From contig AP024673.1 of assembly GCA_025998675.1 (NCBI GenBank), forward strand, positions 2,426,562-2,490,561: a stretch of DNA of 64,000 nucleotides, in the 5' to 3' direction. The notes under the pieces are model-generated. The model was not told where the DNA came from. It searched no databases and saw only the letters and a program-made list of their open reading frames with translations. Every line of letters begins with the position of its first letter. The stretch's first letter is position 1. Positions 1-64,000 of this stretch are shown here, piece after piece. The stretch comes from Fimbriimonadales bacterium (GTDB taxonomy: Bacteria > Armatimonadota > Fimbriimonadia > Fimbriimonadales > GBS-DC). A program made the translations under genes and the position numbers.

Positions 1-1313
1 ACACGCCGGAGCATCGGCTGATGGCGGCGCGCAAGGTGATTCAGTGCATCGAATCGGGCGCGAAGCCTGTGGTGGTGGTGTCGGCGATTGGCAGGCGCGG
101 CGCGCCCTACGCGACCGATACGCTGGTAGATTTGCTCACGGGGATTGACCCGACCATCCCGCCCGCGCCGCGCGAACGCGATTTGATGATGGCGTGCGGC
201 GAGATTATCTCGACGGTGGTGATGGCGCAGACGCTGCGCACGCTGGGCTACGCGACCGTCGCGCTGACGGGCAACCAGGCGGGCATCATCACCGACGACG
301 AGTTCGGCAACGCGCGCATTCTGGAGATTAACCCCGAACCCGTGCTGCGCTGTCTGGAGCAGGGCTGGATTCCCGTAGTGGCGGGTTTTCAGGGCGTCAC
401 GCGCCCCGACGCGATTTTCGCGCGCGGCTCGATTACAACGCTGGGGCGCGGCGGGAGCGACACAACCGCCGCCGCGCTGGGCGCCGCCCTGCGCGCCGAA
501 GCGGTGGAGATTTACACCGATGTGAACGGCGTCAAAACCGCCGACCCCGACTTCGTGCCCGACGCGATTACCCTGCCCGAAGTGAGCTACGAAGAGGTCG
601 CCGAGATTGCCCATCAGGGCGCGCGCGTGCTGCACCCCCGCGCCGCCGAAATCGCGATGGACTACGGCATCCCCCTGTGGGTCAAATGCACCTTCACCGA
701 CGAGGCGGGCACGCGCGTGGTGGCGCACGCCAACGGGCAACGGCGGCTGACGGGCGTCACGCACACGGGCAAACTGGCGTACCTGAGCTTCTATATCCCC
801 TATCCTGAACACAAGGCGTCGCTGGAGCTGGAGATTTATCGGCTGATGGCGCGGGTAGGCGTGAACCTGCAGGGCGTGGGCGTCGACGAGGAGGGGCTGG
901 GCTTCGCCTTCCCGCGCGAACACTGGCACACCGTGCGCACGACGCTCGACGGACTGATTGTGCCGATGGGCGAGCCGAGCGTGTTCTACCTGTTCCAGTT
1001 CGGCGAGCAGCCCAGCCAGCTGTGCCAGATTCAGCAGGATATGCTGCACAAGGCGGGGCTGGCAGAGCGCGTGCGACTGATTCCAATTGCCATCGCCGAG
1101 GGCTGCACGATGGTCTCGCTGATTGCCGACGGCTACAGTCGCCAGCCTGGCGTGTTCGCCGAGCTGCACCAGACGCTGCTGGAGGCGGGCATCCCCATCT
1201 GGCAGACGGCGGACTCGGAGCTGTCGCTGTCGTGCATCATCCCCGAGAGCGAGGTGGAGAAGGCGGTGAGGCTGATCCATGACCGATTCGCACTGGACGC
1301 CGTCGCCCGATGA
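1..1313 (+). CDS. lysC: Aspartate kinase, 5'-truncated by window edge
   Basis: Phosphorylates L-aspartate in the first step of the lysine/threonine/methionine (and diaminopimelate) pathway. The reading frame is open from base 3, and the residues before the first in-window Met (base 21) are coding, so the true start and the N-terminal KFGGTS motif lie outside. Counting from that Met, the kinase motifs GRGGSDT (142-148) and YTDVNGVKTADP (165-176) are intact, and the last ~165 residues form the tandem ACT regulatory region. It resembles single-function, DapG-type aspartokinases, with no homoserine dehydrogenase domain. The stop overlaps the next gene by 35 nt, so the two are probably cotranscribed. 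Feedback by lysine or other amino acids is expected for the family but is not readable here. Confidence 0.95.
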   Translation, partial: TPEHRLMAARKVIQCIESGAKPVVVVSAIGRRGAPYATDTLVDLLTGIDPTIPPAPRERDLMMACGEIISTVVMAQTLRTLGYATVALTGNQAGIITDDEFGNARILEINPEPVLRCLEQGWIPVVAGFQGVTRPDAIFARGSITTLGRGGSDTTAAALGAALRAEAVEIYTDVNGVKTADPDFVPDAITLPEVSYEEVAEIAHQGARVLHPRAAEIAMDYGIPLWVKCTFTDEAGTRVVAHANGQRRLTGVTHTGKLAYLSFYIPYPEHKASLELEIYRLMARVGVNLQGVGVDEEGLGFAFPREHWHTVRTTLDGLIVPMGEPSVFYLFQFGEQPSQLCQIQQDMLHKAGLAERVRLIPIAIAEGCTMVSLIADGYSRQPGVFAELHQTLLEAGIPIWQTADSELSLSCIIPESEVEKAVRLIHDRFALDAVAR

Positions 1314-1635
1314 CGCGGGACGCACGCCTGAGCTGCCCCCGACGCCCGAACTGCCCGAACCGCCGCAGGCACACTTCGAGCGTCCCAAACTACCCGGCGC
1401 GGAGCCGTCGCCGACCTTCCAGCGCAACACGCGAGCTATCAGTCTGGCGTTCTCCATCGGCTTTTCGCTGGCGGGACCCGTGATTCTGGGCGCGCTGGCG
1501 GGCTACTGGCTCGATGGGCGGCTGGGCGCTTCGCCGACCTGGACGATGATTCTCACGATTCTGGGCATGGGCGCGGGGCTGGCGCAGATGATTCGCGTGG
1601 TGAACAAGCTGAATCGGATGGAGGACGGGCGGTGA
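1279..1635 (+). CDS. AtpZ/AtpI-like F0F1-ATPase accessory protein
   Basis: A 118-aa protein with a proline-rich cytoplasmic N-terminus (about 45 residues) followed by two hydrophobic helices. The first has the SIGFSLAGPVILGALAGYWL pattern typical of the AtpZ/'putative F0F1-ATPase subunit' family; the second ends in a basic RVVNKLNRM tail. Members sit in the membrane and are thought to assist c-ring assembly or Mg/Ca transport with ATP synthase. It overlaps lysC by 35 nt, with a GGTGAGG just upstream of the ATG, and its TGA overlaps the next GTG start (GTGA). The rest of the ATP synthase operon lies 22 kb away on the other strand, which is unusual. Confidence 0.8.
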   Translation: MTDSHWTPSPDDAGRTPELPPTPELPEPPQAHFERPKLPGAEPSPTFQRNTRAISLAFSIGFSLAGPVILGALAGYWLDGRLGASPTWTMILTILGMGAGLAQMIRVVNKLNRMEDGR

Positions 1636-2024
1636 GCGTGATGGACGACCCGGCGCGCCTCGCGCGACAGGTGGCGCGGTGGACGGCGATTCTGGGCGGG
1701 CTGGCGATTGTCGCAAGCGTCGCTGGAGGCGTGTGGCAGGTGGGCGTCGGGATGGCGCTGGGACTGCTCGCGCTGGGCTGGGCGGTCGGGCACTTCGTGC
1801 TGATTGTGCGCTTTTTCAAGCCGCATCAGAACGCGCTGTTCCCGCGCCTGTTTATGCTGAGCAATCCGCTGAAGTACCCGCTGCTGCTGATCCTTGCCTA
1901 CCTTGCAGTGCAGGGCGGCGCGACGATGGCGCTGGGGTTCGTGCTGGGCGTCGCGCTGCCGCTGGCGGTGCTAACGGGGCTGGCAGTGCGGGAAGCTATC
2001 CTGCAGGCAAAGAGTGCGCGGTGA
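1632..2024 (+). CDS. ATP synthase subunit I (AtpI-like)
   Basis: A 130-aa membrane protein with four predicted hydrophobic segments (about residues 20-38, 42-62, 78-94, 98-118) and a short basic loop containing RFFKPHQNALFPRLFMLSNP, as in AtpI/'ATP synthase subunit I'. The GTG start is inside the GTGA overlap with the preceding AtpZ-like gene, so the pair is translationally coupled. The likely role is with the F0 sector, as an assembly chaperone for the c-ring; the exact function is not established for the family. A hairpin repeat begins 5 nt after the stop. Confidence 0.8.
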   Translation: MSVMDDPARLARQVARWTAILGGLAIVASVAGGVWQVGVGMALGLLALGWAVGHFVLIVRFFKPHQNALFPRLFMLSNPLKYPLLLILAYLAVQGGATMALGFVLGVALPLAVLTGLAVREAILQAKSAR

Positions 2025-2029
2025 AGCTG

Positions 2030-2190
2030 TAATAACAACTGCGCTGCCAGAGTTCGTAATTACCGTGCGCCCACAACAACAAACGCGCGTTTTGTCGCTC
2101 TCACCCCCAGCCCCTCGCCCGCCGCGCGCAAAACACATCCCCCTCTCCCGAACCTTCGGGAGAGGGGGAGCAAGGGGGTGAGGGCAACAG
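2030..2190. repeat. Repeat copy A1 (type-a end, CT/AG-rich double hairpin, right end lost)
   Basis: It begins with the type-a end (TAATAACAACTGCGC...AGTTCGTAATT), continues with CTCACCCCCAGCCCCTC and the hairpin CCCCCTCTCCCGAACCTTCG/GGGAGAGGGGG, and ends at GGGGGTGAGGGCAACA. The matching inverted end seen in copy A5 (49379-49607) is missing. It lies between the convergent AtpI-like gene and the PEP-CTERM gene and may terminate both. There is no ORF in it. Confidence 0.8.
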
Positions 2191-2195
2191 ACAAC

Positions 2196-3383
2196 TTACT
2201 TCTTGCGGCAGCGCAGCGCGAGCAGGCTCGCCAGACCCGTGCCCAGCGCCAGCATGCTCGCCGGCTCCGGCACCACCTCGTAGATGTCGAGGCGGTCAAA
2301 TCCGCCCGAAGTGTAGCCAGTGTCGACGCCCCCGCCCGTGAAGCCGTTCACGACAAAGATAAACATCCGCCCGTTCGCAAAGCCCCAGCTGGCGTTCAGG
2401 AAGGTGTTCTGGAAGTCAACGGGATTGTTGCCATCGTCGACCAGTTCCGAGCCGTTTAACTCGCTCACACCGACAATTGCGCCGTTGCCGACATTGTAGA
2501 TGAATATCTTGTTCTGACCGGTGACGCGCTGGTTGTAAAGCACGAGGCTGGAGAAACCGCTGAAGTAGACCTCGTTCACGGGGATGTAGGCGACAAACGC
2601 CTGCGCCAGCGTCCCTTCACTCCATGTTTGGATGTTTGTCGGAGCGTTGAAAGCGGCTGAGCCTGATACTCCCGCCCGTGTCGCGACAGCAATCGCTCCC
2701 TGCGTGCGAATGTAGAGGTCGCCGTTGGGCGCGAAGGCATAGTCGCGCGTGGAGGTTTGACCGCCCACGGGTCCTGCGTTGCCCGCATTCGCGCCTGTGC
2801 CCAGATTGAAACGGCGCACAATCGTAGAGCCGAATACGCCCACCGCGAGCGTCTCCCCACTGCCAGAATAGCCGGGGTCAATATCGATAGTGTCGTAGCG
2901 GTTGACACTTGCGCCCGACAGGGTCAGCGTGCCCGAACTTGCCCAGCTTGTGTCCAGGTTGCCGCTCAGGTCGTATTTGCGAATCCCTGTGTTGCTGGTG
3001 TTGCCGTCGCCCAGACCGTACCCCCAGTACAGATAGTTGTTATGGTACACCAGTCGGGTGTCGCGCGAGCTGCCCGCCGCGCTGACCGTGACGCTCCAGC
3101 CCGACGGCGTGAGCGCGCCGCTGTTCGTATTCAGCAGGGTGTTGAGGTCGCCTACCTGCGTCAGGCGCAAGGTCTGCGTACCCGAAGCGTTGTGCCAGCT
3201 GCTGACATACAGGTTGTTCCCGTCGAAGGCGACATCGCCAATCGCTTCCGCGCCTGCAAAGGTCGAATTGAGGTTGAAAGTGCGTCGGTGGACAATTGTG
3301 TAGTTTGCAAAGACAAAAGTCTGTGCAAGGATTGCGCCGATTGCAATCACGGCGCCAATTCGCATCATCTCCATTCGTTTCAT
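2196..3383 (-). CDS. PEP-CTERM secreted protein
   Basis: A 395-aa exported protein. The N-terminal signal peptide covers about residues 1-26 (MKRMEMM then a hydrophobic stretch ending FVFA). A long beta-rich, Gly/Asn/Ser/Thr-rich body follows, with repeated short blades (DLYIRT, NLYVSS) that suggest a beta-propeller. The C-terminus is a complete PEP-CTERM sorting signal: VPEPAS, a hydrophobic helix and RCRKK. Such proteins are cleaved and sorted at the envelope by exosortase, but no exosortase gene is in the window. The start has a GGAGG site (complement of 3390-3394) and a TATAAT -10 box at 3442-3447 in a region shared with the divergent ffh. The ligand or role is unknown. Confidence 0.85.
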   Translation of the reverse strand: MKRMEMMRIGAVIAIGAILAQTFVFANYTIVHRRTFNLNSTFAGAEAIGDVAFDGNNLYVSSWHNASGTQTLRLTQVGDLNTLLNTNSGALTPSGWSVTVSAAGSSRDTRLVYHNNYLYWGYGLGDGNTSNTGIRKYDLSGNLDTSWASSGTLTLSGASVNRYDTIDIDPGYSGSGETLAVGVFGSTIVRRFNLGTGANAGNAGPVGGQTSTRDYAFAPNGDLYIRTQGAIAVATRAGVSGSAAFNAPTNIQTWSEGTLAQAFVAYIPVNEVYFSGFSSLVLYNQRVTGQNKIFIYNVGNGAIVGVSELNGSELVDDGNNPVDFQNTFLNASWGFANGRMFIFVVNGFTGGGVDTGYTSGGFDRLDIYEVVPEPASMLALGTGLASLLALRCRKK

Positions 3384-3441
3384 CGCATACCTCCGCTATG
3401 TGGCGTTGATGCACGCCCGATACTTACAGGCGCGCCCATCT

Positions 3442-3447
3442 ATTATA
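3442..3447 (-). promoter_or_regulatory. -10 box of the PEP-CTERM gene
   Basis: A perfect TATAAT on the minus strand about 58 nt before the start codon, followed by a normal leader with GGAGG. The -35 is weak, as no good TTGACA sits 16-18 nt upstream. Confidence 0.55.
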
Positions 3448-3564
3448 GACTCGGAATCCTGCCCAAAGCGGACGCGAATCCCCGCAAAACTGCGAGAATT
3501 GCCCCATAAACGCAAGGTTATACGCTTACAGCGGGCGTCGCGCGCCCCGCCCGATGCGAACGGG

Positions 3565-3570
3565 TATCCT
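3565..3570 (+). promoter_or_regulatory. -10-like box of ffh (leaderless candidate)
   Basis: TATCCT ends 6 nt before the ffh ATG, and no Shine-Dalgarno lies between them. The same context, CGGGTATCCTCATG, precedes lspA at 50947. Confidence 0.5.
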
Positions 3571-3576
3571 CATGCT

Positions 3577-4932
3577 ATGTTCGAGAGCCTGACCGACAAG
3601 CTGCAGGGGATATTCGAGCGTATTCGGGGCAAGGGGCGTCTGGATGAGAAGACCGTCGACGAGGTCTTGCGCGAAATACGGCTGGCGCTGCTGGAAGCGG
3701 ATGTGAACTTTCGGGTGGTGAAGGAGTTCATCGCGCGCATTCGCGAGCAGGCGGTCGGCGAGGAGGTGCTGAAGAGCCTCACGCCCGACCAGCAGGTGAT
3801 TCGGATTGTGCGCGACGAGCTGATTGCGCTGCTGGGAGGCGAGGCAGAGCCGATTCGCTGGGCGGCGCGCCCGCCGACGGTGTTCATGCTCTGCGGCTTG
3901 CAGGGGTCGGGCAAGACGACCACCTGCGCCAAGCTCGCGCGCTGGGCGAAGTCGCAGGGGCGCAATCCAATGCTTGTTGCATGCGACCTGCAGCGCCCCG
4001 CCGCCGTCAAGCAGCTCGAGGTGCTGGGGCAGCAGGTGGGCGTACCCGTGTTCACGCCGCAGCAGGCGGGCGCGCAGGACCCCGTGCGTACGGCGCAACG
4101 CGCCCTCGAACACGCCCGCGCGCAGGGCAACGATGTGCTGATTGTGGACACCGCAGGACGCCTGCAGGTCGACGAGCCGCTGATGGAGGAACTGCAACGG
4201 ATGCACGCCGCGCTCCAGCCCCACGAGACGCTACTGGTTGTGGACGCCACCACGGGGCAGGAGGCGGTCAATGTCGCACAGGCGTTCCACGAGCGGCTCG
4301 AACTCACGGGCGTTATCATGAGCAAGATGGACGGCGACGCGCGCGGCGGGGCGACCCTCTCGGTCAAGGCGGTCGTCGGCAAGCCCGTGCGATTCGTCGG
4401 CGTCGGCGAACGCACCGACGCGCTCGAACCCTTCTACCCCGACCGCGTCGCCAGCCGCATCCTCGGCATGGGCGATGTGCTCTCGCTCATCGAACGCGTC
4501 GAGCAGACCATGCAGGAGGAAGAGGCGAAACGGCTGGAAAAAAAGATGCGCGACGCCAGCTTCGACTTCGAGGATATGCTCGCGCAAATGCAACAAATTC
4601 GCAAGATGGGTCCGTTCGAACAGCTCATCAAGATGTTGCCCGGCTTCAGTCAGATTAAGAATCAGGTCGGCGACATGCCCATCGACGACCGTGCGCTCAA
4701 GCGGGCGGAGGCGATTATCCTGTCGATGACCCCGCAGGAGCGCCGCCATCCCGAAATCATCAACTACAGTCGCAAGGCGCGGATTGCGCGCGGCAGCGGC
4801 GTGAAGCTGGAGGAGGTCAGTGCGCTGGTGAACCAGCTGTTCGAGATGCGCAAGCTGATGAAGCAGATGACCAAGTTCCAGCAGCGGATGCAGCAGCGCA
4901 AATGGTCGCCGTTTGGCAAACGGCGTCGCTAA
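3577..4932 (+). CDS. ffh: Signal recognition particle protein Ffh
   Basis: The GTPase of the signal recognition particle, which binds 4.5S RNA and signal peptides and targets nascent membrane proteins to FtsY. The open frame extends upstream to 3400, but the family start (MFESLTDKL) is at 3577, giving 451 aa, the usual length. Visible parts: N domain 1-95, P-loop GLQGSGKTT (107-115), DTAGR (191-195), SKMDGDARGG (249-258), and a Met-rich M domain from about 300 to the end (MRKLMKQMTKFQQRMQQRKW region). There is no Shine-Dalgarno; a TATCCT box 6 nt before the ATG suggests a leaderless mRNA. The TAA stop is the first three bases of repeat B1. Confidence 0.97.
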   Translation: MFESLTDKLQGIFERIRGKGRLDEKTVDEVLREIRLALLEADVNFRVVKEFIARIREQAVGEEVLKSLTPDQQVIRIVRDELIALLGGEAEPIRWAARPPTVFMLCGLQGSGKTTTCAKLARWAKSQGRNPMLVACDLQRPAAVKQLEVLGQQVGVPVFTPQQAGAQDPVRTAQRALEHARAQGNDVLIVDTAGRLQVDEPLMEELQRMHAALQPHETLLVVDATTGQEAVNVAQAFHERLELTGVIMSKMDGDARGGATLSVKAVVGKPVRFVGVGERTDALEPFYPDRVASRILGMGDVLSLIERVEQTMQEEEAKRLEKKMRDASFDFEDMLAQMQQIRKMGPFEQLIKMLPGFSQIKNQVGDMPIDDRALKRAEAIILSMTPQERRHPEIINYSRKARIARGSGVKLEEVSALVNQLFEMRKLMKQMTKFQQRMQQRKWSPFGKRRR

Positions 4933-5091
4933 ATGCCTTCGCGCGAGAATTGTGATATGCGCGTGCAGCGCTGTCTATATGGAGTGCGGAAGCGGAGCTT
5001 CCGCGCATGCTGAAGCTCCCGCTTCAGCACTCCATATTACGCGCATGCGCGGACAGGGGGAGTCGCTGAAAATTCACTACAAAGACACTTA
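4930..5091. repeat. Repeat copy B1 between convergent ffh and purK
   Basis: A central module TATGGAGTGCGGAAGCGGAG...CTTCAGCACTCCATATTA folds into nested hairpins. The left end is type b (TAAATGCCTTCGCGCGAGAA...GCGCGTGCAG) and the right end is type c (GCGGACAGGGGGAGTCGCTG...GACACTTAA). Both ends start from the same TTAARTGYCTTYG core in inverted orientation. The terminal TAA is the ffh stop, and the TTA at the other end is the purK stop. It probably acts as a bidirectional terminator. Confidence 0.85.
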
Positions 5092-6165
5092 ACGCGGTAG
5101 AATTACGCTCAGGCGTTCCTGCAGGGAGGCGTATCCGTCCGCGCAGAGGGTGATGTGCCCGACCTTGCGTCCTGCGCGGGGCGACTTGCCGTACAGGTGC
5201 AGGTGTGCGCCCTCGATGCGCAGGATTGGCTCCAGCGGCGGAATGGCGCCGATGAGGTTCACCATCGCGCACACGCCCCGCGCCGCCATGCCGCCCAGCG
5301 GCAGCCCCAGAATCGCGCGCAGATGGTTCTCGAACTGGCTGGTGTGCGCGCCCTCAATCGTCCAGTGCCCGCTGTTATGCACGCGCGGGGCGACCTCGTT
5401 CGCCAGCAGCTGATTGCCCACCTGAAACAGCTCCAGCGCCAGCACGCCTACATAGTCCAGCGCCGCCGTGAGCCGCTCGATGTAGCCGCGCGCGAGGGGC
5501 AGCAGGGCGTCCGAGTCGGGCGCAGGCGCGATCGACAGGCGCAGGATGCCGTCGCGGTGGTGGTTCTCCACCAGCGGGTAGACGCGCGTCTCACCGTTCC
5601 GCCCGCGCACGCCAATCACCGACACTTCGCGTTCGAACGGCGCGAACGCCTCCACAATCAGCGGCTGGCTGCCGAGCTGGGCGACGGCGCGCAGGTACTC
5701 GTCGGGCGTGTGCGCAACTATCTGCCCCTTGCCGTCGTAGCCCCCGCGGCGCGTTTTGACCACGCACGGGCAGCCGACCTCCGAGAGCGCGCGGTCGGGA
5801 TGGTCGGGGTCCACAGGCGCGAACGCAGGCGTTGGGATGCCCACCGCGTACAGGAACTGCTTTTCCAGCAGGCGGTCTTGAAACAGCTCCAGCGCGCGGG
5901 GCGTCGGGCGCACGGGCGCGTGCGCTTCCAGCAGGCGCGCCGTCGCGACGGGCACATTCTCGAACTCGTAGGTGATGACCTGCTTGCCCTTTGCGAATTG
6001 CACGAGCGCGTCGGCGTCGTCGAACGGCGCGCAGAGGTGCGGCGCGACCTGCCCCGCGCAGGCGTCGGGCGCAGGGTCGTACACTATGCAGCGCACCCCC
6101 AGCGGATAGCCCGCCAGCGCGAGCATCCTGCCCAGTTGACCCCCGCCGAGAACGCCCACTTCCAT
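5089..6165 (-). CDS. purK: N5-carboxyaminoimidazole ribonucleotide synthase PurK
   Basis: An ATP-grasp enzyme that carboxylates aminoimidazole ribonucleotide with bicarbonate and ATP in purine synthesis, handing N5-CAIR to PurE. It is 358 aa, the family length. The N-terminal nucleotide-fold motif GGGQLGRM is at 7-14. YEFENVP, the ATP-grasp DRLLEKQFL, VVKTRRGGYDGKGQ and the late NEVAPRVHNSGHWT signature are all present. It begins 3 nt after the purE stop, so the two form a purEK operon. Its stop codon comes from the end of repeat B1. Confidence 0.96.
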   Translation of the reverse strand: MEVGVLGGGQLGRMLALAGYPLGVRCIVYDPAPDACAGQVAPHLCAPFDDADALVQFAKGKQVITYEFENVPVATARLLEAHAPVRPTPRALELFQDRLLEKQFLYAVGIPTPAFAPVDPDHPDRALSEVGCPCVVKTRRGGYDGKGQIVAHTPDEYLRAVAQLGSQPLIVEAFAPFEREVSVIGVRGRNGETRVYPLVENHHRDGILRLSIAPAPDSDALLPLARGYIERLTAALDYVGVLALELFQVGNQLLANEVAPRVHNSGHWTIEGAHTSQFENHLRAILGLPLGGMAARGVCAMVNLIGAIPPLEPILRIEGAHLHLYGKSPRAGRKVGHITLCADGYASLQERLSVILPR

Positions 6166-6168
6166 CGC

Positions 6169-6660
6169 CTACTCCGCTCGCGGGTCGGGCTTTTCCAGCA
6201 CCGCCTGCGTCTGGCGCGCGCGATAGGCGTGCAGCGCGTCGCGGAACTGGGGATACTTATTCGCGAGGATGGCGGTCGCCAGCAGCGCGGCGTTAATCGC
6301 GCCCGCCCTGCCAATCGCCAGCGTGCCCACGGGCACGCCTGCGGGCATCTGCACGATGGAGAGCAGCGAGTCCAGCCCTTTGAGCGCGTGCGATTCGATG
6401 GGCACGCCCAGCACGGGCAGCGTCGTCTTGGCGGCGGTCATGCCGGGCAGGTGCGCCGCGCCGCCTGCCCCCGCGATAATCACCTCCAGCCCGCGCGATT
6501 CAGCCGTGCGGGCATACTCGAACATCTGATCGGGCGTCCGATGCGCCGAGACAACCTGCGCCTCATACGGCACGCCCAGCGCTTCGAGCGTCTCGACGGC
6601 ATGGCGCATCGTCTCCCAGTCCGATTGAGACCCCATAATCACGCCCACCAGCGGTTGCAT
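6169..6660 (-). CDS. purE: N5-CAIR mutase PurE (class I)
   Basis: Converts N5-CAIR to CAIR, the step after PurK. The open frame runs up to 6885, but the family start ([15 protein letters not shown]) is at 6660, giving 163 aa, the usual PurE length. GSQSDW (10-15), SAHRTP (38-43) and [12 protein letters not shown] (61-72) form the nucleotide-binding active site. A TACACT -10 box lies 8 nt upstream of the ATG with no Shine-Dalgarno, so the purEK transcript may be leaderless. It is divergent from the Uma2 gene, with about 40 bp between the starts. Confidence 0.96.
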
Positions 6661-6668
6661 CGCCTCAA

Positions 6669-6674
6669 AGTGTA
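6669..6674 (-). promoter_or_regulatory. -10 box of purEK (leaderless candidate)
   Basis: TACACT on the minus strand, 8 nt before the purE ATG, with no ribosome binding site between them. Confidence 0.5.
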
Positions 6675-6694
6675 CCCGTTGCGCCTTCAGGCGG

Positions 6695-6700
6695 TATACT
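6695..6700 (+). promoter_or_regulatory. -10 box of Uma2 gene (leaderless candidate)
   Basis: TATACT directly abuts the first ATG (6701) and lies 6 nt before a second in-frame ATG (6707). A transcription start about 7 nt downstream favours 6707 as the start codon. Confidence 0.5.
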
Positions 6701-6706
6701 ATGGGT

Positions 6707-7330
6707 ATGGCGAAAGTGTTGTCGCGCGTCCCTCCTGCAAGTCGGGTAGACCCCCGGCGTCGGTTCACCCGCGCCGAGCTGGAGCGTATGTACGACGCGG
6801 GCGTGCTAAACCCCGACGAGAAAATCGAACTCATCAACGGCGAACTCATCGCAAAGGAGCTGCCGATGAAAAGCGCACACGCCACCGCGATCAGCCTGTG
6901 TGAGGAAGCGTTGCGTCAGGCGTTTGGAAAGGGATATGTCGTTCGGGGACAGTTGCCGCTGGCGTTGAGTGAGCGCGACCTGCCCCTGCCCGATGTCGCC
7001 GTTGTGGAGGGTTCCATCCGCGACTTCGCGCACGCCCACCCCACCCGCGCGCTGCTGGTGGTCGAAGTCAGCGAAACCACCCTGCGGCTGGATCGCCACA
7101 CCAAAGCCAGCCTCTATGCGTGGGCGGGGATTCCTGAATACTGGATTGTGAACCTTGTAGAGGGGGCGCTGGAGGTGTTTCGGGAGCCTGCGCCGATGCG
7201 TGGGCAGCCGTATGGGTACGGCTATCGTCAGCAGGCGGTGTACCGCGCGGGGGAGACAATCTGCCCCGTCGCCAAGCCTGAAGTCCCCATCGCCGTCACC
7301 GACCTGCTGCCTGCGGGGGAAGGCGGGTAG
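6707..7330 (+). CDS. Uma2-family PD-(D/E)XK endonuclease
   Basis: A 207-aa protein of the Uma2/DUF820 restriction-endonuclease-like family, abundant in cyanobacteria and Armatimonadota, with no proven biological role. Conserved elements are IELINGELI near residue 45, LPDVAVVEG, the VVEVS strand and [19 protein letters not shown]. The Asp, Glu and Lys in these make up the expected metal-binding nuclease site. The ATG at 6707 is preferred over 6701 because of the adjacent TATACT box. It stands alone between the purE promoter and convergent lepA. A second, more divergent family member is at 40488. Confidence 0.85.
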
Positions 7331-7337
7331 TAGCGCC

Positions 7338-9137
7338 TCAATCGCTCACTTTCAGCACGCTCAGGAACGCCTCCTGGGGCACTTCGACCGCGCCGACCTG
7401 CTTCATGCGCTTCTTGCCCTCTTTCTGGCGTTCCAGCAGTTTGCGCTTGCGCGTGATGTCGCCCCCGTAGCACTTGGCAATCACATTTTTGCGGAACGGC
7501 TTGATGGTCTCGGAGGCAATCACGCGCGCGCCAATCGCCGCCTGCAGACGCACCTCGAACTGCTGGCGCGGCACCACATCCTTGAGCTTCTCCACCAGCG
7601 TCCGCGCCCGCGGATAGGCGCGCTCGCGCGGCGCAATAAAGCTCAGCGCGTCCACCGGGTCGCCGTTAATCAGAATGTCAATCTTCACCATGTCCGCCTC
7701 GCGGTAGCCCGCAGGCTCGTAGTCGAACGACGCATAGCCCCGCGTGCGCGTCTTGAGCTGGTCGTAAAAGTCGAGCAGAATCTCGCTCAGCGGCAGGCGA
7801 TAGTAAAGAATCACGCGCTGGGGCGTGGGGTACTCCATCCGCACAAACTCGCCCCGCCGATTCATGCACAAATCCATCACCGCGCCCACATAGTCGTTAG
7901 GAACCATCACCGTCGCGTTCACAATCGGCTCTTCGACTTTTTCGATTTTGCCGGGGTTGGGCCAGTGGGTGGGGTTATCAATTTCCACCATCTTGCCGTC
8001 TTCGGTGTAGACGCGGTAGGCGACGCTGGGCGCGGTGGCAATCAGCTCCAGCCCGAACTCGCGCTCCAGCCGCTCCTGCACAATCTCCATATGCAGCAGC
8101 CCCAGAAAGCCGCAGCGGAACCCGAACCCCAGCGCCGCGCTGTTTTCAGGCTCGAAGCTGATGGCGGCGTCGTTGAGGCTGAGTTTCTCCAGCGCGTCGC
8201 GCAGGTCGGCGTACTTGTCGCCCTCCACGGGGTACAGCCCGCAGAAGACCATCGGCTTGACCTTGCGGAAGCCGGGCAGCGGCTCGGCGGCGGGGCGCGT
8301 CGCGTCGGTAATCGTGTCGCCCACCTGCGCGTCCTTGACCGACTTGATGGACGCCGTGATGTAGCCCACCTCGCCCGTGTGTAGCGCCTGCGCCGGGCAC
8401 AGCTTCGGCGTGAAATAGCCCACCTGCGCCACCTCGAACGTCTTGCCGTTCGACATGAACATAATCTTATCGCCCGGCTTGACGCTGCCGTCCACCACGC
8501 GCACATAGGCGACCACGCCGACATAGGCGTCGTAGTGCGAGTCGTACACCAGCGCGCGCAGCGGGGCGTTCGGGTCGCCGCTGGGCGGGGGCACGCGCTC
8601 GACAATCGCGTCCAGTATCTCGGCGATGCCAATCCCTTCCTTCGCGCTGGCGAGAATCACCTCGTCGGCTTCAATCAGCAGCGCGTGTTCCATCTCCTCT
8701 TTGACGCGCTCTGGCTCGGCGGCGGGCAGGTCGATTTTGTTGATGACGGGCACAATCGCCAGCCCCTGATTGTACGCCAGGTTCGTGTTGGCGATGGTCT
8801 GCGCCTCCACCCCCTGCGCGGCGTCCACCACCAGAATCGCCCCCTCGCACGCGGCAAGGCTGCGCGAGACCTCGTAGGTGAAGTCCACATGTCCGGGCGT
8901 GTCGATGAGGTTCAGCTGGTAGGTGTTGCCGTCTTTGGCGGTGTACGACAGGCGCACGGCGGTCATCTTGATGGTGATGCCCCGCTCGCGCTCCAGGTCC
9001 ATCGTATCCAGCACCTGCTCGACAGCTGCCCCGCGCTGAATCGCGCCCGTATACTCCAGCAGGCGGTCAGCGAGGGTGGACTTCCCATGGTCGACATGGG
9101 CGATGATGCAGAAGTTGCGTATCAACGCTTGGTTCAT
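7338..9137 (-). CDS. lepA: Elongation factor 4 (LepA)
   Basis: A ribosome-associated translational GTPase that can back-translocate stalled ribosomes. The open frame reaches 9206, but the conserved start [20 protein letters not shown] gives position 9137 and 599 aa, the normal length. G-motifs: AHVDHGKST (13-21), the switch [17 protein letters not shown] and NKIDLP. The LepA-specific C-terminal domain with [14 protein letters not shown] and the Lys-rich end ([16 protein letters not shown]) is complete. A TACAAT box 9 nt before the ATG without a Shine-Dalgarno suggests a leaderless message. Confidence 0.97.
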
Positions 9138-9146
9138 AGCGGCGGA

Positions 9147-9152
9147 ATTGTA
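9147..9152 (-). promoter_or_regulatory. -10 box of lepA (leaderless candidate)
   Basis: TACAAT on the minus strand, 9 nt before the lepA ATG, with no Shine-Dalgarno sequence in the gap. Confidence 0.5.
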
Positions 9153-9208
9153 CCTGATGGGGGCGAGTGTGTCTCCTGTATGCGCCTTGCGCCCTCCTCT
9201 CCACACAC

Positions 9209-10321
9209 TTACTCCGCAGATTGCCCGTCTTCGCCAGTCTCAAGCACGGCGCGCATGGCGCGTACTCTCTCCCAACAGGTTTGAACGAAGCGATGCGTGC
9301 GTCGGAGCGACTTCACCGCACGCTGCACTTGACGCCAGAGCCTCCAGGGAAGTAGGTTCAGCGGTCGAGCCGCTATCAGCCCCACCAGCAGAGTCTCGGC
9401 GGACGCATACTCGCGCAGGGCAAGCGGGAACCCACTTTCCGAGCACCAGCGCAGCGCCTCATGCGTCGCCTCGCGCGCTTCGTCAAGCAATCCCTGATGT
9501 CTCAAGACACGCGCCAGAGCCAGCCACGCTTCTCCAGACTGCGGATACAGCCTCAGTGCGCGGCGATAGGAGTATTCCGCCCGATCGTGCATCATTAGTA
9601 ACTCCAGTCCCCAGCCCAGCGCGTAATGCAACCGCCAGCTGTCGGGAAAATGCTCCAGCGCGTGTTCCAGCAGAGCCTTCATCTGATGGTCTTGCTGGAG
9701 CGCGTACTGTATCCGCGCTGCCTGCAGCCATAGCGACAACCGTCCACCCGCTAACAGAGGATACAGCAACTCAAGCGCGTCTTCCAAGCGTCCGAGAGCA
9801 AGGTTCTGGCTGATTTCGGTAAGTTCTGACAGCAGGGCTGGTTCATGCGCCGCTGTCCCGACGAGATAGTAATCCCAGGAGCATTTCTTGTTAGCAGACA
9901 GCCGCTCCACCTCCAGTCGGAGATAGCGCATGATGGGTTCGCCTCTCCCTGAGGTCTTGAGCCGTTGCACCAGAGCAGGAAAACGTTCGGCGTCCAGCAC
10001 GCGCATGGCGCTGCAGAGAGTTTTGAGCAGGGTTTCGTCGCGGCGATTGGTAGACGCGCCGCGTAAGGGCAGCGCCTGTAGATACGCTTCGTGCGCCTCT
10101 GCGTATCTGGATAGCTCGGTGAGGCAATCGCCTCTACACTCCAGCGCATCTGCGCGCAGGTCGTCGGGCAGTTGTCTGAGATTAATCGGTTCCAGCAGGA
10201 CAAGGGCGTCGGCGCCGCGCCCGACGGCAACCAGTTCCTTGATTCGAAGCAACCGCGACTCGATCTCACGGCGTGCATCGAACAATTCGCCCGAATGCTC
10301 TCCACTACCGTTTGCTTGCAT
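9209..10321 (-). CDS. TPR-repeat protein of unknown function
   Basis: A 370-aa soluble protein with no signal peptide. The middle and C-terminal thirds show helix-turn-helix TPR units ([40 protein letters not shown] and [20 protein letters not shown] are consecutive), which usually mediate protein contacts. An in-frame TTG lies 12 nt upstream (10333); the ATG was preferred. No enzyme motif is visible. It lies 75 nt downstream of a small membrane-protein gene on the same strand and may form an operon with it. Confidence 0.7.
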
Positions 10322-10396
10322 AGTATTGTCCAAAATCAGGCAATATCATTAAATACTTGCTCCTGCAGCGGAGCAGTCTCCTGTCTCATCGTTTCC

Positions 10397-10891
10397 TCAG
10401 TCCGATACAGCAGATCCCCGCAGCCCCAGCCAGAGGAATCGCGCCAGTACCCACCCGTGAGAGAGCGCCAGAACAGATAGAAGGGTCAGCGCCATGAGAG
10501 TAGCGCCGCTTGCCAGAAGATACAAGACAAGCGTGAATACCAGGCTCAGGTGGAGCATGTATACTGCAAACCAGATGACGAACCGCTTGAACGCGCCGCC
10601 GAGCGCGTTCATCAGGTGCCTGTTGAGACACTCCGAGAGCGTCGTGCATAACCGTTCACGCGCACGAGCCTGATGCGTTGCCCACTGAACGAGTTCCTCA
10701 CGAAGCCGCTCTGGGTCTACCTGTGTCGGGAACGGTTGATCCCCGACGGGCGCGACCTGCAGTTCTTCGTGCATCGTGATGTCCAGGCGAATTCTGAGGT
10801 GGTAGTAGACGCTGAAGACGAAGTAGAGTGGAATTGCCGAACACGCCGTAGCAGCCACGCTCAGCGCCAGAAGAAGCCCCTCGTTGTGCAT
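10397..10891 (-). CDS. Small membrane protein of unknown function
   Basis: A 164-aa protein with a hydrophobic N-terminal helix (about residues 8-28), a charged amphipathic middle (about 30-105, with many Glu/Arg) and two adjacent C-terminal helices (about 105-125 and 130-155). No family is recognised. It lies upstream of the TPR gene on the same strand, so a membrane anchor plus TPR partner is possible but is inference from position only. Confidence 0.6.
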   Translation of the reverse strand: MHNEGLLLALSVAATACSAIPLYFVFSVYYHLRIRLDITMHEELQVAPVGDQPFPTQVDPERLREELVQWATHQARARERLCTTLSECLNRHLMNALGGAFKRFVIWFAVYMLHLSLVFTLVLYLLASGATLMALTLLSVLALSHGWVLARFLWLGLRGSAVSD

Positions 10892-11042
10892 CGCTGCAAC
10901 ACCCTCCGATTCAGTCGCAGCGGATTTTTATCCGCCCTGCATAAGTATACACCCAAATGGCGTTCAATCAGGTACTATTCCCTGCGCAGGCGCAGCGGGT
11001 GTGTGGAACGCATCCTGTGTGATTGCGCCTTGTGGCAGCCCT

Positions 11043-12275
11043 ATGTTTCGGCGGCGCAGTGCGACGGAGACGCGGCGAGCGCGGCTGGACGAGTCGGACG
11101 AGTTCCTGCAGGCGTTGTGCGCGGGGTTCACGCTCGACTCGCGCGCGGCGCGACGCTTTTTCTATGACGACCCCTACTACGAGGTGAACCAGCGGTGGGG
11201 GCTGTGGCTGCAGCACGGGACGGAGCGGAAGCTGGTCTCGATACTCACGGCGATACCGCTCACGATTCGGATTGGGGCGCGCGCGGTCGCCTGCTACGGG
11301 ATTTCGGGGGTGGCGACTCTGCCTGAGTATCGTCGGCGCGGGCTGGCGTCAGAGTTGTTGCGGGCGGTGGTGGACGCGCTCCGCGCGGAGGGCGCGCCGC
11401 TGGCGATTCTGCAGGCGTTCGACCACAAGTTCTACCGCAAGCACGGCTGGGAGACGGTCAGCTACCTGCCGCAGGCGCGCCTTGCGCCGACGCAGTTGCC
11501 GCGCTACCGCGCGCCTGCGCCCCGGCGCGCCTATCCCAGCGACTACGAAGCCGTGATGCGCCTGCACGAAACGCACGGCGTTCAGGGTACCGGGAGCCTC
11601 GTGCGCGACGAGCGTCGATGGGAGTTTGTGTTCTGGAACCTGCCGAACCTGTGGGTGGTGGACGGGCAGGCGGGCATCGAGGGCTACCTGTTCTACGATT
11701 TTCTGGATTCGGGCTGGACGCTGCGCGTGCGCGAGCTGCTCTGGCGCACGGAGACGGCGCGCCGCGCGCTCATCAGCTGGCTTGCGGCGAACGAAGAGTC
11801 GGTCAAAGCGATCGAGTTCAACCTGCCGCTGGAGGCATGGCAGCGACTGGGCGTCAGCGGCTATCAGTCGCCGCCGGGCGACCCGCACACGCCCCTCTAC
11901 ACGCTGCAGGTGCTGCCGCACCTGATGGCGCGCCCCATCTCCAGTCGCGCGCTGCTGGAGACGCTGCTTGGCGGCGCGGACGCGCCCGACGATTTCCAGC
12001 CGTTCACGCTCAGCGTGCGCAGTGAAAACGCGAGCGACCACGAGGCGCTCAGCATCGTGGCGCGCGAGGGACGCCTTGCCGTCGGCGACGCACAGCCCGA
12101 CCTGCCCGCGCTGACGCTCACCCCGCAGACGCTTGCCCTGCTGGCGTTCGGAACCTTCAGCGTTGGGGAACTGAACGCACGGCGGCTCCTACACGCGCCT
12201 GATTCGATGCTCGCCACGCTGGAGACGCTCTTCCCCGAACGCCGCCCCGCATTCACGCCGATTGACTACTTTTAG
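11043..12275 (+). CDS. Eis-like GNAT acetyltransferase
   Basis: A 410-aa protein with the three-part architecture of the Eis family: an N-terminal GNAT fold with the acetyl-CoA loop PEYRRRGLASELL (around residue 100), a second GNAT-like domain, and a C-terminal SCP2-like sterol-carrier domain. The motif ILQAFDHKFYRKHGWE is typical of this family. Eis enzymes acetylate amino groups of aminoglycosides, lysines or small amines; the substrate here is unknown. The open frame begins at 10884, but residues before MFRRRSATETRRARL look non-coding, so 11043 was chosen. The stop overlaps the convergent antiporter gene by 4 nt. Confidence 0.8.
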   Translation: MFRRRSATETRRARLDESDEFLQALCAGFTLDSRAARRFFYDDPYYEVNQRWGLWLQHGTERKLVSILTAIPLTIRIGARAVACYGISGVATLPEYRRRGLASELLRAVVDALRAEGAPLAILQAFDHKFYRKHGWETVSYLPQARLAPTQLPRYRAPAPRRAYPSDYEAVMRLHETHGVQGTGSLVRDERRWEFVFWNLPNLWVVDGQAGIEGYLFYDFLDSGWTLRVRELLWRTETARRALISWLAANEESVKAIEFNLPLEAWQRLGVSGYQSPPGDPHTPLYTLQVLPHLMARPISSRALLETLLGGADAPDDFQPFTLSVRSENASDHEALSIVAREGRLAVGDAQPDLPALTLTPQTLALLAFGTFSVGELNARRLLHAPDSMLATLETLFPERRPAFTPIDYF

Positions 12276-13921
12276 CCGCGTGGTCTTTCCTGCAAAGTCA
12301 ATTGGCGGATAGCGTCGAACGCCAGTTCGAAGGGGTTAATCACCTCGTCCACGCTCATCGCCCTGAGCGCGTGCGCGTCCGGTTCCGAGCGCGCGACGGC
12401 GATTATGCGCCCGTCGAAGCCTGTCGCGTTGATGGTCTGCATCAGATCCTGCACATCGTCCAGATACGGCAGAGTGATGACCAGCAGTTTCGCGGACTCC
12501 AGCGGCAGCCCCAGAATAAACTCCTGGTCTTCCGCAGTGCCGAAAATCGCCGGGATGCCTTTTGCTTGCATTGCGGCGACCGCTTCGGGGTCATAATCCA
12601 CGCCAATCGCGCGGATGCCCAGCGCGTGGTAGTGATCCAGCACCAGCCGTCCCGTGCGCCCCAGCCCGAACACGATTACTTCGTAGGGTGCGTCGTTGGA
12701 CTGCTGCGCCTCGAAGCGTTTCTCGGCGAACGGCTCCTTGCGCTCGAACGGCTTCAGAAAGCGTTCCACCCGCTGGTAGAGGGGTTGCGAGTAGAGAATC
12801 ATATAGGTCGAGAGCGCTATGGTGATTAGTCCGACCATCGTGGTGATGCTGAGGGCGTCTTCGCGTACATGCCCCAGCGACAGCCCCATCGCGATGAAGA
12901 TAATCGAGAACTCGCTGATTTGGGCGACGGTCAGCCCCGCGAAGAAGCCCGTTTTGCGCCGATAGCCCATCGCGCCCATAATCGCCATTACGATTAGCGG
13001 GTTGCCAATCAGCACAAACAGCGCGAGGATGAGCGCGATCGACCACTCCTGCTGCGCCGTCGCAAGGTCGAACTTCGTGCCCAAGTCGATGAAAAAGAAG
13101 AGCAGCAGGAAGTCGCGCAGGGGGGGCAGGCGCGTGCTGATGGCGTCGCGGAAGTGCGTGGGCGAGAGAGCGAATCCTGCGAGGAACGCGCCCAGCTCTT
13201 TGGAGAAGCCCAGCCAGTCGCCCAGCGCCGCCAGCCCGACCGCCCACGCCACCGCGAAAATCAGCAACAGCTCCAGCGACCGCGCCAGAAAGCGCAGCAG
13301 GCGCCCCAACAGATAGCGCATCGCCAGATACATCCCTGCGCCCAGCGCGATGAGTTTGAGCGCAATCGCGCCCAGTACCTGCGCCAGATTCTGCTCCGCC
13401 GCCTGCCCACCGCCCAGCACGCTCATCGCCACCAGCGCCACAATCACCGCTATGTCCTGCACTATCAGAAAGCCTATAGCGATTCGTCCGTGTAGCGTGT
13501 CCAGCTCGCGCTTGTCCGAGAGCAGCTTCACGATGATAATCGTGCTGGAAAAGGTGAGCGCAATCGCGATGTAGAGCGCGGTCAGCCAGTCCTTGCCCAG
13601 CAGCAGGGTCAGTAGGAAGCCGATGATGATGGTGAAGGTAAGCTGCCCCAGCCCTGTGGCGACGGCGACCGCGCCAATCCGACGCACATAGTCGGGGTTC
13701 AGCTCCAGTCCCACCAGAAACAGCAGGATGGCGATGCCTACTTGCGCCAGCAAGTCGACCACATCCTGCGATTGCACCAGCTCGAAACCCGAGGGACCGA
13801 GCGCGATGCCCAGCAGGATGTAGGCGATAATCAGCGGCTGGCGCATCAGCAGTCCGAGTGCGCCCAGCGCCGCCGCAGCGAGCAGAATTAGGCTGACCTC
13901 CGTGTAGACGCCGATGCCCAT
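12272..13921 (-). CDS. CPA2-family cation:proton antiporter with TrkA-N domain
   Basis: A 549-aa membrane protein. Residues 1-385 hold about 12-13 membrane helices with the KefB/KefC pattern (LGIALGPSGFELV, then FLVGLELNPDYVRRIG and FSSTIIIVKLLSDKRE). The C-terminal ~150 residues form a Rossmann RCK/TrkA-N domain (VIVFGLGRTGRLVLDHYHAL) that binds NAD(H) or nucleotide and gates transport. It likely exchanges K+ or Na+ for H+. The start ATG shares one base with the RNase J stop (TGATG), so translation is coupled, an unexpected pairing. Confidence 0.9.
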   Translation of the reverse strand: MGIGVYTEVSLILLAAAALGALGLLMRQPLIIAYILLGIALGPSGFELVQSQDVVDLLAQVGIAILLFLVGLELNPDYVRRIGAVAVATGLGQLTFTIIIGFLLTLLLGKDWLTALYIAIALTFSSTIIIVKLLSDKRELDTLHGRIAIGFLIVQDIAVIVALVAMSVLGGGQAAEQNLAQVLGAIALKLIALGAGMYLAMRYLLGRLLRFLARSLELLLIFAVAWAVGLAALGDWLGFSKELGAFLAGFALSPTHFRDAISTRLPPLRDFLLLFFFIDLGTKFDLATAQQEWSIALILALFVLIGNPLIVMAIMGAMGYRRKTGFFAGLTVAQISEFSIIFIAMGLSLGHVREDALSITTMVGLITIALSTYMILYSQPLYQRVERFLKPFERKEPFAEKRFEAQQSNDAPYEVIVFGLGRTGRLVLDHYHALGIRAIGVDYDPEAVAAMQAKGIPAIFGTAEDQEFILGLPLESAKLLVITLPYLDDVQDLMQTINATGFDGRIIAVARSEPDAHALRAMSVDEVINPFELAFDAIRQLTLQERPRG

Positions 13922-15564
13922 CAGACTTCTGTCACGACGGCGACCACCATCGGGCGACGGCTCAGGTGCTTACGGCAGAATTTGCGCAACACCTGCGTCA
14001 GCTCCTCGCGGATATTGTCCCAGTCGCCGATTTCGGCGGGCGCCATTTTGCCCAGCGTCTCCAGAATCGCCTCGCGCGCCAGCTCAGGTTGAATTTCGTT
14101 TTGCCATTCGAAGCCGCGCAAAATGAACTGTGGGTCGTCCACCAGCTCGCCCGTCTGTTCGCGCAGGGTAATCAGCGCGACGAGGATGCCTTCCTGCGCG
14201 ATATGGCGGCGGTCGCGAATCAGCGCTTCGGGCACGCCGCCCTCAACGCCCTCCTCAATCAACAGCCTGCCTGCGGGCACTTTCTCGCCCAGCGTCGCGA
14301 CTCCGTTCTCGAGGCGCAGCACGGCGCCGTTCTCCAGCAGGAACATCTGCTCGTCGCGGTAGCCCATCTGGCGCGCCAGTTCGAAGTACGCCGCTTGATG
14401 GCGCGGCTCGCCATGCACAGGCGCGAGGTAGCGCGGCTTGAGCAGGCTAATCATCAGTTTCAGCTCCTCCTGGCTTGCGTGCCCCGACACATGCACGGGG
14501 GCAATCCCGTCGTGATAGACCTTCGCGCCCAGCCGCACGAGGCGGTTCACCGTGCGCCACACGAGGCTCTCGTTGCCCGGGATGGGCGTCGCGGACAGTA
14601 TCACCGTGTCGCCGGGCGCAATCTTCAGGCGGGGGTACTCGTCGGCGGCAATCTGGCTCAGCGCGGAGAGCGGCTCGCCCTGACTGCCCGTCGTCAGCAC
14701 CAGAATCTGCTCCGGGGGGTAGTCGTCGATCTGGCGCGAGTGGACGAGCGTGCCCGGCTCGGCGCGCAGGTAGCCGCGCTGCAGCGCGATGTCCACATTC
14801 TGCTCCATGCGCCTGCCCAGCACCGCCACCTTGCGCCCGTAGAGCTGCGCCATATCGATCGCCTGCTGCAGGCGGTGCAGGTTCGAAGCGAAGGTGGTAA
14901 TCAGGATACGCCCCTGCGCGTTGGCAAACAGGGTGTAGAAGGAGTCGCTGACGGTGCTTTCGGAGGGCGTCCAGCCCGCGCGTTCGGCGTTCGTGCTGTC
15001 GCTGAGCAGCAGCAGCACGCCCTCGTCGCCCAGCCGCGCCAGATGGTTGAAGTCCGTGCGCTCGCCATCTACGGGCGTGTGGTCGATTTTGAAATCGCCT
15101 GTGAAGACCACGATGCCCTCCGCCGTGCGCAGCGCGTAGCCCACGCAGTCGGGGATGCTGTGCGTCACGCGAATCGGCTCCACCGTGAATCCTGCGACGG
15201 TGAAGGGCGCGCCGGGCTTGACCGGGTTCAGTTCGGCGTCCAGCCGTCGCTCGCGCAGTTTGTTCTCAATCAGCGCGAGCGTCAGCGGCGTGCCGTAAAT
15301 CGGCGGGTTGCCGAGTCGGGGCAGCAGGTAGGGCAGCGCGCCCACATGGTCTTCGTGCCCGTGCGTGAGCAAAATCGCGCGCAGCTCGTCGCGGATGCTG
15401 AGCAGATACTCCGGGTCGGGAATCACCAGATCGACGCCCGGCAGGTCTTCACCGGGAAAGGAGATGCCACAGTCTATTACGAGTGCGTCGCCGTTGCAGC
15501 GGACGATGTTCAGATTCTTGCCGATTTCGCCTGTACCGCCCAGTGGGATAATCTCGAGTGCCAA
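13921..15564 (-). CDS. rnj: Ribonuclease J
   Basis: A metallo-beta-lactamase/beta-CASP ribonuclease with 5'-3' exonuclease and endonuclease activity in mRNA decay and rRNA maturation. It is 547 aa. The zinc motif HGHEDH is at 68-73. FTGDFKID and the beta-CASP motifs SDSTNAERAGWTPSE, VHVSGHASQEELKL and PVHGEPRH are intact. The start is TTG: the complement of 15562-15564 reads TTG and is preceded by AAGGAGG at a 9-nt spacing, while no ATG fits. It is first in a two-gene unit with the antiporter. Confidence 0.95.
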   Translation of the reverse strand: MALEIIPLGGTGEIGKNLNIVRCNGDALVIDCGISFPGEDLPGVDLVIPDPEYLLSIRDELRAILLTHGHEDHVGALPYLLPRLGNPPIYGTPLTLALIENKLRERRLDAELNPVKPGAPFTVAGFTVEPIRVTHSIPDCVGYALRTAEGIVVFTGDFKIDHTPVDGERTDFNHLARLGDEGVLLLLSDSTNAERAGWTPSESTVSDSFYTLFANAQGRILITTFASNLHRLQQAIDMAQLYGRKVAVLGRRMEQNVDIALQRGYLRAEPGTLVHSRQIDDYPPEQILVLTTGSQGEPLSALSQIAADEYPRLKIAPGDTVILSATPIPGNESLVWRTVNRLVRLGAKVYHDGIAPVHVSGHASQEELKLMISLLKPRYLAPVHGEPRHQAAYFELARQMGYRDEQMFLLENGAVLRLENGVATLGEKVPAGRLLIEEGVEGGVPEALIRDRRHIAQEGILVALITLREQTGELVDDPQFILRGFEWQNEIQPELAREAILETLGKMAPAEIGDWDNIREELTQVLRKFCRKHLSRRPMVVAVVTEV

Positions 15565-15572
15565 CGATTTGA

Positions 15573-15579
15573 ACCTCCT
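15573..15579 (-). promoter_or_regulatory. Shine-Dalgarno that fixes the TTG start of RNase J
   Basis: AAGGAGG on the minus strand, about 9 nt upstream of TTG at 15564. It justifies a non-ATG start. Confidence 0.7.
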
Positions 15580-15613
15580 TGAAACGCGCCTATAAGTATA
15601 GCATGCGCTGAGG

Positions 15614-15619
15614 TAGAAT
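15614..15619 (+). promoter_or_regulatory. -10 box of the 15626 gene (leaderless candidate)
   Basis: TAGAAT ends 6 nt before the ATG at 15626, with no ribosome binding site in between. Confidence 0.5.
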
Positions 15620-15625
15620 CACGGC

Positions 15626-16951
15626 ATGCGGCGGAAGGCGTTACTCTGGGGGCTGCTGGTGTTCGTGGCGGTCGGAATCATCTGCGCAGGCGTGTGGCGG
15701 CAGCAACAGCGGATGCCCGCGATTGTCATCCCACCGCGTCAGTACCCGCCTAACAACGCCTACGACGCCTACAAACAAATCGCGCAGATGTGGCGCGACC
15801 AGCAGCGTCAGGACAGGCGCCTTCAGGAGATTGAGCGGCGGCTGTTCGATCGCGGCGCGCCCGTGCAGCAGGTCTCGCCAGAAGACCGGGCATACTACCT
15901 GCAAAAGATGCGCCCCTTTCTGGAGGCGTACCGCGCGCACCTGAACCATCCCAGCGTCGCAGTCTACGAGTACGATTGGCGATGGCCGTTTCCAGAGTTC
16001 GCTGATTTCCCAGAGTTCGCTGATTTCCGTGAGTTGGCGCTTACCGAGTCGCTGACGATTCGGGATGCGCTGGCGGCGGGGCGCGCCCGGGAAGCCGTAC
16101 AACGCGCCAGCGACCTGACCCGCTTCGCAGCGCAGGTACGCTCGGATGGAATAGTCATCCACTATCTGGTCGGTTCCGCTATAATCCACATTGGTCTGGC
16201 GCCGATTCGCGAGGGGCTGCCCCAGATTCAGTCGCCCGACGCGCTGGACGCGCTGGTCGAGCTGGCGCAACGCTACGAAGGGCAGCGCGCGCCGCTGCGC
16301 CAGATAGCGCAAAACGAATACTATTTTGGGCTGAGCGTCTATCGGGATTTGCAGACGGGCAAGCTCACCCCGCGCGACCTTGAGGCTTATTCGGGCAGCC
16401 CGCTTGGAGGCAACTTCTTCGAAGAGTGGCTTCTGAACAGCGGCATCACTATTCGCTGGTCGTTGCGCCCGTCGCTGGAGGAGTTTCAGAACTATTACGA
16501 CGCGCTGTTCGCCGAGCTGGAAAAGCCGTTCTGGGCGCGCACGCCGCCCCGGGCTGCCCCGCGCCACTGGCTCAGCAATATCACCATGTCTGTACTGGAT
16601 CAGACCATCCTTAGAGAGATGACTGAGGTCGCTACCGTGCGCCTGCTGGGATGCGCCGCCGCCATCCGACGCTGGCGACAGCAGCACGGCGCGTACCCGC
16701 CCTCGCTGGAGGCGTTGCAACTGGGCGAGCTGATGATTGACCCGTTCACAGGCAAGCCGTTCGTGTATCGCGTCGACGCGCGGCGGGGCTTCCTGCTCTA
16801 TTCGGTGGGCGAGAATCGCCTCGACGACGGCGGACGACTCAGCCCCGATAGCCATGCAGGCGACCTGTTGCCCGTGAGCGAGGACGCGCTCCCTGAAAAG
16901 CAGCGTCCCCGCAACACCCGATTGCCCAGCGCGCCTGTATGGCTGCGTTAG
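15626..16951 (+). CDS. Membrane-anchored protein of unknown function
   Basis: A 441-aa protein with one N-terminal transmembrane helix (about residues 5-23), then a long mostly helical, charged extracytoplasmic region and a C-terminal stretch (about 340-400) beginning MRRWRQQHGAYPPSLEALQL and followed by DPFTGKPFVYRVD. That C-terminal pattern is common in planctomycete and armatimonad proteins that end in a pseudopilin-like small beta domain. An exact in-frame 18-bp tandem duplication encodes PEFADF twice (about 15992-16027). No enzyme motif is recognised. The gene stands alone, with a TAGAAT box 6 nt before the ATG. Confidence 0.65.
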   Translation: MRRKALLWGLLVFVAVGIICAGVWRQQQRMPAIVIPPRQYPPNNAYDAYKQIAQMWRDQQRQDRRLQEIERRLFDRGAPVQQVSPEDRAYYLQKMRPFLEAYRAHLNHPSVAVYEYDWRWPFPEFADFPEFADFRELALTESLTIRDALAAGRAREAVQRASDLTRFAAQVRSDGIVIHYLVGSAIIHIGLAPIREGLPQIQSPDALDALVELAQRYEGQRAPLRQIAQNEYYFGLSVYRDLQTGKLTPRDLEAYSGSPLGGNFFEEWLLNSGITIRWSLRPSLEEFQNYYDALFAELEKPFWARTPPRAAPRHWLSNITMSVLDQTILREMTEVATVRLLGCAAAIRRWRQQHGAYPPSLEALQLGELMIDPFTGKPFVYRVDARRGFLLYSVGENRLDDGGRLSPDSHAGDLLPVSEDALPEKQRPRNTRLPSAPVWLR

Positions 16952-18018
16952 GCGATTAACCCCTGCACGGCGCGCCATGCGTTCAGGATAGAGAATTTGA
17001 ACCCGTGCCCGGAGCATGCGCTCACCAGCCACACGCGCGGCTCGTTGGGCATGGGCTGGAGCAGGAACCGCTCGTCGGGCGCGTTCGTGTAGAGGCAGGT
17101 CGCCGTCGCGAGGGCGTCGGGGAGCGCGTCAGGCAATCGTCGCGCGAGGCATTCCCGCAGCGGCGCAAGGTCATCGTCGTCCACCGGGCGCACGGGCGCG
17201 TCGGGGTCCTGAACCGCGCCCAGCCGATGCCACGCGACTTTCACGCCCGCCTGCCTGCCGTCGCTGGGGAAGCCGTAGAAATGGCGCGTCGCCTCAATCC
17301 ACACGGGCATCCGCTCGGGCGCGAAGGCAGGCTCGGCGCCCGCGCGGAGCGCGAAGTAGGCGTAGGTCTGGCGCGTGACGGTCAGCGGCAGATTCAGGCG
17401 CGGCAGCAGTTTGGGCAGCCACGCGCCCGCCGTGAGCAGCACGCGGTCGAACCGTTCCCGCGCGCCCGAATCGGTCTCCAGCCACACGCCGCCGGGCTGG
17501 GGGTCTATGTGGGCGACGCGGGTTTGCTCGCAGAGGGTCGCGCCGTGCGCCTGTGCCAGGCGCAGGTTCGCCCGCACGCACGCGCTCGCCCGCAAAAAGC
17601 CGCCCTCAGGCTGAAACAGGGCGCGCTCGTGCAACTCCAGCCGAATCGCGGGGAAGCGAGCCGTGAGTTCTGCGCCCGTTAGCCACTCGAAGGCGACCTG
17701 CTCGGACTGCAGGGCGGCGGCAATCGCGCGCAGTTCGGGGTCGTCGGCGTCGCCCAGCCACAGCACGCCGCAGGGCGCAATCAGCGGCTCGCCCGCCTCC
17801 GCCTGCAACGCCTGCCAGAGGCGGAACGCCTCGCGCATCATGCGCGTGTAGTGCGGGTCGGCGTAGGTGAGGCGGTAGATACGGCTCTCGCCGTGCGAGC
17901 TGCCGCGCGTGTGCCCGCGCTCGAACTGCTCGTAGCCGACTGCCTCGTGTCCCTGCTGGGCGAGGAAGCGCAGCGCGGCGCTGCCCACTGCGCCCAGCCC
18001 GACCACCGCGACGCGCAT
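16948..18018 (-). CDS. FAD-dependent amino-acid oxidase, SolA/sarcosine-oxidase type
   Basis: A 356-aa flavoprotein of the N-methyltryptophan oxidase/monomeric sarcosine oxidase family, which oxidises N-methyl amino acids. It has an N-terminal FAD-binding VVGLGAVGSAALRFLAQQG (4-22), then ERGHTRGSSHGESRIYRLTY (conserved in the family), and a C-terminal ACSGHGFKFS that is close to the covalent-FAD Cys region of sarcosine oxidases. The open frame extends to 18309, but the extension is a shadow of the SurA-like gene, so 18018 is the start. It starts 1 nt after the upstream stop and is the last gene of a four-gene minus-strand operon. The substrate is not determinable. Confidence 0.85.
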   Translation of the reverse strand: MRVAVVGLGAVGSAALRFLAQQGHEAVGYEQFERGHTRGSSHGESRIYRLTYADPHYTRMMREAFRLWQALQAEAGEPLIAPCGVLWLGDADDPELRAIAAALQSEQVAFEWLTGAELTARFPAIRLELHERALFQPEGGFLRASACVRANLRLAQAHGATLCEQTRVAHIDPQPGGVWLETDSGARERFDRVLLTAGAWLPKLLPRLNLPLTVTRQTYAYFALRAGAEPAFAPERMPVWIEATRHFYGFPSDGRQAGVKVAWHRLGAVQDPDAPVRPVDDDDLAPLRECLARRLPDALPDALATATCLYTNAPDERFLLQPMPNEPRVWLVSACSGHGFKFSILNAWRAVQGLIA

Positions 18019-18019
18019 A

Positions 18020-19786
18020 CTATCTGCCCTGCTGCTGGGGCGCGTTCGGATTGGACTGTCCCTGCGGCGCGTTCTGCTGGGGCGCGCCTGCGGCAGGCTG
18101 CTGGTTGCCCGACGATTGCCCCTGCGCGCCCTGTTGCTTCTTCTGCTCCGCTTCCTGTTGCTTGCGCAGCTCTTCCAGCTGGCGTCGGATGGCTTCCTGC
18201 TGCGCTTGCTGGCGGCGCTGCATCTCCTGCTGCAGGTCGGTCGCGCGTTTGCGCGTCTGCTGCGCGAGGTCTTTGCGTCCCGCCTTCTCATACAGGTCCG
18301 CAACGCCAATCAAGAAGGGAAAGTCTTCGGGGCGGAAAATCATCCCCGCCGCAATCTCCAGATCGTCCAGCGCCTTCTGCTTCTGGTTCGCCTCAATCAG
18401 CAGCTCCGCCCGCAGCAGGCGAATGTTCAGGTCCTCGCCGCCCTCGTTGAAGAAACGGTTAATCGCGGCGGTGAGCTGCTCGCGGTAGGTCTTCTCGCCT
18501 TCCTTATCCTTGACCTCTTTGGAGATTTCGACCAGCTGGTTCAGCACGAGAATCTGCATCCACTGGGCGAGTCGCACATTCGGGCTGGCGGAGTTGACGA
18601 TGGGCGTCAGCGCGTCGTTCACCGCCTTGAAGGTCTTGAGCCGTTCTGGCGTCGGCATGCCCATCGTTTTCGTCAGCGCGTCATACTGCGCCAGGAGCGG
18701 GTCTACGAACTCTGGCTTGTAGTTCTGCTGGGCGGCGTTCATCACCCGCTGCTGCTCGTTGCTGATACGCATGTTGATGAACGCCTGTCGGTACTGCTCT
18801 TTGTTTTTGTCGAAGTCGGGCGGGGGCGACATCTTGCGCTCGGCGATGGCGTAGATGTAGTAGCCCTTTTTCTCCTTGTCCTGCAGCGGCTCGGTGAAGT
18901 CCTGATTCGGCTTGAACGCCATGATGCGGTTAGCGACCTCCGCGCCGAACAGGTTGCTGAGTTGCTCCTGAATTTCGTAGTAGCCGCTGCCCGTGAGGCG
19001 TCCGCCCTGCTTTTTGATGGCGTCGGGGTCGTCGGAGTATTGCTGTACGACTTCGGCGAACGGTTTGCCCGCTTTGAGCGCGGCGTGCGCCTCGTTGATG
19101 CGCGCCTGCGCCTGGTCCTTGTGCTTCTCGACGGAGACGAACACGCGCGCGGGGAACACCTGCTCGAACATCAGGCGCACCTGCTCGTCGGTCGGGTTGT
19201 ATTTCTCGCGCAGGCTCTTGAGGAACTTATCCTGCGCAACGCGCATGCGGAACAGCAAATCGGGCGTTTCGGCGGCGATTTGCTCGCGCACGCGATTGAG
19301 CGACGCGCCGCGCTCCTTGAGCGCCTTATCGAGGGCGCGATCGTCGCCCTTGCCTTCAGGCAGCAGTTGCTGGCGCAGCATGTCCAGCTGCGACTGGATA
19401 TACTCCTCCCGCGCGGCTTCAATATCTTTGTTAGAGGCGGCGTAGCCCTGCTGCTCCAGCTCCAGCGTCATCGCCAGCTGATTGGCAATCTGCTGGGCGG
19501 TCTGATAGCGCATCTGCAGCTGCGCGCCGTACTCGGTCGGGAGTTCGCCCTGCGTCTGCAGGTTCATAAAGCGCGTCAGGTCGCCTTCCGTAATCACCAC
19601 CTCGCCGACTTTGACGACGGGCTGGGTCAAGCCCTCGCCGCCGCCCTGCTGCAATGGCGCGCCGGGCGGGATGGCGAAGAAAATCACCATACTCGCCGCA
19701 ACCCCCAGCAGCGCAATCAGCCCGATACCCTTCACCAGTTTGCGCTTGAGCAGCTCTCGAAAAGTGCGTACCGTAATGCCAGCCAT
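18020..19786 (-). CDS. SurA/PpiD-like peptidyl-prolyl isomerase
   Basis: A 588-aa membrane-anchored chaperone. A single N-terminal helix (about 20-38, GIGLIALLGVAASMVIFFAI) precedes a SurA_N-like helical domain (VGEVVITEGDLTRFMNLQ onward) and a parvulin-type rotamase domain (about 210-300: FAEVVQQYSDDPDAIKKQGG then LTGSG). A helical TPR-like region and a Gln-rich low-complexity tail (last ~60 residues) follow. It probably assists folding of exported proteins. It directly abuts the epimerase stop (TAG|ATG) and precedes the oxidase gene. The Gln/Asn/Pro tail is unusual for the family. Confidence 0.85.
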   Translation of the reverse strand: MAGITVRTFRELLKRKLVKGIGLIALLGVAASMVIFFAIPPGAPLQQGGGEGLTQPVVKVGEVVITEGDLTRFMNLQTQGELPTEYGAQLQMRYQTAQQIANQLAMTLELEQQGYAASNKDIEAAREEYIQSQLDMLRQQLLPEGKGDDRALDKALKERGASLNRVREQIAAETPDLLFRMRVAQDKFLKSLREKYNPTDEQVRLMFEQVFPARVFVSVEKHKDQAQARINEAHAALKAGKPFAEVVQQYSDDPDAIKKQGGRLTGSGYYEIQEQLSNLFGAEVANRIMAFKPNQDFTEPLQDKEKKGYYIYAIAERKMSPPPDFDKNKEQYRQAFINMRISNEQQRVMNAAQQNYKPEFVDPLLAQYDALTKTMGMPTPERLKTFKAVNDALTPIVNSASPNVRLAQWMQILVLNQLVEISKEVKDKEGEKTYREQLTAAINRFFNEGGEDLNIRLLRAELLIEANQKQKALDDLEIAAGMIFRPEDFPFLIGVADLYEKAGRKDLAQQTRKRATDLQQEMQRRQQAQQEAIRRQLEELRKQQEAEQKKQQGAQGQSSGNQQPAAGAPQQNAPQGQSNPNAPQQQGR

Positions 19787-20638
19787 CTAATTGCCTCCTG
19801 TAGCATGTTGTATGAGTTGTTGCATTGCGTGCAGGCACTGGCGCGAGACCTCCGCCTGCGTCAAGCCTTCAATTCGCGCGTGCGTCTCCAGCGCGAGGTA
19901 GCCCGTGTAGCCGCTTCGGGCAATCTGTCGGAAATGCTCGCGGTAGCCGATTTCCCCCTCCCCGACCACGACCCAGCGCAGGCTGCCGTCGGGCTGGCGG
20001 AGGGCGTCCTTGATGTGAATGTGTCGAATGTAGGGCTGCGCGGCGGCGAAGCCGTCCTGCGCCGATTCGCCCAGCACAAACGCGTTGCCCGGATCCCACA
20101 CGCCCACCACGACAGGCGAGTTGAGCTTGCCCAGCACCTGCGCCAGCTCCGCGCCCGTGCCCACCTGACAGCTGTGTTCGTTCTCCAGCCCCAGCATAAC
20201 GCCTGCCTGCTCCGCGTAGGGAATCGCGCGCTCCAACCAGCCGAGAATCTGCGTCTCGCGTTCAGGCGTGAGCGCGCCTGCCCGCCAGAAGGCGAAGATT
20301 CGGATCAGCGGCGCATCGAAAAACGCCGCCGTCTCCAGACAGCGCTGGAGCATCGGCAGCTGCGCGGCGAGGTCTGCCTCCTGTGCGGCGTGCATGGGAC
20401 CCCGCTCGCCCGCGCCGAACAGGTTGGTCTTGAACACGGGCGTCGCCAGCGAGCAGACGCCGATTCCGTAATCCTGCAGCAGCGACTTCGCGCGTTGCAG
20501 GAGCGCCTCGTCCGCCTGCGCGATATTCACCCCCCACAGCGTGCGCAGCTCCACGCGGTCGATGTCGAATGCGCGGGCGACCTGCAGGGCGGTCTGCAGG
20601 TCGTCGGCGATTTCGTCGGTGATGACCGAGAGTTTCAT
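19787..20638 (-). CDS. Sugar phosphate isomerase/epimerase (xylose-isomerase-like TIM barrel)
   Basis: A 283-aa AP_endonuc_2-type TIM barrel. It starts MKLSVITDEIADD, with the characteristic metal-ligand segments VMLGLENEHSC, GVWDPGNAF, IRHIHIKDAL and the final YLALETH. Members isomerise or epimerise sugars or inositols with a divalent metal. Substrate unknown. Its ATG overlaps the response-regulator stop (ATGA), so it is coupled to a signalling gene. The open frame upstream of 20638 is a shadow of that gene. A second protein of this superfamily is at 51684. Confidence 0.85.
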   Translation of the reverse strand: MKLSVITDEIADDLQTALQVARAFDIDRVELRTLWGVNIAQADEALLQRAKSLLQDYGIGVCSLATPVFKTNLFGAGERGPMHAAQEADLAAQLPMLQRCLETAAFFDAPLIRIFAFWRAGALTPERETQILGWLERAIPYAEQAGVMLGLENEHSCQVGTGAELAQVLGKLNSPVVVGVWDPGNAFVLGESAQDGFAAAQPYIRHIHIKDALRQPDGSLRWVVVGEGEIGYREHFRQIARSGYTGYLALETHARIEGLTQAEVSRQCLHAMQQLIQHATGGN

Positions 20639-21234
20639 TGAGAGGGGCTTTGCAGGGTGTGCGCGATGATAATCGCCTCGGCGATTTCGCGCATGCTCTT
20701 GCGCGTGTTCATGCTCTGCACCTGAATGCGTCGGTACGCCTCCTGCTCGCGCAGTCCGTAGGTGTCCATCAGGATGCCCTTCGCGCGCTCGATGAGTTTG
20801 CGCGTCTCCAGCGTCTCTTTGAGGTCGTCCACCTGATGTTCGAGTTCGCGGGCTTCCTGATAGCGCGCGAGGGCGACCTCGATCGCAGGGGTCAGGTCTG
20901 CCTGCTTGAACGGCTTGACGATGTAGCCGTACACGCCCGCCTGCTTCGCCCGTTGAATCAGCTCGCTGTCGCTGTAGGCGGTCAGCAGAATCACGGGCGC
21001 GAGGCGCTCCTCGTGCAGCACGCGCGCCGCCTCGATGCCGTCCATTTCGGGCATTTTGACATCCAGAATCGCGAGGTCGGGTTTGAGGGCGCGCACTTTT
21101 TCGACCGCCTGCGCGCCGTCGCTCGCCTCGCCCACCACCGACATCCCCAGCTCCTCCAGCATCTGCCGCAGGTCCAGCAGGATAATCGGCTCGTCGTCGG
21201 CAATCACAATTCGCAGTTTGTGCATCCGTATCAT
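20635..21234 (-). CDS. AmiR/NasT-type response regulator with ANTAR RNA-binding domain
   Basis: A 199-aa protein. The receiver domain (about 8-122) has the acidic pair DDE, the phospho-acceptor ILDVKMPEMDG, LLTAYSD and the Lys of YIVKPFK. A coiled linker leads to a C-terminal ANTAR domain (about 140-198) with LIERAKGILMDTYGLREQEA and YRRIQVQSMNTRKSMREIAE. ANTAR proteins bind hairpins in mRNA leaders and relieve termination. No sensor kinase is in the window. The start is uncertain: ATG 21234 (MIRMHK) or 21225 (MHK). A TATACT box at 21249-21254 lies 14 nt before the first. It heads the operon with the epimerase, SurA-like and oxidase genes. Confidence 0.88.
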   Translation of the reverse strand: MIRMHKLRIVIADDEPIILLDLRQMLEELGMSVVGEASDGAQAVEKVRALKPDLAILDVKMPEMDGIEAARVLHEERLAPVILLTAYSDSELIQRAKQAGVYGYIVKPFKQADLTPAIEVALARYQEARELEHQVDDLKETLETRKLIERAKGILMDTYGLREQEAYRRIQVQSMNTRKSMREIAEAIIIAHTLQSPSQ

Positions 21235-21310
21235 CACCCGTGATGGAGAGTATACCCCAGACCGCTGGGGACGCGGGATTGACAACTCCCTGACAACTGA
21301 TTTTGTCCCC

Positions 21311-21339
21311 TTGACACAGCCCAGAAAATGTGCTATAAT
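21311..21339 (+). promoter_or_regulatory. Consensus sigma-70 promoter of the dockerin gene
   Basis: TTGACA (21311-21316), a 17-bp spacer and TATAAT (21334-21339): a perfect match in both boxes. This is the strongest promoter seen in the window. Confidence 0.9.
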
Positions 21340-21370
21340 AGCGTATCATTCCTACGGAGGTGTGATGACC

Positions 21371-22219
21371 ATGCGAAAGGCGATTCTTTTCGGAACCGTC
21401 GGCGCGCTTCTCGCGCTGACCAGCGTTGCAACGGCGCAAACGCCCGTCGAAAAACTCATCAAAGCGGGCAGAATGTCCTTCCAGCTGCAAGACTCGACCT
21501 ACTACATCAAGATTGGCGTAAACTGTGATATTGACGCGGCGGGCGGCGGCTTGGGCGATCAGGCGCCTATCTGCGTAACCCTCTCTGACCTTAACAACGA
21601 CGGCGTCGCGCTGGACTTCGAGATTACCATCCAGCAGATGGTGAACACCATCCAGTCCAGCGAGACAGTGCAGTTTTACGGGACGGCTGTGGGAACGAAT
21701 CAGGTGCGCTGGCAGGGTTCGCGCACTTTCGACCCGCCTGCATGCGCCTTTATTGGCGGCAGCGTCAACCAGTGGTTTCAGATTGCTCAGGTCTTTGGCG
21801 ACTTCACGATGCAGATTAACGAGGGCGCCTGTGCCCCTGACCCCTACAGCTGCGCCAGCTGCGGCGTGGACCTGACGCTGACCCCTGTCGGCAGCGACCC
21901 GAACAACCAGAATGTGAACTACCTGGGCTTTGAGGGCATCCTTCGCTTAGGCGGCGAAAATTGCGACACGGGTGGTCCGCTCCGCGCCTGCGCGCGCACC
22001 TGGGCGATTAACACGATTGCCTACAGCAGCAGCCTGCCGTCGCTGGGCGATGTGAACGACGACTGCACGATCGACGACGCTGACCTGCTGGCGGTGCTGT
22101 TCGCGTTCGGCTCGGATGATGCGGCGGCGGACATCAACAGCGACGGCGTGGTGGACGACGCCGACCTGCTGACCGTGCTGTTCAACTTCGGCAGCAGTTG
22201 CAGCAACCCAGGCAGCTGA
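21371..22219 (+). CDS. Secreted protein with dockerin-type calcium repeats
   Basis: A 282-aa exported protein with a signal peptide (about 1-23, ending ATAQ), a Cys-containing beta-rich body (about 24-220; eight or more Cys, so disulfides are likely) and a C-terminal pair of dockerin-like EF-hand loops (DVNDDCTIDDADLLAVLFAF and DINSDGVVDDADLLTVLFNF) with Asp/Asn at the calcium positions. Dockerins usually dock to cohesins; no cohesin is in the window. The ATG at 21371 lies 10 nt after GGAGG; another ATG at 21365 is too close. A perfect promoter and a strong terminator frame it as a highly expressed monocistron. Confidence 0.85.
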   Translation: MRKAILFGTVGALLALTSVATAQTPVEKLIKAGRMSFQLQDSTYYIKIGVNCDIDAAGGGLGDQAPICVTLSDLNNDGVALDFEITIQQMVNTIQSSETVQFYGTAVGTNQVRWQGSRTFDPPACAFIGGSVNQWFQIAQVFGDFTMQINEGACAPDPYSCASCGVDLTLTPVGSDPNNQNVNYLGFEGILRLGGENCDTGGPLRACARTWAINTIAYSSSLPSLGDVNDDCTIDDADLLAVLFAFGSDDAAADINSDGVVDDADLLTVLFNFGSSCSNPGS

Positions 22220-22230
22220 CGCTCCAAATA

Positions 22231-22270
22231 TTCCCGATTTGCCCCGAATTGGGGGCAAATCGGGAACTTT
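22231..22270 (+). terminator. Terminator of the dockerin gene
   Basis: A perfect 15-bp stem TTCCCGATTTGCCCC / GGGGCAAATCGGGAA with a 6-nt loop (22231-22266), followed by CTTT. It starts 11 nt after the stop. Confidence 0.8.
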
Positions 22271-22328
22271 ACTGGCAGGAATTCTGTCGACACGGTAGAA
22301 TTAAGCGCATTACGAGGAGGTAATCGGA

Positions 22329-23177
22329 ATGATGATACGGCATCGTGGCTTTACACTCATCGAGCTACTGGTCGTTATCGCGATCATCGCCATTCTGGCG
22401 GCGATTCTATTCCCTGTGTTCGCTCAGGCGCGTGAGAAGGCGCGTCAGACCCAGTGCGTGAACAACATGAAGCAGGCAGGGCTTGGCGTGATTCAGTACC
22501 TGCAGGACTACGACGAGACCTACCCCATGAGCGTCTACCGCGCGCGCAACTCCCAGAACCAGGAGTGCGCCTACACCATGCTGTCGGCGATCGAGCCGTA
22601 TGTAAGGAACAAGGACATCTACGACTGTCCGTCGGCGCGCCGCGTGATGGATCTGGACGCCTTCTGGCGGCAGTTCGGTCTGCCCGGCGGCGACTGCGGG
22701 CAGTTCCAGTGGCTGAGCTATGTGGCGAACTTCGCCCTGTTCGAGGACGGACCCGCCAACACCATCACAGGCGCGACAAACCAGCCGCCCATCAAACAGG
22801 CGGAACTGGAGTATGTGGTGGAGACGCCTGCCTACATGGATGGACACCTCACGCTGCAGGGTGGACCGGGCAACTGCTCCCTGTTCAACTCGCCTGTAGA
22901 GGGGCGCCACAACGAGACTGTGTCGGTCGCCTACGCGGACGGTCACGCCAAGTCGCTCAAGGTGCGACAGGCGAACCTGGCGTGTATCAACATCTCCAAC
23001 CGCCAGTTCCGCCTGTGGTGCGTGCAGACCGCTCCGTTTAACCGCACCTGTGGACAGCAGCAGCAGAAGGTGTGCGACTCCAGCGCGAACCTTCCCGGCT
23101 CGCGCGACCTGTGGGGCATTCCGTCCGACGACCAGTTCTCTGGCACGCTGGGACGCTGCGTAAAAGCGCTGCGATAG
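22329..23177 (+). CDS. DUF1559-type prepilin / type II pseudopilin
   Basis: A 282-aa protein with a class III prepilin signal: basic MMIRHRG, then the cleavage and methylation site [20 protein letters not shown] with Glu at +5. The DUF1559-like body follows ([20 protein letters not shown] then [19 protein letters not shown]), ending with the H-x-G-x family pattern [18 protein letters not shown] near residue 200. Such proteins are numerous in planctomycetes and armatimonads, and their substrate is unknown; processing by a PilD-type peptidase is expected. GAGGAGG lies 8 nt before ATG 22329, and a TAGAAT box is at 22296-22301. Confidence 0.9.
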
Positions 23178-23229
23178 TCAGACCATTCATAGGGCATCCT
23201 GTGTGAATAGGATTGCCTTCACTCCCTTC

Positions 23230-23262
23230 AATCCCCTCTCCCTACCCTTGGGAGAGGGGATT
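23230..23262. terminator. Hairpin downstream of the prepilin gene
   Basis: AATCCCCTCTCCC / GGGAGAGGGGATT, a perfect 13-bp stem with a 7-nt loop, followed by GTTAT. Its sequence resembles the inner hairpin of repeat copies A1, A2 and A5 and may be a relic of that repeat. Confidence 0.7.
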
Positions 23263-23308
23263 GTTATACCATCCGCATGGAGCGTCGAGCGTTGCGTGCA
23301 AATGAATA

Positions 23309-23340
23309 ATCCCCCGCTCCAGAATTCTGGGGCGGGGGAT
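23309..23340. terminator. Terminator of the atp operon
   Basis: A 32-nt near-perfect palindrome (ATCCCCCGCTCCAGAATTCT...GGGGGAT) with one T/G pair, 24 nt past the atpG stop. On the minus strand it is followed by the A/T-rich ATTCATTTG. Confidence 0.8.
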
Positions 23341-23363
23341 ACAGAGCGCGAATCGATGCCCGC

Positions 23364-24230
23364 TCAGCCCTTCAGCGCTTCCGCACCGCCGACCACTTCG
23401 GCAATCTCTTTGGTGATGGCAGCCTGACGCAGGCGGTTCATCGTGAGGGTGAGTTCCTGAATCATCTTGCCCGCGTTGTCGCTCGCCATCGACATGGCGG
23501 TCATGCGCGCGCCGTGTTCGCTCGCGCTGGCTTCCAGCAACGCCTGCAGCACTTCGGTGAGCAGGTAGCGGGGCAGCAGGCGCGCCAGCAGCTGCTCTGC
23601 CGACGGCTCGAACACGAAATCGTATCGCGCGCCGTCGTCTTCGCCTGCGGGCGGCTCAATCGGCAGCAGGGGCAGCACCGTCGGGCGCTGCGTCACGGGG
23701 TTGATGAACTGCGAATAAATCAGGTAGACGCGGTCCAGCGCGCCATTGATGAACAGTTCCTGCACGGCGTCGGCGACGGCGCGCGCGTCTTCCAGCCCCG
23801 CGCCCGCCGTCGGCATCGGGCGATAGAGCGCAATCGGGTAGTCGCGCTTGCTGAAGAATTGATACCCGCGCCGCCCGACGCAGATGAGCTGCACCTGCTG
23901 CGGCGACAGCCCCATGTCGCGGATGGTGTTCAGCTGCGTGCGGATGAGGTTCATATTGTACGAGCCGCACAGCCCGCGGTCGGAGGTCGCCAGCACGAAG
24001 CCAACCGTGCGCGGCTCGCGCTTCTGCAGCAGGGGATGGTCGGGCAGCTCGCCCGCGCGTCCGAGTTCCTGCAGCACATCGTGCATGCGCTGGGCGTAGG
24101 GGCGCGCCGCCAGCACGCGATCCTGCGCGCGGCGCAGGCGCGCCGCCGAGACCAGCTTCATCGCCCGCGTAATCTGCTGGATGCTCTTCGCCGCGCGAAT
24201 GCGCGCGCGCATGCCTCGAAGCGTTCTCAT
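23364..24230 (-). CDS. atpG: ATP synthase gamma subunit
   Basis: The 288-aa central-stalk subunit of F1. The N-terminal helix [20 protein letters not shown] then [16 protein letters not shown], the mid ITSDRGLCG-like motif ([17 protein letters not shown]) and the C-terminal [20 protein letters not shown] helix are all canonical. It overlaps atpA by 4 nt (ATGA). It is the last gene of the operon here: the usual next genes atpD (beta) and atpC (epsilon) do not follow; a terminator does. Confidence 0.96.
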
Positions 24231-25771
24231 GCCAGCCCGTGCTCCTTCTGGAACTGTTGCTTGTACGCCTCAATCGCCTGACGCAGCGTGCGCTCGGTGT
24301 CCTCGTCGAGCTTCTTCTCACGGCGAATTTTCTCCGCCAGCTCGGGGTACTTCTCGCGCATGTAGGGGTGGAAGCCCTCCTCAAAGGCGCGCACCTTCTC
24401 GACGGGGATGTCGTCCAGGTAGCCCTGCGTGCCCGCGAAGATAATCATCACCTGCTCCTCGACAGGCATCGGGGTGAACTGCGGCTGCTTCAGCAGCTCC
24501 TGCAGACGCAGACCACGCGCCAGCTGCAACTGGGTCGCGCGATCGAGGTCCGAGGCGAACTGCGCGAACGCCTGCACCTCGCGGAACTGCGCCATTTCGA
24601 GTCGCAGGCGTCCTGCGACCTGCTTCATGGCGCGAATCTGGGCGTCGCCTCCCACGCGGCTCACCGAGATACCCACATTAATCGCGGGGCGGATACCCGC
24701 ATAGAACAGGCTCGGCTCCAGGTAAATCTGCCCGTCGGTGATGGAGATAACATTCGTCGGGATGTACGCCGACACATCGCCCGCCTGCGTCTCGATGATG
24801 GGCAACGCGGTGAGCGAGCCGCCGCCGTAGGCGTCGGACATCTTCGCCGCGCGCTCCAGCAGGCGTGAGTGCAGGTAGAACACATCGCCTGGATACGCCT
24901 CGCGCCCCGGCGGACGGCGCAGCAGCAGCGACACCGCACGGTACGCCTGCGCGTGCTTCGAGAGGTCGTCGTACACCACCAGCGCGTCCATGCCGTTGTC
25001 GCGGAAGTATTCGCCCATCGCGCAGCCCGCGTAGGGCGCAAGATACTGCAAGCTGTTCGGGTCGCTCGCCGCCGCCACCACCACCGTCGTGTATTGCATC
25101 GCGCCGTAGCGCTCCAGCGTGTCGATGAACCGGGCAATCGCCGCCATCTTCTGCCCGACGGCGACATAGATACAATACACGGGTCGCTCGCCTTCAGTCT
25201 CGTGCGTGTATTTCTGGTTGATGATGGTGTCCAGAATGATGGCGGTCTTGCCTGTGGAGCGGTCGCCGATAATCAGCTCGCGCTGCCCGCGCCCGATGGG
25301 AATCATCGCGTCGATGGCTTTGATGCCCGTTTGCAGGGGCTGCTTGACGGGCTGGCGCGTAATCACGCCGGGCGCAATCAGCTCAAGGCGGCGGTACTCC
25401 TCGGCGACGATAGGACCCTTGCCGTCCAGCGGTCGTCCCAGCGCGTCCACCACGCGCCCCAGCAGCGCCTTGCCAACAGGCACCTCCGCGATGCGTCCCG
25501 TGCGCTTGACCGGGTCGCCCTCCTTGAGTTCCTCGTCCGACCCCAGCACGATGACGCCGATGCTGTCCTCCTCGAGGTTCAGCACCATGCCCATCACTTC
25601 GTGGGGGAACTCCAGCAGCTCGCCCATCTGCGCGTCGGGCAGCCCGTACACGCGGGCGATGCCGTCGCCGACCTGCAGGATCGTGCCGACGCTCTCCGCG
25701 ACCGGCTTGCCGTCGGCGGTCTCTATTTCTTTCGCTAAAATGCTGGTAATCTCTTCTGGTCGGATAGCCAT
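24227..25771 (-). CDS. atpA: ATP synthase alpha subunit
   Basis: The 514-aa non-catalytic nucleotide-binding F1 subunit. The Walker [11 protein letters not shown] (about 171-180) carries the normal alpha Gln-to-Ser variant region, and [20 protein letters not shown], the [14 protein letters not shown] segment and [10 protein letters not shown] are all intact. It starts 13 nt after the atpH stop with an AGGTG ribosome binding site. The catalytic beta subunit partner is not encoded in this window. Confidence 0.97.
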
Positions 25772-25784
25772 AATCGCACCTCGC

Positions 25785-26360
25785 TTATTCTGTGCTGGTT
25801 GCGCGTGCGCCGCGCCGTTCGATTTCGAGCGTGATATGGTCGCGCAGGCGGTCTAACGCGCCGCGCAGCGTGCCGTCAATCTGGTAGTCGCCCATCTGCA
25901 CGCGCACGCCGCCAATCAAATCGGGGTTGGTCTCAAAGGTCGGGATGATGGTCTTGCCCGTGCTTTGCTGGAGTTTCTGCACCAGCGCGTTCTGTTCGGC
26001 GTCGGTCAGCGGCGTCGCCGACTGGATGTGCGCCCGCGCGATGCCCTGATGCGCCTCCTGCAGCTTCTGGAACTCCTCGCAGACGGCGTCGAGCATCTTC
26101 TCGCGCCGTTTTTCGATGAGCAGCTCCAGCAGGCGCAGGGTCTGCGGTTGAACGCGCGCGTGGAACGCCTCACGGATACGCTCGCGTTTGCGGTCGCGCG
26201 GAATGAGCGGGCTGTAGAAAAAGGCGCGCAGTTCGTCCGACTCGCGCATCACGCCGCGCAGGTTGCGCAGGTCGTCCGCCGTCGCCTGCAGCTGTCCCTG
26301 CTGGAGTACGACTTCGAACAGAGCGCGGGCGTAGCGTCGAGCAACACGCACATCGACCAT
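25785..26360 (-). CDS. atpH: ATP synthase delta subunit
   Basis: A 191-aa peripheral-stalk subunit linking F1 to the b subunits. It has the canonical N-terminus ([17 protein letters not shown]) and a C-terminal domain ([20 protein letters not shown] then [12 protein letters not shown]). It starts directly at the atpF stop (0 nt), which fits coupled translation in the order B-E-F-H-A-G. Confidence 0.93.
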
Positions 26361-26921
26361 TTAGCGCACCTCCGCAGTCTGGATGAACTCCTGCACGAGT
26401 CGGCGGTGGCGTTCGTCGGTCATCTCCTCGCGCAGCAGTCGCTCCGCGGCAGCGAGCGTCAGGTCGGCGACATAGGTTTGCAGTTCGCTGCGCAGTTTCT
26501 CGCCTTCCAGTTTCGCCTGCTCGTGGGCGCGCGCGACGATATCGTCCGCCTGGCGACGCGCGTCGGCGACAATCTGGTCGCGCAGCTGTTGCGCCTCGCC
26601 GACCGCCTGCTGAATGCGCTCGCGCGCCTCCGCCTCAATCTGCGCCAGACGCGCCTCATACTCCGAGCGGAGCTGCTCCATCGCGCGCCGGTCCGCCTCG
26701 ATTTTGTCGTAGGTGGCGTTGATGTCCTGGCGGCGCGCTTCGAGCATGGCGCCGAGCGGCTTCCAGAAGAACTTGGTCATCACCCAGAGCAGCACGAGGA
26801 AGCCGACCAGCTGGATAATCAGGATGTTGAAGTCGATTCCCAGCAGTTCCAGCAGCCCGCCGCTGCCGCCGCCCTCCGCCGCGCCCAACAGGTTCGGTAG
26901 ATACGGATAGAGTTGAAGCAT
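26361..26921 (-). CDS. atpF: ATP synthase b subunit
   Basis: A 186-aa peripheral-stalk subunit: a non-conserved Gly-rich N-terminus, one membrane helix (about 28-48, FNILIIQLVGFLVLLWVMTK), then a long charged coiled coil (EARRQDINATYDKIEADRRA and on). There is a strong AGGAGG before the ATG. The 51-nt gap to atpE holds a small GGGAGG/CCTCCC hairpin that overlaps this ribosome binding site, a possible means to lower b relative to c synthesis. Confidence 0.93.
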   Translation of the reverse strand: MLQLYPYLPNLLGAAEGGGSGGLLELLGIDFNILIIQLVGFLVLLWVMTKFFWKPLGAMLEARRQDINATYDKIEADRRAMEQLRSEYEARLAQIEAEARERIQQAVGEAQQLRDQIVADARRQADDIVARAHEQAKLEGEKLRSELQTYVADLTLAAAERLLREEMTDERHRRLVQEFIQTAEVR

Positions 26922-26972
26922 CGCGATTAAACCTCCTGGGGGAGGAGCATACCGCCCCTCCCGACGCCTTGT

Positions 26973-27236
26973 TTACTGACCGCCGACGGTGGGCAAGCGA
27001 CCCTGCAGCAGGAAGAAGATGACGAACGAGAACAGCACGAGCGACTCGATGAACGCCAGACCGATAATCATACCTGTCTGGATGCGCCCTGCCATTTCGG
27101 GTTGTCGCGCCATCCCTTCCATCGCGCCTGCAACCGCGCGCCCTTGACCCAGACCCGCGCCAATCACTGCCAGCGGCAAGCCCAGACCCACGGCTAACGC
27201 CAGTCCCATCAGATAGAGCCCTGTACCTACTTCCAT
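26973..27236 (-). CDS. atpE: ATP synthase c subunit (c-ring)
   Basis: An 87-aa hairpin of two membrane helices forming the rotor ring. The polar loop has GMARQPE. The ion-binding carboxylate is the Glu of [11 protein letters not shown] in helix 2. Helix 1 has GLGQG and helix 2 has Glu-Ser, so the Gln, Glu and Ser ligands used by Na+-translocating c-rings (Ilyobacter type) are present, although the distal Tyr is Phe. The open frame reaches 27269, but GGAGG at a 7-nt spacing fixes the start at 27236. Confidence 0.93.
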
Positions 27237-27307
27237 AGTGTTTCCTCCTTGTTCAATTGATTGCCGCATCTCCCTGCGGCTCTTCCTCTGTAGTAGAGGA
27301 AAGCGTC

Positions 27308-28063
27308 TCAGTGCGCATGCGCATGCTCGCCGTGATGCTCGTCATGGTGTTCCGTCGCCAGCGACAGGTAAATCAGCGTCAGTATCGAGAACACGAACGC
27401 CTGCACAAACGCCACCAGCAGCCCCAGCAGCATCACGGGGAACTGTATCGGCAAGGGGAGGTAGATGGCTTTGAAGATGGGCATCGCCAGCGCGGTAATC
27501 AGCGCCATGGTGACCTGCTCCTTGCCGAACATATTGGCGTACAGACGGATCGAGAGCGAGACGGGCTTCGCCAGCTCACTCACGATTTCGATAACGAACA
27601 GCAGCGGCGACAGCAGCACAGGGACCTCGCCCCAGCGCGCGAAATGCTTCAGGTAGCCGCCAATCCCCCGCGCGCGGATGCCCTCGTACTGCACATACAC
27701 AATCACAATCAGCGCCAGCGCAATCGTCGTGTTCAGGCTGGCGGTCGGGGCGATTCCGGGCGGAATCAAGCCCATCAGGTTGCTGAACAGGATAAACAGA
27801 AAGATGGTGCCTGCGAGGGGGACATATTTGCGTCCATGCTCGCCCACGACGCTCACGGCGAGACTGTCAAAAAATTCGTATATAATCTCCGCGAGGTTTT
27901 GCAGGCGTCCGGGGCGGCGCTGCATGTTGCGCGTGGCTGTGAGTGCAAACAGCAGCAGCGCGAGCGCCGCAATCCCTGAGAGTACAGAAAAAACGGGCGG
28001 CGGCACATGCGCCCCTAACCCCGTTTGCGTCAACACCCAAAGCGCGTTCAGCTGTCCTTCCAC
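27308..28063 (-). CDS. atpB: ATP synthase a subunit
   Basis: A 251-aa integral membrane stator channel. The essential Arg lies in [12 protein letters not shown], and the conserved C-terminal helix has [20 protein letters not shown]. The C-terminus is a His-rich tail ([13 protein letters not shown]) not found in most homologues. The start is GTG (complement of 28061-28063), preceded by AAGGAG about 10 nt upstream. It is the first gene of the atp operon and has a recognisable sigma-70 promoter. Confidence 0.95.
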
Positions 28064-28099
28064 CAGTGCGCGTCTCCTTCGCCGTCCTTAGACGCCCAT

Positions 28100-28129
28100 A
28101 GTATACCCGCTGACCATTCGGCGCGTCAA
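28100..28129 (-). promoter_or_regulatory. Promoter of the atpBEFHAG operon
   Basis: On the minus strand, TTGACG (28124-28129), an 18-nt spacer and TATACT (28100-28105), about 37 nt before the atpB GTG. Confidence 0.75.
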
Positions 28130-28150
28130 GGGGGCGATTAACCCTCGAAT

Positions 28151-28166
28151 CGGGACTTAAGTCCCG
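28151..28166. promoter_or_regulatory. 16-bp perfect palindrome, possible operator
   Basis: CGGGACTTAAGTCCCG lies between the divergent atpB and DUF2339 genes, 47 nt before the latter's start. No T-tract follows, so it is unlikely to be a terminator. A binding site for a dimeric regulator is possible. Confidence 0.35.
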
Positions 28167-28212
28167 CAATCGCAGGGGCGCGCGTTGCGTATCTCGAATC
28201 AGGAGGCGTACC

Positions 28213-29991
28213 ATGTCGGAAGAGACGCGCCGGGAACTGGAATCGGTGAAGTCGGAGCTGTATCGGTTGAATCTGCGGGTGCGCGCGCTGGAGGAGCGAC
28301 TGATGCGCGAGTCGCGTCTGGAGGCGGCGCAGCGGTCGGAAACGCCTGGGGGAATGCCTGCAGAGCCGACGCCGCCGCGCGTGGCGCCTGTTCCCATGCC
28401 TGCGACGCCGCCAGACGACGAGGCGCAGTCACTGGAGCGCGTGCTGGGCGGCAAGGTCGCGCTCTATACGGGGCTGACGCTGCTGTTTCTGGCGACGGCG
28501 TTCTTTCTGGGCTGGGCATGGACGCAGCTTGCGCCGGTGGGGCGTCTGACGCTAGGGTATCTGGGCGGCGCGCTGCTGCTGGGGCTGGGCGTGTGGGCGC
28601 GTGCGCGCGCTGAGCGCTGGTTCGCGGACGGGCTGATGGGCGCGGGGCTGGCGACGCTCTACCTGACCACATGGGCAGGCTGGGAACGCTACGCGCTGCT
28701 GGGCTACACGCAGGCGTTCGGGCTGACCGCGGCGATTACCGCGCTGGGGATTGCGCTCGCGCTGTGGCGCGGCTCGGAAACGCTGGCGATTGTGGCGACT
28801 CTGGGCGGGTTTGCCGCGCCCGTGTGGCTGCGCGGGGAAGGCGCGGACGCGGGCGCGCCCGTGAACTTTTTCGGCTACCTCGCCGCGCTGAATGCGGGCA
28901 TGCTCGCCGTGAGCGCATGGCGCGAATGGCGCACACACCAGCTGACATGCCTTGTGGCGACGATTGCGCTGCTCGGCGGTTGGGCAATCGCCCGCTACGA
29001 GCCTGCCTTTCGCGATTTAACGCTGGGGTTTGTGTCGCTCTATTACATACTGTTCACGGTCGCCTACCTGTTGCCCGATACGCTGCGTCGACGGGAGACG
29101 CATCCCGTGAGTCTGGCGCAGTTCCTGATAGCGTCGTTGCTCTATCTACCTGTGGGCTACGCGCTGGCGCAGGCGGAATGGCGCGACTATCCCGGCGCGT
29201 TTCTGGCGGGGATGGGCGCGCTCTACTTCGCGCTGGGCGGGTTGAAGACGCGCGCGCAGGACGCGCCTGCGAGCGCCGCGCTGTTCACGCTGGGTGTCGT
29301 GAGCCTGACCGCCGCGATTGCCGTGCAGTTCCAGCCGTCGGTGCAGGTCGTGCTGTACGCGCTGACGGCGGCGGGGCTGATTCTGGCGGGACTGCGCCTC
29401 CAGTCGCGCCTGCTGTACGGCTTCGGCGGGCTGCTGACGCTGGCGGCGACGGCGGCGATGTGGGCGACGCTTTCGGAGCCAATCAGGACGCGCCTTGCCG
29501 TGTTGAACGAACATGGAGTCGGCTGGCTGGCGCTCCTGGCGGGCGGCGGCGCGGCGATTTACGGGCTGTATCGCGACCTGCAGGCGCGCCCGCAGTCGCC
29601 GCTGGACACGCTCCTGCCCCGCGGCGCGCTCGCGCAGTTGATTGCCCCTGCGCTGGTAATTGCGCTGGCGTGGTTCAGCGCGGAGCAGACGCTCTATGCG
29701 TTTGAGCTTGCGGGGCGTCGCGACTCGCCGCTGGCGCACCTGCTCGTGTCGCTGGAGTGGACGCTGATTGGCGCGGGGTTGCTGATGGGCGGCGTGCAGG
29801 CGTCGCTGCGCGCCCTGCGCCTGATGGGGCTGGGCATGCTCGCCCTGACGACCAGCAAGCTCTTCCTGTACGATTTGGGCTTTCTGGAGATGCCCTACCG
29901 CGCGCTGAGCTTCGCGGGGCTGGGGCTGGCGCTGATTGGCGTCGCGTGGCTCTACAGTCGCTACGGAGCCGTCAACGCGCACACGCATTAA
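28213..29991 (+). CDS. DUF2339 multi-pass membrane protein
   Basis: A 592-aa protein. The N-terminal ~40 residues form a coiled coil (ESVKSELYRLNLRVRALEER), then a Pro-rich linker, then from about residue 80 some 15 hydrophobic helices. The ERVLGGKVALYTGLTLLFLA segment and the later RWFADGLMGAGLATLYLTT region match the DUF2339 family of predicted membrane proteins. No transport motif or enzymatic residue is known for the family. AGGAGG precedes the ATG. It is followed within 40 nt by a gene of an ABC-type cluster, but with its own ribosome binding site. Confidence 0.8.
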   Translation: MSEETRRELESVKSELYRLNLRVRALEERLMRESRLEAAQRSETPGGMPAEPTPPRVAPVPMPATPPDDEAQSLERVLGGKVALYTGLTLLFLATAFFLGWAWTQLAPVGRLTLGYLGGALLLGLGVWARARAERWFADGLMGAGLATLYLTTWAGWERYALLGYTQAFGLTAAITALGIALALWRGSETLAIVATLGGFAAPVWLRGEGADAGAPVNFFGYLAALNAGMLAVSAWREWRTHQLTCLVATIALLGGWAIARYEPAFRDLTLGFVSLYYILFTVAYLLPDTLRRRETHPVSLAQFLIASLLYLPVGYALAQAEWRDYPGAFLAGMGALYFALGGLKTRAQDAPASAALFTLGVVSLTAAIAVQFQPSVQVVLYALTAAGLILAGLRLQSRLLYGFGGLLTLAATAAMWATLSEPIRTRLAVLNEHGVGWLALLAGGGAAIYGLYRDLQARPQSPLDTLLPRGALAQLIAPALVIALAWFSAEQTLYAFELAGRRDSPLAHLLVSLEWTLIGAGLLMGGVQASLRALRLMGLGMLALTTSKLFLYDLGFLEMPYRALSFAGLGLALIGVAWLYSRYGAVNAHTH

Positions 29992-30030
29992 GCAGGAATC
30001 TCCCCAATCGGGGCGTATAGGAGGTATGTC

Positions 30031-31989
30031 ATGAGGCGCTGGGTGTTCGGCTTGGGGATGTGGGGAGCGTTGCTGTCGGGCGTGTGGGGACAGGCGGCTG
30101 TGGCGATTGTGGCGAAGCCGTTGCTGGGGACGACGCCCGCCGCCAACGGCGCCTTCCCGATTGCCGTGCAGCTCGAATCGCGGCAGGGCAACCATCAGGG
30201 GGTGCTGAGCGTGTCCGTCGGCGGGATGGGCAACCGACGCGAGTACCTCTACCCGATTGACCTGCCTGCGGGGTCGCGCAAGGTGGTGGTCGCCACGCCG
30301 ATTGTCAGTCGCTACGGCGATACTGCGACGATACGCTTCACGGCGCGCGGCGCAAACGCACAGACGCGCCTGTCCATCAACCGCGTGCTGGAGGTAGACC
30401 AGCTGGCGGTAGTGGTCGGCGACGCAATTGGCGGACTGCAGGTACTCAAGCAGGTGCGCAGCATCCGCAACCCCTTCCAGGTGGACTTTCACACGAATCG
30501 CCCGCTGCGTGGGGTCTACGAGGTCGCCTACTGTGCGCCTGAGCTGTTCCCCGACCAGGCGATTGCCCTCAGCGGGGCGCAAATGATTGTGCTGACTTCG
30601 GGCGCGGAGCGGCTGCGCACGGAGCAGTGGGCGGCGCTGCGCCAGTGGGTGATGCTGGGCGGGACGCTGATTGTATCGGGCGGGGCAGGCGCGGTCTACC
30701 TGCAGTCGCCCGCGCTGCGCGACCTGCTGCCTGTCGCGCCGCAGGGCACGCGCGAAGTGGCGCAGCTCACCGCGCTGGGGCAGTGGTTGGGCGTGCGCCC
30801 TCCTGCTGGACGCGCGACCATCACACAGGCGCAGCGAATCGGCGGCGACGCGCTGCTGCAGCAGGACGGACTGCCGCTGATTGCCGCGCGTCCCTACGGA
30901 CTGGGCGCGGTGGTCTTTCTGGCGTTCAATCCACTGGAGCGCCCCCTGAGCGACTATGACGCACGCGCACGCTTCTGGCAAACGCTGGTGGACGCTGCCA
31001 CGGGCTATGCGCCGAGTTTCAGCATCGCGGCGCTGCACATGGGGCAGTCGGGCGTCTCCAGAGACCCGTGGTCCGGGCAGGCGACCACCACTATTACTGC
31101 CGATATCGATCCGCCCAGCGTGGTGCTGATTATCGTGTTGCTCAGCGCGTACTTTATGCTGGTGGCGCCCATCAACTACTGGACGCTGAAGCGGTTGCGT
31201 GCGCTGGATTGGGCGTGGCTCACGACGCCGCTGATTGCGCTGGTGTTTGTGGGCGTGCTGTGGCGGCTTGCGGGCGATTTGTATCGCAAGTCGCTCTCCA
31301 GCAAGGTGCAGACGGTGCTGATTGCGCAGGCGGGCAGCTCCGACGCCTACGCGGTCAATAGCGCGCTCTTCTTCTTCCCGCGCGCGGGCGTTTTTGACCT
31401 GCAGTTCGACCAGAGCGACATGGTGGAGGTAGGCGTAAGCGACGATATGGGCGCGAACTTCGGGCAAACGACGATCGTGCGCACTATTGAGGGCGACCCG
31501 AAGCGCGTGGACGGCTACCGTGTGTCGAACCTGAGCTTCCAGTGGTTCCGCTACACACGCACCGTGCAGCTGCAGGGTCAGGTGGAGGGAAGCCTGCGCC
31601 TGCAGCAGCGCAACGGGCAGTGGGTGCTGTCGGGCGCGCTGCGCAACCGCCTGCCCTACGAACTGCGTGAAGCGCAGATTATGACCCCGCACGGCGTCGC
31701 CGACCTCGGCGCAATCGAGCCGCGCGGCGCGCGCACGCTCCGCAGCGAATCGCTGATTCCCCTGCCGCCGTTCAACTACTCTTTCACCTCTGGCTGGGAT
31801 TCGGTCGCCGCCCTATCGGGCGAGCAGCTGGCGCAACTGCTGTTCACGCAGCGCCCCGAACTGCGTCGAGCGGTGCTGATTGCGCGCGCGTCGGAGCCTG
31901 TGCTGCCGCCCGAACTCCGTGAGGCGACCGAACGCTCGGCGGAGGTGGTCTACATGGTGAGCCTGCCGCTGGAGGGAGACGCGCCATGA
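30031..31989 (+). CDS. Exported membrane protein with GATase-like domain, ABC-associated
   Basis: A 652-aa protein of unrecognised family with a signal peptide (about 1-22), an Ig-like beta region, and then a Rossmann-like region (about 130-320; APELFPDQAIALSGAQMIVL, QWVMLGGTLIVSGGAG). This resembles the glutamine-amidotransferase-like auxiliary domain of GldG-type ABC partners. Two close membrane helices follow (about 363-383 and 395-415), then a beta-rich C-terminal region. There is no catalytic Cys-His pair, so it is probably a binding domain. The start has GGAGG, and the stop overlaps the permease start by 4 nt (ATGA), so the two proteins probably act in one complex. Confidence 0.7.
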   Translation: MRRWVFGLGMWGALLSGVWGQAAVAIVAKPLLGTTPAANGAFPIAVQLESRQGNHQGVLSVSVGGMGNRREYLYPIDLPAGSRKVVVATPIVSRYGDTATIRFTARGANAQTRLSINRVLEVDQLAVVVGDAIGGLQVLKQVRSIRNPFQVDFHTNRPLRGVYEVAYCAPELFPDQAIALSGAQMIVLTSGAERLRTEQWAALRQWVMLGGTLIVSGGAGAVYLQSPALRDLLPVAPQGTREVAQLTALGQWLGVRPPAGRATITQAQRIGGDALLQQDGLPLIAARPYGLGAVVFLAFNPLERPLSDYDARARFWQTLVDAATGYAPSFSIAALHMGQSGVSRDPWSGQATTTITADIDPPSVVLIIVLLSAYFMLVAPINYWTLKRLRALDWAWLTTPLIALVFVGVLWRLAGDLYRKSLSSKVQTVLIAQAGSSDAYAVNSALFFFPRAGVFDLQFDQSDMVEVGVSDDMGANFGQTTIVRTIEGDPKRVDGYRVSNLSFQWFRYTRTVQLQGQVEGSLRLQQRNGQWVLSGALRNRLPYELREAQIMTPHGVADLGAIEPRGARTLRSESLIPLPPFNYSFTSGWDSVAALSGEQLAQLLFTQRPELRRAVLIARASEPVLPPELREATERSAEVVYMVSLPLEGDAP

Positions 31990-32855
31990 AGACGCTTCGT
32001 GAAAACCCCGTGCTGTATTATCACCTGCTGGGCGCGACGCGCCACCGCTGGAAGCGTCAGCCGTGGCTGTACGGGAGCGCGGTGATTGGAATCGGGGCAT
32101 TTTACCTGTTCACGCTTCAGCTCGTCGCCTACAACAATCCGCTGATCGATGTGACGCTGGGGCTGTCGCTGTTTGTGATGTGCATCGCGGCGCCGTTGAT
32201 GGCGTATAACCTGTTCTCGTCGGAATATGAGAAGCAGACCTGGGAGTCGCTCGCGCTCACGCGGCTCACGGCGCGCGAGATTTTCTGGGGCAAGTGGGGC
32301 GCGGCGCTGACGCGCGTCGCGCTCACCACTGTGCTGCTGGCGCCGTTTCTGCTGACGCCCGGTCGAGCAACCCACTATACGGTTGTGGCGGCGTTCGTCG
32401 CCCTGTTCAGCTGGGGCGCACTGCTGGCGTCTGCGGGCTTGTGGCTCTCGTTCAAACTGAAACGCACGCTCACCTCCGCCGCCGCGCTCTACGCGGGACA
32501 GGTCTTCGCGCTGCTGTTCTTCCCAATGCTCTACGGTATCATCAGCGGCGGCAGTGAGCCGCCCGGGTTTGCTATCCGCTGGGTGCAGAGCTACGCCGAC
32601 GGCTTCTATGCGTGGGTGATTTCCCTGTTGACAGGCACAGCTATCTTCTTTCTCAATCCCTTCTATATGGCTTCGGAACTGCGGTATCTCGATATGCCGT
32701 TTGACTGGTGGTGGGGATTAGAGGATCAAGTCGCCTACATAGACGCGCTCAGTTATATGCTCTGGGGCTACGCGCAGGCGGGGGTCTACCTCGCGCTCGC
32801 GTGGCTATTTGCAGGATTGACCTATCGCGGACTGAAATTTTCGTGGCGCAAATAA
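31986..32855 (+). CDS. ABC-2-type transporter permease
   Basis: A 289-aa membrane protein with six predicted helices. The N-terminal cytoplasmic segment is followed by NNPLIDVTLGLSLFVMCIAA, then the ABC-2 hallmark loop FSSEYEKQTWESLALTRLTA between the first helix pair. It is coupled upstream to the auxiliary protein (ATGA) and lies 12 nt before the ATPase gene. The cargo is unknown; ABC-2 systems export polysaccharides, lipids, peptides or drugs. Confidence 0.82.
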   Translation: MKTLRENPVLYYHLLGATRHRWKRQPWLYGSAVIGIGAFYLFTLQLVAYNNPLIDVTLGLSLFVMCIAAPLMAYNLFSSEYEKQTWESLALTRLTAREIFWGKWGAALTRVALTTVLLAPFLLTPGRATHYTVVAAFVALFSWGALLASAGLWLSFKLKRTLTSAAALYAGQVFALLFFPMLYGIISGGSEPPGFAIRWVQSYADGFYAWVISLLTGTAIFFLNPFYMASELRYLDMPFDWWWGLEDQVAYIDALSYMLWGYAQAGVYLALAWLFAGLTYRGLKFSWRK

Positions 32856-32867
32856 GAGGGGTTCGCT

Positions 32868-33794
32868 ATGCTGGATGTTCAGGGGCTACGCAAAGAGTAT
32901 GGGGAGCTGGTCGCCGTGCGCGACATACGGTTCCAACTCCATCCGGGCGATGTGTTCGGCTTTATCGGTCCCAACGGCGCGGGCAAGACCACGACGATTA
33001 AAATGCTCGCGACGCTGCTGGAGCCGACGGCGGGCACGGCGACGCTGAACGGCATCGACATCGTGCGTCATCCTGAAGAGGTGCGCCCGCTGCTGGGCTA
33101 TATGCCCGACTTCTTCGGACTGTACGAGGGCATCACCGTGACGGAGTACCTCGAATTCTTCGCGGCGGCGTACCGTATCCCGAAAGCGCAACGCGCGGCG
33201 ATTATCGACAATGTGCTGGAGCTAACCGACCTCACGGTCAAAAAGGACGCCTATGTGGAGACGCTCTCGCGCGGGATGCAGCAGCGGCTGTGCCTTGCGA
33301 AAAGCCTCGTGCATGACCCGATTCTGCTGCTGCTGGACGAACCTGCGTCGGGGCTGGACCCACGCGCGCGCATCGAGATCAAAGAACTCATCCGCGAGCT
33401 GGGCGCGATGGGCAAAATCGTGCTGGTTTCCTCGCACATCCTGCCCGAACTGGCGGACTTCTGCAACAAAATCGGCATCATCGAGAAGGGCGAACTGCTC
33501 GTGTGGGGCGCGGTGGACGAAATTGTGCAGCAGATGCAGGCGAACCGCGTGCTGGAGATTAAACCGCTGGGCGCGCCTGAGCCGCTGATTCAACGGCTGG
33601 AGCGCGAGGCGCATGTGCATGGGGTAGAGACGCGCAATGGCAGCCTCTATGTGCATTTCGCGGGCGGGCTGGAAGAGCAGGCAGACCTGCTCGCTGCGCT
33701 CATTCGCGACGGCTACCGAATCGCCGCCTTCCGCGAGGAGTCGCTCGACCTCGAGGATGTGTTTATGCAGATTACTAAGGGTGAGGTAAGTTGA
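32868..33794 (+). CDS. ABC transporter ATP-binding protein
   Basis: A 308-aa ATPase: Walker A GPNGAGKTTT (about 37-46), Q-loop, signature LSRGMQQRL, Walker B ILLLLDEPASGLDP and the H-loop SSHILPEL. A C-terminal ~75-residue extension is typical of DrrA/CcmA-like export ATPases. It completes a three-gene unit with the GATase-like protein and the permease. The TGA stop is 4 nt before repeat A2. Confidence 0.93.
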   Translation: MLDVQGLRKEYGELVAVRDIRFQLHPGDVFGFIGPNGAGKTTTIKMLATLLEPTAGTATLNGIDIVRHPEEVRPLLGYMPDFFGLYEGITVTEYLEFFAAAYRIPKAQRAAIIDNVLELTDLTVKKDAYVETLSRGMQQRLCLAKSLVHDPILLLLDEPASGLDPRARIEIKELIRELGAMGKIVLVSSHILPELADFCNKIGIIEKGELLVWGAVDEIVQQMQANRVLEIKPLGAPEPLIQRLEREAHVHGVETRNGSLYVHFAGGLEEQADLLAALIRDGYRIAAFREESLDLEDVFMQITKGEVS

Positions 33795-33798
33795 GGGC

Positions 33799-33947
33799 TT
33801 ATACCAACTGCGCAACCATAGTTCGTAAATCGCCGATGCCTGCAGCCCTCACCCCCTTTGTCTCCCTCTCCCAAAGGGTTGGGAGAGGGGGAGAGCGCGT
33901 CGCGCGCCGCACGCACGGCGCCCCTCTCCCGCACGGCGGGAGAGGGG
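33799..33947. repeat. Repeat copy A2, cut by the insertion sequence
   Basis: Type-a end TTATACCAACTGCGCAACCA followed by AGTTCGTAAATCG, then the double-hairpin module (CCCTCTCCCAAAGGGTTGGG, and CCCCTCTCCCGCACGGCGGG further on) in the inverse orientation relative to A5. It stops at the left terminal repeat of the IS, so its far end is lost. Confidence 0.8.
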
Positions 33948-33987
33948 CTGATGTTTGTCATTTCTCCTCACCCGCTGCGCCCACCCC

Positions 33988-34067
33988 TTGACAGAAAAAC
34001 GCTCCATCGGGTATCTCCTGCACACTATGAAAACACCAATCCACACACAGGAGCAACCCGATGGAGC
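33988..34067 (+). promoter_or_regulatory. Transposase promoter inside a 20-bp inverted repeat
   Basis: TTGACA (33988-33993), an 18-nt spacer and TATCTC (34012-34017). The arm GCTCCATCGGGTATCTCCTG (34001-34020) pairs at 18 of 20 positions with 34048-34067. The loop (34021-34047) contains the transposase ATG at 34027, 9 nt after the -10 box. The dyad could be an operator or an RNA hairpin restricting expression. Confidence 0.65.
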
Positions 34068-35461
34068 TAACCCAACAACACACCCAGTATACCACCTCCA
34101 GCAACTCCTCCAACAACTCCCCACACGCACCCAACGCCCAGAACCTAACCAAACCCTCCGACAACTCCTCTACGCCGAACTCCTCGCACCCACCCACAAA
34201 ACCATCGCCCAACTGGAACGCACCCACCAGCCCCACCGAACCCACCCACGCCCCGCCGCCTATCGCCTCTTCCAACGCTACTTCCAACCCGACGACGCTT
34301 TTCACACCCTGCGCCTGCACACCCTCCAACACTGCCCGCCCGAACAGCCCTACTGCGTCATCGCCGACGGCACGACCGTCCCCCGAACAGGCAAGTCTAT
34401 TCCCGGCGCCTTCTGGCGACAAAACCCTCAAAACGCCCCCTTCGCGCGCGGACTACGCTGGGCGCAGAGCTTTGTGATGCTCGGCGCGCTTGTGCCCCCC
34501 GACGACGGCAACGCCCGCTGCGTCCCGATTGAGTGGCTGCCTGCATTCTCCCAACGCTGCGCCCGTGCCCAAGAGGGTTCCCGTCGCTCGGAGATAGCGG
34601 GCTGGATAGAAGGCGTGCGACGGGTGCGTGCGACGCTGGATGCGGCAGGGCGCACGCAGCAGTTGTTGGTCTGCGTCGGCGACGGGCGGGGCGACACGAA
34701 AGCGTGGGGTACGCTGCTGTTGCCCAACACGGTCTGTTGTGCCCGTGCGCGGCGCGACTCGCTCTGGTGCGACCTGCCTGAGGCGCACACGGGTCGGGGG
34801 CGTCGGCGGGTGTATGGGGCGCGTTGGTGGCGTCCGTGCGAGGTGTGGCAGGGGCGCACAGGCTGGCAGATGGTTCAGATACACGCGCGGGGGCGCGCGA
34901 TACGGGTTCCTGTGCGGGTGCTGGGTCCGTGTCGTCGCAAAGACTGGGGGGCGCCGGTGTTTTTCGTGATTCTTGTGCGGGGGCGTCGCAAGCGGCGCAA
35001 GCGAGAGAAGACCCGTGCGCCACAGGCGTTCTGGGTGCAAGCGGTTGGGGATGGTCAGGGGGGCTGGCAGTTGCCGTTGGCGTTGGAGCGGTTGGTGGGG
35101 TTGTTGTGGCAGCGTTGGGAGATAGAGGTGTGTTTTCGGAGCCTCAAGAGCGGGTTTGGGCTGGGGGGAGAAGCCGTGTTGGGGGTTGGTGAGTGGGGAG
35201 CGGAGCGTGTCGTGGAGCGCGTGGGTGTATGGGGTGTTGGTGTTGAGCGGGTATCGGGCGTGGGGGTGGTTGCGGGCTGGGGGTGAGCGTCGTTGGACTT
35301 TGCGGGAGATGTTGCGGGATGTTCGTTGGGGGGTGTTGTGGGAAAACTGGGCTTCAGGGGGCTGTGGGTGCTGTTTGGGTAAAGGGGCGAAAAATGGGTT
35401 GTGTGGGTGTTGGTGGTGTCGGGAGGGGCTATGGATCTGGTTGGGGGCGTTTCGTTGGTGA
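34027..35461 (+). pseudogene. Transposase, DDE type, frameshifted near the C-terminus
   Basis: The reading frame from ATG 34027 ends early at 35286. Conserved DDE features are VIADGTTVPRTGKSIPG, LVCVGDGRGDTKAWG and RWEIEVCFRSLKSGFGLG (the Glu region with the K-x-R-like FRSLK). After GFGLG the frame degenerates into Gly/Val repeats, while the frame starting one base later reads GEKPCWGLVSGERSVSWSAW, VYGVLVLSGYRAWGWL and ERRWTLREMLRDVRWGVLWE up to 35461, as expected for the C-terminus of IS4/IS701-like transposases. The shift maps to a run of six G at 35163-35168: one G less restores a protein of about 478 aa. It is either a real mutation, a homopolymer sequencing error, or less likely programmed shifting. 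Confidence 0.75.
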
Positions 35462-35579
35462 GGGATTGGGTGTGTTTGGGGGTGTTTTTGGGGTTTTGTG
35501 GGGCGTTTTGAGCGGACTTTTGGGTGGATTCTGGGGTCTGCGGCATATGTTCACGCCTGATGGAAATGACAAACATCAG

Positions 35580-35672
35580 TGCGGAAGCGGGAGCTTCAGC
35601 CTCGCGGAAGCTCCGCTTCCGCACTCCATAATACTGCACGCGCATGTCGCAATCCTCGCGCAAAGACACTTA
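35580..35672. repeat. Repeat copy B2, cut by the insertion sequence
   Basis: The remaining half of the central hairpin module (TGCGGAAGCGGGAGCTTCAG... TTCCGCACTCCATAATA), then the type-b end CTGCACGCGCATGTCGCAAT then CCTCGCGCAAAGACACTTA. The terminal TTA is the pckA stop codon. The left part of the repeat was removed at the IS end. The 35462-35579 stretch before it is the non-coding right end of the IS. Confidence 0.8.
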
Positions 35673-37235
35673 GCCCCGAATGCACTTGAGCTGTTCGTGC
35701 ATGCGCTCGGCGAGCTGGCGCGCCTGTGCGTCGTAGGCGGCGGCGTCCTGCCAGGTCTCGCGCGGGCGCAGCAGCGAATCAGGCACATCGGGCACGGTCT
35801 GCGGCGTCTCCAGCCCGAACACCGGGTCGGTGCGGTACGCGACGTTCTCCAGCGCGCCGTTGAGCGCGGCGCGAATCATCGCACGGGTGTAGCGGATGGG
35901 AATCCGCTGCCCGACGCCATACGCGCCGCCCGTCCAGCCCGTGTTGACCAGCCACGCCTGCGTCTGGTGCTGGCGCAGCTTCTCGGCGAGCATCGCGCCG
36001 TAGCGGGCGGGATGCATCGGCAGAAACGGCGCGCCGAAACACGCGCTGAAGGTCGCTTCGGGCGTCGTAATCCCGCGCTCCGTGCCCGCCACCTTCGCCG
36101 TGTAGCCCAGCAGGAACATATCCATCGCCTGTTCCACGCTCAGGCGGCTGATGGGGGGCAGCACGCCGAAGGCGTCCGCCGCCAGGAAAAACAGATGCCG
36201 GGGATGCCCCCCAACGCTGGGCAGCACCGCGCCGTCGATGTAGTCCACCGGGTACGCCGCGCGCGTGTTCTCGGTGATGGAGGCGTCCGTGTAGTCGGGT
36301 TCGCGCGTGTCGGGATGCACCACCACATTCTCCACCACGCTGCCAAACCGTATCGCGTCCCAGATTTGCGGCTCATGTTCACGCGAGAGGTTGATACATT
36401 TGGCGTAGCAGCCGCCTTCGAAGTTGAACACGCCTGCGTCGCTCCAGCCGTGCTCGTCGTCGCCAATCAGGCGGCGTTCGGGGTCTGCCGAGAGGGAGGT
36501 CTTGCCCGTGCCGCTCAGCCCGAAAAAGAGCGCGACATCGCCCGCCGCGCCCACATTCGCGGAACAGTGCATCGGGAACACGCCCTGCAGCGGCAACAGG
36601 AAGTTCATCACCGTGAAGATGGACTTCTTGATTTCGCCCGCGTAGGCGGTGCCAGCAATCAGCACCATCCGCCGCGTGAAATCCAGCGCGACCACCACCT
36701 CGCTGCGCGTGCCGTCGATGGCAGGGTCGGTCTTGAAGTTGGGCGCGTGCAGCACCGTGAAATTCGGACGGAAATCCGCCAGCTCCTCGCGCGGGGGACG
36801 GATGAAGAGCTGCTTCGCGAACAGATTGTGCCACGCCATCTCGTTAATCACGCGCACCCGCAGGCGATAGCGGGGGTCAGCGCCTGCGTAGCAATCTTGC
36901 ACATACAGCGGGCGATTGCTCAGGTACGCTGTGACGCGCGCCAGCAGCCGTTCGAACACTTCGGGCGCCATCGGCTGGTTGACCGCGCCCCAGTCGATCT
37001 CCGATTCGTAGGCGGGTCGGCGCACGACAAACTTATCTTTGGGGGAGCGTCCCGTGTATTGCCCTGTGGCGGCGACCAGTGCGCCGTTGGCGGCTAACTG
37101 CGCCTCGCCGTTGCGTATCGCATGCTCTATCAGACTCGCTACAGAAAGATTATGATACAGGGGAACCGCTTGTCCTAACAGGATATCTATCTCCGCGTTG
37201 TTTGCGTCAGTCGTCCAGTCCGTATGCATAGACAT
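35670..37235 (-). CDS. pckA: Phosphoenolpyruvate carboxykinase (ATP)
   Basis: A gluconeogenic enzyme converting oxaloacetate and ATP to PEP, CO2 and ADP. It is 521 aa. [11 protein letters not shown] (61-71), the Mn-binding [12 protein letters not shown] (194-205), the kinase-1a P-loop [15 protein letters not shown] (238-251) and [12 protein letters not shown] are intact, matching the ATP-dependent family. GGAGG lies about 9 nt before the ATG. The stop codon is supplied by repeat B2. It is divergent from the MATE gene. Confidence 0.97.
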
Positions 37236-37319
37236 CGTTCTGTTCCTCCAGTATGGCTCAGCCGCGAGCGTGCCTGCATCCGCGCAGGAACGCCCTATAA
37301 GATACCCGACGGCGGCAGG

Positions 37320-37325
37320 TACAAT
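37320..37325 (+). promoter_or_regulatory. -10 box of the MATE gene
   Basis: TACAAT 11 nt before the ATG at 37337, with no Shine-Dalgarno. The leader would be only a few bases. Confidence 0.45.
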
Positions 37326-37336
37326 AACTCCCGTCT

Positions 37337-38710
37337 ATGAAAACGCTGCGTTTATCGGAACCTGCTGCACCCAATTTATTATCGGAAGAAAATGTTGCGC
37401 GCACGGTATGGCGTCTGGCGTTGCCGACGATGGCGGCGTCGGTGGTTCAGTCGGCGAACAGCTTTCTGGATCGGATGTTTGTGGGTCGGCTGGGCGCGGA
37501 GGCGCTGGCGGGGGTGGGCGTAGGCAGCCAGCTATTGTTTTTGACGATGGCGCTGGCGATGGCGGTCTCCACGGGCGCGACGGCGATTGTGGCGCGGATG
37601 GTGGGCGCGAACGACCGCGAGAGCCTGCGTCATGCGGCGCGTCAGGCGACGGGCATCGCCTGCGTGCTGGGCGTCGCGTTCACCCTGCTGGGCTACCTGC
37701 TGCTGCCGCAGATTATCCGCTGGTACGGATTGGAGGCGGGCGCGGACGCGCAGGCGCGCCAGTTCCTGAGTCTCGCGCTGCTGGGCGCGCCCGCCAGCTT
37801 CCTGATGATGGGGCTGAGCGGTACTTTTCGCGGGCTGGGCGACACGCGCTCGCCGATGTACGCCAGCATCGTGGCGACGGTGGTGCATATCGTGGGCGAC
37901 TACCTGCTGATTTTTGGCAAGCTGGGCTTGCCCGCGCTGGGCATTCGCGGCGCGGGGATTGCGATGGCGCTCTCGCTGTGGGCGGGCGCTGGCATGCTCT
38001 GGGCGCAGCTGTGGTTCAGCGCGCGACGCGAACTGGCAGTTCCTGCGCTGCCCGTGTGGTCATGGTGGAAGCGCATCCTGCGGATTGGGCTGCCCGCCTC
38101 CGCGCGCACCTTCATCTACACGACCAGCTCAGTGATGTTCACGGGCATTCTAGCGGCGACGGCGGCGGGCACAGCGGCGGTCGCCGCGCTGCCGATTGGC
38201 TTAACCGCCGAATCGATTGCCTTTATGCCCGGCTTCGCGTTCGCGATTGCCGCCTCCGCGCTGGTGGGGCAGGCGCTCGGCGCGAAAAATGAACGCCTCG
38301 CGGAGCGCTTCGGCTGGACGGCGGCGTGGCAATCGTGCGCCGTGATGACCACGATGGCGGTTGTGTTCTATGTGTTCGCGGAGCAGTTCGCGGGGCTGTT
38401 CACGACCGACCCGCAGGTGAAGGCGCTGGCGGTCGCGTACCTGCGCATCAACGCGATTACCGAGCCGCTGCTGGCGTTCGGGATGACCCTTGCGGGCGCG
38501 TTGCAGGGCGCGGGCGACTCGCTCAAGGCGATGGCGGCGACCTTCCTCACCCAGTGGGTGGTGCGCGTGCCGCTGGCGTACCTGCTGGCGTTCGGGCTGG
38601 GCTGGGATGCGCACGGCGCATGGTGGGCGATGGCGCTCAGCTCCGGCTTCAGCGGACTGCTGATGATGGCGCTTTTCAAACACGGCGGCTGGAAACGGGT
38701 GAAGGTGTAG
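37337..38710 (+). CDS. MATE-family multidrug/metabolite efflux pump
   Basis: A 457-aa protein with twelve predicted membrane helices in two similar halves. MATE features include the N-terminal RLALPTMAASVVQSANSFLD (helix 1 with Asn/Asp) and FVGRLGAEALAGVGVGSQ, then the matching MIMALKDIR-like loop replaced by FRGLGDTRSPMYASI in helix 5. MATE pumps export cationic drugs and metabolites with Na+ or H+. Substrate unknown. The next gene has its own TATAAT (38732-38737), so this is probably monocistronic. Confidence 0.9.
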   Translation: MKTLRLSEPAAPNLLSEENVARTVWRLALPTMAASVVQSANSFLDRMFVGRLGAEALAGVGVGSQLLFLTMALAMAVSTGATAIVARMVGANDRESLRHAARQATGIACVLGVAFTLLGYLLLPQIIRWYGLEAGADAQARQFLSLALLGAPASFLMMGLSGTFRGLGDTRSPMYASIVATVVHIVGDYLLIFGKLGLPALGIRGAGIAMALSLWAGAGMLWAQLWFSARRELAVPALPVWSWWKRILRIGLPASARTFIYTTSSVMFTGILAATAAGTAAVAALPIGLTAESIAFMPGFAFAIAASALVGQALGAKNERLAERFGWTAAWQSCAVMTTMAVVFYVFAEQFAGLFTTDPQVKALAVAYLRINAITEPLLAFGMTLAGALQGAGDSLKAMAATFLTQWVVRVPLAYLLAFGLGWDAHGAWWAMALSSGFSGLLMMALFKHGGWKRVKV

Positions 38711-38769
38711 CCCCTCTATAAACAGGGCGGGTATAATCTCCCTTGTAATCGTCATCATAGGAGGCGGTA

Positions 38770-39702
38770 ATGAGCGATATAGCCATTAAAACGGTCAACT
38801 TGACCAAGCGCTATTCGGGACTGTGGAGCAAACAGCCGGTGGACGCCGTGAAAAACCTCAACCTTGAGGTGCATCGCGGCGAGATTTTCGGCTTCCTCGG
38901 TCCCAACGGCGCCGGGAAGACAACCACTATCAAGGTGCTGCTGGGGATTATCTACCCGACCGAGGGCGAAGCGTATGTGCTGGGGCAGCCCGCAGGCGAC
39001 CCCAAAAACCACTACAAAATCAGCTACCTGCCCGAAAACCCCTACTTCTACGACTACATGACGGGGCGCGAAATCCTCACCTTCTACGCCAAGCTGTTCG
39101 GTATCGGCGAGCCGGAGCGCAGCAAGCGCGTGAACGAGTTGCTCGATCGCGTCGGGCTGTCGCGCGCCGCCGACCAGCCCCTGCGCACCTACTCCAAGGG
39201 CATGCAGCAGCGTATCGGGCTGGCGCAGTGCCTCATCAACGACCCCGAACTGCTAATTCTGGATGAGCCGACCGCAGGATTGGACCCCATCGCCCACATC
39301 GACATCCGCGACATGATTCTGGACCTGCGCAATCAGGGCAAGACGCTGTTCATCAGCTCGCACCAGCTCTCGGATGTAGAGCGCGTATGCGACCGCGTGG
39401 CGATTCTGAATCGCGGCGTGATGGTGCAGCTGGGGCGCATCGAGGAGCTGCTCGCAGGCGGGCATGTGGAGGTCATCGCGGACAAGGTGCCCGATAACGC
39501 CGTCGAGCCGATTCGACAGCTGGGCGGCAAGGTCAGCCTGCACGACGGCAGGCTCATCGTCGAACAGCCCGACAACGGCAGCGTCGACCGCGTCATCGAT
39601 ATCGTGCGCGCGGCGGGCGGGCACATCATCAGCGTCAAGCCCTACCGACGCACGCTGGAGGACCTGTTCGTGGAGACCATTCAGGGAGGCAAAACCGCAT
39701 GA
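38770..39702 (+). CDS. ABC transporter ATP-binding protein
   Basis: A 310-aa ATPase. Walker A is GPNGAGKTTTIKVLLGIIYP (about 45-64), with the signature YSKGMQQRIGLAQ, Walker B ELLILDEPTAGLDP and H-loop SSHQL. The C-terminal extension fits DrrA/CcmA/NosF-like export ATPases. AGGAGG precedes the ATG and TATAAT lies 33 nt upstream. It is the first gene of a tight run of six (to 44641) and overlaps the permease by 4 nt. Confidence 0.94.
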   Translation: MSDIAIKTVNLTKRYSGLWSKQPVDAVKNLNLEVHRGEIFGFLGPNGAGKTTTIKVLLGIIYPTEGEAYVLGQPAGDPKNHYKISYLPENPYFYDYMTGREILTFYAKLFGIGEPERSKRVNELLDRVGLSRAADQPLRTYSKGMQQRIGLAQCLINDPELLILDEPTAGLDPIAHIDIRDMILDLRNQGKTLFISSHQLSDVERVCDRVAILNRGVMVQLGRIEELLAGGHVEVIADKVPDNAVEPIRQLGGKVSLHDGRLIVEQPDNGSVDRVIDIVRAAGGHIISVKPYRRTLEDLFVETIQGGKTA

Positions 39703-40481
39703 ACGCGACCTTTGCAATTGCAGGAGCGACCTTCGGCGAAGCTGTGCGCAAGCGAATCCTGATGGTGATTCTGCTGATTGCGCTGCTGATTATCCTGATT
39801 AGCCCTGCGTTCGAGCCGTTCGCGGCGGGACGCGGCGCACGCACGCTGATTATCAGTTTCGGGTTCGGCGTGATTCAGCTCGCGGGAACCTTTATCGCCA
39901 TCATCATGTGCACGGGCATGATTCCTACCGAGATTGAGCGGCGCACCATCTACACGATTCTCTCCAAGCCCGTGCAGCGCTATCAGTTCGTGCTGGGCAA
40001 GTTCTTCGGCGCGGTCGGCACGCTGGGGTTCATGTACCTGATGATGGGTATCGTGTTCCTGATTGCCTCGCGCATGGCGCTGGGCAGCTTCGACCCTGCG
40101 ATTATTCGCGGGCTGCTGATGTTCTTCTTCCAGAGTTCGCTGCTGGCGGCGGTGGTGCTGTTCTTCTCGACCTTCGTCTCGCCGCTGGTGAACTACTTCC
40201 TGTCGGGCGGCGTGTTCCTGATGGGCAACCTGCTCAGCAGCTTCCTGGAGACCATCCAGCGCAATCCCGAAGTCACCCCGCTGACCCGTATCCCTGTGCA
40301 GCTGCTCACGGTCATCCTGCCCAACTTCGCCAACTTCAATGTGCAGAACCCCATCATCAACCCCGAACAGGTGCTGACCGACGAGACGGCGTACCTGGTG
40401 CAGACGCTTGCCTATGCCGTAGTCTACATCGCGCTGTTGCTGGTCGCCAGCATGCTCATCTTCAACCAGCGGGAGATGTGA
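39699..40481 (+). CDS. ABC-2-type transporter permease
   Basis: A 260-aa membrane protein with six predicted helices. The GATFGEAVRKRILMVILLIA start, the TEIERRTIYTILSKPVQRYQ amphipathic loop and FVLGKFFGAVGTLGFMYLMM are typical of NosY/GldF-like ABC-2 permeases. It is coupled to the ATPase by an ATGA overlap. Cargo unknown. Confidence 0.85.
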   Translation: MNATFAIAGATFGEAVRKRILMVILLIALLIILISPAFEPFAAGRGARTLIISFGFGVIQLAGTFIAIIMCTGMIPTEIERRTIYTILSKPVQRYQFVLGKFFGAVGTLGFMYLMMGIVFLIASRMALGSFDPAIIRGLLMFFFQSSLLAAVVLFFSTFVSPLVNYFLSGGVFLMGNLLSSFLETIQRNPEVTPLTRIPVQLLTVILPNFANFNVQNPIINPEQVLTDETAYLVQTLAYAVVYIALLLVASMLIFNQREM

Positions 40482-40487
40482 TTCGCG

Positions 40488-41306
40488 ATGGCGAAGACGA
40501 CGGCGCCCCGGCGCAAGGCAAAGTCCCCGCGGCGTGCAGACAGTGAACGCGCCGCGTGGGACGCCATCCTGCCCGACCTCGAAAAACTCCGACAGCTCGA
40601 CCTGCCCGATTCGGATGGAATGCCTATGGAGAGCGACTACCATGTGATGCAACTCTATCTGCTGCTGGATGTGGTGCATCAGCATCTGGGCGCGCCCAGG
40701 GACTACTTCTGCAGCGGGAATATGTTCATCTACTACAGCGTCGATCAGGCGGTGGAGATTTCGGACTATGTGAACGAGCGCAGCGACAAGCGTCCGCGCT
40801 ACAAGGGTCCCGATTTTTTCCTGGTCAAGGGCGTGGATGGCACGAAGGAGCGCCGCAAGTGGATTGTGTGGGAAGAAGATGGGCGCTATCCCGACCTGAT
40901 TGTGGAGATTGTCTCCCCCAGCACGAAGGAGAAAGACCTGAACGAGAACAAGGAGCTTTACGCGAAAGTGTTCCATACGCCCGAATATTTCTGGTACGAC
41001 TCGTGGACAGGCGAGCTGGGGGGCTACAAACTGGTGGGCAGGAACTACGAGCCGATTCCCCCCAACGAGCGGGGCTGGCTCTGGAGCGAGGTGCTGGGCG
41101 CGTGGGTCGGCGTCTGGAAGGGCGCCTATCGCGGGAGAACCTATCCGTGGCTGCGCCTGTACGACGCAGAGGGCAACCTGTTGCTCACGGGAGACGAGCG
41201 GGCGGAGCAGGCGGAGGCGCGCCTGCGACAGCTGCGCGCCCTGCTGGCGGAACGCGGCATCGAATTAGACGATTCAGGAGGTAACAACGATGAAGCGCAA
41301 TTATAG
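40488..41306 (+). CDS. Uma2-family PD-(D/E)XK endonuclease, second copy
   Basis: A 272-aa Uma2/DUF820 protein. Its nuclease-like core (about 65-215) contains GPDFFLVKG, DLIVEIVSPSTKEKDLNENK and ELYAKVFHTPEYFWYD, giving the Asp, Glu and Lys of the expected site. The Lys/Arg-rich N-terminal 20 residues and the Glu/Arg-rich C-terminal helix are extra. It shares little sequence with the copy at 6707. It lies 6 nt after the permease and overlaps the next gene by 17 nt, so it is part of an ABC-containing operon, an unusual place for this family. Confidence 0.83.
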   Translation: MAKTTAPRRKAKSPRRADSERAAWDAILPDLEKLRQLDLPDSDGMPMESDYHVMQLYLLLDVVHQHLGAPRDYFCSGNMFIYYSVDQAVEISDYVNERSDKRPRYKGPDFFLVKGVDGTKERRKWIVWEEDGRYPDLIVEIVSPSTKEKDLNENKELYAKVFHTPEYFWYDSWTGELGGYKLVGRNYEPIPPNERGWLWSEVLGAWVGVWKGAYRGRTYPWLRLYDAEGNLLLTGDERAEQAEARLRQLRALLAERGIELDDSGGNNDEAQL

Positions 41307-42579
41307 CAAACTATGGATCGCGATTGTGGCGCTTTTGTTGATTCAGGCGGGGTTGCAGTTCCGAATCTTCCCGCTGTGGGTGCGCAACTACGCGCCCAAG
41401 CAGGCGACGCCCGTCGGCTTGGCGCCCGAGCAGCTGCTGGTGGCAGTCGCAGGCTTCCGCGAGTTCATGGCGGCGATTCTGTGGGTGCGCGCCGATGGCT
41501 TCTTCGATTCGGGCAACTATGACGCCGTGCTGCCCATGCTGCGGCTGGTGACCTGGCTCGACCCGCACAACCTCGATGTCTACTCGACAGGCGCGTGGCA
41601 CATGGGCTACAACTTCACCGACGAGTCGCAACGCTCCGACCGACGCTATATCCCGATGGCGCTCAAGTTCCTCGAAGAGGGCATCCAGAACAACCCCACC
41701 GTGTGGGACCTCTACTTCGAGATGGGCTGGATGTATTACCATAAGATTCAGGATCCTGTGAACGCTGCGCCGTGGATGCAGATTGCCAACGAGTACCCCG
41801 ATATGATTCCCGCGCGGCGGCACATGCTGGCGCACTCGTTTTTCAAGGCAGGACGCTTCGACGACGCTGTGGACCACTGGGCGAAGCTCTTCCTGGACGC
41901 CGAGAAAGACCGCGGCAAGGACTGGGAAGCGAACAACACCTACGATGTGCGCCAGAACAACCTCGAGGACACGATTCTCGACCTGCTGCGCCGCTACGGA
42001 CCCAATCCTGAAACGCAGCCGCCGATTGACCTGGGCTTCGACGCGACGGTGAAGGTGGTGCGCCCGCGCGTGTTGCTGGTGGAGGGCAAGTTGGGCATCC
42101 CGACCATCGGCGCGCGCGTGACGGTCATCCTGCGCGACAAGGGCAAAACCCTCGAATACAGCCCCAGCGCGCTGAAGACCTTCACCTTCGAGGTGGATCC
42201 GCGGCTGACCTACATGCAGGACTCGCTGGCGGTGCGCGAGGAAAAGTTCCGCCGCGAGATCGACATGAGCAAAGACCCGAAGATGTACCCCTTCAAAGCG
42301 GAAGAGTACGAAGTGGAGTTCATCTTCGAGCCGCGTTATGCGTCGCCGAACATTCAGGCGCGTATTGGCTCGGATGGGGTCGGCATGTACGATGCGCGCT
42401 ATCTGGAGACGGTGCGCGAGAAGCCTGCGCCTGTGAATGTGCCTGAGTACGCGAAGGTCTCCGACGCGCTCCGAAGCGCGTTGCAGAACCCGACGCGCGA
42501 GACGAGCTACAACCGTGTGCGCAAGGTGATTACGCTCACCCGTGCGGACATCCTGATGCTGGGGCAGCGCGGCGAATGA
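41290..42579 (+). CDS. TPR-like membrane-anchored protein of unknown function
   Basis: A 429-aa protein: one N-terminal membrane helix (about 8-25), then a helical TPR-like region (about 65-190; LVTWLDPHNLDVYSTGAWHM, LKFLEEGIQNNPTVWDLYFE) with many Trp and Tyr, and a beta-rich C-terminal domain (about 240-400). CAGGAGG precedes the ATG. It overlaps Uma2 by 17 nt and PrpB-like by 4 nt (ATGA), so it belongs to the ABC/Uma2 transcription unit. No family is recognised with certainty; its role may be in the envelope. Confidence 0.75.
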   Translation: MKRNYSKLWIAIVALLLIQAGLQFRIFPLWVRNYAPKQATPVGLAPEQLLVAVAGFREFMAAILWVRADGFFDSGNYDAVLPMLRLVTWLDPHNLDVYSTGAWHMGYNFTDESQRSDRRYIPMALKFLEEGIQNNPTVWDLYFEMGWMYYHKIQDPVNAAPWMQIANEYPDMIPARRHMLAHSFFKAGRFDDAVDHWAKLFLDAEKDRGKDWEANNTYDVRQNNLEDTILDLLRRYGPNPETQPPIDLGFDATVKVVRPRVLLVEGKLGIPTIGARVTVILRDKGKTLEYSPSALKTFTFEVDPRLTYMQDSLAVREEKFRREIDMSKDPKMYPFKAEEYEVEFIFEPRYASPNIQARIGSDGVGMYDARYLETVREKPAPVNVPEYAKVSDALRSALQNPTRETSYNRVRKVITLTRADILMLGQRGE

Positions 42580-43475
42580 ACTTCCCATTGCGAGGCGAGG
42601 AGCGGCTGACAGACCCCGGCGCACGGTTGCGCCTGCTGTGGGAGCAGCGCAATATCGTGGTCATGCCAGGGGTGTTCAACGCCGCGCTCGCCCGACTGGC
42701 GCAGTTTCACGGCTACGAAGCGCTCTACATCTCAGGCGCGGGGGTGACCAACAGCCTGCTGGGGTTGCCCGACCATGCGTTCATCAACCTGCCTGAGATG
42801 GCGCAGGTGTGCAACTACATCACGGCGGCGGTAAGCATCCCCGCAATTGCCGACGCCGACACGGGCTACGGCAGCGCGTTGCAGACCGCCCGCGCGGTGC
42901 AGATGCTCGAACGCGCAGGGCTGGCGGGCATTCACCTCGAAGATCAGGTCAGCCCCAAACGCTGTGGGCATCTGGAGGGCAAGGAGGTCGTTCCTGCCGA
43001 TGAGATGGTCGCCAAAATCCGTGCGGCGGTGCAGGCGCGCAGCAACCCCAATTTCGTGATTATCGCCCGCACGGACGCCCGCGCGCTGGAGGGGCTGGCG
43101 GGCGCCATCGAACGCGCGAAACGCTATCTGGGGGCAGGCGCGGACGCCATCTTCCCCGAAGCGCTCCAGTCGCCCGACGAGTTCGAGCAGTTCGCCCGCG
43201 CCGTGCCCGCGCCGCTGCTGGCGAATATGACCGAGTTCGGCAAGACGCCCTACCTGACCGTGAACGAGTTCGCGCAGCTGGGCTACAAGATGGTCATCTT
43301 CCCGATGAGCTGCTTCCGCGCGATGATGAAAGCGGCGGAGCAGACGCTGCTCTGCATCAAGCAGCACGGCACACAAACGCCGCTGCTGGACGCCATGCAG
43401 ACGCGCGCGGAGCTGTACGAACTGCTGGAGTACGACCGCTATTTGCAGTACGACCAGCAACTGGCGCAGGAATGA
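42576..43475 (+). CDS. Methylisocitrate lyase / PEP mutase family enzyme (PrpB-like)
   Basis: A 299-aa TIM-barrel lyase of the isocitrate lyase superfamily. ALYISGAGVTNSLLGLPD, the Mg-binding DADTGYG (93-99), LEDQVSPKRCGHLEGK (121-136, catalytic Cys 130 in KRCGH) and IIARTDARA are all as in 2-methylisocitrate lyase. It would cleave 2-methylisocitrate to pyruvate and succinate; no prpC/prpD is nearby, so a related 2,3-dicarboxylate or carboxyphosphonoenolpyruvate-type substrate is also possible. It overlaps both neighbours by 4 nt. Confidence 0.88.
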   Translation: MNFPLRGEERLTDPGARLRLLWEQRNIVVMPGVFNAALARLAQFHGYEALYISGAGVTNSLLGLPDHAFINLPEMAQVCNYITAAVSIPAIADADTGYGSALQTARAVQMLERAGLAGIHLEDQVSPKRCGHLEGKEVVPADEMVAKIRAAVQARSNPNFVIIARTDARALEGLAGAIERAKRYLGAGADAIFPEALQSPDEFEQFARAVPAPLLANMTEFGKTPYLTVNEFAQLGYKMVIFPMSCFRAMMKAAEQTLLCIKQHGTQTPLLDAMQTRAELYELLEYDRYLQYDQQLAQE

Positions 43476-44641
43476 GCGAGAAACTCTTTGTTGCGGACAA
43501 GCTGCAGCGGGCGACGCCTGCCTACCCCGACGATAGCCTGCTGCGGGCGGCGGAGCTGCTGGCGCAAGGCGGCGTGGGGGTGCTGCCGATTGTGGAGTAC
43601 GGCGCGCCCGTCGGCGTGCTGACCGAAGCGCGCCTGCGCGAAGCCATCCAGCGCGGCGCGGACTGGCTGGAGCCAGTCGCCCCGTGGATGGACGAGAACT
43701 TCCTGCGCCTGCCCATCGACATGCCGCTGGAAGAGGCGGCGGAGACGCTCGCGTATGCCGCGCAGCCCGCGCTGGGCGTGGACCCGTGGGGGCGCTATGT
43801 GGGCGTGATTACGCTGGCGGGGCTGGCGGCGCGCCCCATCAATCTACCCCAGATTGGCATGATTGGCGGGATGGCGACCCCGCTGGGCGTGTATTTGACC
43901 AACGGCGTGGCGAGCGCAGGCGCGGGCACGCTGGGGCTGATGCTCACGGGCGCGCTGCTGTTCGCGCTCTTTCTGCTGGCGAACTGGCTGGTGATTGGCG
44001 GCATGTGGTGGGCGCAGGAGCGGTTCGGCGTGCCCCTCTATAGCTACTACAACTCGCCGTTCGCGGGGCAGTGGTTCCTCTTCTCGGATGTGATGGGCGT
44101 CGTGCTGCGCGGCTCGATGTTTGTGGCGTTTCTGCTGTTGATGCGACTGCTGCCAATCGCGGGCACGCATGCGGCGGAGCATATGGTGGTGCATGCGATT
44201 GAGCGGGGCGAGCCGCTCACGCTGGAAGTGGTGCGTCGCATGCCGCGCGTGCATCCGCGCTGTGGCACGAATCTGGTCGCGGGGATTGCGCTCTTTCTGG
44301 GGCTGGCGAAGGCGTTCCAGTTCGGCGCGCCCGACGGCGACACACGCGATTTCGCCCTGCTGATGGCGCTGTTGTTCACCCTGATGTTCTGGCGCAGCTT
44401 CGGCGCGTTCCTGCAATGGGCGGCGACCACCAAACCGCCAACAGACCGCCAGCTGTTGCAGGCGATTCGGGTTGGCGAGGAGCTGCTGCGTAAGGCGCGT
44501 CCCCTGGGCGGCGCGACGCCCCCAATAGGCTTGCGCCTGCTCAACAGCGGGCTGTTGCAGATTCTCGTGGGCGCGTGGGGGCTGATGGCGCTTCTCTACC
44601 TGCTGGAGAGCCTGCTCGGAATCACGCTGATTGTGCAGTAA
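43472..44641 (+). CDS. CBS-domain pair fused to a DUF1385-like membrane protein
   Basis: A 389-aa protein. Residues 5-115 look like two CBS modules (DDSLLRAAELLAQGGVGVLP; PVGVLTEARLREAIQRG), which usually bind adenine nucleotides. From about 130 it is a membrane protein with five or more helices and the DUF1385 core GTHAAEHMVVHAIERGEPLT followed by HPRCGTNL. In other bacteria DUF1385 proteins (YqhQ) lack an N-terminal CBS pair, so this is an uncommon fusion. The TAA stop is the first three bases of repeat A3. Last of the coupled run that starts at 38770. Confidence 0.78.
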   Translation: MSEKLFVADKLQRATPAYPDDSLLRAAELLAQGGVGVLPIVEYGAPVGVLTEARLREAIQRGADWLEPVAPWMDENFLRLPIDMPLEEAAETLAYAAQPALGVDPWGRYVGVITLAGLAARPINLPQIGMIGGMATPLGVYLTNGVASAGAGTLGLMLTGALLFALFLLANWLVIGGMWWAQERFGVPLYSYYNSPFAGQWFLFSDVMGVVLRGSMFVAFLLLMRLLPIAGTHAAEHMVVHAIERGEPLTLEVVRRMPRVHPRCGTNLVAGIALFLGLAKAFQFGAPDGDTRDFALLMALLFTLMFWRSFGAFLQWAATTKPPTDRQLLQAIRVGEELLRKARPLGGATPPIGLRLLNSGLLQILVGAWGLMALLYLLESLLGITLIVQ

Positions 44642-44810
44642 TACCAACTGCGCAGTCAAAGTTCGTTAATTGCCTCGCACGCGCCCGCAGAGGTGTGCTG
44701 TTGCCTGCGCCCCGCTGCTATGGAGTGCTGAAGCTCCCGCTTCAGCACTCCAAATTACGCGCACGCGCGGACAGCGGAGTCGCTGAAAATCCACTGCCAA
44801 GGCACTTAAT
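44639..44810. repeat. Repeat copy A3, chimera of type-a and type-c ends
   Basis: The left end TAATACCAACTGCGCAGTCA then AAGTTCGTTAATTGCCTCGC matches copy A4 read in reverse, through the central hairpin TATGGAGTGCTGAAGCTCCC / GCTTCAGCACTCC. The right end (GCGGACAGCGGAGTCGCTGA ... GGCACTTAA) matches the right end of B1. Thus the copy joins an A-type left end to a B-type right end. The first TAA is the stop of the preceding gene. Confidence 0.8.
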
Positions 44811-44814
44811 CGGG

Positions 44815-44820
44815 TACACT
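44815..44820 (+). promoter_or_regulatory. -10 box of the Doc-like gene beside repeat A3
   Basis: TACACT 11 nt before the ATG and 4 nt beyond the repeat end, with no ribosome binding site. Confidence 0.45.
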
Positions 44821-44831
44821 TCACGGCGGTC

Positions 44832-46046
44832 ATGGAGAGTCTGCTTGCTGACGCATGTCGCACGCTGCGCGAGCGACTGCTACAAAACGAGGGCGATACG
44901 GAGACGCTGTACGCGCTGGGGCGGGCGCTGCGCGAATTGAGCGAGGGCTGGAACCGCCTGCCTGAAGCGACCCGCGCCGAGCTTGAACGCGCCCTGCAAA
45001 GCGCACAACCGCTCAGCGACGGTTCGATGAGCGTGTTGCTGGAGGAGCTGAGCGCGCATCAGAAAGCCATCGCCCGCGCGGCGGCGCAGGCGCAGACGCC
45101 CCGCTACCCGACGCCCCAGACGGCTCTCCGCGCCTATGAGCAGCTCCGCCGCGCCCAGCCCGACGCAGGCATCCGACGCATGGAGGTGCTCCTGCTTGCG
45201 GCGAGCTTAGAAGCCCCCAGCGCGCCGCTTACCCAGCAGGCAGAGTCGTTGATGCACACGCTGTACGCGGGGCAGCCCCTGCCCGATTACAACGCCAGCG
45301 TCGCCGTGCTTGTCGGGCTGGCGTTCCTGCAGGCGAACGGCGTTGAGGTCGCCCTCAGCGCCGCGCAGGTGGGCGCGCTGGCGAGCGCCCTCGCGCAGGG
45401 CGATGCGCTCGTGTTGCCCGACGCCGCCCCGCACGAACCAGACCCGCGCGACTGGGATGACCTCGTGGACGCGCTGGTCGCCCAGCACCGTGAACCGCTC
45501 GCCCGTGCGGAGCAGTCCCTCAGCGACACGCAACTTGTGCGCGTGGAGCAACTGCCGGACACGGTACGCGCGACGCTCCAGCCCGCGCCCGGTCCCCGAT
45601 TCGAGTGGCGCTACCTGACCCTGCAGGACTTAATCTGGATCAACAGCGAAATCACGAAGTCGCCGCAACCCTACAGCTACGACCGTCTGGAGGAGGCGAC
45701 CTACTATCAATACAGCTACCGCCAGAGCCGCGATGTGCCGTTGCAGGCGGCGCGTTTCCTGTGGGGCTACCTGAAGTACCGCCCCTTCGCGCAGGGCAAC
45801 CTCGCGACCGCGCTGATTGCGACGCTGGCGTTCCTGCACATCAACGGCTACGAGACGCGTCTGCCTGTCGAGAACGCCGCCGAGTGGATTACCCAGGTCG
45901 CGACGCGCCGCAAGCACCCGCTGGACGCCATCCGCCAGATTGCCGCGCCTGCCCTGCCGGGTACACAGCCTGAACCGCTGCGCGAGCTGGCGCATCATCT
46001 GATTGAACACTACGAGCCTGCGCTGCACGCGCTCGGCGAAAAATAA
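44832..46046 (+). CDS. Tandem, catalytically degenerate Fic/Doc-like protein
   Basis: A 404-aa protein. The C-terminal part (about 262-350) follows the Doc layout: LTLQDLIWINSEI, then AARFLWGYLKYRPFAQGNLA with TALIATLAFLHINGYE. The Fic motif HPFxxGN appears as RPFAQGN (317-323), so the catalytic His is Arg and the usual Lys/Arg-Thr is changed; AMP or phosphate transfer is unlikely. A similar segment in the first half (DYNASVAVLVGLAFLQANGV near residues 150-170) suggests a duplication. No antitoxin (Phd-like) gene adjoins it. There is no ribosome binding site; a TACACT box is 11 nt upstream. Function unknown. Confidence 0.6.
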   Translation: MESLLADACRTLRERLLQNEGDTETLYALGRALRELSEGWNRLPEATRAELERALQSAQPLSDGSMSVLLEELSAHQKAIARAAAQAQTPRYPTPQTALRAYEQLRRAQPDAGIRRMEVLLLAASLEAPSAPLTQQAESLMHTLYAGQPLPDYNASVAVLVGLAFLQANGVEVALSAAQVGALASALAQGDALVLPDAAPHEPDPRDWDDLVDALVAQHREPLARAEQSLSDTQLVRVEQLPDTVRATLQPAPGPRFEWRYLTLQDLIWINSEITKSPQPYSYDRLEEATYYQYSYRQSRDVPLQAARFLWGYLKYRPFAQGNLATALIATLAFLHINGYETRLPVENAAEWITQVATRRKHPLDAIRQIAAPALPGTQPEPLRELAHHLIEHYEPALHALGEK

Positions 46047-46102
46047 GCACTGTGCGCCAGCCCGCAAAAATACCAGTTTTACGCCTGAGCGCGTGTACCC
46101 CC

Positions 46103-46132
46103 TTGACACTTCCGCTGAAACTGTGCTATACT
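46103..46132 (+). promoter_or_regulatory. Sigma-70 promoter of the PEP-CTERM gene
   Basis: TTGACA (46103-46108), an 18-bp spacer and TATACT (46127-46132). The sequence GAAACTGTGCTAT before the -10 resembles GAAAATGTGCTAT at the dockerin promoter, suggesting shared control. Confidence 0.85.
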
Positions 46133-46196
46133 ATAGGCAGTGCAGGTTGCCCCCTGCGCTCGCACCACCGGGACACCCGGAAAGGAGGATACGGAT

Positions 46197-46760
46197 ATGA
46201 AACGATTGGCAATTGTAGCACTGAGCGCGTTGATGAGCGTGAACGCCTTCGCGCTGTTCAGCGAGACCGAGCCGAACGACACACGCGCGACGGCGGATAA
46301 TGTTCTCTATGGCAATGTCGCGCCCTGGAGCGATGTGGGCGTGCTGAGCCTGTCTGCGAACGACAGCGACTTCTTCAAGATTCGCCTGAACGCGGGCGAC
46401 TGGCTGACCGCGATTACTTTCCCGACGGCGACGAACTACATCGCCCCTGATACTGTGATGGCGCTCTTTGATGGCAGCAGCGCTACCGCTATTGTCTTTA
46501 ATGACGATGCCGGCACGGGTTTTGGCTCCGCCATCCGCTGGCAGGCAGACGCGACGGGCGATTACTATATCGCGGTTACCGGTTGGCGATCTGGCGGCAG
46601 CCAGTCTAACATTAGCTACTATGAGGGTGCAACGCACTCTGAGTCGGGTTCCTACATTCTGACGGTGAGCGTGGTGCCTGTGCCGGAGCCTGCGAGCATG
46701 CTCGCGCTGGGCGCGGGTCTGGCGGGTCTGGTCGGGCTGCGCCGCCGCAACCGCAAGTAA
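46197..46760 (+). CDS. PEP-CTERM protein with a pre-peptidase-like domain
   Basis: A 187-aa exported protein: signal peptide 1-19 (ending NAFA), then a beta-sandwich of the bacterial pre-peptidase C-terminal (PPC) type beginning FSETEPNDTRATADNV, with DSDFFKIRLNAGDWLTA and the typical GDYYIAVTGW strand. The C-terminal PEP-CTERM signal is VPVPEPASMLALGAGLAGLV then a basic RRRNRK. AGGAGG is 8 nt before the ATG. Its own strong promoter and terminator make it a well-expressed monocistron, like the dockerin protein. Exosortase is not in the window. Confidence 0.88.
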   Translation: MKRLAIVALSALMSVNAFALFSETEPNDTRATADNVLYGNVAPWSDVGVLSLSANDSDFFKIRLNAGDWLTAITFPTATNYIAPDTVMALFDGSSATAIVFNDDAGTGFGSAIRWQADATGDYYIAVTGWRSGGSQSNISYYEGATHSESGSYILTVSVVPVPEPASMLALGAGLAGLVGLRRRNRK

Positions 46761-46788
46761 GCGTTTGTTCTGGAATGCTCCATGTCAT

Positions 46789-46820
46789 CGCCCCCCAGCA
46801 GTGGGGGGCGTTTTTGTTTT
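46789..46820 (+). terminator. Rho-independent terminator of the PEP-CTERM gene
   Basis: Perfect 9-bp stem CGCCCCCCA/TGGGGGGCG (46789-46797, 46802-46810), loop GCAG, followed by TTTTTGTTTT. A textbook terminator 28 nt after the stop. Confidence 0.92.
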
Positions 46821-46856
46821 GGTAGCTACCTTACTTCTGCCGTGTGGAAAGCTGTG

Positions 46857-47034
46857 TTATACCAATCGGCGGGTCATAGTTCGCAAAGCGACAATTTATG
46901 GAGTGCGGAAGCGGAGCTTCCGCGACGCTGAAGCTACCGCTTCCGCACTCCATAGTAGCAGGGCGCGGGCAACAGCACGCCTCTTCAGGCGCGTGCGAGG
47001 CAATTAACAAACTCTGACTGTGCAGTTGGTATTG
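46857..47034. repeat. Repeat copy A4 (two type-a ends, TATGGAGTGC hairpin core)
   Basis: Inverted ends TTATACCAATCGGCGGGTCA... and ...GACTGTGCAGTTGGTATTG are both type a. Between them is the nested hairpin TATGGAGTGCGGAAGCGGAG / TTCCGCACTCCATA. Together with A5 it shows that the same ends enclose different cores. The 350-nt gap it lies in also holds the PEP-CTERM terminator and the ftsK -10 box (TACAAT, 47082-47087). Confidence 0.85.
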
Positions 47035-47081
47035 TTGAATCCCCAGTTCAGGTGAACCGTGCAGGAATCGCGAACATTGGG

Positions 47082-47087
47082 TACAAT
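47082..47087 (+). promoter_or_regulatory. -10 box of ftsK
   Basis: TACAAT 47 nt before the preferred ftsK ATG. No convincing -35 was found. Confidence 0.4.
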
Positions 47088-47134
47088 CGGTAGGGCAGGC
47101 GCATACGCGCGTGCGCAACAGGCTGGGTGAGAGC

Positions 47135-49381
47135 ATGGCAAGTACGAAGCGCAACGGCAGTAAGCGCGGTTCGACCAAGCGCAGGGCTGCAAACGCGCCA
47201 AAAGAGCGACCGCAACAGTTTTACGACCGCATCGCGCTGGGGCTGGCGCTGCTGGGGATTGTCGCGCTGGTGAGCCTGACCGTGCCCAACAGCGGTGTGG
47301 TGGGCGCGACGCTACGCGACGGGCTGCGGCTGCTGTTTGGCAGCGGGGCGTTCCTGCTGCCGATGGTGCTGTGGCTGGCGGCGGGCGCGCTGGTGTTCGG
47401 CTACGGCAAGCTCGCGCTGCCCGAAGTGCTGGGCGGCGGGCTGATTGTGTACCTCGCGCTGCTGGGCTGGCTGGCGCAGCCGGGCGAAACGGGGCAGTGG
47501 TTCGAGGCGGACGCGCTGCGGGCGTCGGGCGGCTACCTGGGCGCGGTGCTGGGCTATATGCTGCAGATGGCGCTCGGTCAGGCGAAGGGCGTCGTGTTGA
47601 GTGTGCTGGGCGTGCTGGGGCTGCTGATGCTGTTCAACCTGCCGCTGGCACAGGTCTTTCGCGGGGTTGGGCGCGCGCTCTGGTACGGCTGGCGCGGCGC
47701 ATCGACGGCGACGAAAGCGGTCGCGACGGCGACAGGCAACACGGTGAGCAAAGCCGCCGAACGCGCCCAGCGCAAAGCGCAGGAGCGGCGCACGCACACG
47801 CCCGAACGCGCCGCCGTGAACCCGCGCGGGAGCGAGTCGCCTGCCCGCCCTGCAGGTGCGCCGCCGTCAGAAGCCGCACGCCCACCTGCTGACGAAGCTC
47901 CATCCGCCGAGACGCGCGAGACGCGCCAATCCCATGCGCCTGCGCCGAGCGCGTCGGGCAGCTATACCCTACCCCCCCTATCCCTCCTGCGCGAGCCGCC
48001 TGCCCCGCCCAGACGCAACCAGGCGGAAATCAAAGAGAAAATCGCCAAACTGGAAGAGACCCTGCAGGACTTCGGCATCGACGCGAATGTGGTGGAAGTG
48101 GCGCACGGTCCGACCGTCACCCGCTACGAGATTCAACTCGCGCCGGGCATCAAGGTCAACCGCGTGGTGAACCTTGCGGACAACCTCGCGATGGCGCTGG
48201 CGGCGATTGCCGTGCGCGTGGAGGCGCCCATCCCCGGCAAAAGTGCGATTGGCGTGGAAGTGCCCAACGACCATCCGCATGTGGTCGCGCTGCGCGAGGT
48301 GATGGAGAGCGGGGAGTTCTGGAACGCGCCGAGCCTGCTGACTATCGCGCTAGGCAAGGATGTGGCGGGCGCGCCCAAGTACGCCGACCTCGCGCGCATG
48401 CCGCACCTGCTGATTGGCGGCGCGACCAATTCCGGCAAGAGCATGTGCCTGCTGTCGCTCATCGCCTGCCTGCTGTTCCGTGCGACCCCGCGCGAGCTGC
48501 GCTTCGTGATGATTGACCCCAAGCGCGTGGAGCTGACGCTGTTCGACGGCATCCCGCACCTGATGTGCCCGGTGGTGCGCGATGTGAAGCTGGCGGCGGG
48601 CGCGTTGCGGGCGCTACTGAAGGAGATGGATCGCCGCTACGACCTGTTCGCCGAGAAGGGCGTGCGCAACATTCAGGGCTACAACGAGCGCGCCCCCGAC
48701 GACGAACGCCTGCCCTATGTGGTGGTCATCATCGACGAGCTGGCAGACCTGATGATGCAGGCGGCGTCGGAGGTGGAGACCTCCATCGCGCGGCTGGCGC
48801 AACTCGCGCGCGCGACAGGCATTCACCTCGTGATTGCGACCCAGCGCCCCTCCGTCGATGTGATTACGGGCGTCATCAAGGCGAACATCGCCAGCCGAAT
48901 CGCGTTCGCCGTCTCCAGCCAGGTGGACAGCCGCACGATTCTGGACATGGTGGGCGCGGAGCGACTGCTGGGGCGCGGCGATATGCTGTTTCTGCCGATA
49001 GACGCCTCCAAACCGACGCGCATTCAGGGCTGTTTCGTGACGGAAGCCGAGATCGAGGCGCTGGCGGACTTCTGGCGCGCGCAGGAAGCGCCGACCTACC
49101 TGCTGAACCCGACCGACTTCGACGCGCCTGCGGGCGGCGACTTCGACGAGGACGAGGAGGAGGACGAGCTGTATCCCGCTGCGGTGCGTCTGGTGGTTGC
49201 GCACGGGCAGGCGTCGACTTCGATGCTGCAGCGGCGATTCAAAATCGGCTACGGGCGCGCCGCGCGCCTGCTGGATCTGATGGAGCGGCGCGGGATTGTG
49301 GGACCGCTGGACGGCGCGAAGCCCCGACAGGTGCTGGTCACCCGCGCCGAAGCCGAGCAGATGCTGCGCCCGTATGAATAA
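47135..49381 (+). CDS. ftsK: DNA translocase FtsK/SpoIIIE
   Basis: A 748-aa septal DNA pump that moves chromosome ends through the closing septum. It has a basic N-terminus, four membrane helices (about 25-170), a charged Pro/Ala-rich linker (about 190-290), then the motor: ELAPGIKVNRVV-like segment (QLAPGIKVNRVVNLADNLAM), Walker A GGATNSGKS (near 427-435), Walker B VVVIIDELADLMM (near 530) and a C-terminal gamma winged helix that reads KOPS-like sites (STSMLQRRFKIGYGRAARLL). A GTG at 47111 would add 8 residues; ATG 47135 has GGTGAG upstream. The TAA stop is the first three bases of repeat A5. Confidence 0.95.
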   Translation: MASTKRNGSKRGSTKRRAANAPKERPQQFYDRIALGLALLGIVALVSLTVPNSGVVGATLRDGLRLLFGSGAFLLPMVLWLAAGALVFGYGKLALPEVLGGGLIVYLALLGWLAQPGETGQWFEADALRASGGYLGAVLGYMLQMALGQAKGVVLSVLGVLGLLMLFNLPLAQVFRGVGRALWYGWRGASTATKAVATATGNTVSKAAERAQRKAQERRTHTPERAAVNPRGSESPARPAGAPPSEAARPPADEAPSAETRETRQSHAPAPSASGSYTLPPLSLLREPPAPPRRNQAEIKEKIAKLEETLQDFGIDANVVEVAHGPTVTRYEIQLAPGIKVNRVVNLADNLAMALAAIAVRVEAPIPGKSAIGVEVPNDHPHVVALREVMESGEFWNAPSLLTIALGKDVAGAPKYADLARMPHLLIGGATNSGKSMCLLSLIACLLFRATPRELRFVMIDPKRVELTLFDGIPHLMCPVVRDVKLAAGALRALLKEMDRRYDLFAEKGVRNIQGYNERAPDDERLPYVVVIIDELADLMMQAASEVETSIARLAQLARATGIHLVIATQRPSVDVITGVIKANIASRIAFAVSSQVDSRTILDMVGAERLLGRGDMLFLPIDASKPTRIQGCFVTEAEIEALADFWRAQEAPTYLLNPTDFDAPAGGDFDEDEEEDELYPAAVRLVVAHGQASTSMLQRRFKIGYGRAARLLDLMERRGIVGPLDGAKPRQVLVTRAEAEQMLRPYE

Positions 49382-49607
49382 TATCAATCTGCGCATCAGA
49401 CTTCGTAATTGCTGTGCGCCTACAGCCAGAGCCACGCGCTTTGTTGCCCTCACCCCCAGCCCCTCTCCCGCGCGGCGGGAGAGGGGAGCCGTGTGTGCGG
49501 CGCGCGATGTGCTATCCCCCTCTCCCAACCCTTTGGGAGAGGGGGACAAAGGGGGTGAGGGCTACAGGCGTCGACGATTTGCGAACTCTGACCCGCAGAT
49601 TGGTATA
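49379..49607. repeat. Repeat copy A5, the most complete (two type-a ends, CT/AG-rich core)
   Basis: The left end TAATATCAATCTGCGCATCA (49379 on) is an inverted repeat of the right end (...TCTGACCCGCAGATTGGTAT, to 49607). The core holds two hairpins, CCCCTCTCCCGCGCGGCGGG and CCCTCTCCCAACCCTTTGGG, inside an outer pair CCTCACCCCC / GGGGGTGAGG. It lies between convergent ftsK and lgt. The following 99 nt up to lgt contain nothing recognisable. Confidence 0.88.
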
Positions 49608-49706
49608 ATCCACGCCAGTAGCTGTTCCAGCTGTGTGCGAGTGTGTTCAGGCTGACGCGAGCGCTCCACGCCCACCTGCACTCTGAAATGCCATCCTCCA
49701 GCAAGC

Positions 49707-50474
49707 CTACACACGCGGGCGAATAGCCTTTCGCGTTGCATGTCGCGCCAGAGCGATGTATAGCCCCACGCCGATAGCCGTCGCCACCGCCGCGACCAGA
49801 TGCCCGTAGGTGAACATACCCAACATTAGCGCGGAAGTCGCCCCTGCGCGGAAAAACTCGTTTATGAAGCGGTACAGCCCGTGCGCGATTAGAAACAGCG
49901 CGAACAGCTGCCCCTGAAAGCGTCGGCGCGGCTCGTACCACGCCAGCCCCGCGAAAATCAGCAGATTCATCGCCGTCGCATAAAGCTGGGTCGGATGAAC
50001 CGCGTGGTCGTGCCCCGGAAACACAACGCCCCACGGCAGGTCGGTCGGCGCGCCGTAGCAGCACCCCGCCGCGAAACAGCCCAGTCGCGCAATCCCGTAT
50101 CCCAGCGCGAGCGAAGGCGCCGCCAGATCGCCCAGCTGCCAGATGGGGATGCGTCGCGTGCGGATGAGATAAATCGCCGTCGCAATCGCCAGCCCAAACC
50201 CACCGAAGTACGACATGCCGCCTTCCCACACGCGGAAGACGCTCAGCGGGTCAGGCGCGTACTGCGACCAGTTGGTCATCACGAACGCCAGGCGCCCGCC
50301 CACAATCCCCGTCAGCACGCTCCAGAAGGCGATGTCCAGCACATTGTCGGCGGAGACCCCATAGCGCGGGGCATGGCGCAATGCGCGCCACACCGCCAGC
50401 CAGATGCCCACCACCCACATCAGCCCGTAGGTGTAGAGCGTGAACCCGCCGATTTTAATCAGTTCGGGCATCAT
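49707..50474 (-). CDS. lgt: Prolipoprotein diacylglyceryl transferase
   Basis: Transfers diacylglycerol from phosphatidylglycerol to the lipobox Cys of prelipoproteins, the first step of lipoprotein maturation. It is 255 aa with seven predicted helices. YTYGLMWVVG, GGRLAFVMTN and the Lgt signature region GIARLGCFAAGCCYG then HPTQLYATAMN and the late FRFINEFFR-like motif (YRFINEFFRAG) are present. It overlaps lspA by 4 nt, so the two lipoprotein enzymes are co-translated. Confidence 0.95.
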   Translation of the reverse strand: MMPELIKIGGFTLYTYGLMWVVGIWLAVWRALRHAPRYGVSADNVLDIAFWSVLTGIVGGRLAFVMTNWSQYAPDPLSVFRVWEGGMSYFGGFGLAIATAIYLIRTRRIPIWQLGDLAAPSLALGYGIARLGCFAAGCCYGAPTDLPWGVVFPGHDHAVHPTQLYATAMNLLIFAGLAWYEPRRRFQGQLFALFLIAHGLYRFINEFFRAGATSALMLGMFTYGHLVAAVATAIGVGLYIALARHATRKAIRPRV

Positions 50475-50947
50475 CGCGGCGGCTCCTCGGGGACGCCTGC
50501 GGCGGTCGGCGTCTCAGGCGCGCGCGCCCCCCAGAACTGCAGCGCCATCAGTCCCAGCAGCGAGCAGGTAATCGCCATATCCGCCACATTGAACACGGGC
50601 CAGACCACAAAATCGAACATATCCACCACATACCCCAGCCGTATGCGGTCGGCGAAGTTGCCCAGCGCGCCGCCCAGCAGCAGTCCCGTCAGCAGTTGCA
50701 CGCCCCGCGAGGGCTTATGGCGCTGGTGATACCACACCAGCCCGCCCGCCACACACAGCGTGAGCGGAATCGTCAGCCAGCCGCGCCCCTCCAGCAAGCC
50801 GAACGCAATCCCGGTGTTGTGCGTGAGCGTCAGGTAGAAGTAGGGCGGCAGCACGGGCAGCGACTGATCCACCATCAGACTGCGGGTTGCCCAGAGCTTG
50901 ACCACCTGATCGACCAAAAAGACGAATACCGCCGCGCGCCAGAACAT
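50471..50947 (-). CDS. lspA: Lipoprotein signal peptidase (SPase II)
   Basis: An aspartic membrane peptidase cleaving the lipoprotein signal after Lgt modification. It is 158 aa with four helices. The catalytic Asp lie in GNFADRIRLGYVVDMFDF and FNVADMAI; NTGIAFGLLEG is also conserved. The open frame reaches 51010, but the family start MFWRAAVFVFLVDQVVKLWA is at 50947, 8 nt after a TATCCT box with no Shine-Dalgarno. It overlaps lgt by 4 nt. The lspA-lgt pair is divergent from the DUF503 gene. Confidence 0.95.
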   Translation of the reverse strand: MFWRAAVFVFLVDQVVKLWATRSLMVDQSLPVLPPYFYLTLTHNTGIAFGLLEGRGWLTIPLTLCVAGGLVWYHQRHKPSRGVQLLTGLLLGGALGNFADRIRLGYVVDMFDFVVWPVFNVADMAITCSLLGLMALQFWGARAPETPTAAGVPEEPPR

Positions 50948-50955
50948 CGCGCATG

Positions 50956-50961
50956 AGGATA
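50956..50961 (-). promoter_or_regulatory. -10-like box of lspA-lgt (leaderless candidate)
   Basis: TATCCT on the minus strand, 8 nt before the ATG. The surrounding CGGGTATCCTCATG matches the ffh promoter. Confidence 0.5.
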
Positions 50962-50986
50962 CCCGTTTTCCCCTGCGCCCCACAGG

Positions 50987-50992
50987 TATACT
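50987..50992 (+). promoter_or_regulatory. -10 box of the DUF503 gene (leaderless candidate)
   Basis: TATACT 8 nt before the ATG at 51001, with no ribosome binding site. Confidence 0.5.
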
Positions 50993-51000
50993 TTGCGCTG

Positions 51001-51288
51001 ATGGCGGCACGGATTGGTGTTCTGACCGTCGAACTGCATATTGGCGGTTGTCGCTCGCTGAAAGAGAAGCGGCAGGTCGTGCAGAGCCTGATTACGCGCC
51101 TGCGCAACGACTTCAACCTATCGGTCGCCGAAGTCGACCACCACGACCTCCATCAGCGAGCGTGCCTCGCGATGGCGTGCGTCGGCAATCAGACCGAGTT
51201 CGTCAATCGCGTGCTGGACACCGTGCTGCAACGATTGGAAACCGAAGGGCGTATTATGCTCTTGGAGAGCCATTTAGAGCTCTTGTAA
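51001..51288 (+). CDS. DUF503 (YlxP-like) protein
   Basis: A 95-aa protein of the DUF503/YlxP family, small and soluble, often encoded between infB and rbfA and thought to relate to ribosome assembly. The conserved core is GVLTVELHIGGCRSLKEKRQ then VVQSLITRLRNDFNLSVAEV. The upstream open frame from 50953 is not needed; a TATACT box 8 nt before ATG 51001 fits a leaderless start. It is followed by rbfA after a short gap with an 8-bp hairpin (51305-51326), as in the usual synteny, although infB is not here. Confidence 0.88.
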   Translation: MAARIGVLTVELHIGGCRSLKEKRQVVQSLITRLRNDFNLSVAEVDHHDLHQRACLAMACVGNQTEFVNRVLDTVLQRLETEGRIMLLESHLELL

Positions 51289-51304
51289 ACCACTGGCGAG
51301 GCGC

Positions 51305-51326
51305 GCGTCTGCAAGGACGCAGACGC
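51305..51326 (+). promoter_or_regulatory. Hairpin between DUF503 and rbfA
   Basis: A perfect 8-bp stem GCGTCTGC/GCAGACGC with a 6-nt loop, 20 nt upstream of the rbfA ribosome binding site. No T-tract follows, so it is more likely a processing or translational element than a terminator. Confidence 0.4.
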
Positions 51327-51358
51327 CACACACACCCGCCTGCAGAAGGAGGACGCCT

Positions 51359-51691
51359 ATGGGCGGACGCATGGAACGATTGGAATCGCTCCTGACTGCA
51401 GAGATCAGTCAGGTGCTTTTGAGAGACCTTTCAGGACAGGATCTGGGACTGGCGACGGTTACGGGCGTGAAGGTCGCCCGCGACCTCTCGCAGGCGACGA
51501 TTTATGTGAGCGTGCTGGGCGACGAGCGACGCCGCGCCCAGACGCTGGAGCGGCTCCAGCACTCCGCAGGGTATATCAAGGGGCTGCTGGGCAAACGACT
51601 CCACCTCAAGCGCATCCCGAAACTGATTTTCGTGGACGACCCGTCGTTGCGCGACGCCGACCGCATCAGCCGCCTGCTCAAAGATGGCTAA
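51359..51691 (+). CDS. rbfA: Ribosome-binding factor A
   Basis: A 110-aa KH-like factor that helps mature the 16S rRNA 5' end in the 30S subunit. It has the family pattern MERLESLLTAEISQVLLRDL, VARDLSQATIYVSVLGDE and GLLGKRLHLKRIPKLIFVDD. AAGGAGG precedes the ATG. It overlaps the epimerase gene by 8 nt, so it is coupled to it. Confidence 0.93.
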   Translation: MGGRMERLESLLTAEISQVLLRDLSGQDLGLATVTGVKVARDLSQATIYVSVLGDERRRAQTLERLQHSAGYIKGLLGKRLHLKRIPKLIFVDDPSLRDADRISRLLKDG

Positions 51692-52514
51692 GCCGACGAT
51701 TGGCTGGATGCCTGTGCGCTATATTCATCCCATCCTGCAGGGGCAGATGACCCTGTGGGAGTGGCTGCGTCAGGCGCCGGCGCTGGGCGTGCAGGCGGTG
51801 GAGATGTATCACGCCTTCCTGAGCGACGAGAGCCTGCCCGCCCTCAAAGCCGAGCTGGGGGCGCTGGGGCTGCGTGTGAGCCAGATTACCTGCGCCCCGG
51901 ACTTCACGCATCCCGACCCCGCCGTGCGGCGTGCGGAGCTGGAGTCGATGCGCCGACGGGTGGACTGGGCGGCGGAACTCGGCGCAGACGCCGTGCGCAC
52001 CACGGCAGGCATGGTACACGACGGGATTGACCCCGACGACGCCGCGCGCTACGCCGCCGAGTGCATGGTCGCGCTGGCAGAGTACGCCGTGCCGCGCGGC
52101 GTCTACCCCTGCTACGAGAACCATTACAAAGACCGCCTCTGGACGCGCGAGGACTTCTCGTTCCAGACCGAACGGTTCCTGCAGGTGTTTGCGCTCATCG
52201 AGCCGACGCCCGTGCGCGTGAACTTCGACTTCGCCAACCCACTGATGACAGGCGCAGACCCCGTGGCGCTGCTGCAGCGCGTGATACACAAAGTGCACCA
52301 TGTGCATGCAGGCGACCGCCTGCCCGGCGAGTACCAGCACAGCGTGCTGGGCGAGGGCGCGGTTCCGTTCCAGCCGCTGCTGACGCTCCTCAACGCGCAC
52401 GGCTACACGGGCTACCTGAGCATCGAGGACGGACAGGCGCAGGGCGACGAAGGTTTCCGCAGGTCGCTGGCGTTCCTGCGCGCGCAGGTGGACGCGGTGT
52501 GGGACAGTGCATAG
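51684..52514 (+). CDS. Sugar phosphate isomerase/epimerase (TIM barrel)
   Basis: A 276-aa AP_endonuc_2-type barrel. MAKPTIGWMPVRYIHPILQG start, QAVEMYHAF, then GVYPCYENHYKDRLW (metal Glu), VNFDFANPLM and HHVHAGDRL (metal ligands) and YLSIEDGQAQG mark the active site. Substrate unknown. It overlaps rbfA by 8 nt. Unlike the copy at 19787 it is not linked to a regulator. Confidence 0.85.
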   Translation: MAKPTIGWMPVRYIHPILQGQMTLWEWLRQAPALGVQAVEMYHAFLSDESLPALKAELGALGLRVSQITCAPDFTHPDPAVRRAELESMRRRVDWAAELGADAVRTTAGMVHDGIDPDDAARYAAECMVALAEYAVPRGVYPCYENHYKDRLWTREDFSFQTERFLQVFALIEPTPVRVNFDFANPLMTGADPVALLQRVIHKVHHVHAGDRLPGEYQHSVLGEGAVPFQPLLTLLNAHGYTGYLSIEDGQAQGDEGFRRSLAFLRAQVDAVWDSA

Positions 52515-52574
52515 GATTCCGTCTCTACACGGCGAACGACGGCGTCTATGCGAGGACGCCGCGCGACCGAACGG

Positions 52575-53603
52575 ATGGACTACGACAGCCCATGGAAGGA
52601 GTTCATCACGGTCTTCTTCCGCGACCTGATTCGCTTTCTGTTGCCCAACCTCTACGCGATGATTGACTGGAGCAAGGAGCCGCAGTTCCTCGACACGGAG
52701 CTTCGGCGCATCACGCCCCGCAGCAAGATTGGTAGACGGCATGTGGATCGGCTGGTGCGCGTATGGCTGCTCAACGGCGAGGCGTATTGCGTACACATTC
52801 TGATAGAGGCGCAATCTCAGTTTATCGTCGAGCTGGCGAAGCGCGTCTTCACCTACTTTGCGCGTGCATGGCTTCAGCTGGACACCGACATCATCTGCAT
52901 CGTGATACTGGCGGATAAAAATCCAGACTGGCAGCCGGACGCCTTTGTGCGCGAGTTGCCCGGCACGCGGCTGGAGTTCCGCTATCATACAGTGAAACTG
53001 CTCAAGATGGATGTCGCCCAGCTGGAAGAGCAAGCCCGCGCACGCAACGCTGCTGCGCTGATGCTGCTGGCGTTCCGTCGCGCGATGGAGACCGAGCGCG
53101 ATGTGGACGCACGCCTTGACGCGCGAAAACAGCTCGTGCGCCTGCTGTGGGAATATGGGTATAATGAGGACGATAAGGCGCAGATCCTGCGCCTGATGGA
53201 GTGGGTGCTGATGTTGCCAGAAACTTACGAACAGCAGGTCGAGGAGTTCATCGAGCAGTATAAGCGCGAGCGCAAGACAACCTTCGTCTCGCGCATCGAG
53301 CGGCACGCCATCGAGAAAGGCATACAGCAGGGTATCCAGCAGGGTATTCAGCAAGGCATCCAGCAGGGCATTCAGCAGGGTATTCAGCAAGGTATTCAGC
53401 AAGGGCGCGTCGAGTCGCTACGGCGAGCGGTGATGCGCGTGCTGACGCGCCGTTTTGGCGCAGACGCCGAGAGCGCACGCACGCTGCTGGAGCAAATCGC
53501 AGTCCCGGAGGTGCTGGAACTGCTGCACGATGCGGCTCTGGATGCCGGAGACCTGCAGGCGTTTCTGGAGCAGGCGCGCGCGTTGCAGCCGTCGCAATCT
53601 TAA
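52575..53603 (+). CDS. Rpn-family PD-(D/E)XK nuclease / transposase-like protein
   Basis: A 342-aa protein of the Rpn (recombination-promoting nuclease, formerly transposase_31/DUF4351) type. It starts MDYDSPWKEFITVFFRDLIR with the nuclease-like RHVDRLVRVWLL, CVHILIEAQSQ (Glu-x-Gln core) and KRVFTYFARAW in the first 130 residues. The repeat GIQQ occurs seven times in a row (53319-53402), followed by a DUF4351-like C-terminus (SLRRAVMRVLTRRFG). The start is placed at the ATG of MDYDSPWKEF rather than 52548. It is solitary; the stop overlaps convergent surE by 4 nt. Confidence 0.8.
   Translation: MDYDSPWKEFITVFFRDLIRFLLPNLYAMIDWSKEPQFLDTELRRITPRSKIGRRHVDRLVRVWLLNGEAYCVHILIEAQSQFIVELAKRVFTYFARAWLQLDTDIICIVILADKNPDWQPDAFVRELPGTRLEFRYHTVKLLKMDVAQLEEQARARNAAALMLLAFRRAMETERDVDARLDARKQLVRLLWEYGYNEDDKAQILRLMEWVLMLPETYEQQVEEFIEQYKRERKTTFVSRIERHAIEKGIQQGIQQGIQQGIQQGIQQGIQQGIQQGRVESLRRAVMRVLTRRFGADAESARTLLEQIAVPEVLELLHDAALDAGDLQAFLEQARALQPSQS
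53319..53402 (+). repeat. In-gene 12-bp tandem repeat encoding (GIQQ)7
   Basis: Seven units of GGNATHCARCAR, each 12 bp, encode Gly-Ile-Gln-Gln. Repeat units differ at third positions, so they are old, but copy number may vary by slippage without breaking the frame. Confidence 0.9.
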
Positions 53604-54439
53604 CCCGCGCCGTCCGTAATCAGGGGCAGCTTGCGGAGCCACTCCTGCATCGGTTCCAGCAGGGTGTACGCCGTGAAGTCCAGATGCACGGGCGTGATGG
53701 ACACATACCCATGCGCAACGGCGTACACATCTGTGCCTGGCTGGTCGCGCTCCTCCACCAGACTGCCGCTGAGCCAGTAGTACGGTCGCCCCGCCGGGTC
53801 GACGCGCGACTCGATTCGGTCGGCATACTGCCGCCTGCCCAGCGCGGTAATCTGGTAGCCCCGAAGCGCGTGAATCGGCAGGTTCGGCACATTCACATTC
53901 AGAAAAGTGTGCGGGGGCAGCGGGTGTTCCTGCAGCAAGCGTGCGATGTTCAGCGCGGCGACGGCGGCGGTCTCATAGTGCATCGGGGGCAGCTCGCTCT
54001 GGAACGGTTCGTTGGTCGATTCGGCGCGCGCCAGCGGCAGCACCTCCTCCGCTGCCAGCGACACCGCGAAGGCGTTAATCCCGTGAATCGCGCCCTCAAT
54101 CGCCGCGGCAATCGTGCCTGAGTAGGTCAAATCCCAGCCGAGATTGGGACCGGCGTTAATCCCCGACGCCACCAGATCCACCTGATGGTTCAGCACGGCG
54201 TGCGCGCCCAGCGTCACGCAGTCAGTCGGCGTGCCGTTGGTCGCGTAGGCAACCGAACCATCGGGCAGGTGAATCCGATGCAGGCGCAGGGGCTTGTGCA
54301 GCGTGATGGAATGCCCTGTCGCGCTGCGCGGGCGGTCGGGCGCCACGATAAACACTTCGCCGAGGGGCTTCAGCCGCTGCGCCAGCGCCCGAATCCCCTC
54401 GGCGTACACGCCGTCGTCGTTGGTCACCAGAATCCGCAT
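53600..54439 (-). CDS. surE: 5'/3'-nucleotidase SurE
   Basis: A metal-dependent phosphatase acting on nucleoside monophosphates, important in stationary-phase survival. It is 279 aa, starting MRILVTNDDGVYAEGI, with the metal Asp pair in NDDG, VVAPDRPRSATGHSIT-like segment (IVAPDRPRSATGHSIT), NGTPTDCV and SGINAGPNLGWDLTYSGTIA. The start is the ATG sharing one base with the sdhB stop (TGATG); a GTG one codon upstream is also possible. It is coupled to sdhB, an unexpected pairing. Confidence 0.95.
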   Translation of the reverse strand: MRILVTNDDGVYAEGIRALAQRLKPLGEVFIVAPDRPRSATGHSITLHKPLRLHRIHLPDGSVAYATNGTPTDCVTLGAHAVLNHQVDLVASGINAGPNLGWDLTYSGTIAAAIEGAIHGINAFAVSLAAEEVLPLARAESTNEPFQSELPPMHYETAAVAALNIARLLQEHPLPPHTFLNVNVPNLPIHALRGYQITALGRRQYADRIESRVDPAGRPYYWLSGSLVEERDQPGTDVYAVAHGYVSITPVHLDFTAYTLLEPMQEWLRKLPLITDGAG

Positions 54440-55254
54440 CACTCTGCGCCCTCGCCCACCAGCTTATCGGGGATAATGCCCAGCCACTTTTTCAGGCGGT
54501 AGATGGTCGTGTCGCGGTTCAGCTCGGCTATCGCGCGGGTGAGCGGAATCCCCTTCGGGCACACCTTGACGCAGTTTTGCGCGTTGCCGCAGCCCGTGAT
54601 GCCCTCCGGTCCCGACAGCACTTCCAATCGCTCGTTGGCTAAGGTCGCGCCCGCGTAGTGCAGGTTGAACAGGCGCGCCTGCGCAATCGGCGCGGGTCCA
54701 ATGAACGCGGAATGGTCGCCGTACTGCGGGCACGCCTCCATGCAGCAGCCGCAGGTCATGCACCGCGCGAAGGCGTAGCGTAGCTCGCGAGTCGCGTCGT
54801 CCACGCGCGGTCCAGGTCCCAGATCGTGATAGCCATCCATGGGAACCCACGCCTGCACCTTTTTGAGCGCCTCGAACATCCGCGAGCGATCCACAATCAG
54901 GTCGCGCACAACGGGGAACTTGCTCATCGGCTCCAGAGTCACCTCGATAGTATCCCCCTTGTGCACGCCCACCTGATCAATCAGCGCCGCGCATGATTGC
55001 TGCACCATCCCGTTGACAACCATCGTGCAGGTACCGCACACCTGCTCCAGACACGCGGCTTCCCACGCAGGCGGCGAGACCGCCTGACCACTGCCGTCGA
55101 CGGGATTGCGCTGAATCTCCATCAAGCAGGAGATAACATTCATATTCGGTCGGTAGGGCAGCGTGAACTCCTGCCAGTACGGCTTCTGGTTCGGACCGTC
55201 CTGCCGACGGATTTTGAGACGAATGTTTCGGATAGAGCCGTTGCCATTATGCAT
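54439..55254 (-). CDS. sdhB: Succinate dehydrogenase/fumarate reductase iron-sulfur subunit
   Basis: A 271-aa electron-transfer subunit of complex II. The [2Fe-2S] ligands are in AACLEQVCGTCTMVVNG with a later Cys in QQSCAALI. The [4Fe-4S]/[3Fe-4S] clusters use CMTCGCCMEACPQYG and NCVKVCPKGIP. GGAGG (55263-55267) and TATAAT (55274-55279) precede the start. The flavoprotein and membrane subunits are not in the window, so sdhB is separated from sdhA/C, or is from an FrdB-type set. Confidence 0.93.
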   Translation of the reverse strand: MHNGNGSIRNIRLKIRRQDGPNQKPYWQEFTLPYRPNMNVISCLMEIQRNPVDGSGQAVSPPAWEAACLEQVCGTCTMVVNGMVQQSCAALIDQVGVHKGDTIEVTLEPMSKFPVVRDLIVDRSRMFEALKKVQAWVPMDGYHDLGPGPRVDDATRELRYAFARCMTCGCCMEACPQYGDHSAFIGPAPIAQARLFNLHYAGATLANERLEVLSGPEGITGCGNAQNCVKVCPKGIPLTRAIAELNRDTTIYRLKKWLGIIPDKLVGEGAE

Positions 55255-55273
55255 AGGTGTCGCCTCCGAGGAT

Positions 55274-55279
55274 ATTATA
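55274..55279 (-). promoter_or_regulatory. -10 box of sdhB-surE
   Basis: TATAAT on the minus strand 19 nt before the sdhB ATG, with GGAGG between. No clear -35. Confidence 0.55.
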
Positions 55280-55346
55280 CCTGCCGTGTGCCCCAGCTGG
55301 TACTCGCAGGTATCGATGAGGGTATACTGAGAATGGAGGCAACCGT

Positions 55347-56561
55347 ATGGCGCTCACAATAGTCAGCTTCATCGGCAAAGGAAGTCGCTCTGAGCAATCT
55401 CAGGGCTACAGAACCACACGGTATCTCTTTCCACAGCCATGGGAAGGCGCTCCGGATGTGTCGGTCTTTGGAGTTGCCCTACTGAAATACTACGAACAGC
55501 GTCTTGGCAAACCCGTTGACCACTGGATTGTTCTGGGAAGTCCCCAGTCCAACTGGGATGCGCTTCTTGAGGCAGTACCCGAGAATAAATGGGACGACGC
55601 GCTCAATCGCATCCACGAAGATGTGCGCGTAGCAGTGGCAAATGAGGAAAAATTGCCCAGTTCATCAGGATGCGGACAACTGACGCAATCTGTCCTCAAC
55701 CGATGGAGTGAAGCTCTCTCCCGCCGACTGGAACATACAACCATCAGGTGTCAACTGGTCGGCTGGTGTGAAGACACGGATGTCCAGCTTGAGATGTGGC
55801 GCGTCATCAGTCAGGAAGTTCCTGAAGGAAGCGAGTTGATTCTGGATATTACCCACGGCTTCCGCCACCAGCCAATCCTGCTCGCGCCAATGGTAATCCT
55901 GTTGAGCCTTTTGCGAAATATCAGCCGCGTCGAGCTCTACTACGGTGCGCTGGACATGCCAGGCTCAAAGCAGGATGGCTCGCGCGTACTCAAATTAGAC
56001 CTCTTCCCGGAGTTGATTACCTACATACGACATGTCAGCCTGTACCAGATGAGTGGAGACTATGAGCCTCTGATGCGGGAGCTAATTTCGGATGACCCGA
56101 ATCTGTGCGAGGAACTGCAAAGCATCGCATTTCTGGAGCGTACGAATCGCCCTGTGAATTCCAAGAGGGTGGGAGAGTTCCTGAGCAGGGCGTCTTCCAA
56201 AATATCCCAGAATCATCCATTGCAGGGTGATTTGTATACTCTGATGCAGAAGGCGATGGAAAAACACCAGCAGCCGAACCACCTCCTGCGTATGATGGCA
56301 CGCGCCGATGCAGCGATGAAACATCGTGACTACCTGGTGGCTTATACCCTGCTTCGGGAAGTCACGGAGCGTATAGAACCAGCTAACCAAGAAGAGGAAA
56401 AAATATTAAATGCCTTCCGCACAGTGCGAAATGCTTTGGTTCACGCAAGCGACAAGAAAGCGGCTAAATATCTCCAGAGCCACGAGACTTTGTACAATCT
56501 CTACAAAGAAGCGCGCCAGGTAGTCGAAAACCACCTGCGTAGCGGGGGTGGCAGTTCATAA
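55347..56561 (+). CDS. Orphan CARF-HEPN ribonuclease, TM1812/Csx1-like
   Basis: A 404-aa protein of the CRISPR-associated TM1812 (DxTHG) family. It starts MALTIVSFIGKGSRS with a Rossmann-like CARF pattern and holds the family signature LDITHG (DITHG, residues 167-171) followed by FRHQPILLAPMVILL. The C-terminal third is helical and ends with the HEPN motif RNALVH (Arg361, His366), the Rx4H core of a metal-independent RNase. In type III systems such proteins are switched on by cyclic oligoadenylate and degrade RNA. GGAGG precedes the ATG and a TATACT box lies upstream. Its codons are visibly more A/T-rich than its neighbours', which suggests transfer. No cas genes or array are nearby. Confidence 0.82.
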   Translation: MALTIVSFIGKGSRSEQSQGYRTTRYLFPQPWEGAPDVSVFGVALLKYYEQRLGKPVDHWIVLGSPQSNWDALLEAVPENKWDDALNRIHEDVRVAVANEEKLPSSSGCGQLTQSVLNRWSEALSRRLEHTTIRCQLVGWCEDTDVQLEMWRVISQEVPEGSELILDITHGFRHQPILLAPMVILLSLLRNISRVELYYGALDMPGSKQDGSRVLKLDLFPELITYIRHVSLYQMSGDYEPLMRELISDDPNLCEELQSIAFLERTNRPVNSKRVGEFLSRASSKISQNHPLQGDLYTLMQKAMEKHQQPNHLLRMMARADAAMKHRDYLVAYTLLREVTERIEPANQEEEKILNAFRTVRNALVHASDKKAAKYLQSHETLYNLYKEARQVVENHLRSGGGSS

Positions 56562-56562
56562 A

Positions 56563-56904
56563 TCAAAACTGCCACGGCTGCTGCTTTAGCCACCAGAACG
56601 GTGCGAGGACGATGCCAACATACCCTGCAAGCGCGCCCACCACGCAACACATGCCCACCACCGACAGCACGACGGAGAGAATGCCCATCACATAGCCCGC
56701 GACTGCCATCCCGCGCTCGCTGGGGTTGCCGAACCCCGCGTCAATAGTGTTCATCGCGCCCTTGCCCAGAATCCACGCCAGAATGCCCAGAATCAGCGGC
56801 AGCGGCAGGCAGCCGAACCACAGCCCCGCCGTAAGCAGCGTCGCCAACGCGACAATCCCCAGCACCAGGCTCGCCACTGCGCTGGTGTTCGTCGTCTGCT
56901 GCAT
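56563..56904 (-). CDS. DUF4190 small membrane protein
   Basis: A 113-aa protein with three hydrophobic helices separated by short polar turns. NTSAVASLVLGIVALATLLT is the DUF4190 start, and a SERGMAVAGYVMGILSVVLS segment follows. The function of the family is unknown. It has an AGAGGGGG ribosome binding site and a TATACT box (complement of 56924-56929). It is convergent with the CARF-HEPN gene, 1 nt apart. Confidence 0.75.
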   Translation of the reverse strand: MQQTTNTSAVASLVLGIVALATLLTAGLWFGCLPLPLILGILAWILGKGAMNTIDAGFGNPSERGMAVAGYVMGILSVVLSVVGMCCVVGALAGYVGIVLAPFWWLKQQPWQF

Positions 56905-56931
56905 TCCGTCCCCCTCTGAGTGCAGTATACC

Positions 56932-58059
56932 CTACTTCTCGAAGAATTCGAGCGCGACCTCACTGTGCCAGAGCAAGCCCTCGTCGGTCAGGCAAATGGT
57001 ATCGCCGTCGCGCTCCAGCCAGCTGCGCTGAATCAGCCTTTCTATCACAGGCGCGTAGTGCGTGCGCAGGGGCAGCCCGAAACGCGCCTCCAGCGTCTGC
57101 AGGTCGACGCCCGCACGCATGCGCAGTCCCAGCATCAGCGTCTCGGCGACCGCGTCCCAGCCCGTCAGCCGCTCCCACTCCAGCTCCAGCGGCTCGCCCG
57201 CCATCACGCGGCGGATATACTCGCGCGGGTGCTTGATGTTTGTCCACCGCCTGCCCTCCATGTACGACACCGCGCCCGGTCCGAAGCCCAGATAGGGCAT
57301 GTTGCGCCAGTAGACCATGTTGTGCTGGCACTCGTAGCCCGTCAGGGCGTAGTTGGAGATTTCATACTGCCGATAGCCCGCCTCTGCCGTGCGCTGCTGC
57401 CCCGTGCGGTACATGGCGACCTGCGTCTCGTCGTCGGGCAGGCGAAGCTTGCCCTTCTGGTAGAGGTGATAGAAGCGCGTGTTCGGCTCCAGCATCAGCG
57501 CGTACAGCGACAGGTGTTCGGGCTGGAGGGCAATCGCCTGCGCAAGGTTCGCCTCCCAGCGTTCCAGAGTCTGCTGGGGCAGCGCGAAGATTAAGTCCAG
57601 ATTCAGGTTCGCAAAGCCCGCCTCCCGCGCCCATGCGACGCTCTGTATCACTTCCTCAGGCGTGTGAATCCGATCCATCCGCCGCAACTCGTCGGGATGG
57701 AACGACTGCACGCCGAAGCTGAGGCGGTTGAAGCCCGCCTGACGCATTGCGCGCAGCTGTTCGGGCGAGACGCTGCCCGGGTTCGCCTCGCAGGTGATTT
57801 CGGCGTCCGAAGGAATGACGAAGCGGCGCGTCAGATGCTCCAGAATGCCCGTTAGAGTCGCGCCGTCCAGATAGGTCGGCGTCCCGCCCCCGAAAAAGAC
57901 CGTTTCGAAACGCTCCCCCGCGTAGGGCGACTCCTCTATTTCGCGGTGGAGAGCGTCCACGAACGGCGCGACCAGCGAGTCCAGCCCCGCGTAGCTGTTG
58001 AAATCGCAGTAGCCACACTTGCGATGGCAGAACGGGATATGGAGATAGAGACCTTGCAT
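56932..58059 (-). CDS. hemW: HemW-like radical SAM haem chaperone
   Basis: A 375-aa radical SAM protein related to oxygen-independent coproporphyrinogen oxidase; HemW binds haem and is thought to deliver it to target proteins. The radical SAM cluster motif is FCHRKCGYCDF (Cys 11, 15, 18), with the family's VFFGGGTPTYL, SFGVQSF, DLIFALPQQT and GYRQYEISNYA. An ATG 12 nt upstream is in frame; the ATG at 58059 shares a base with the previous stop (TGATG) and was chosen. It is cotranscribed with the FAD oxidoreductase. Confidence 0.93.
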   Translation of the reverse strand: MQGLYLHIPFCHRKCGYCDFNSYAGLDSLVAPFVDALHREIEESPYAGERFETVFFGGGTPTYLDGATLTGILEHLTRRFVIPSDAEITCEANPGSVSPEQLRAMRQAGFNRLSFGVQSFHPDELRRMDRIHTPEEVIQSVAWAREAGFANLNLDLIFALPQQTLERWEANLAQAIALQPEHLSLYALMLEPNTRFYHLYQKGKLRLPDDETQVAMYRTGQQRTAEAGYRQYEISNYALTGYECQHNMVYWRNMPYLGFGPGAVSYMEGRRWTNIKHPREYIRRVMAGEPLELEWERLTGWDAVAETLMLGLRMRAGVDLQTLEARFGLPLRTHYAPVIERLIQRSWLERDGDTICLTDEGLLWHSEVALEFFEK

Positions 58060-59639
58060 CACAACGCCCACTCCAATTGTATCCCCTGCGTGCGCAGCAG
58101 GCTCTGATACTCCGTTAGCAGCGACGGGGTTTCATAGACCTGATGGGGCTCGACGTGGCGCAGGGTGCAGAACGCCGCCAGCATACCCGCCGCCTCGCCG
58201 ATGTTCCACTCCACAGGGTGCAGGCGGTAGCAGCCGTTGGTGATGTGCGTCGTACCGAGGTTTTTGCACGCGGGCAGCAGGTTGCGCACGCGCACGGGTA
58301 TCAGCGCGCCCAGCGGTATCTGGAACGGCAGCGTCGCAATATCGATGTAGTTGTCACCGCCCGTACTGGGGTGCAGGTCGATTCGATAGTGCCCCACCCC
58401 CACGCTGTCGGGGAACGGCTCCGCCAGCGTTTCACCAGGGCGGCACTCCGCGCTCACATGCTGCTCCATGATGGTGAACCGCGCCTTGATGCGCCGCGAT
58501 TCGCGCACATAGACGCTCTGCGCAAAACCGTCGTCCGTGCCTGTGATGTGCGGGCACAGGTACAGCCCCCGATAGCCGACCCCGCCGTCGGGACGCGGCG
58601 CCTCCGTCTGCAGCCAGTAGAGCAGGCACTCGGAGAGTTCCTTCGCCGCATACGCCTGCTGCCAGTCAATCTCCTGACGCGCCGCGCCTGCAGGCGGGTA
58701 GAGATTGCCCAGAAAGTAGTCGTTCTGGGGCCAGTTCACGATGGCGACAGGGCGCGGCGCGATTTCAGGCGGATACAGGTCGGGGTTCACAATCTGGCGG
58801 TAGCGGAACATCGCGGGCGCGCCGTCCTCGCCGAACAGGCTCAGGCGGCGCGGCGCCAGCGTGATGGGGTTCACATCCGTCCAGCTGAAAAACGGCGCGT
58901 GCCAGAAGGGGGGCTGGTACGCCTTCCAGAAGTCGTATCGGGGCGGTTTGCTGCCCACATAGTCGCCGTCGGGGTCGTAGCCCATCGCGAAGCACCATGT
59001 GAACGCCTGCATATTGTGCGGCTCGACTTCGGGCTTGGCGTGCGGCTCGCCCGTTTCGCGTTGCGATTCCGCGCCTGTGACATACTCCACGCCGCCCATC
59101 GGCAGCAGCTCGCCCGTCTCGGTCGCGTCCAGAATGTAGTCCGCCTCGACGAAGTAGGTCGCGGGCTGTTTGGGTAGCTGGAACAGCACGCCGCGAATGC
59201 GGTCGCCGTCGGCGTCTACAGCGACAGGGAACATCTGCATCACCCAGAGGTCGCCGCGCATCTGGGGGTACGCCAGCATTGCCTGCAGCACCTCGTGCGC
59301 CACGCGCGGCTCATGGCACAGCCCGCTCACCCAGCCGCCGCCGGGGTTCAGGTACGGCTCGGCGCGCGCCGACTCGGTCAGTGGGTAGTAGCGGCGGTAG
59401 TAGTCGCGCACGGAGTCGCGGAACAGGCGATAACGGCGCGTACAGCCCTGCTGCTCGATCCAGCGATGCTCGTCGGGGGGAACTGCCTGCGCCGTCAGCT
59501 GCCCGCCCAGCCACTCGTCGGGGTCAGCCGCCAGCACGGTCTTCACGCCCAGCGAGGCGCATGCCATCGCCGCCGCGCACCCGCCCACGCCGCCGCCGAC
59601 AATCAGCACATGCGCCCGCCCACGAAAGGTGGCGTCCAT
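58059..59639 (-). CDS. FAD-dependent oxidoreductase of the PF12831 type
   Basis: A 526-aa flavoprotein. The N-terminal dinucleotide motif VLIVGGGVGGCAAAMACASL is followed by GVKTVLAADPDEWLGGQLTA, typical of the FAD_oxidored family found in planctomycetes and armatimonads, often for sugar or xanthan-like substrates. The late LPACKNLGTTHITNGCYRLH and the final EWNIGEAAG match the FAD-contact end of the fold. Substrate unknown. A TATACT box 10 nt upstream of ATG 59639 supports this start over 59660. It is coupled to hemW by TGATG. Confidence 0.82.
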   Translation of the reverse strand: MDATFRGRAHVLIVGGGVGGCAAAMACASLGVKTVLAADPDEWLGGQLTAQAVPPDEHRWIEQQGCTRRYRLFRDSVRDYYRRYYPLTESARAEPYLNPGGGWVSGLCHEPRVAHEVLQAMLAYPQMRGDLWVMQMFPVAVDADGDRIRGVLFQLPKQPATYFVEADYILDATETGELLPMGGVEYVTGAESQRETGEPHAKPEVEPHNMQAFTWCFAMGYDPDGDYVGSKPPRYDFWKAYQPPFWHAPFFSWTDVNPITLAPRRLSLFGEDGAPAMFRYRQIVNPDLYPPEIAPRPVAIVNWPQNDYFLGNLYPPAGAARQEIDWQQAYAAKELSECLLYWLQTEAPRPDGGVGYRGLYLCPHITGTDDGFAQSVYVRESRRIKARFTIMEQHVSAECRPGETLAEPFPDSVGVGHYRIDLHPSTGGDNYIDIATLPFQIPLGALIPVRVRNLLPACKNLGTTHITNGCYRLHPVEWNIGEAAGMLAAFCTLRHVEPHQVYETPSLLTEYQSLLRTQGIQLEWAL

Positions 59640-59649
59640 AGCGGGCGGG

Positions 59650-59655
59650 AGTATA
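59650..59655 (-). promoter_or_regulatory. -10 box of the FAD oxidoreductase-hemW operon
   Basis: TATACT on the minus strand, 10 nt before the ATG, without a Shine-Dalgarno. Confidence 0.5.
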
Positions 59656-59663
59656 CCCACACG

Positions 59664-59703
59664 CGAAAAAAACGCGCCGACACGGGGTACGCATCGGCGC
59701 GTT
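59664..59703 (-). terminator. Terminator of the chemoreceptor gene
   Basis: On the minus strand: stem AACGCGCCGA/TCGGCGCGTT (10 bp, 59694-59703 with 59671-59680), 13-nt loop, then TTTTT. It starts 21 nt after the stop and just before the next promoter. Confidence 0.88.
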
Positions 59704-59724
59704 GACGATTGGGGCGCGTCCGCG

Positions 59725-62181
59725 CTACGCCGCTTGTGTGTTCTCCACCACCTGCAGCGTTGGCGAGTCGTCGTCCACTTTGAACATGCGCAGCCGCGCC
59801 TCCAGCTCGCCCGACAGCGCGTCCAGCTGCGCCATCATCTGCTGTACCTGCGTCAGCGTCTGCAACTGCGACCCAGACGCCTGCGCCGACTCGGTCGCAC
59901 GCTGCGTAATCGACGCCCCGGACTGCGCAACGCCCTGCAAAGAATGTACAATCCCGCTGCTCTCGCGCGTGAGCGTCTCTGACTGCTGCCCCAGCGCGTG
60001 CGCAATCGACGCCACCTGCGCCATATTCTGGTTCGCTGTGGACATCTCCGCGTTCATCTCCTGCGTCGCCGCGCTCGTCTGCTGTGCAATCGCCGCAATG
60101 CTCTCTATCCGCTCCAGTGTGGAACGGCTATCGCGGGCAACCGACTGCATCGACTCGACCGCCGTCTGCACCAGCGCGTCAATCTGGTTCACGGCGTCCA
60201 GCACCTGCTGGAGTTGCTCCCGCACGGCTTCCGCCTGCTGCACGCCTGCCCCCACCGAGTGGGTAGTGGTTTGCAGCGCGTCCAGCGAGCTTTGCGTGCG
60301 CGCCAGCACCTGCTGGATAATCTGCTGGATGTCGCGTGTGGCGCTCGCGCTGCGTTCCGCGAGGCGGCGCACCTCTTCGGCGACGACGGCAAACCCGCGT
60401 CCCGCCTCGCCCGCGCGCGCCGCCTCAATCGCCGCGTTCAGCGCGAGCAGGTTCGTCTGGCGTGCAATCTCCTCAATCGTGCGCACGATTTCGCCGATGG
60501 AGGTGGACATCGCCGCGAGCGCCTCCAGCTCCTGTCCGACCTGCTGCACATCGGTCTCGATGCGTCGCACGGCGTCGGTGGCTTGCGCCAGTGTCTGTGC
60601 GCCCTCTGCCGCCGCCTGCGCGACCTGCTGCGTGCGCGCACTGGCAGTGTGGAGCTGGCTGGCGGCTTGCTGCACGCCCTGTTCCATCTGACGCACATAC
60701 TCCAGCCCGTCGGATGCGGTGTGCGCGGTCTGCTCTGCGCCCTGCGACACCTCCTGCACCACGCGCTGAAGTTCCTCGATAATCTGCGCCCCCTGCATCA
60801 CCAGTTGCGCTGTCTCTTCTGACTGGCGCGCGAACGCCTCGATGGTGGTCTGGAACGCGCCTACCGCCGCCACATTACTCTGAAGCTCGCCAACGAACTG
60901 CTGGCTGGTGCGTTCGGTCTCGCCTGCCACGCGGCTGACCTCCTGCGCCAGCTGCGCCAGCTCGTCTGTTGCCCGTTGGGTCTGGCGGCTCACAGAAATC
61001 AGTTGCGCGCTTGCCTGACGCACCTGCTGCACCATCTCCTGCAGGCGGTCCATAAAGCGGTTGAAGTAGGCAGCGAACTCGCCCAGCTCGTCCTGGCGAT
61101 GGATGGTCAATCGTTGCGTCAGGTCGCCCTGTCCCTCGCTGGCGCGCTTTGCCCAGGCGGTCATTTCGCGCAGGGGGCGCAGGGCGCGGTATGCCAGCAC
61201 ACCCGCAAGCAGACACATCAGGGCAATCGCTGCGAAGGTTGTGCCGATGGCGCGTGCGCGCAGCCCCGCGAGCGGCGCGAGGATCGCGCCCTCTTCTGCG
61301 CTTACAATCAGCCGCCAGTTGGCCATGGGCACGGTGTCCCAGAACAGGTAGCGCGGTTGTCCGTTGATGATTGCGCGTTGCACCCCGCGCGCTGCGCTGC
61401 CCACGATAGCGCCTTCGGGCAGCTGGTCAAGTTTTGTGCCGTTGAACCCCTTGCGCAGCAGCAGCTCTTTGTTGGGATGGGCAATCACAATCCCGCCCTC
61501 GCTCACCAGCATCGCAAACTCGCGCTCACGGAACTCTTCACGCAGGATGTGTATCTCGGCGGTTTGCTTCACCAACCCATCCAGCATGATATCGACGCCC
61601 GCGACGCCGAAAAAGCGACCCTGCGAGGTATACATCGGCACGGTCACGCTCACCATCGTCGTGTTGACCGACCCATCGTCGTAATAAGGCTCCGTGATAC
61701 TGAGCTTGCCCGTCTTCTTGGGCTTCTGATACCATTCCTGATGCGCGTCGTGGTGATTGTAGTCGTCAGCAACCTTCTCAGCGTTGGGGTATGACGCGCG
61801 TGTGACCAGCGCAATTCGCCTGGGGTCAGGCGGAACCCGGTGATCATAGGCGTAGTACGCGCTCACAATATCGCTGGGCTGCGAGCGAAGCACACCCGCC
61901 AGAAAGGGGATAATCGCCGAGTCGGGATCAATCCCAAGCTGGTACTGTCGTTGCGCCATGACTGTTGGCACATTCGCGACCTGTTTCAGGTAGAACTCCA
62001 TCTCCTGGGCGGTTCTCGAGGTCAGCGCCATGCCCGAAGTTTGTGCTTCTTTAATCAGTGTATTTTTTGCGCTGTTGTAGATTAGCCAGCTGTTAATCGC
62101 CAGTGCTGCAGCCGTCGCCAACCCGATCGAGAAAACCAGCGTCCACACAATTGAGCGATTCCATTGGCGTCCAATCTTCAT
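59725..62181 (-). CDS. Methyl-accepting chemotaxis protein with dCache sensor
   Basis: An 818-aa transmembrane chemoreceptor. One N-terminal helix (about 15-35), a large periplasmic dCache-type sensor (about 40-290; [27 protein letters not shown] and [11 protein letters not shown]), a second helix (about 310-330), HAMP ([20 protein letters not shown] on), then a long Gln/Ala-rich coiled-coil signalling domain with the MCP tip [20 protein letters not shown] then [12 protein letters not shown]. Ligand unknown. GGAGG precedes the ATG with TACAAT (complement of 62207-62212) upstream. It has its own terminator. Confidence 0.95.
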
Positions 62182-62289
62182 CGCTTGCCTCCAGCTCTAT
62201 AGGGGTATTGTAGGGCAGAGCGCGAAATTCTTTAGGGGGTAGATGGGGCGTAAGCAGGAGTCTCCAGCGACGCCCTGAACTCAGTTGCT

Positions 62290-62778
62290 ATGCGCATCGG
62301 CGTTCTGTCGGACACGCATGACCATTTGGGCTACCTGCGCCGCGCAGTGGACGCTCTGAACGATTGGCAGGTGGAGCTGGTCCTGCATGCGGGGGATTAT
62401 GTCGCGCCGTTCGTGGTGAACGAGTTGCAGCGTCTGCCCTGCCGCGTGCTGGGCATTTTCGGCAACAACGACGGCGAGCGCGTGGGGCTGACGCGGCGAC
62501 TGAGTGAAATCGGGCAGGTGCAGGTACAGCCGCTGTTTCTGGAGCTGGAGGGCTGCCGAATCGCGATGGTGCATGAGCCAGAACCTGTGGAGGCGTTCGC
62601 ACGCAGCAGGCTGTACGACCTCGTGATTTACGGGCACACGCATCAGCAGGAGTTGCGCACGGTGGGCGCGTGTCTCGTGCTGAATCCCGGGGAAGTCTGC
62701 GGCTGGCTCACCGACACCCCCACCTGCGCCGTGATTACCTTGCCTGAGAAACAGGTGGAGATTGTGCAATTGCGGTAA
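62290..62778 (+). CDS. YfcE/MJ0936-family metallophosphodiesterase
   Basis: A 162-aa calcineurin-like phosphoesterase. The metal motifs are SDTHDHLGYL (7-16), HAGDYV, GNNDGE and YGHTHQQE, with the usual order DxH-GD-GNxD-GHxH. Related proteins hydrolyse phosphodiesters such as 2',3'- or 3',5'-cyclic nucleotides; the substrate here is not known. It stands alone and is convergent with the next gene, 4 nt apart. No ribosome binding site or -10 box was recognised. Confidence 0.9.
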   Translation: MRIGVLSDTHDHLGYLRRAVDALNDWQVELVLHAGDYVAPFVVNELQRLPCRVLGIFGNNDGERVGLTRRLSEIGQVQVQPLFLELEGCRIAMVHEPEPVEAFARSRLYDLVIYGHTHQQELRTVGACLVLNPGEVCGWLTDTPTCAVITLPEKQVEIVQLR

Positions 62779-62782
62779 GTTA

Positions 62783-64000
62783 TCACCGCTGCGCCTGGCG
62801 GCACAGGTCGGCAAAGGCGCAGCGGCGACAGTGGTCGCCGGGGGTGGGCGCAATCACCGCGTGGCGCAGTCCCGTAATCGCCTGCGTGAGCAGCATGCGC
62901 AGGTTGCTCTCCGCCTGATACCACTGCCCACGCGAGATGTTGTGCACGCAGTCGCTGTCTTCCCACTCGTCCCTCCGAAATCGCTGCATCAGAGTTCCTT
63001 CGTGCGGCACGAACCGCACACGCTTGCCCGCCTTGAGGTGGTCATACGCCAGCACAACCTGCGCACGCGGTAGACAACTCTTCACAGCATGCACATAAAG
63101 CAGCCCCTGCACGACGCGCCCCTCAGTGAACTCTTTGCGGGTAGGCGCGCCGCCCAGCTTGTAGTCGATCACGAGCGCGACCGATTGCTGCGGGTCCATG
63201 TCGATGCGGTCAATCACACCGCACAGATCGATGGTTTGTACGTCGTTCAGTCGATAGGTCACCCGACGGGGCTGCTGGTTGTGCGGCGGCTCCACGCGGG
63301 CGCGTTCCTCGTCGTCGTCCACTGCGCCGCCGAACGCCCATTCGCACACGCGCGGCTGCAGCCCGAATTGCTGCTGGTAGCGCGGCTCGCGCCAGCCGAA
63401 GCGTCGCATCAGCCGCTGCGCCAGTGCGCGCAACACCTCCACCTGCCAGTCGGGCAGGTCGGGCGCGCGTTCCCCCAGCAGCGCGTGCAACTGCTCCACG
63501 AGCGTCTGCACCCAGTCGCGTGGGTCGCTCGTTGCAGGCGGACGACGCACCGTGCGGCACAGCGTTGCGTGCGCCACGCTGCCCACCTCCATCAGACTCA
63601 GCTCCCGCAGAGGCGAACGCAGGCGCAAAATATAGCGGGCGAAATGCTCGAACGGACAGCGCGCCAGCGTCTCCAGCTCCGTGACGCTGAACGGGCGGTC
63701 GGTAGCCGCCACGCGCGCGCGATGCGCGGGCGCGCGCAGCACGGGCGCAGGCTCCTCGTAGGGCGTCGGCTCGCACAGCGACTGATCGTAGGGATGCAAG
63801 GCGTCCTCGCGGGCGGGTGTGATGTCCTCCAGTCGGTAAAAGCGGGTGTGAATGGCGTCGCCGCAGCGCGCCTTGAGTTCCTCCAGGTAGAACGAGGGCA
63901 GCGCGTCGCTCTCGCCGCTTTGCGTGCGCGGGTAGCTGAAGTAGAGTCGCTCGTGCGCCGTGTGCAGGATGCGCTGGAACAGCATCGGCTCCGCGTCCTG
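62783..64000 (-). CDS. RecB/AddB-like PD-(D/E)XK nuclease, C-terminal part, cut by window edge
   Basis: An open frame continuing past 64000 (the residues QDAEP before the first in-window Met are in frame), so only the C-terminal ~405 residues are seen. The nuclease core has GVIDRIDMD and VIDYKLGGAP (the Asp-x-Lys of the PD-(D/E)XK site), with the later QGLLYVHAV. Four cysteines (CPFEHF near the start and CRRCAFADLC at the end) match the iron-sulfur ligand pattern of AddB-type nucleases in double-strand break repair. The helicase-like half would lie outside. The partner AddA is not in the window. Confidence 0.85.
   Translation of the reverse strand, partial: QDAEPMLFQRILHTAHERLYFSYPRTQSGESDALPSFYLEELKARCGDAIHTRFYRLEDITPAREDALHPYDQSLCEPTPYEEPAPVLRAPAHRARVAATDRPFSVTELETLARCPFEHFARYILRLRSPLRELSLMEVGSVAHATLCRTVRRPPATSDPRDWVQTLVEQLHALLGERAPDLPDWQVEVLRALAQRLMRRFGWREPRYQQQFGLQPRVCEWAFGGAVDDDEERARVEPPHNQQPRRVTYRLNDVQTIDLCGVIDRIDMDPQQSVALVIDYKLGGAPTRKEFTEGRVVQGLLYVHAVKSCLPRAQVVLAYDHLKAGKRVRFVPHEGTLMQRFRRDEWEDSDCVHNISRGQWYQAESNLRMLLTQAITGLRHAVIAPTPGDHCRRCAFADLCRQAQR

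Follow-up and report, generated by a model that had tools for sequence, protein, structure and literature searches.

The csx1-type gene and its surroundings

The 64-kb stretch of DNA analysed here, referred to as the window, carries on its forward strand a csx1-type gene (55347–56561), an open frame of 404 codons with an ATG start and, as read from the sequence, a GGAGG ribosome-binding site at 55335–55339 on the same strand. The 404-aa product scores 93.1 bits against the NCBIfam model TIGR02221 (cas_TM1812; cut-off 76.25) and 29.8 against the CRISPR_DxTHG domain model (cut-off 21), PADLOC matches it best to a CARF-HEPN model (2.3e-50), and Pfam returns HEPN and CARF matches that are both sub-threshold. 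The CARF domain occupies about residues 1–243 (55347–56075, forward strand), as indicated by the TIGR02221 match to residues 4–243 and by the alternating strands and helices of the structural model, and contains a DITHG (DxTHG) motif at residues 167–171 (55845–55859, forward strand). A C-terminal helical HEPN region extends over about residues 291–400 (56217–56546, forward strand) and includes the catalytic Rx4H motif, R361-NALV-H366 (56427–56444, forward strand). Both motifs had been named in an earlier note made from these letters alone and are borne out by an alignment of 67 homologues, in which D167, T169, H170, R361, N362 and H366 are invariant.

The structure prediction and profile search proposed in that note both return Csx1 enzymes as the best PDB matches. 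An AlphaFold2 model built on the 67-homologue alignment has a mean pLDDT of 93 and a pTM of 0.86, and Foldseek places it closest to the Csx1-Crn2 protein of Marinitoga sp. (8y7g, 1.8e-12), followed by Sulfolobus islandicus Csx1 (2.3e-8) and then by Csm6 proteins; Marinitoga Csx1-Crn2 entries are also its best matches by profile search (1.8e-15). The window protein is a member of the TM1812/Csx1-type CARF-HEPN family.

The neighbours are as earlier described. To the left and divergent lies sdhB (succinate dehydrogenase iron-sulphur subunit; 54439–55254, reverse strand), a housekeeping gene present in all 18 family genomes, in most of which it is adjoined by surE. To the right and convergent is a gene for a DUF4190-like membrane protein (56563–56904, reverse strand), whose match to Pfam PF13828 (2.4e-6, 27.7 bits) falls below the cut-off of 35. 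No CRISPR array and no Cas10 or Cmr homologue was found in the 64-kb window, and the earlier statement that it holds no CRISPR repeat, cas gene or Cas10 is upheld for arrays and for Cas10/Cmr homologues. Promoter and terminator scans over the csx1-type gene found none, and its G+C content is 52.3% vs 63.8% for the window. A perfect 9-bp inverted repeat, GTGGCAGTT/AACTGCCAC, lies at 56548–56575, where the csx1-type and DUF4190-like genes converge; it is possibly a shared terminator, and was not flagged by the terminator scan. Elsewhere in the window, 52548–53603 encodes a protein resembling Rpn/YhgA-like nucleases (Transposase_31 and DUF4351 matches sub-threshold), in which a tandem 12-bp repeat at 53291–53410 encodes (IQQG)n; homologues of this gene adjoin surE in genomes G003, G013 and G005.

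A comparison of the insertion site with relatives, also proposed in advance, yielded a junction without the csx1-type gene in G003, the closest relative, whose SdhB is 97% identical to that of the window. The distance from the sdhB start to the DUF4190 end is 60 bp in G003 and 1308 bp in the window, and the DUF4190-like neighbour is present at the empty site with 76% identity. This spacing comparison places the segment absent from G003 at approximately 55285–56565.

A shortened HEPN region

In the alignment, the residues corresponding to E338, which is invariant, and R361 are separated by 23 residues in the window protein vs 39–58 in the other 66 of the 67 homologues, and the segment missing from its HEPN region amounts to 16–35 residues with respect to all 66. 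Lost with it is a near-invariant HEPN arginine, present in 65 of these 66 proteins (Arg357 in the model of the G003 ortholog). Alignment and models place a short loop, residues 341–347 (56367–56387, forward strand), at this position. The HEPN helices of the window model span residues 291–308, 312–325, 329–340, 348–366 and 379–398, with the seven-residue loop between the third and fourth of these, and most HEPN blocks have a pLDDT greater than 90; in a model of the G003 ortholog made by the same procedure (pLDDT 93.5), the corresponding segment forms helices at 347–351 and 354–367. One to two of the helices found in the homologues are missing from the window protein, a full HEPN helix set being usual in the TM1812/Csx1 family but not a known defining feature of it. 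The deletion preserves the reading frame. Misreading of the frame at the gap was rejected as an explanation, as the mere 69 nt from E338 to R361 leave no room for the segment in another frame.

The earlier proposal that both halves of an activated RNase are retained therefore stands for the Rx4H motif and not for the HEPN region as a whole, which is incomplete by a loss that had been overlooked. Because a HEPN helix and the near-invariant arginine are absent, RNase activity is not to be assumed, and alignment and model together suggest that it may be impaired. The deletion can be regarded as a natural experiment on what a cyclic oligoadenylate (cOA)-activated RNase can do without.

Type III-B components and homologues in other genomes

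The genome to which the window belongs, that of a Fimbriimonadales-like bacterium of the phylum Armatimonadota, is a single contig of 2.99 Mb, estimated to be 98.85% complete. A search of it for cas10 and CRISPR arrays, as the earlier note had advised, made with sequence queries and on chosen stretches of the contig, found one complete III-B operon, cmr1-cas10-cmr3-cmr4-cmr5-cmr6, at 1201.5–1207.9 kb, which is 1.27 Mb from the csx1-type gene. Its Cas10 (551 aa), the product of the single Cas10 locus detected, has a GGDD cyclase motif at residues 365–368, and its sequence contains no HD dipeptide. Neither a CARF protein nor any other effector was seen adjoining this operon. A second CARF-HEPN gene, unlinked, is located at 1768.4–1769.5 kb (PADLOC 1e-110; TIGR02221 133 bits) and has an intact RNDLAH motif and a full-length HEPN region; relatives of this paralogue in other genera adjoin cmr6 or csm-like genes. 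An I-C-like cas1-cas2 pair and a CRISPR array are found at 738–742 kb. The same 37-nt repeat recurs in about 120 copies in six arrays, at about 150, 740, 1875, 2118, 2397 and 2711 kb, one of which lies 28 kb left of the window, and when the array neighbourhoods were judged by eye, recognisable cas genes were present only beside the cas1-cas2 array. The csx1-type gene is not adjacent to cas genes, whereas such adjacency is usual for type III effectors, though not required, and it is an orphan only locally, within the window.

As RNA, the repeat forms a hairpin of 12 bp (z −4.2) with a AUUGAAAC tail, which is the usual crRNA 5' tag. No Cas6 was matched in this genome by TIGR01877 or PF10040, with positive controls, leaving room for processing by a Cas5c-type enzyme or by a divergent Cas6; Cas6 may also be supplied in trans to such systems. 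As neither of these two models found a Cas6 and Cas1 and Cas2 are I-C-like, the supply of crRNA to the Cmr complex is presumptive, which speaks against the effector reading preferred below.

Close homologues of the window protein in the family-level search are those of G003 (62% identity), G008 (48%) and G013 (44%), the last of which, from an uncultured Fimbriimonadales bacterium, is encoded directly 3' of cmr6; homologues in G019 and G178 lie within about 5 kb of Cas10. A single-sequence query found no relatives in the genome-contig search, while an alignment query found 131. Across bacterial phyla, Cas10 lies within 10 kb at 52 of 78 homologous loci, and a further 14 have another cmr- or csm-like gene or a CRISPR array nearby, most of the remaining 12 being stretches of less than 10 kb. 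Among 255 genomes of the phylum, Cas10 is present in 21 of 23 with a family match vs 43 of 232 without one (Fisher p 2e-12, uncorrected for relatedness), and in all seven genomes with a match better than 1e-50. The two genomes with a family relative and no Cas10 match are G012, which is 91% complete in 330 contigs, and G044. In G010, a small ORF (L022, 1009–1398) directly follows a CARF-HEPN gene and appears Csx15-like by eye, making it a possible ring nuclease.

Relocation, proposed role and relation to known systems

The csx1-type gene has moved between genomic sites. In G003 and G008 the homologue follows a gene that we take to be DUF1385-like. The corresponding DUF1385 site in the window's genome is without csx1, and in three congeners (G002, G006 and G011) the DUF1385 gene adjoins the gene found next after csx1 in G008, csx1 itself being absent from the junction. 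The site between sdhB and the DUF4190-like gene is empty in G003, and the gene has therefore arrived there. The earlier suggestion of import is weakly supported: arrival at the site speaks for it, but the gene tree pairs the window protein with that of G003 (100/96), then joins them to G008 and G013 (100/98) and only then to other Armatimonadota (100/100), and low G+C is common to the operon-linked copy. That the gene was recently imported from a virus or from some distant lineage was rejected on the grounds of this grouping with three congeners and then with Armatimonadota, and of the lack of viral relatives, none having been found in the viral_contigs scan. Low G+C was likewise rejected as proof of import, as the operon-linked G013 homologue is equally low (51%). 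G003 itself has a Cmr operon without an adjoining effector and two unlinked CARF-HEPN genes. Just after cmr6 in the G003 Cmr locus (L187, 4354–6000), a gene resembling DNA methyltransferases and the ORF accompanying it possibly form a restriction-modification pair.

The window protein is probably a relocated Csx1-type effector that serves, in trans, a single dispersed III-B system. The effector-less Cmr operon, the GGDD Cas10, the arrays, the cas1-cas2 pair and the Cmr-linked homologue of a congener support the idea, already raised in the earlier note, that the protein serves a distant type III locus in trans. Family, fold and motifs are direct observations, as are genome content, the empty site and the operon linkage of the congener homologue; from these we infer the ligand, activation and RNase activity of the window protein. 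In the proposed mechanism, crRNAs from the scattered arrays would load the Cmr complex, and target RNA would switch on the GGDD cyclase of Cas10. The resulting cOA, by analogy with the nearest structural relatives most likely cA4, would diffuse to the CARF dimer of the window protein and also to its paralogue, upon which the HEPN RNase would open and cut RNA. As such a signal is diffusible, linkage would be dispensable, and the gene would be free to move out of the operon to its place between sdhB and the DUF4190-like gene. The most uncertain step of this mechanism is HEPN activity, since a helix-bearing segment kept by every examined homologue is gone.

The shortening allows the protein to be read instead as an RNase-impaired sensor, in which CARF would bind cOA and HEPN, lacking a helix, would cut poorly, so that the protein might act as a cOA sink, as a CARF ring nuclease or as a partner of the 1768-kb paralogue. 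This is possible but the less likely reading: the 23-residue spacing without the near-invariant arginine is confined to the window protein (1 of 67), a seven-residue loop takes the place of the two ortholog helices, and the paralogue, whose HEPN region is of full length and contains RNDLAH, is at hand in the same genome, yet R361, N362 and H366 are kept, the frame is open, the model stays confident in most HEPN blocks, and HEPN has not changed clearly faster than CARF (unique changes in the window and G003 proteins of 9 vs 5 and 8 vs 10 with two outgroups). Somewhat more tentatively still, a relocated Csx1 minus a HEPN helix might have become a cOA-binding regulator, a signal sink or a rewired nuclease beside an intact paralogue, within a III-B system with its cyclase, arrays and effectors dispersed along the chromosome.

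The same deletion might mark a decaying leftover, a gene stranded after relocation and drifting without function, and the branch changes in the window vs G003 lineages (37 vs 21, p 0.048, with G008 as outgroup; 33 vs 25, p 0.36, with G013) lean slightly that way. The frame of 404 codons is nevertheless intact and has a ribosome-binding site, all invariant CARF and HEPN residues are kept, and identity to G003 is 0.76 at second codon positions vs 0.41 at third positions (dN 0.38, dS saturated). There is no clear sign of decay, the relative-rate difference being marginal, and we consider this explanation improbable. Least probable is a stand-alone defence or stress RNase answering the cyclic nucleotide of a non-CRISPR cyclase. 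It would suit a window without cas genes or arrays and a housekeeping neighbourhood, but the genome holds a complete Cmr operon, arrays and a Cas10 predicted from its sequence to be cyclase-competent, and the family tracks Cas10 phylum-wide, with most homologous loci across phyla adjoining cas10. With Cas10, Cmr and arrays in the genome it was rejected as first choice; the stand-alone pathway of the earlier note, with another source of cyclic nucleotide, is unneeded and nothing favours it.

The preferred reading, that of a trans-acting effector, has a precedent in the survey of Hoikkala et al. (2024, PMC11229360), in which 133 cyclase-positive type III loci were without effectors and effectors elsewhere in the genome were suggested. 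With its one detected Cas10 locus, the genome described here looks like a clear instance of that proposal. Effectors so far from Cas10 imply that locus-based surveys count such Cmr operons as effector-less, and the recurrence of the dispersed-effector pattern in G003 makes it testable. The window protein is an otherwise normal family member that stands out by the unusual layout of its genome and by a structural loss that has no explanation as yet.

The loci of Hoikkala et al. (PMC11229360) resemble the present case in their GGDD Cas10 without an HD dipeptide, in the lack of an adjoining effector and in the effectors proposed to lie elsewhere in the genome. Signalling between loci was proposed for them, whereas here one Cas10 locus was found and the evident effectors are the products of the two unlinked CARF-HEPN genes. 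With the TM1812/TIGR02221 family (Csx1 group; PADLOC CARF2-CARF_HEPN) the window protein shares a profile score over the cut-off, the DxTHG and Rx4H motifs and the order CARF, helical linker, HEPN; it differs in being encoded outside a cas locus and in a HEPN region short by 16–35 residues, including the near-invariant arginine. The G013 homologue, 44% identical and in the same clade (100/98), differs in lying inside a Cmr operon and in having a full-length HEPN. S. islandicus Csx1 (PDB 6qzt), a cA4-activated effector of a type III-B system, matches in fold and is of the same effector kind, but is archaeal and only 14% identical to the window protein. The best structural and profile match is the Csx1-Crn2 protein of Marinitoga sp. 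(PDB 8y6z and 8y7g, the latter with cA4 bound); the window protein lacks its fused Crn2 ring nuclease, and the Marinitoga HEPN keeps the conserved-arginine segment (DFREKY).
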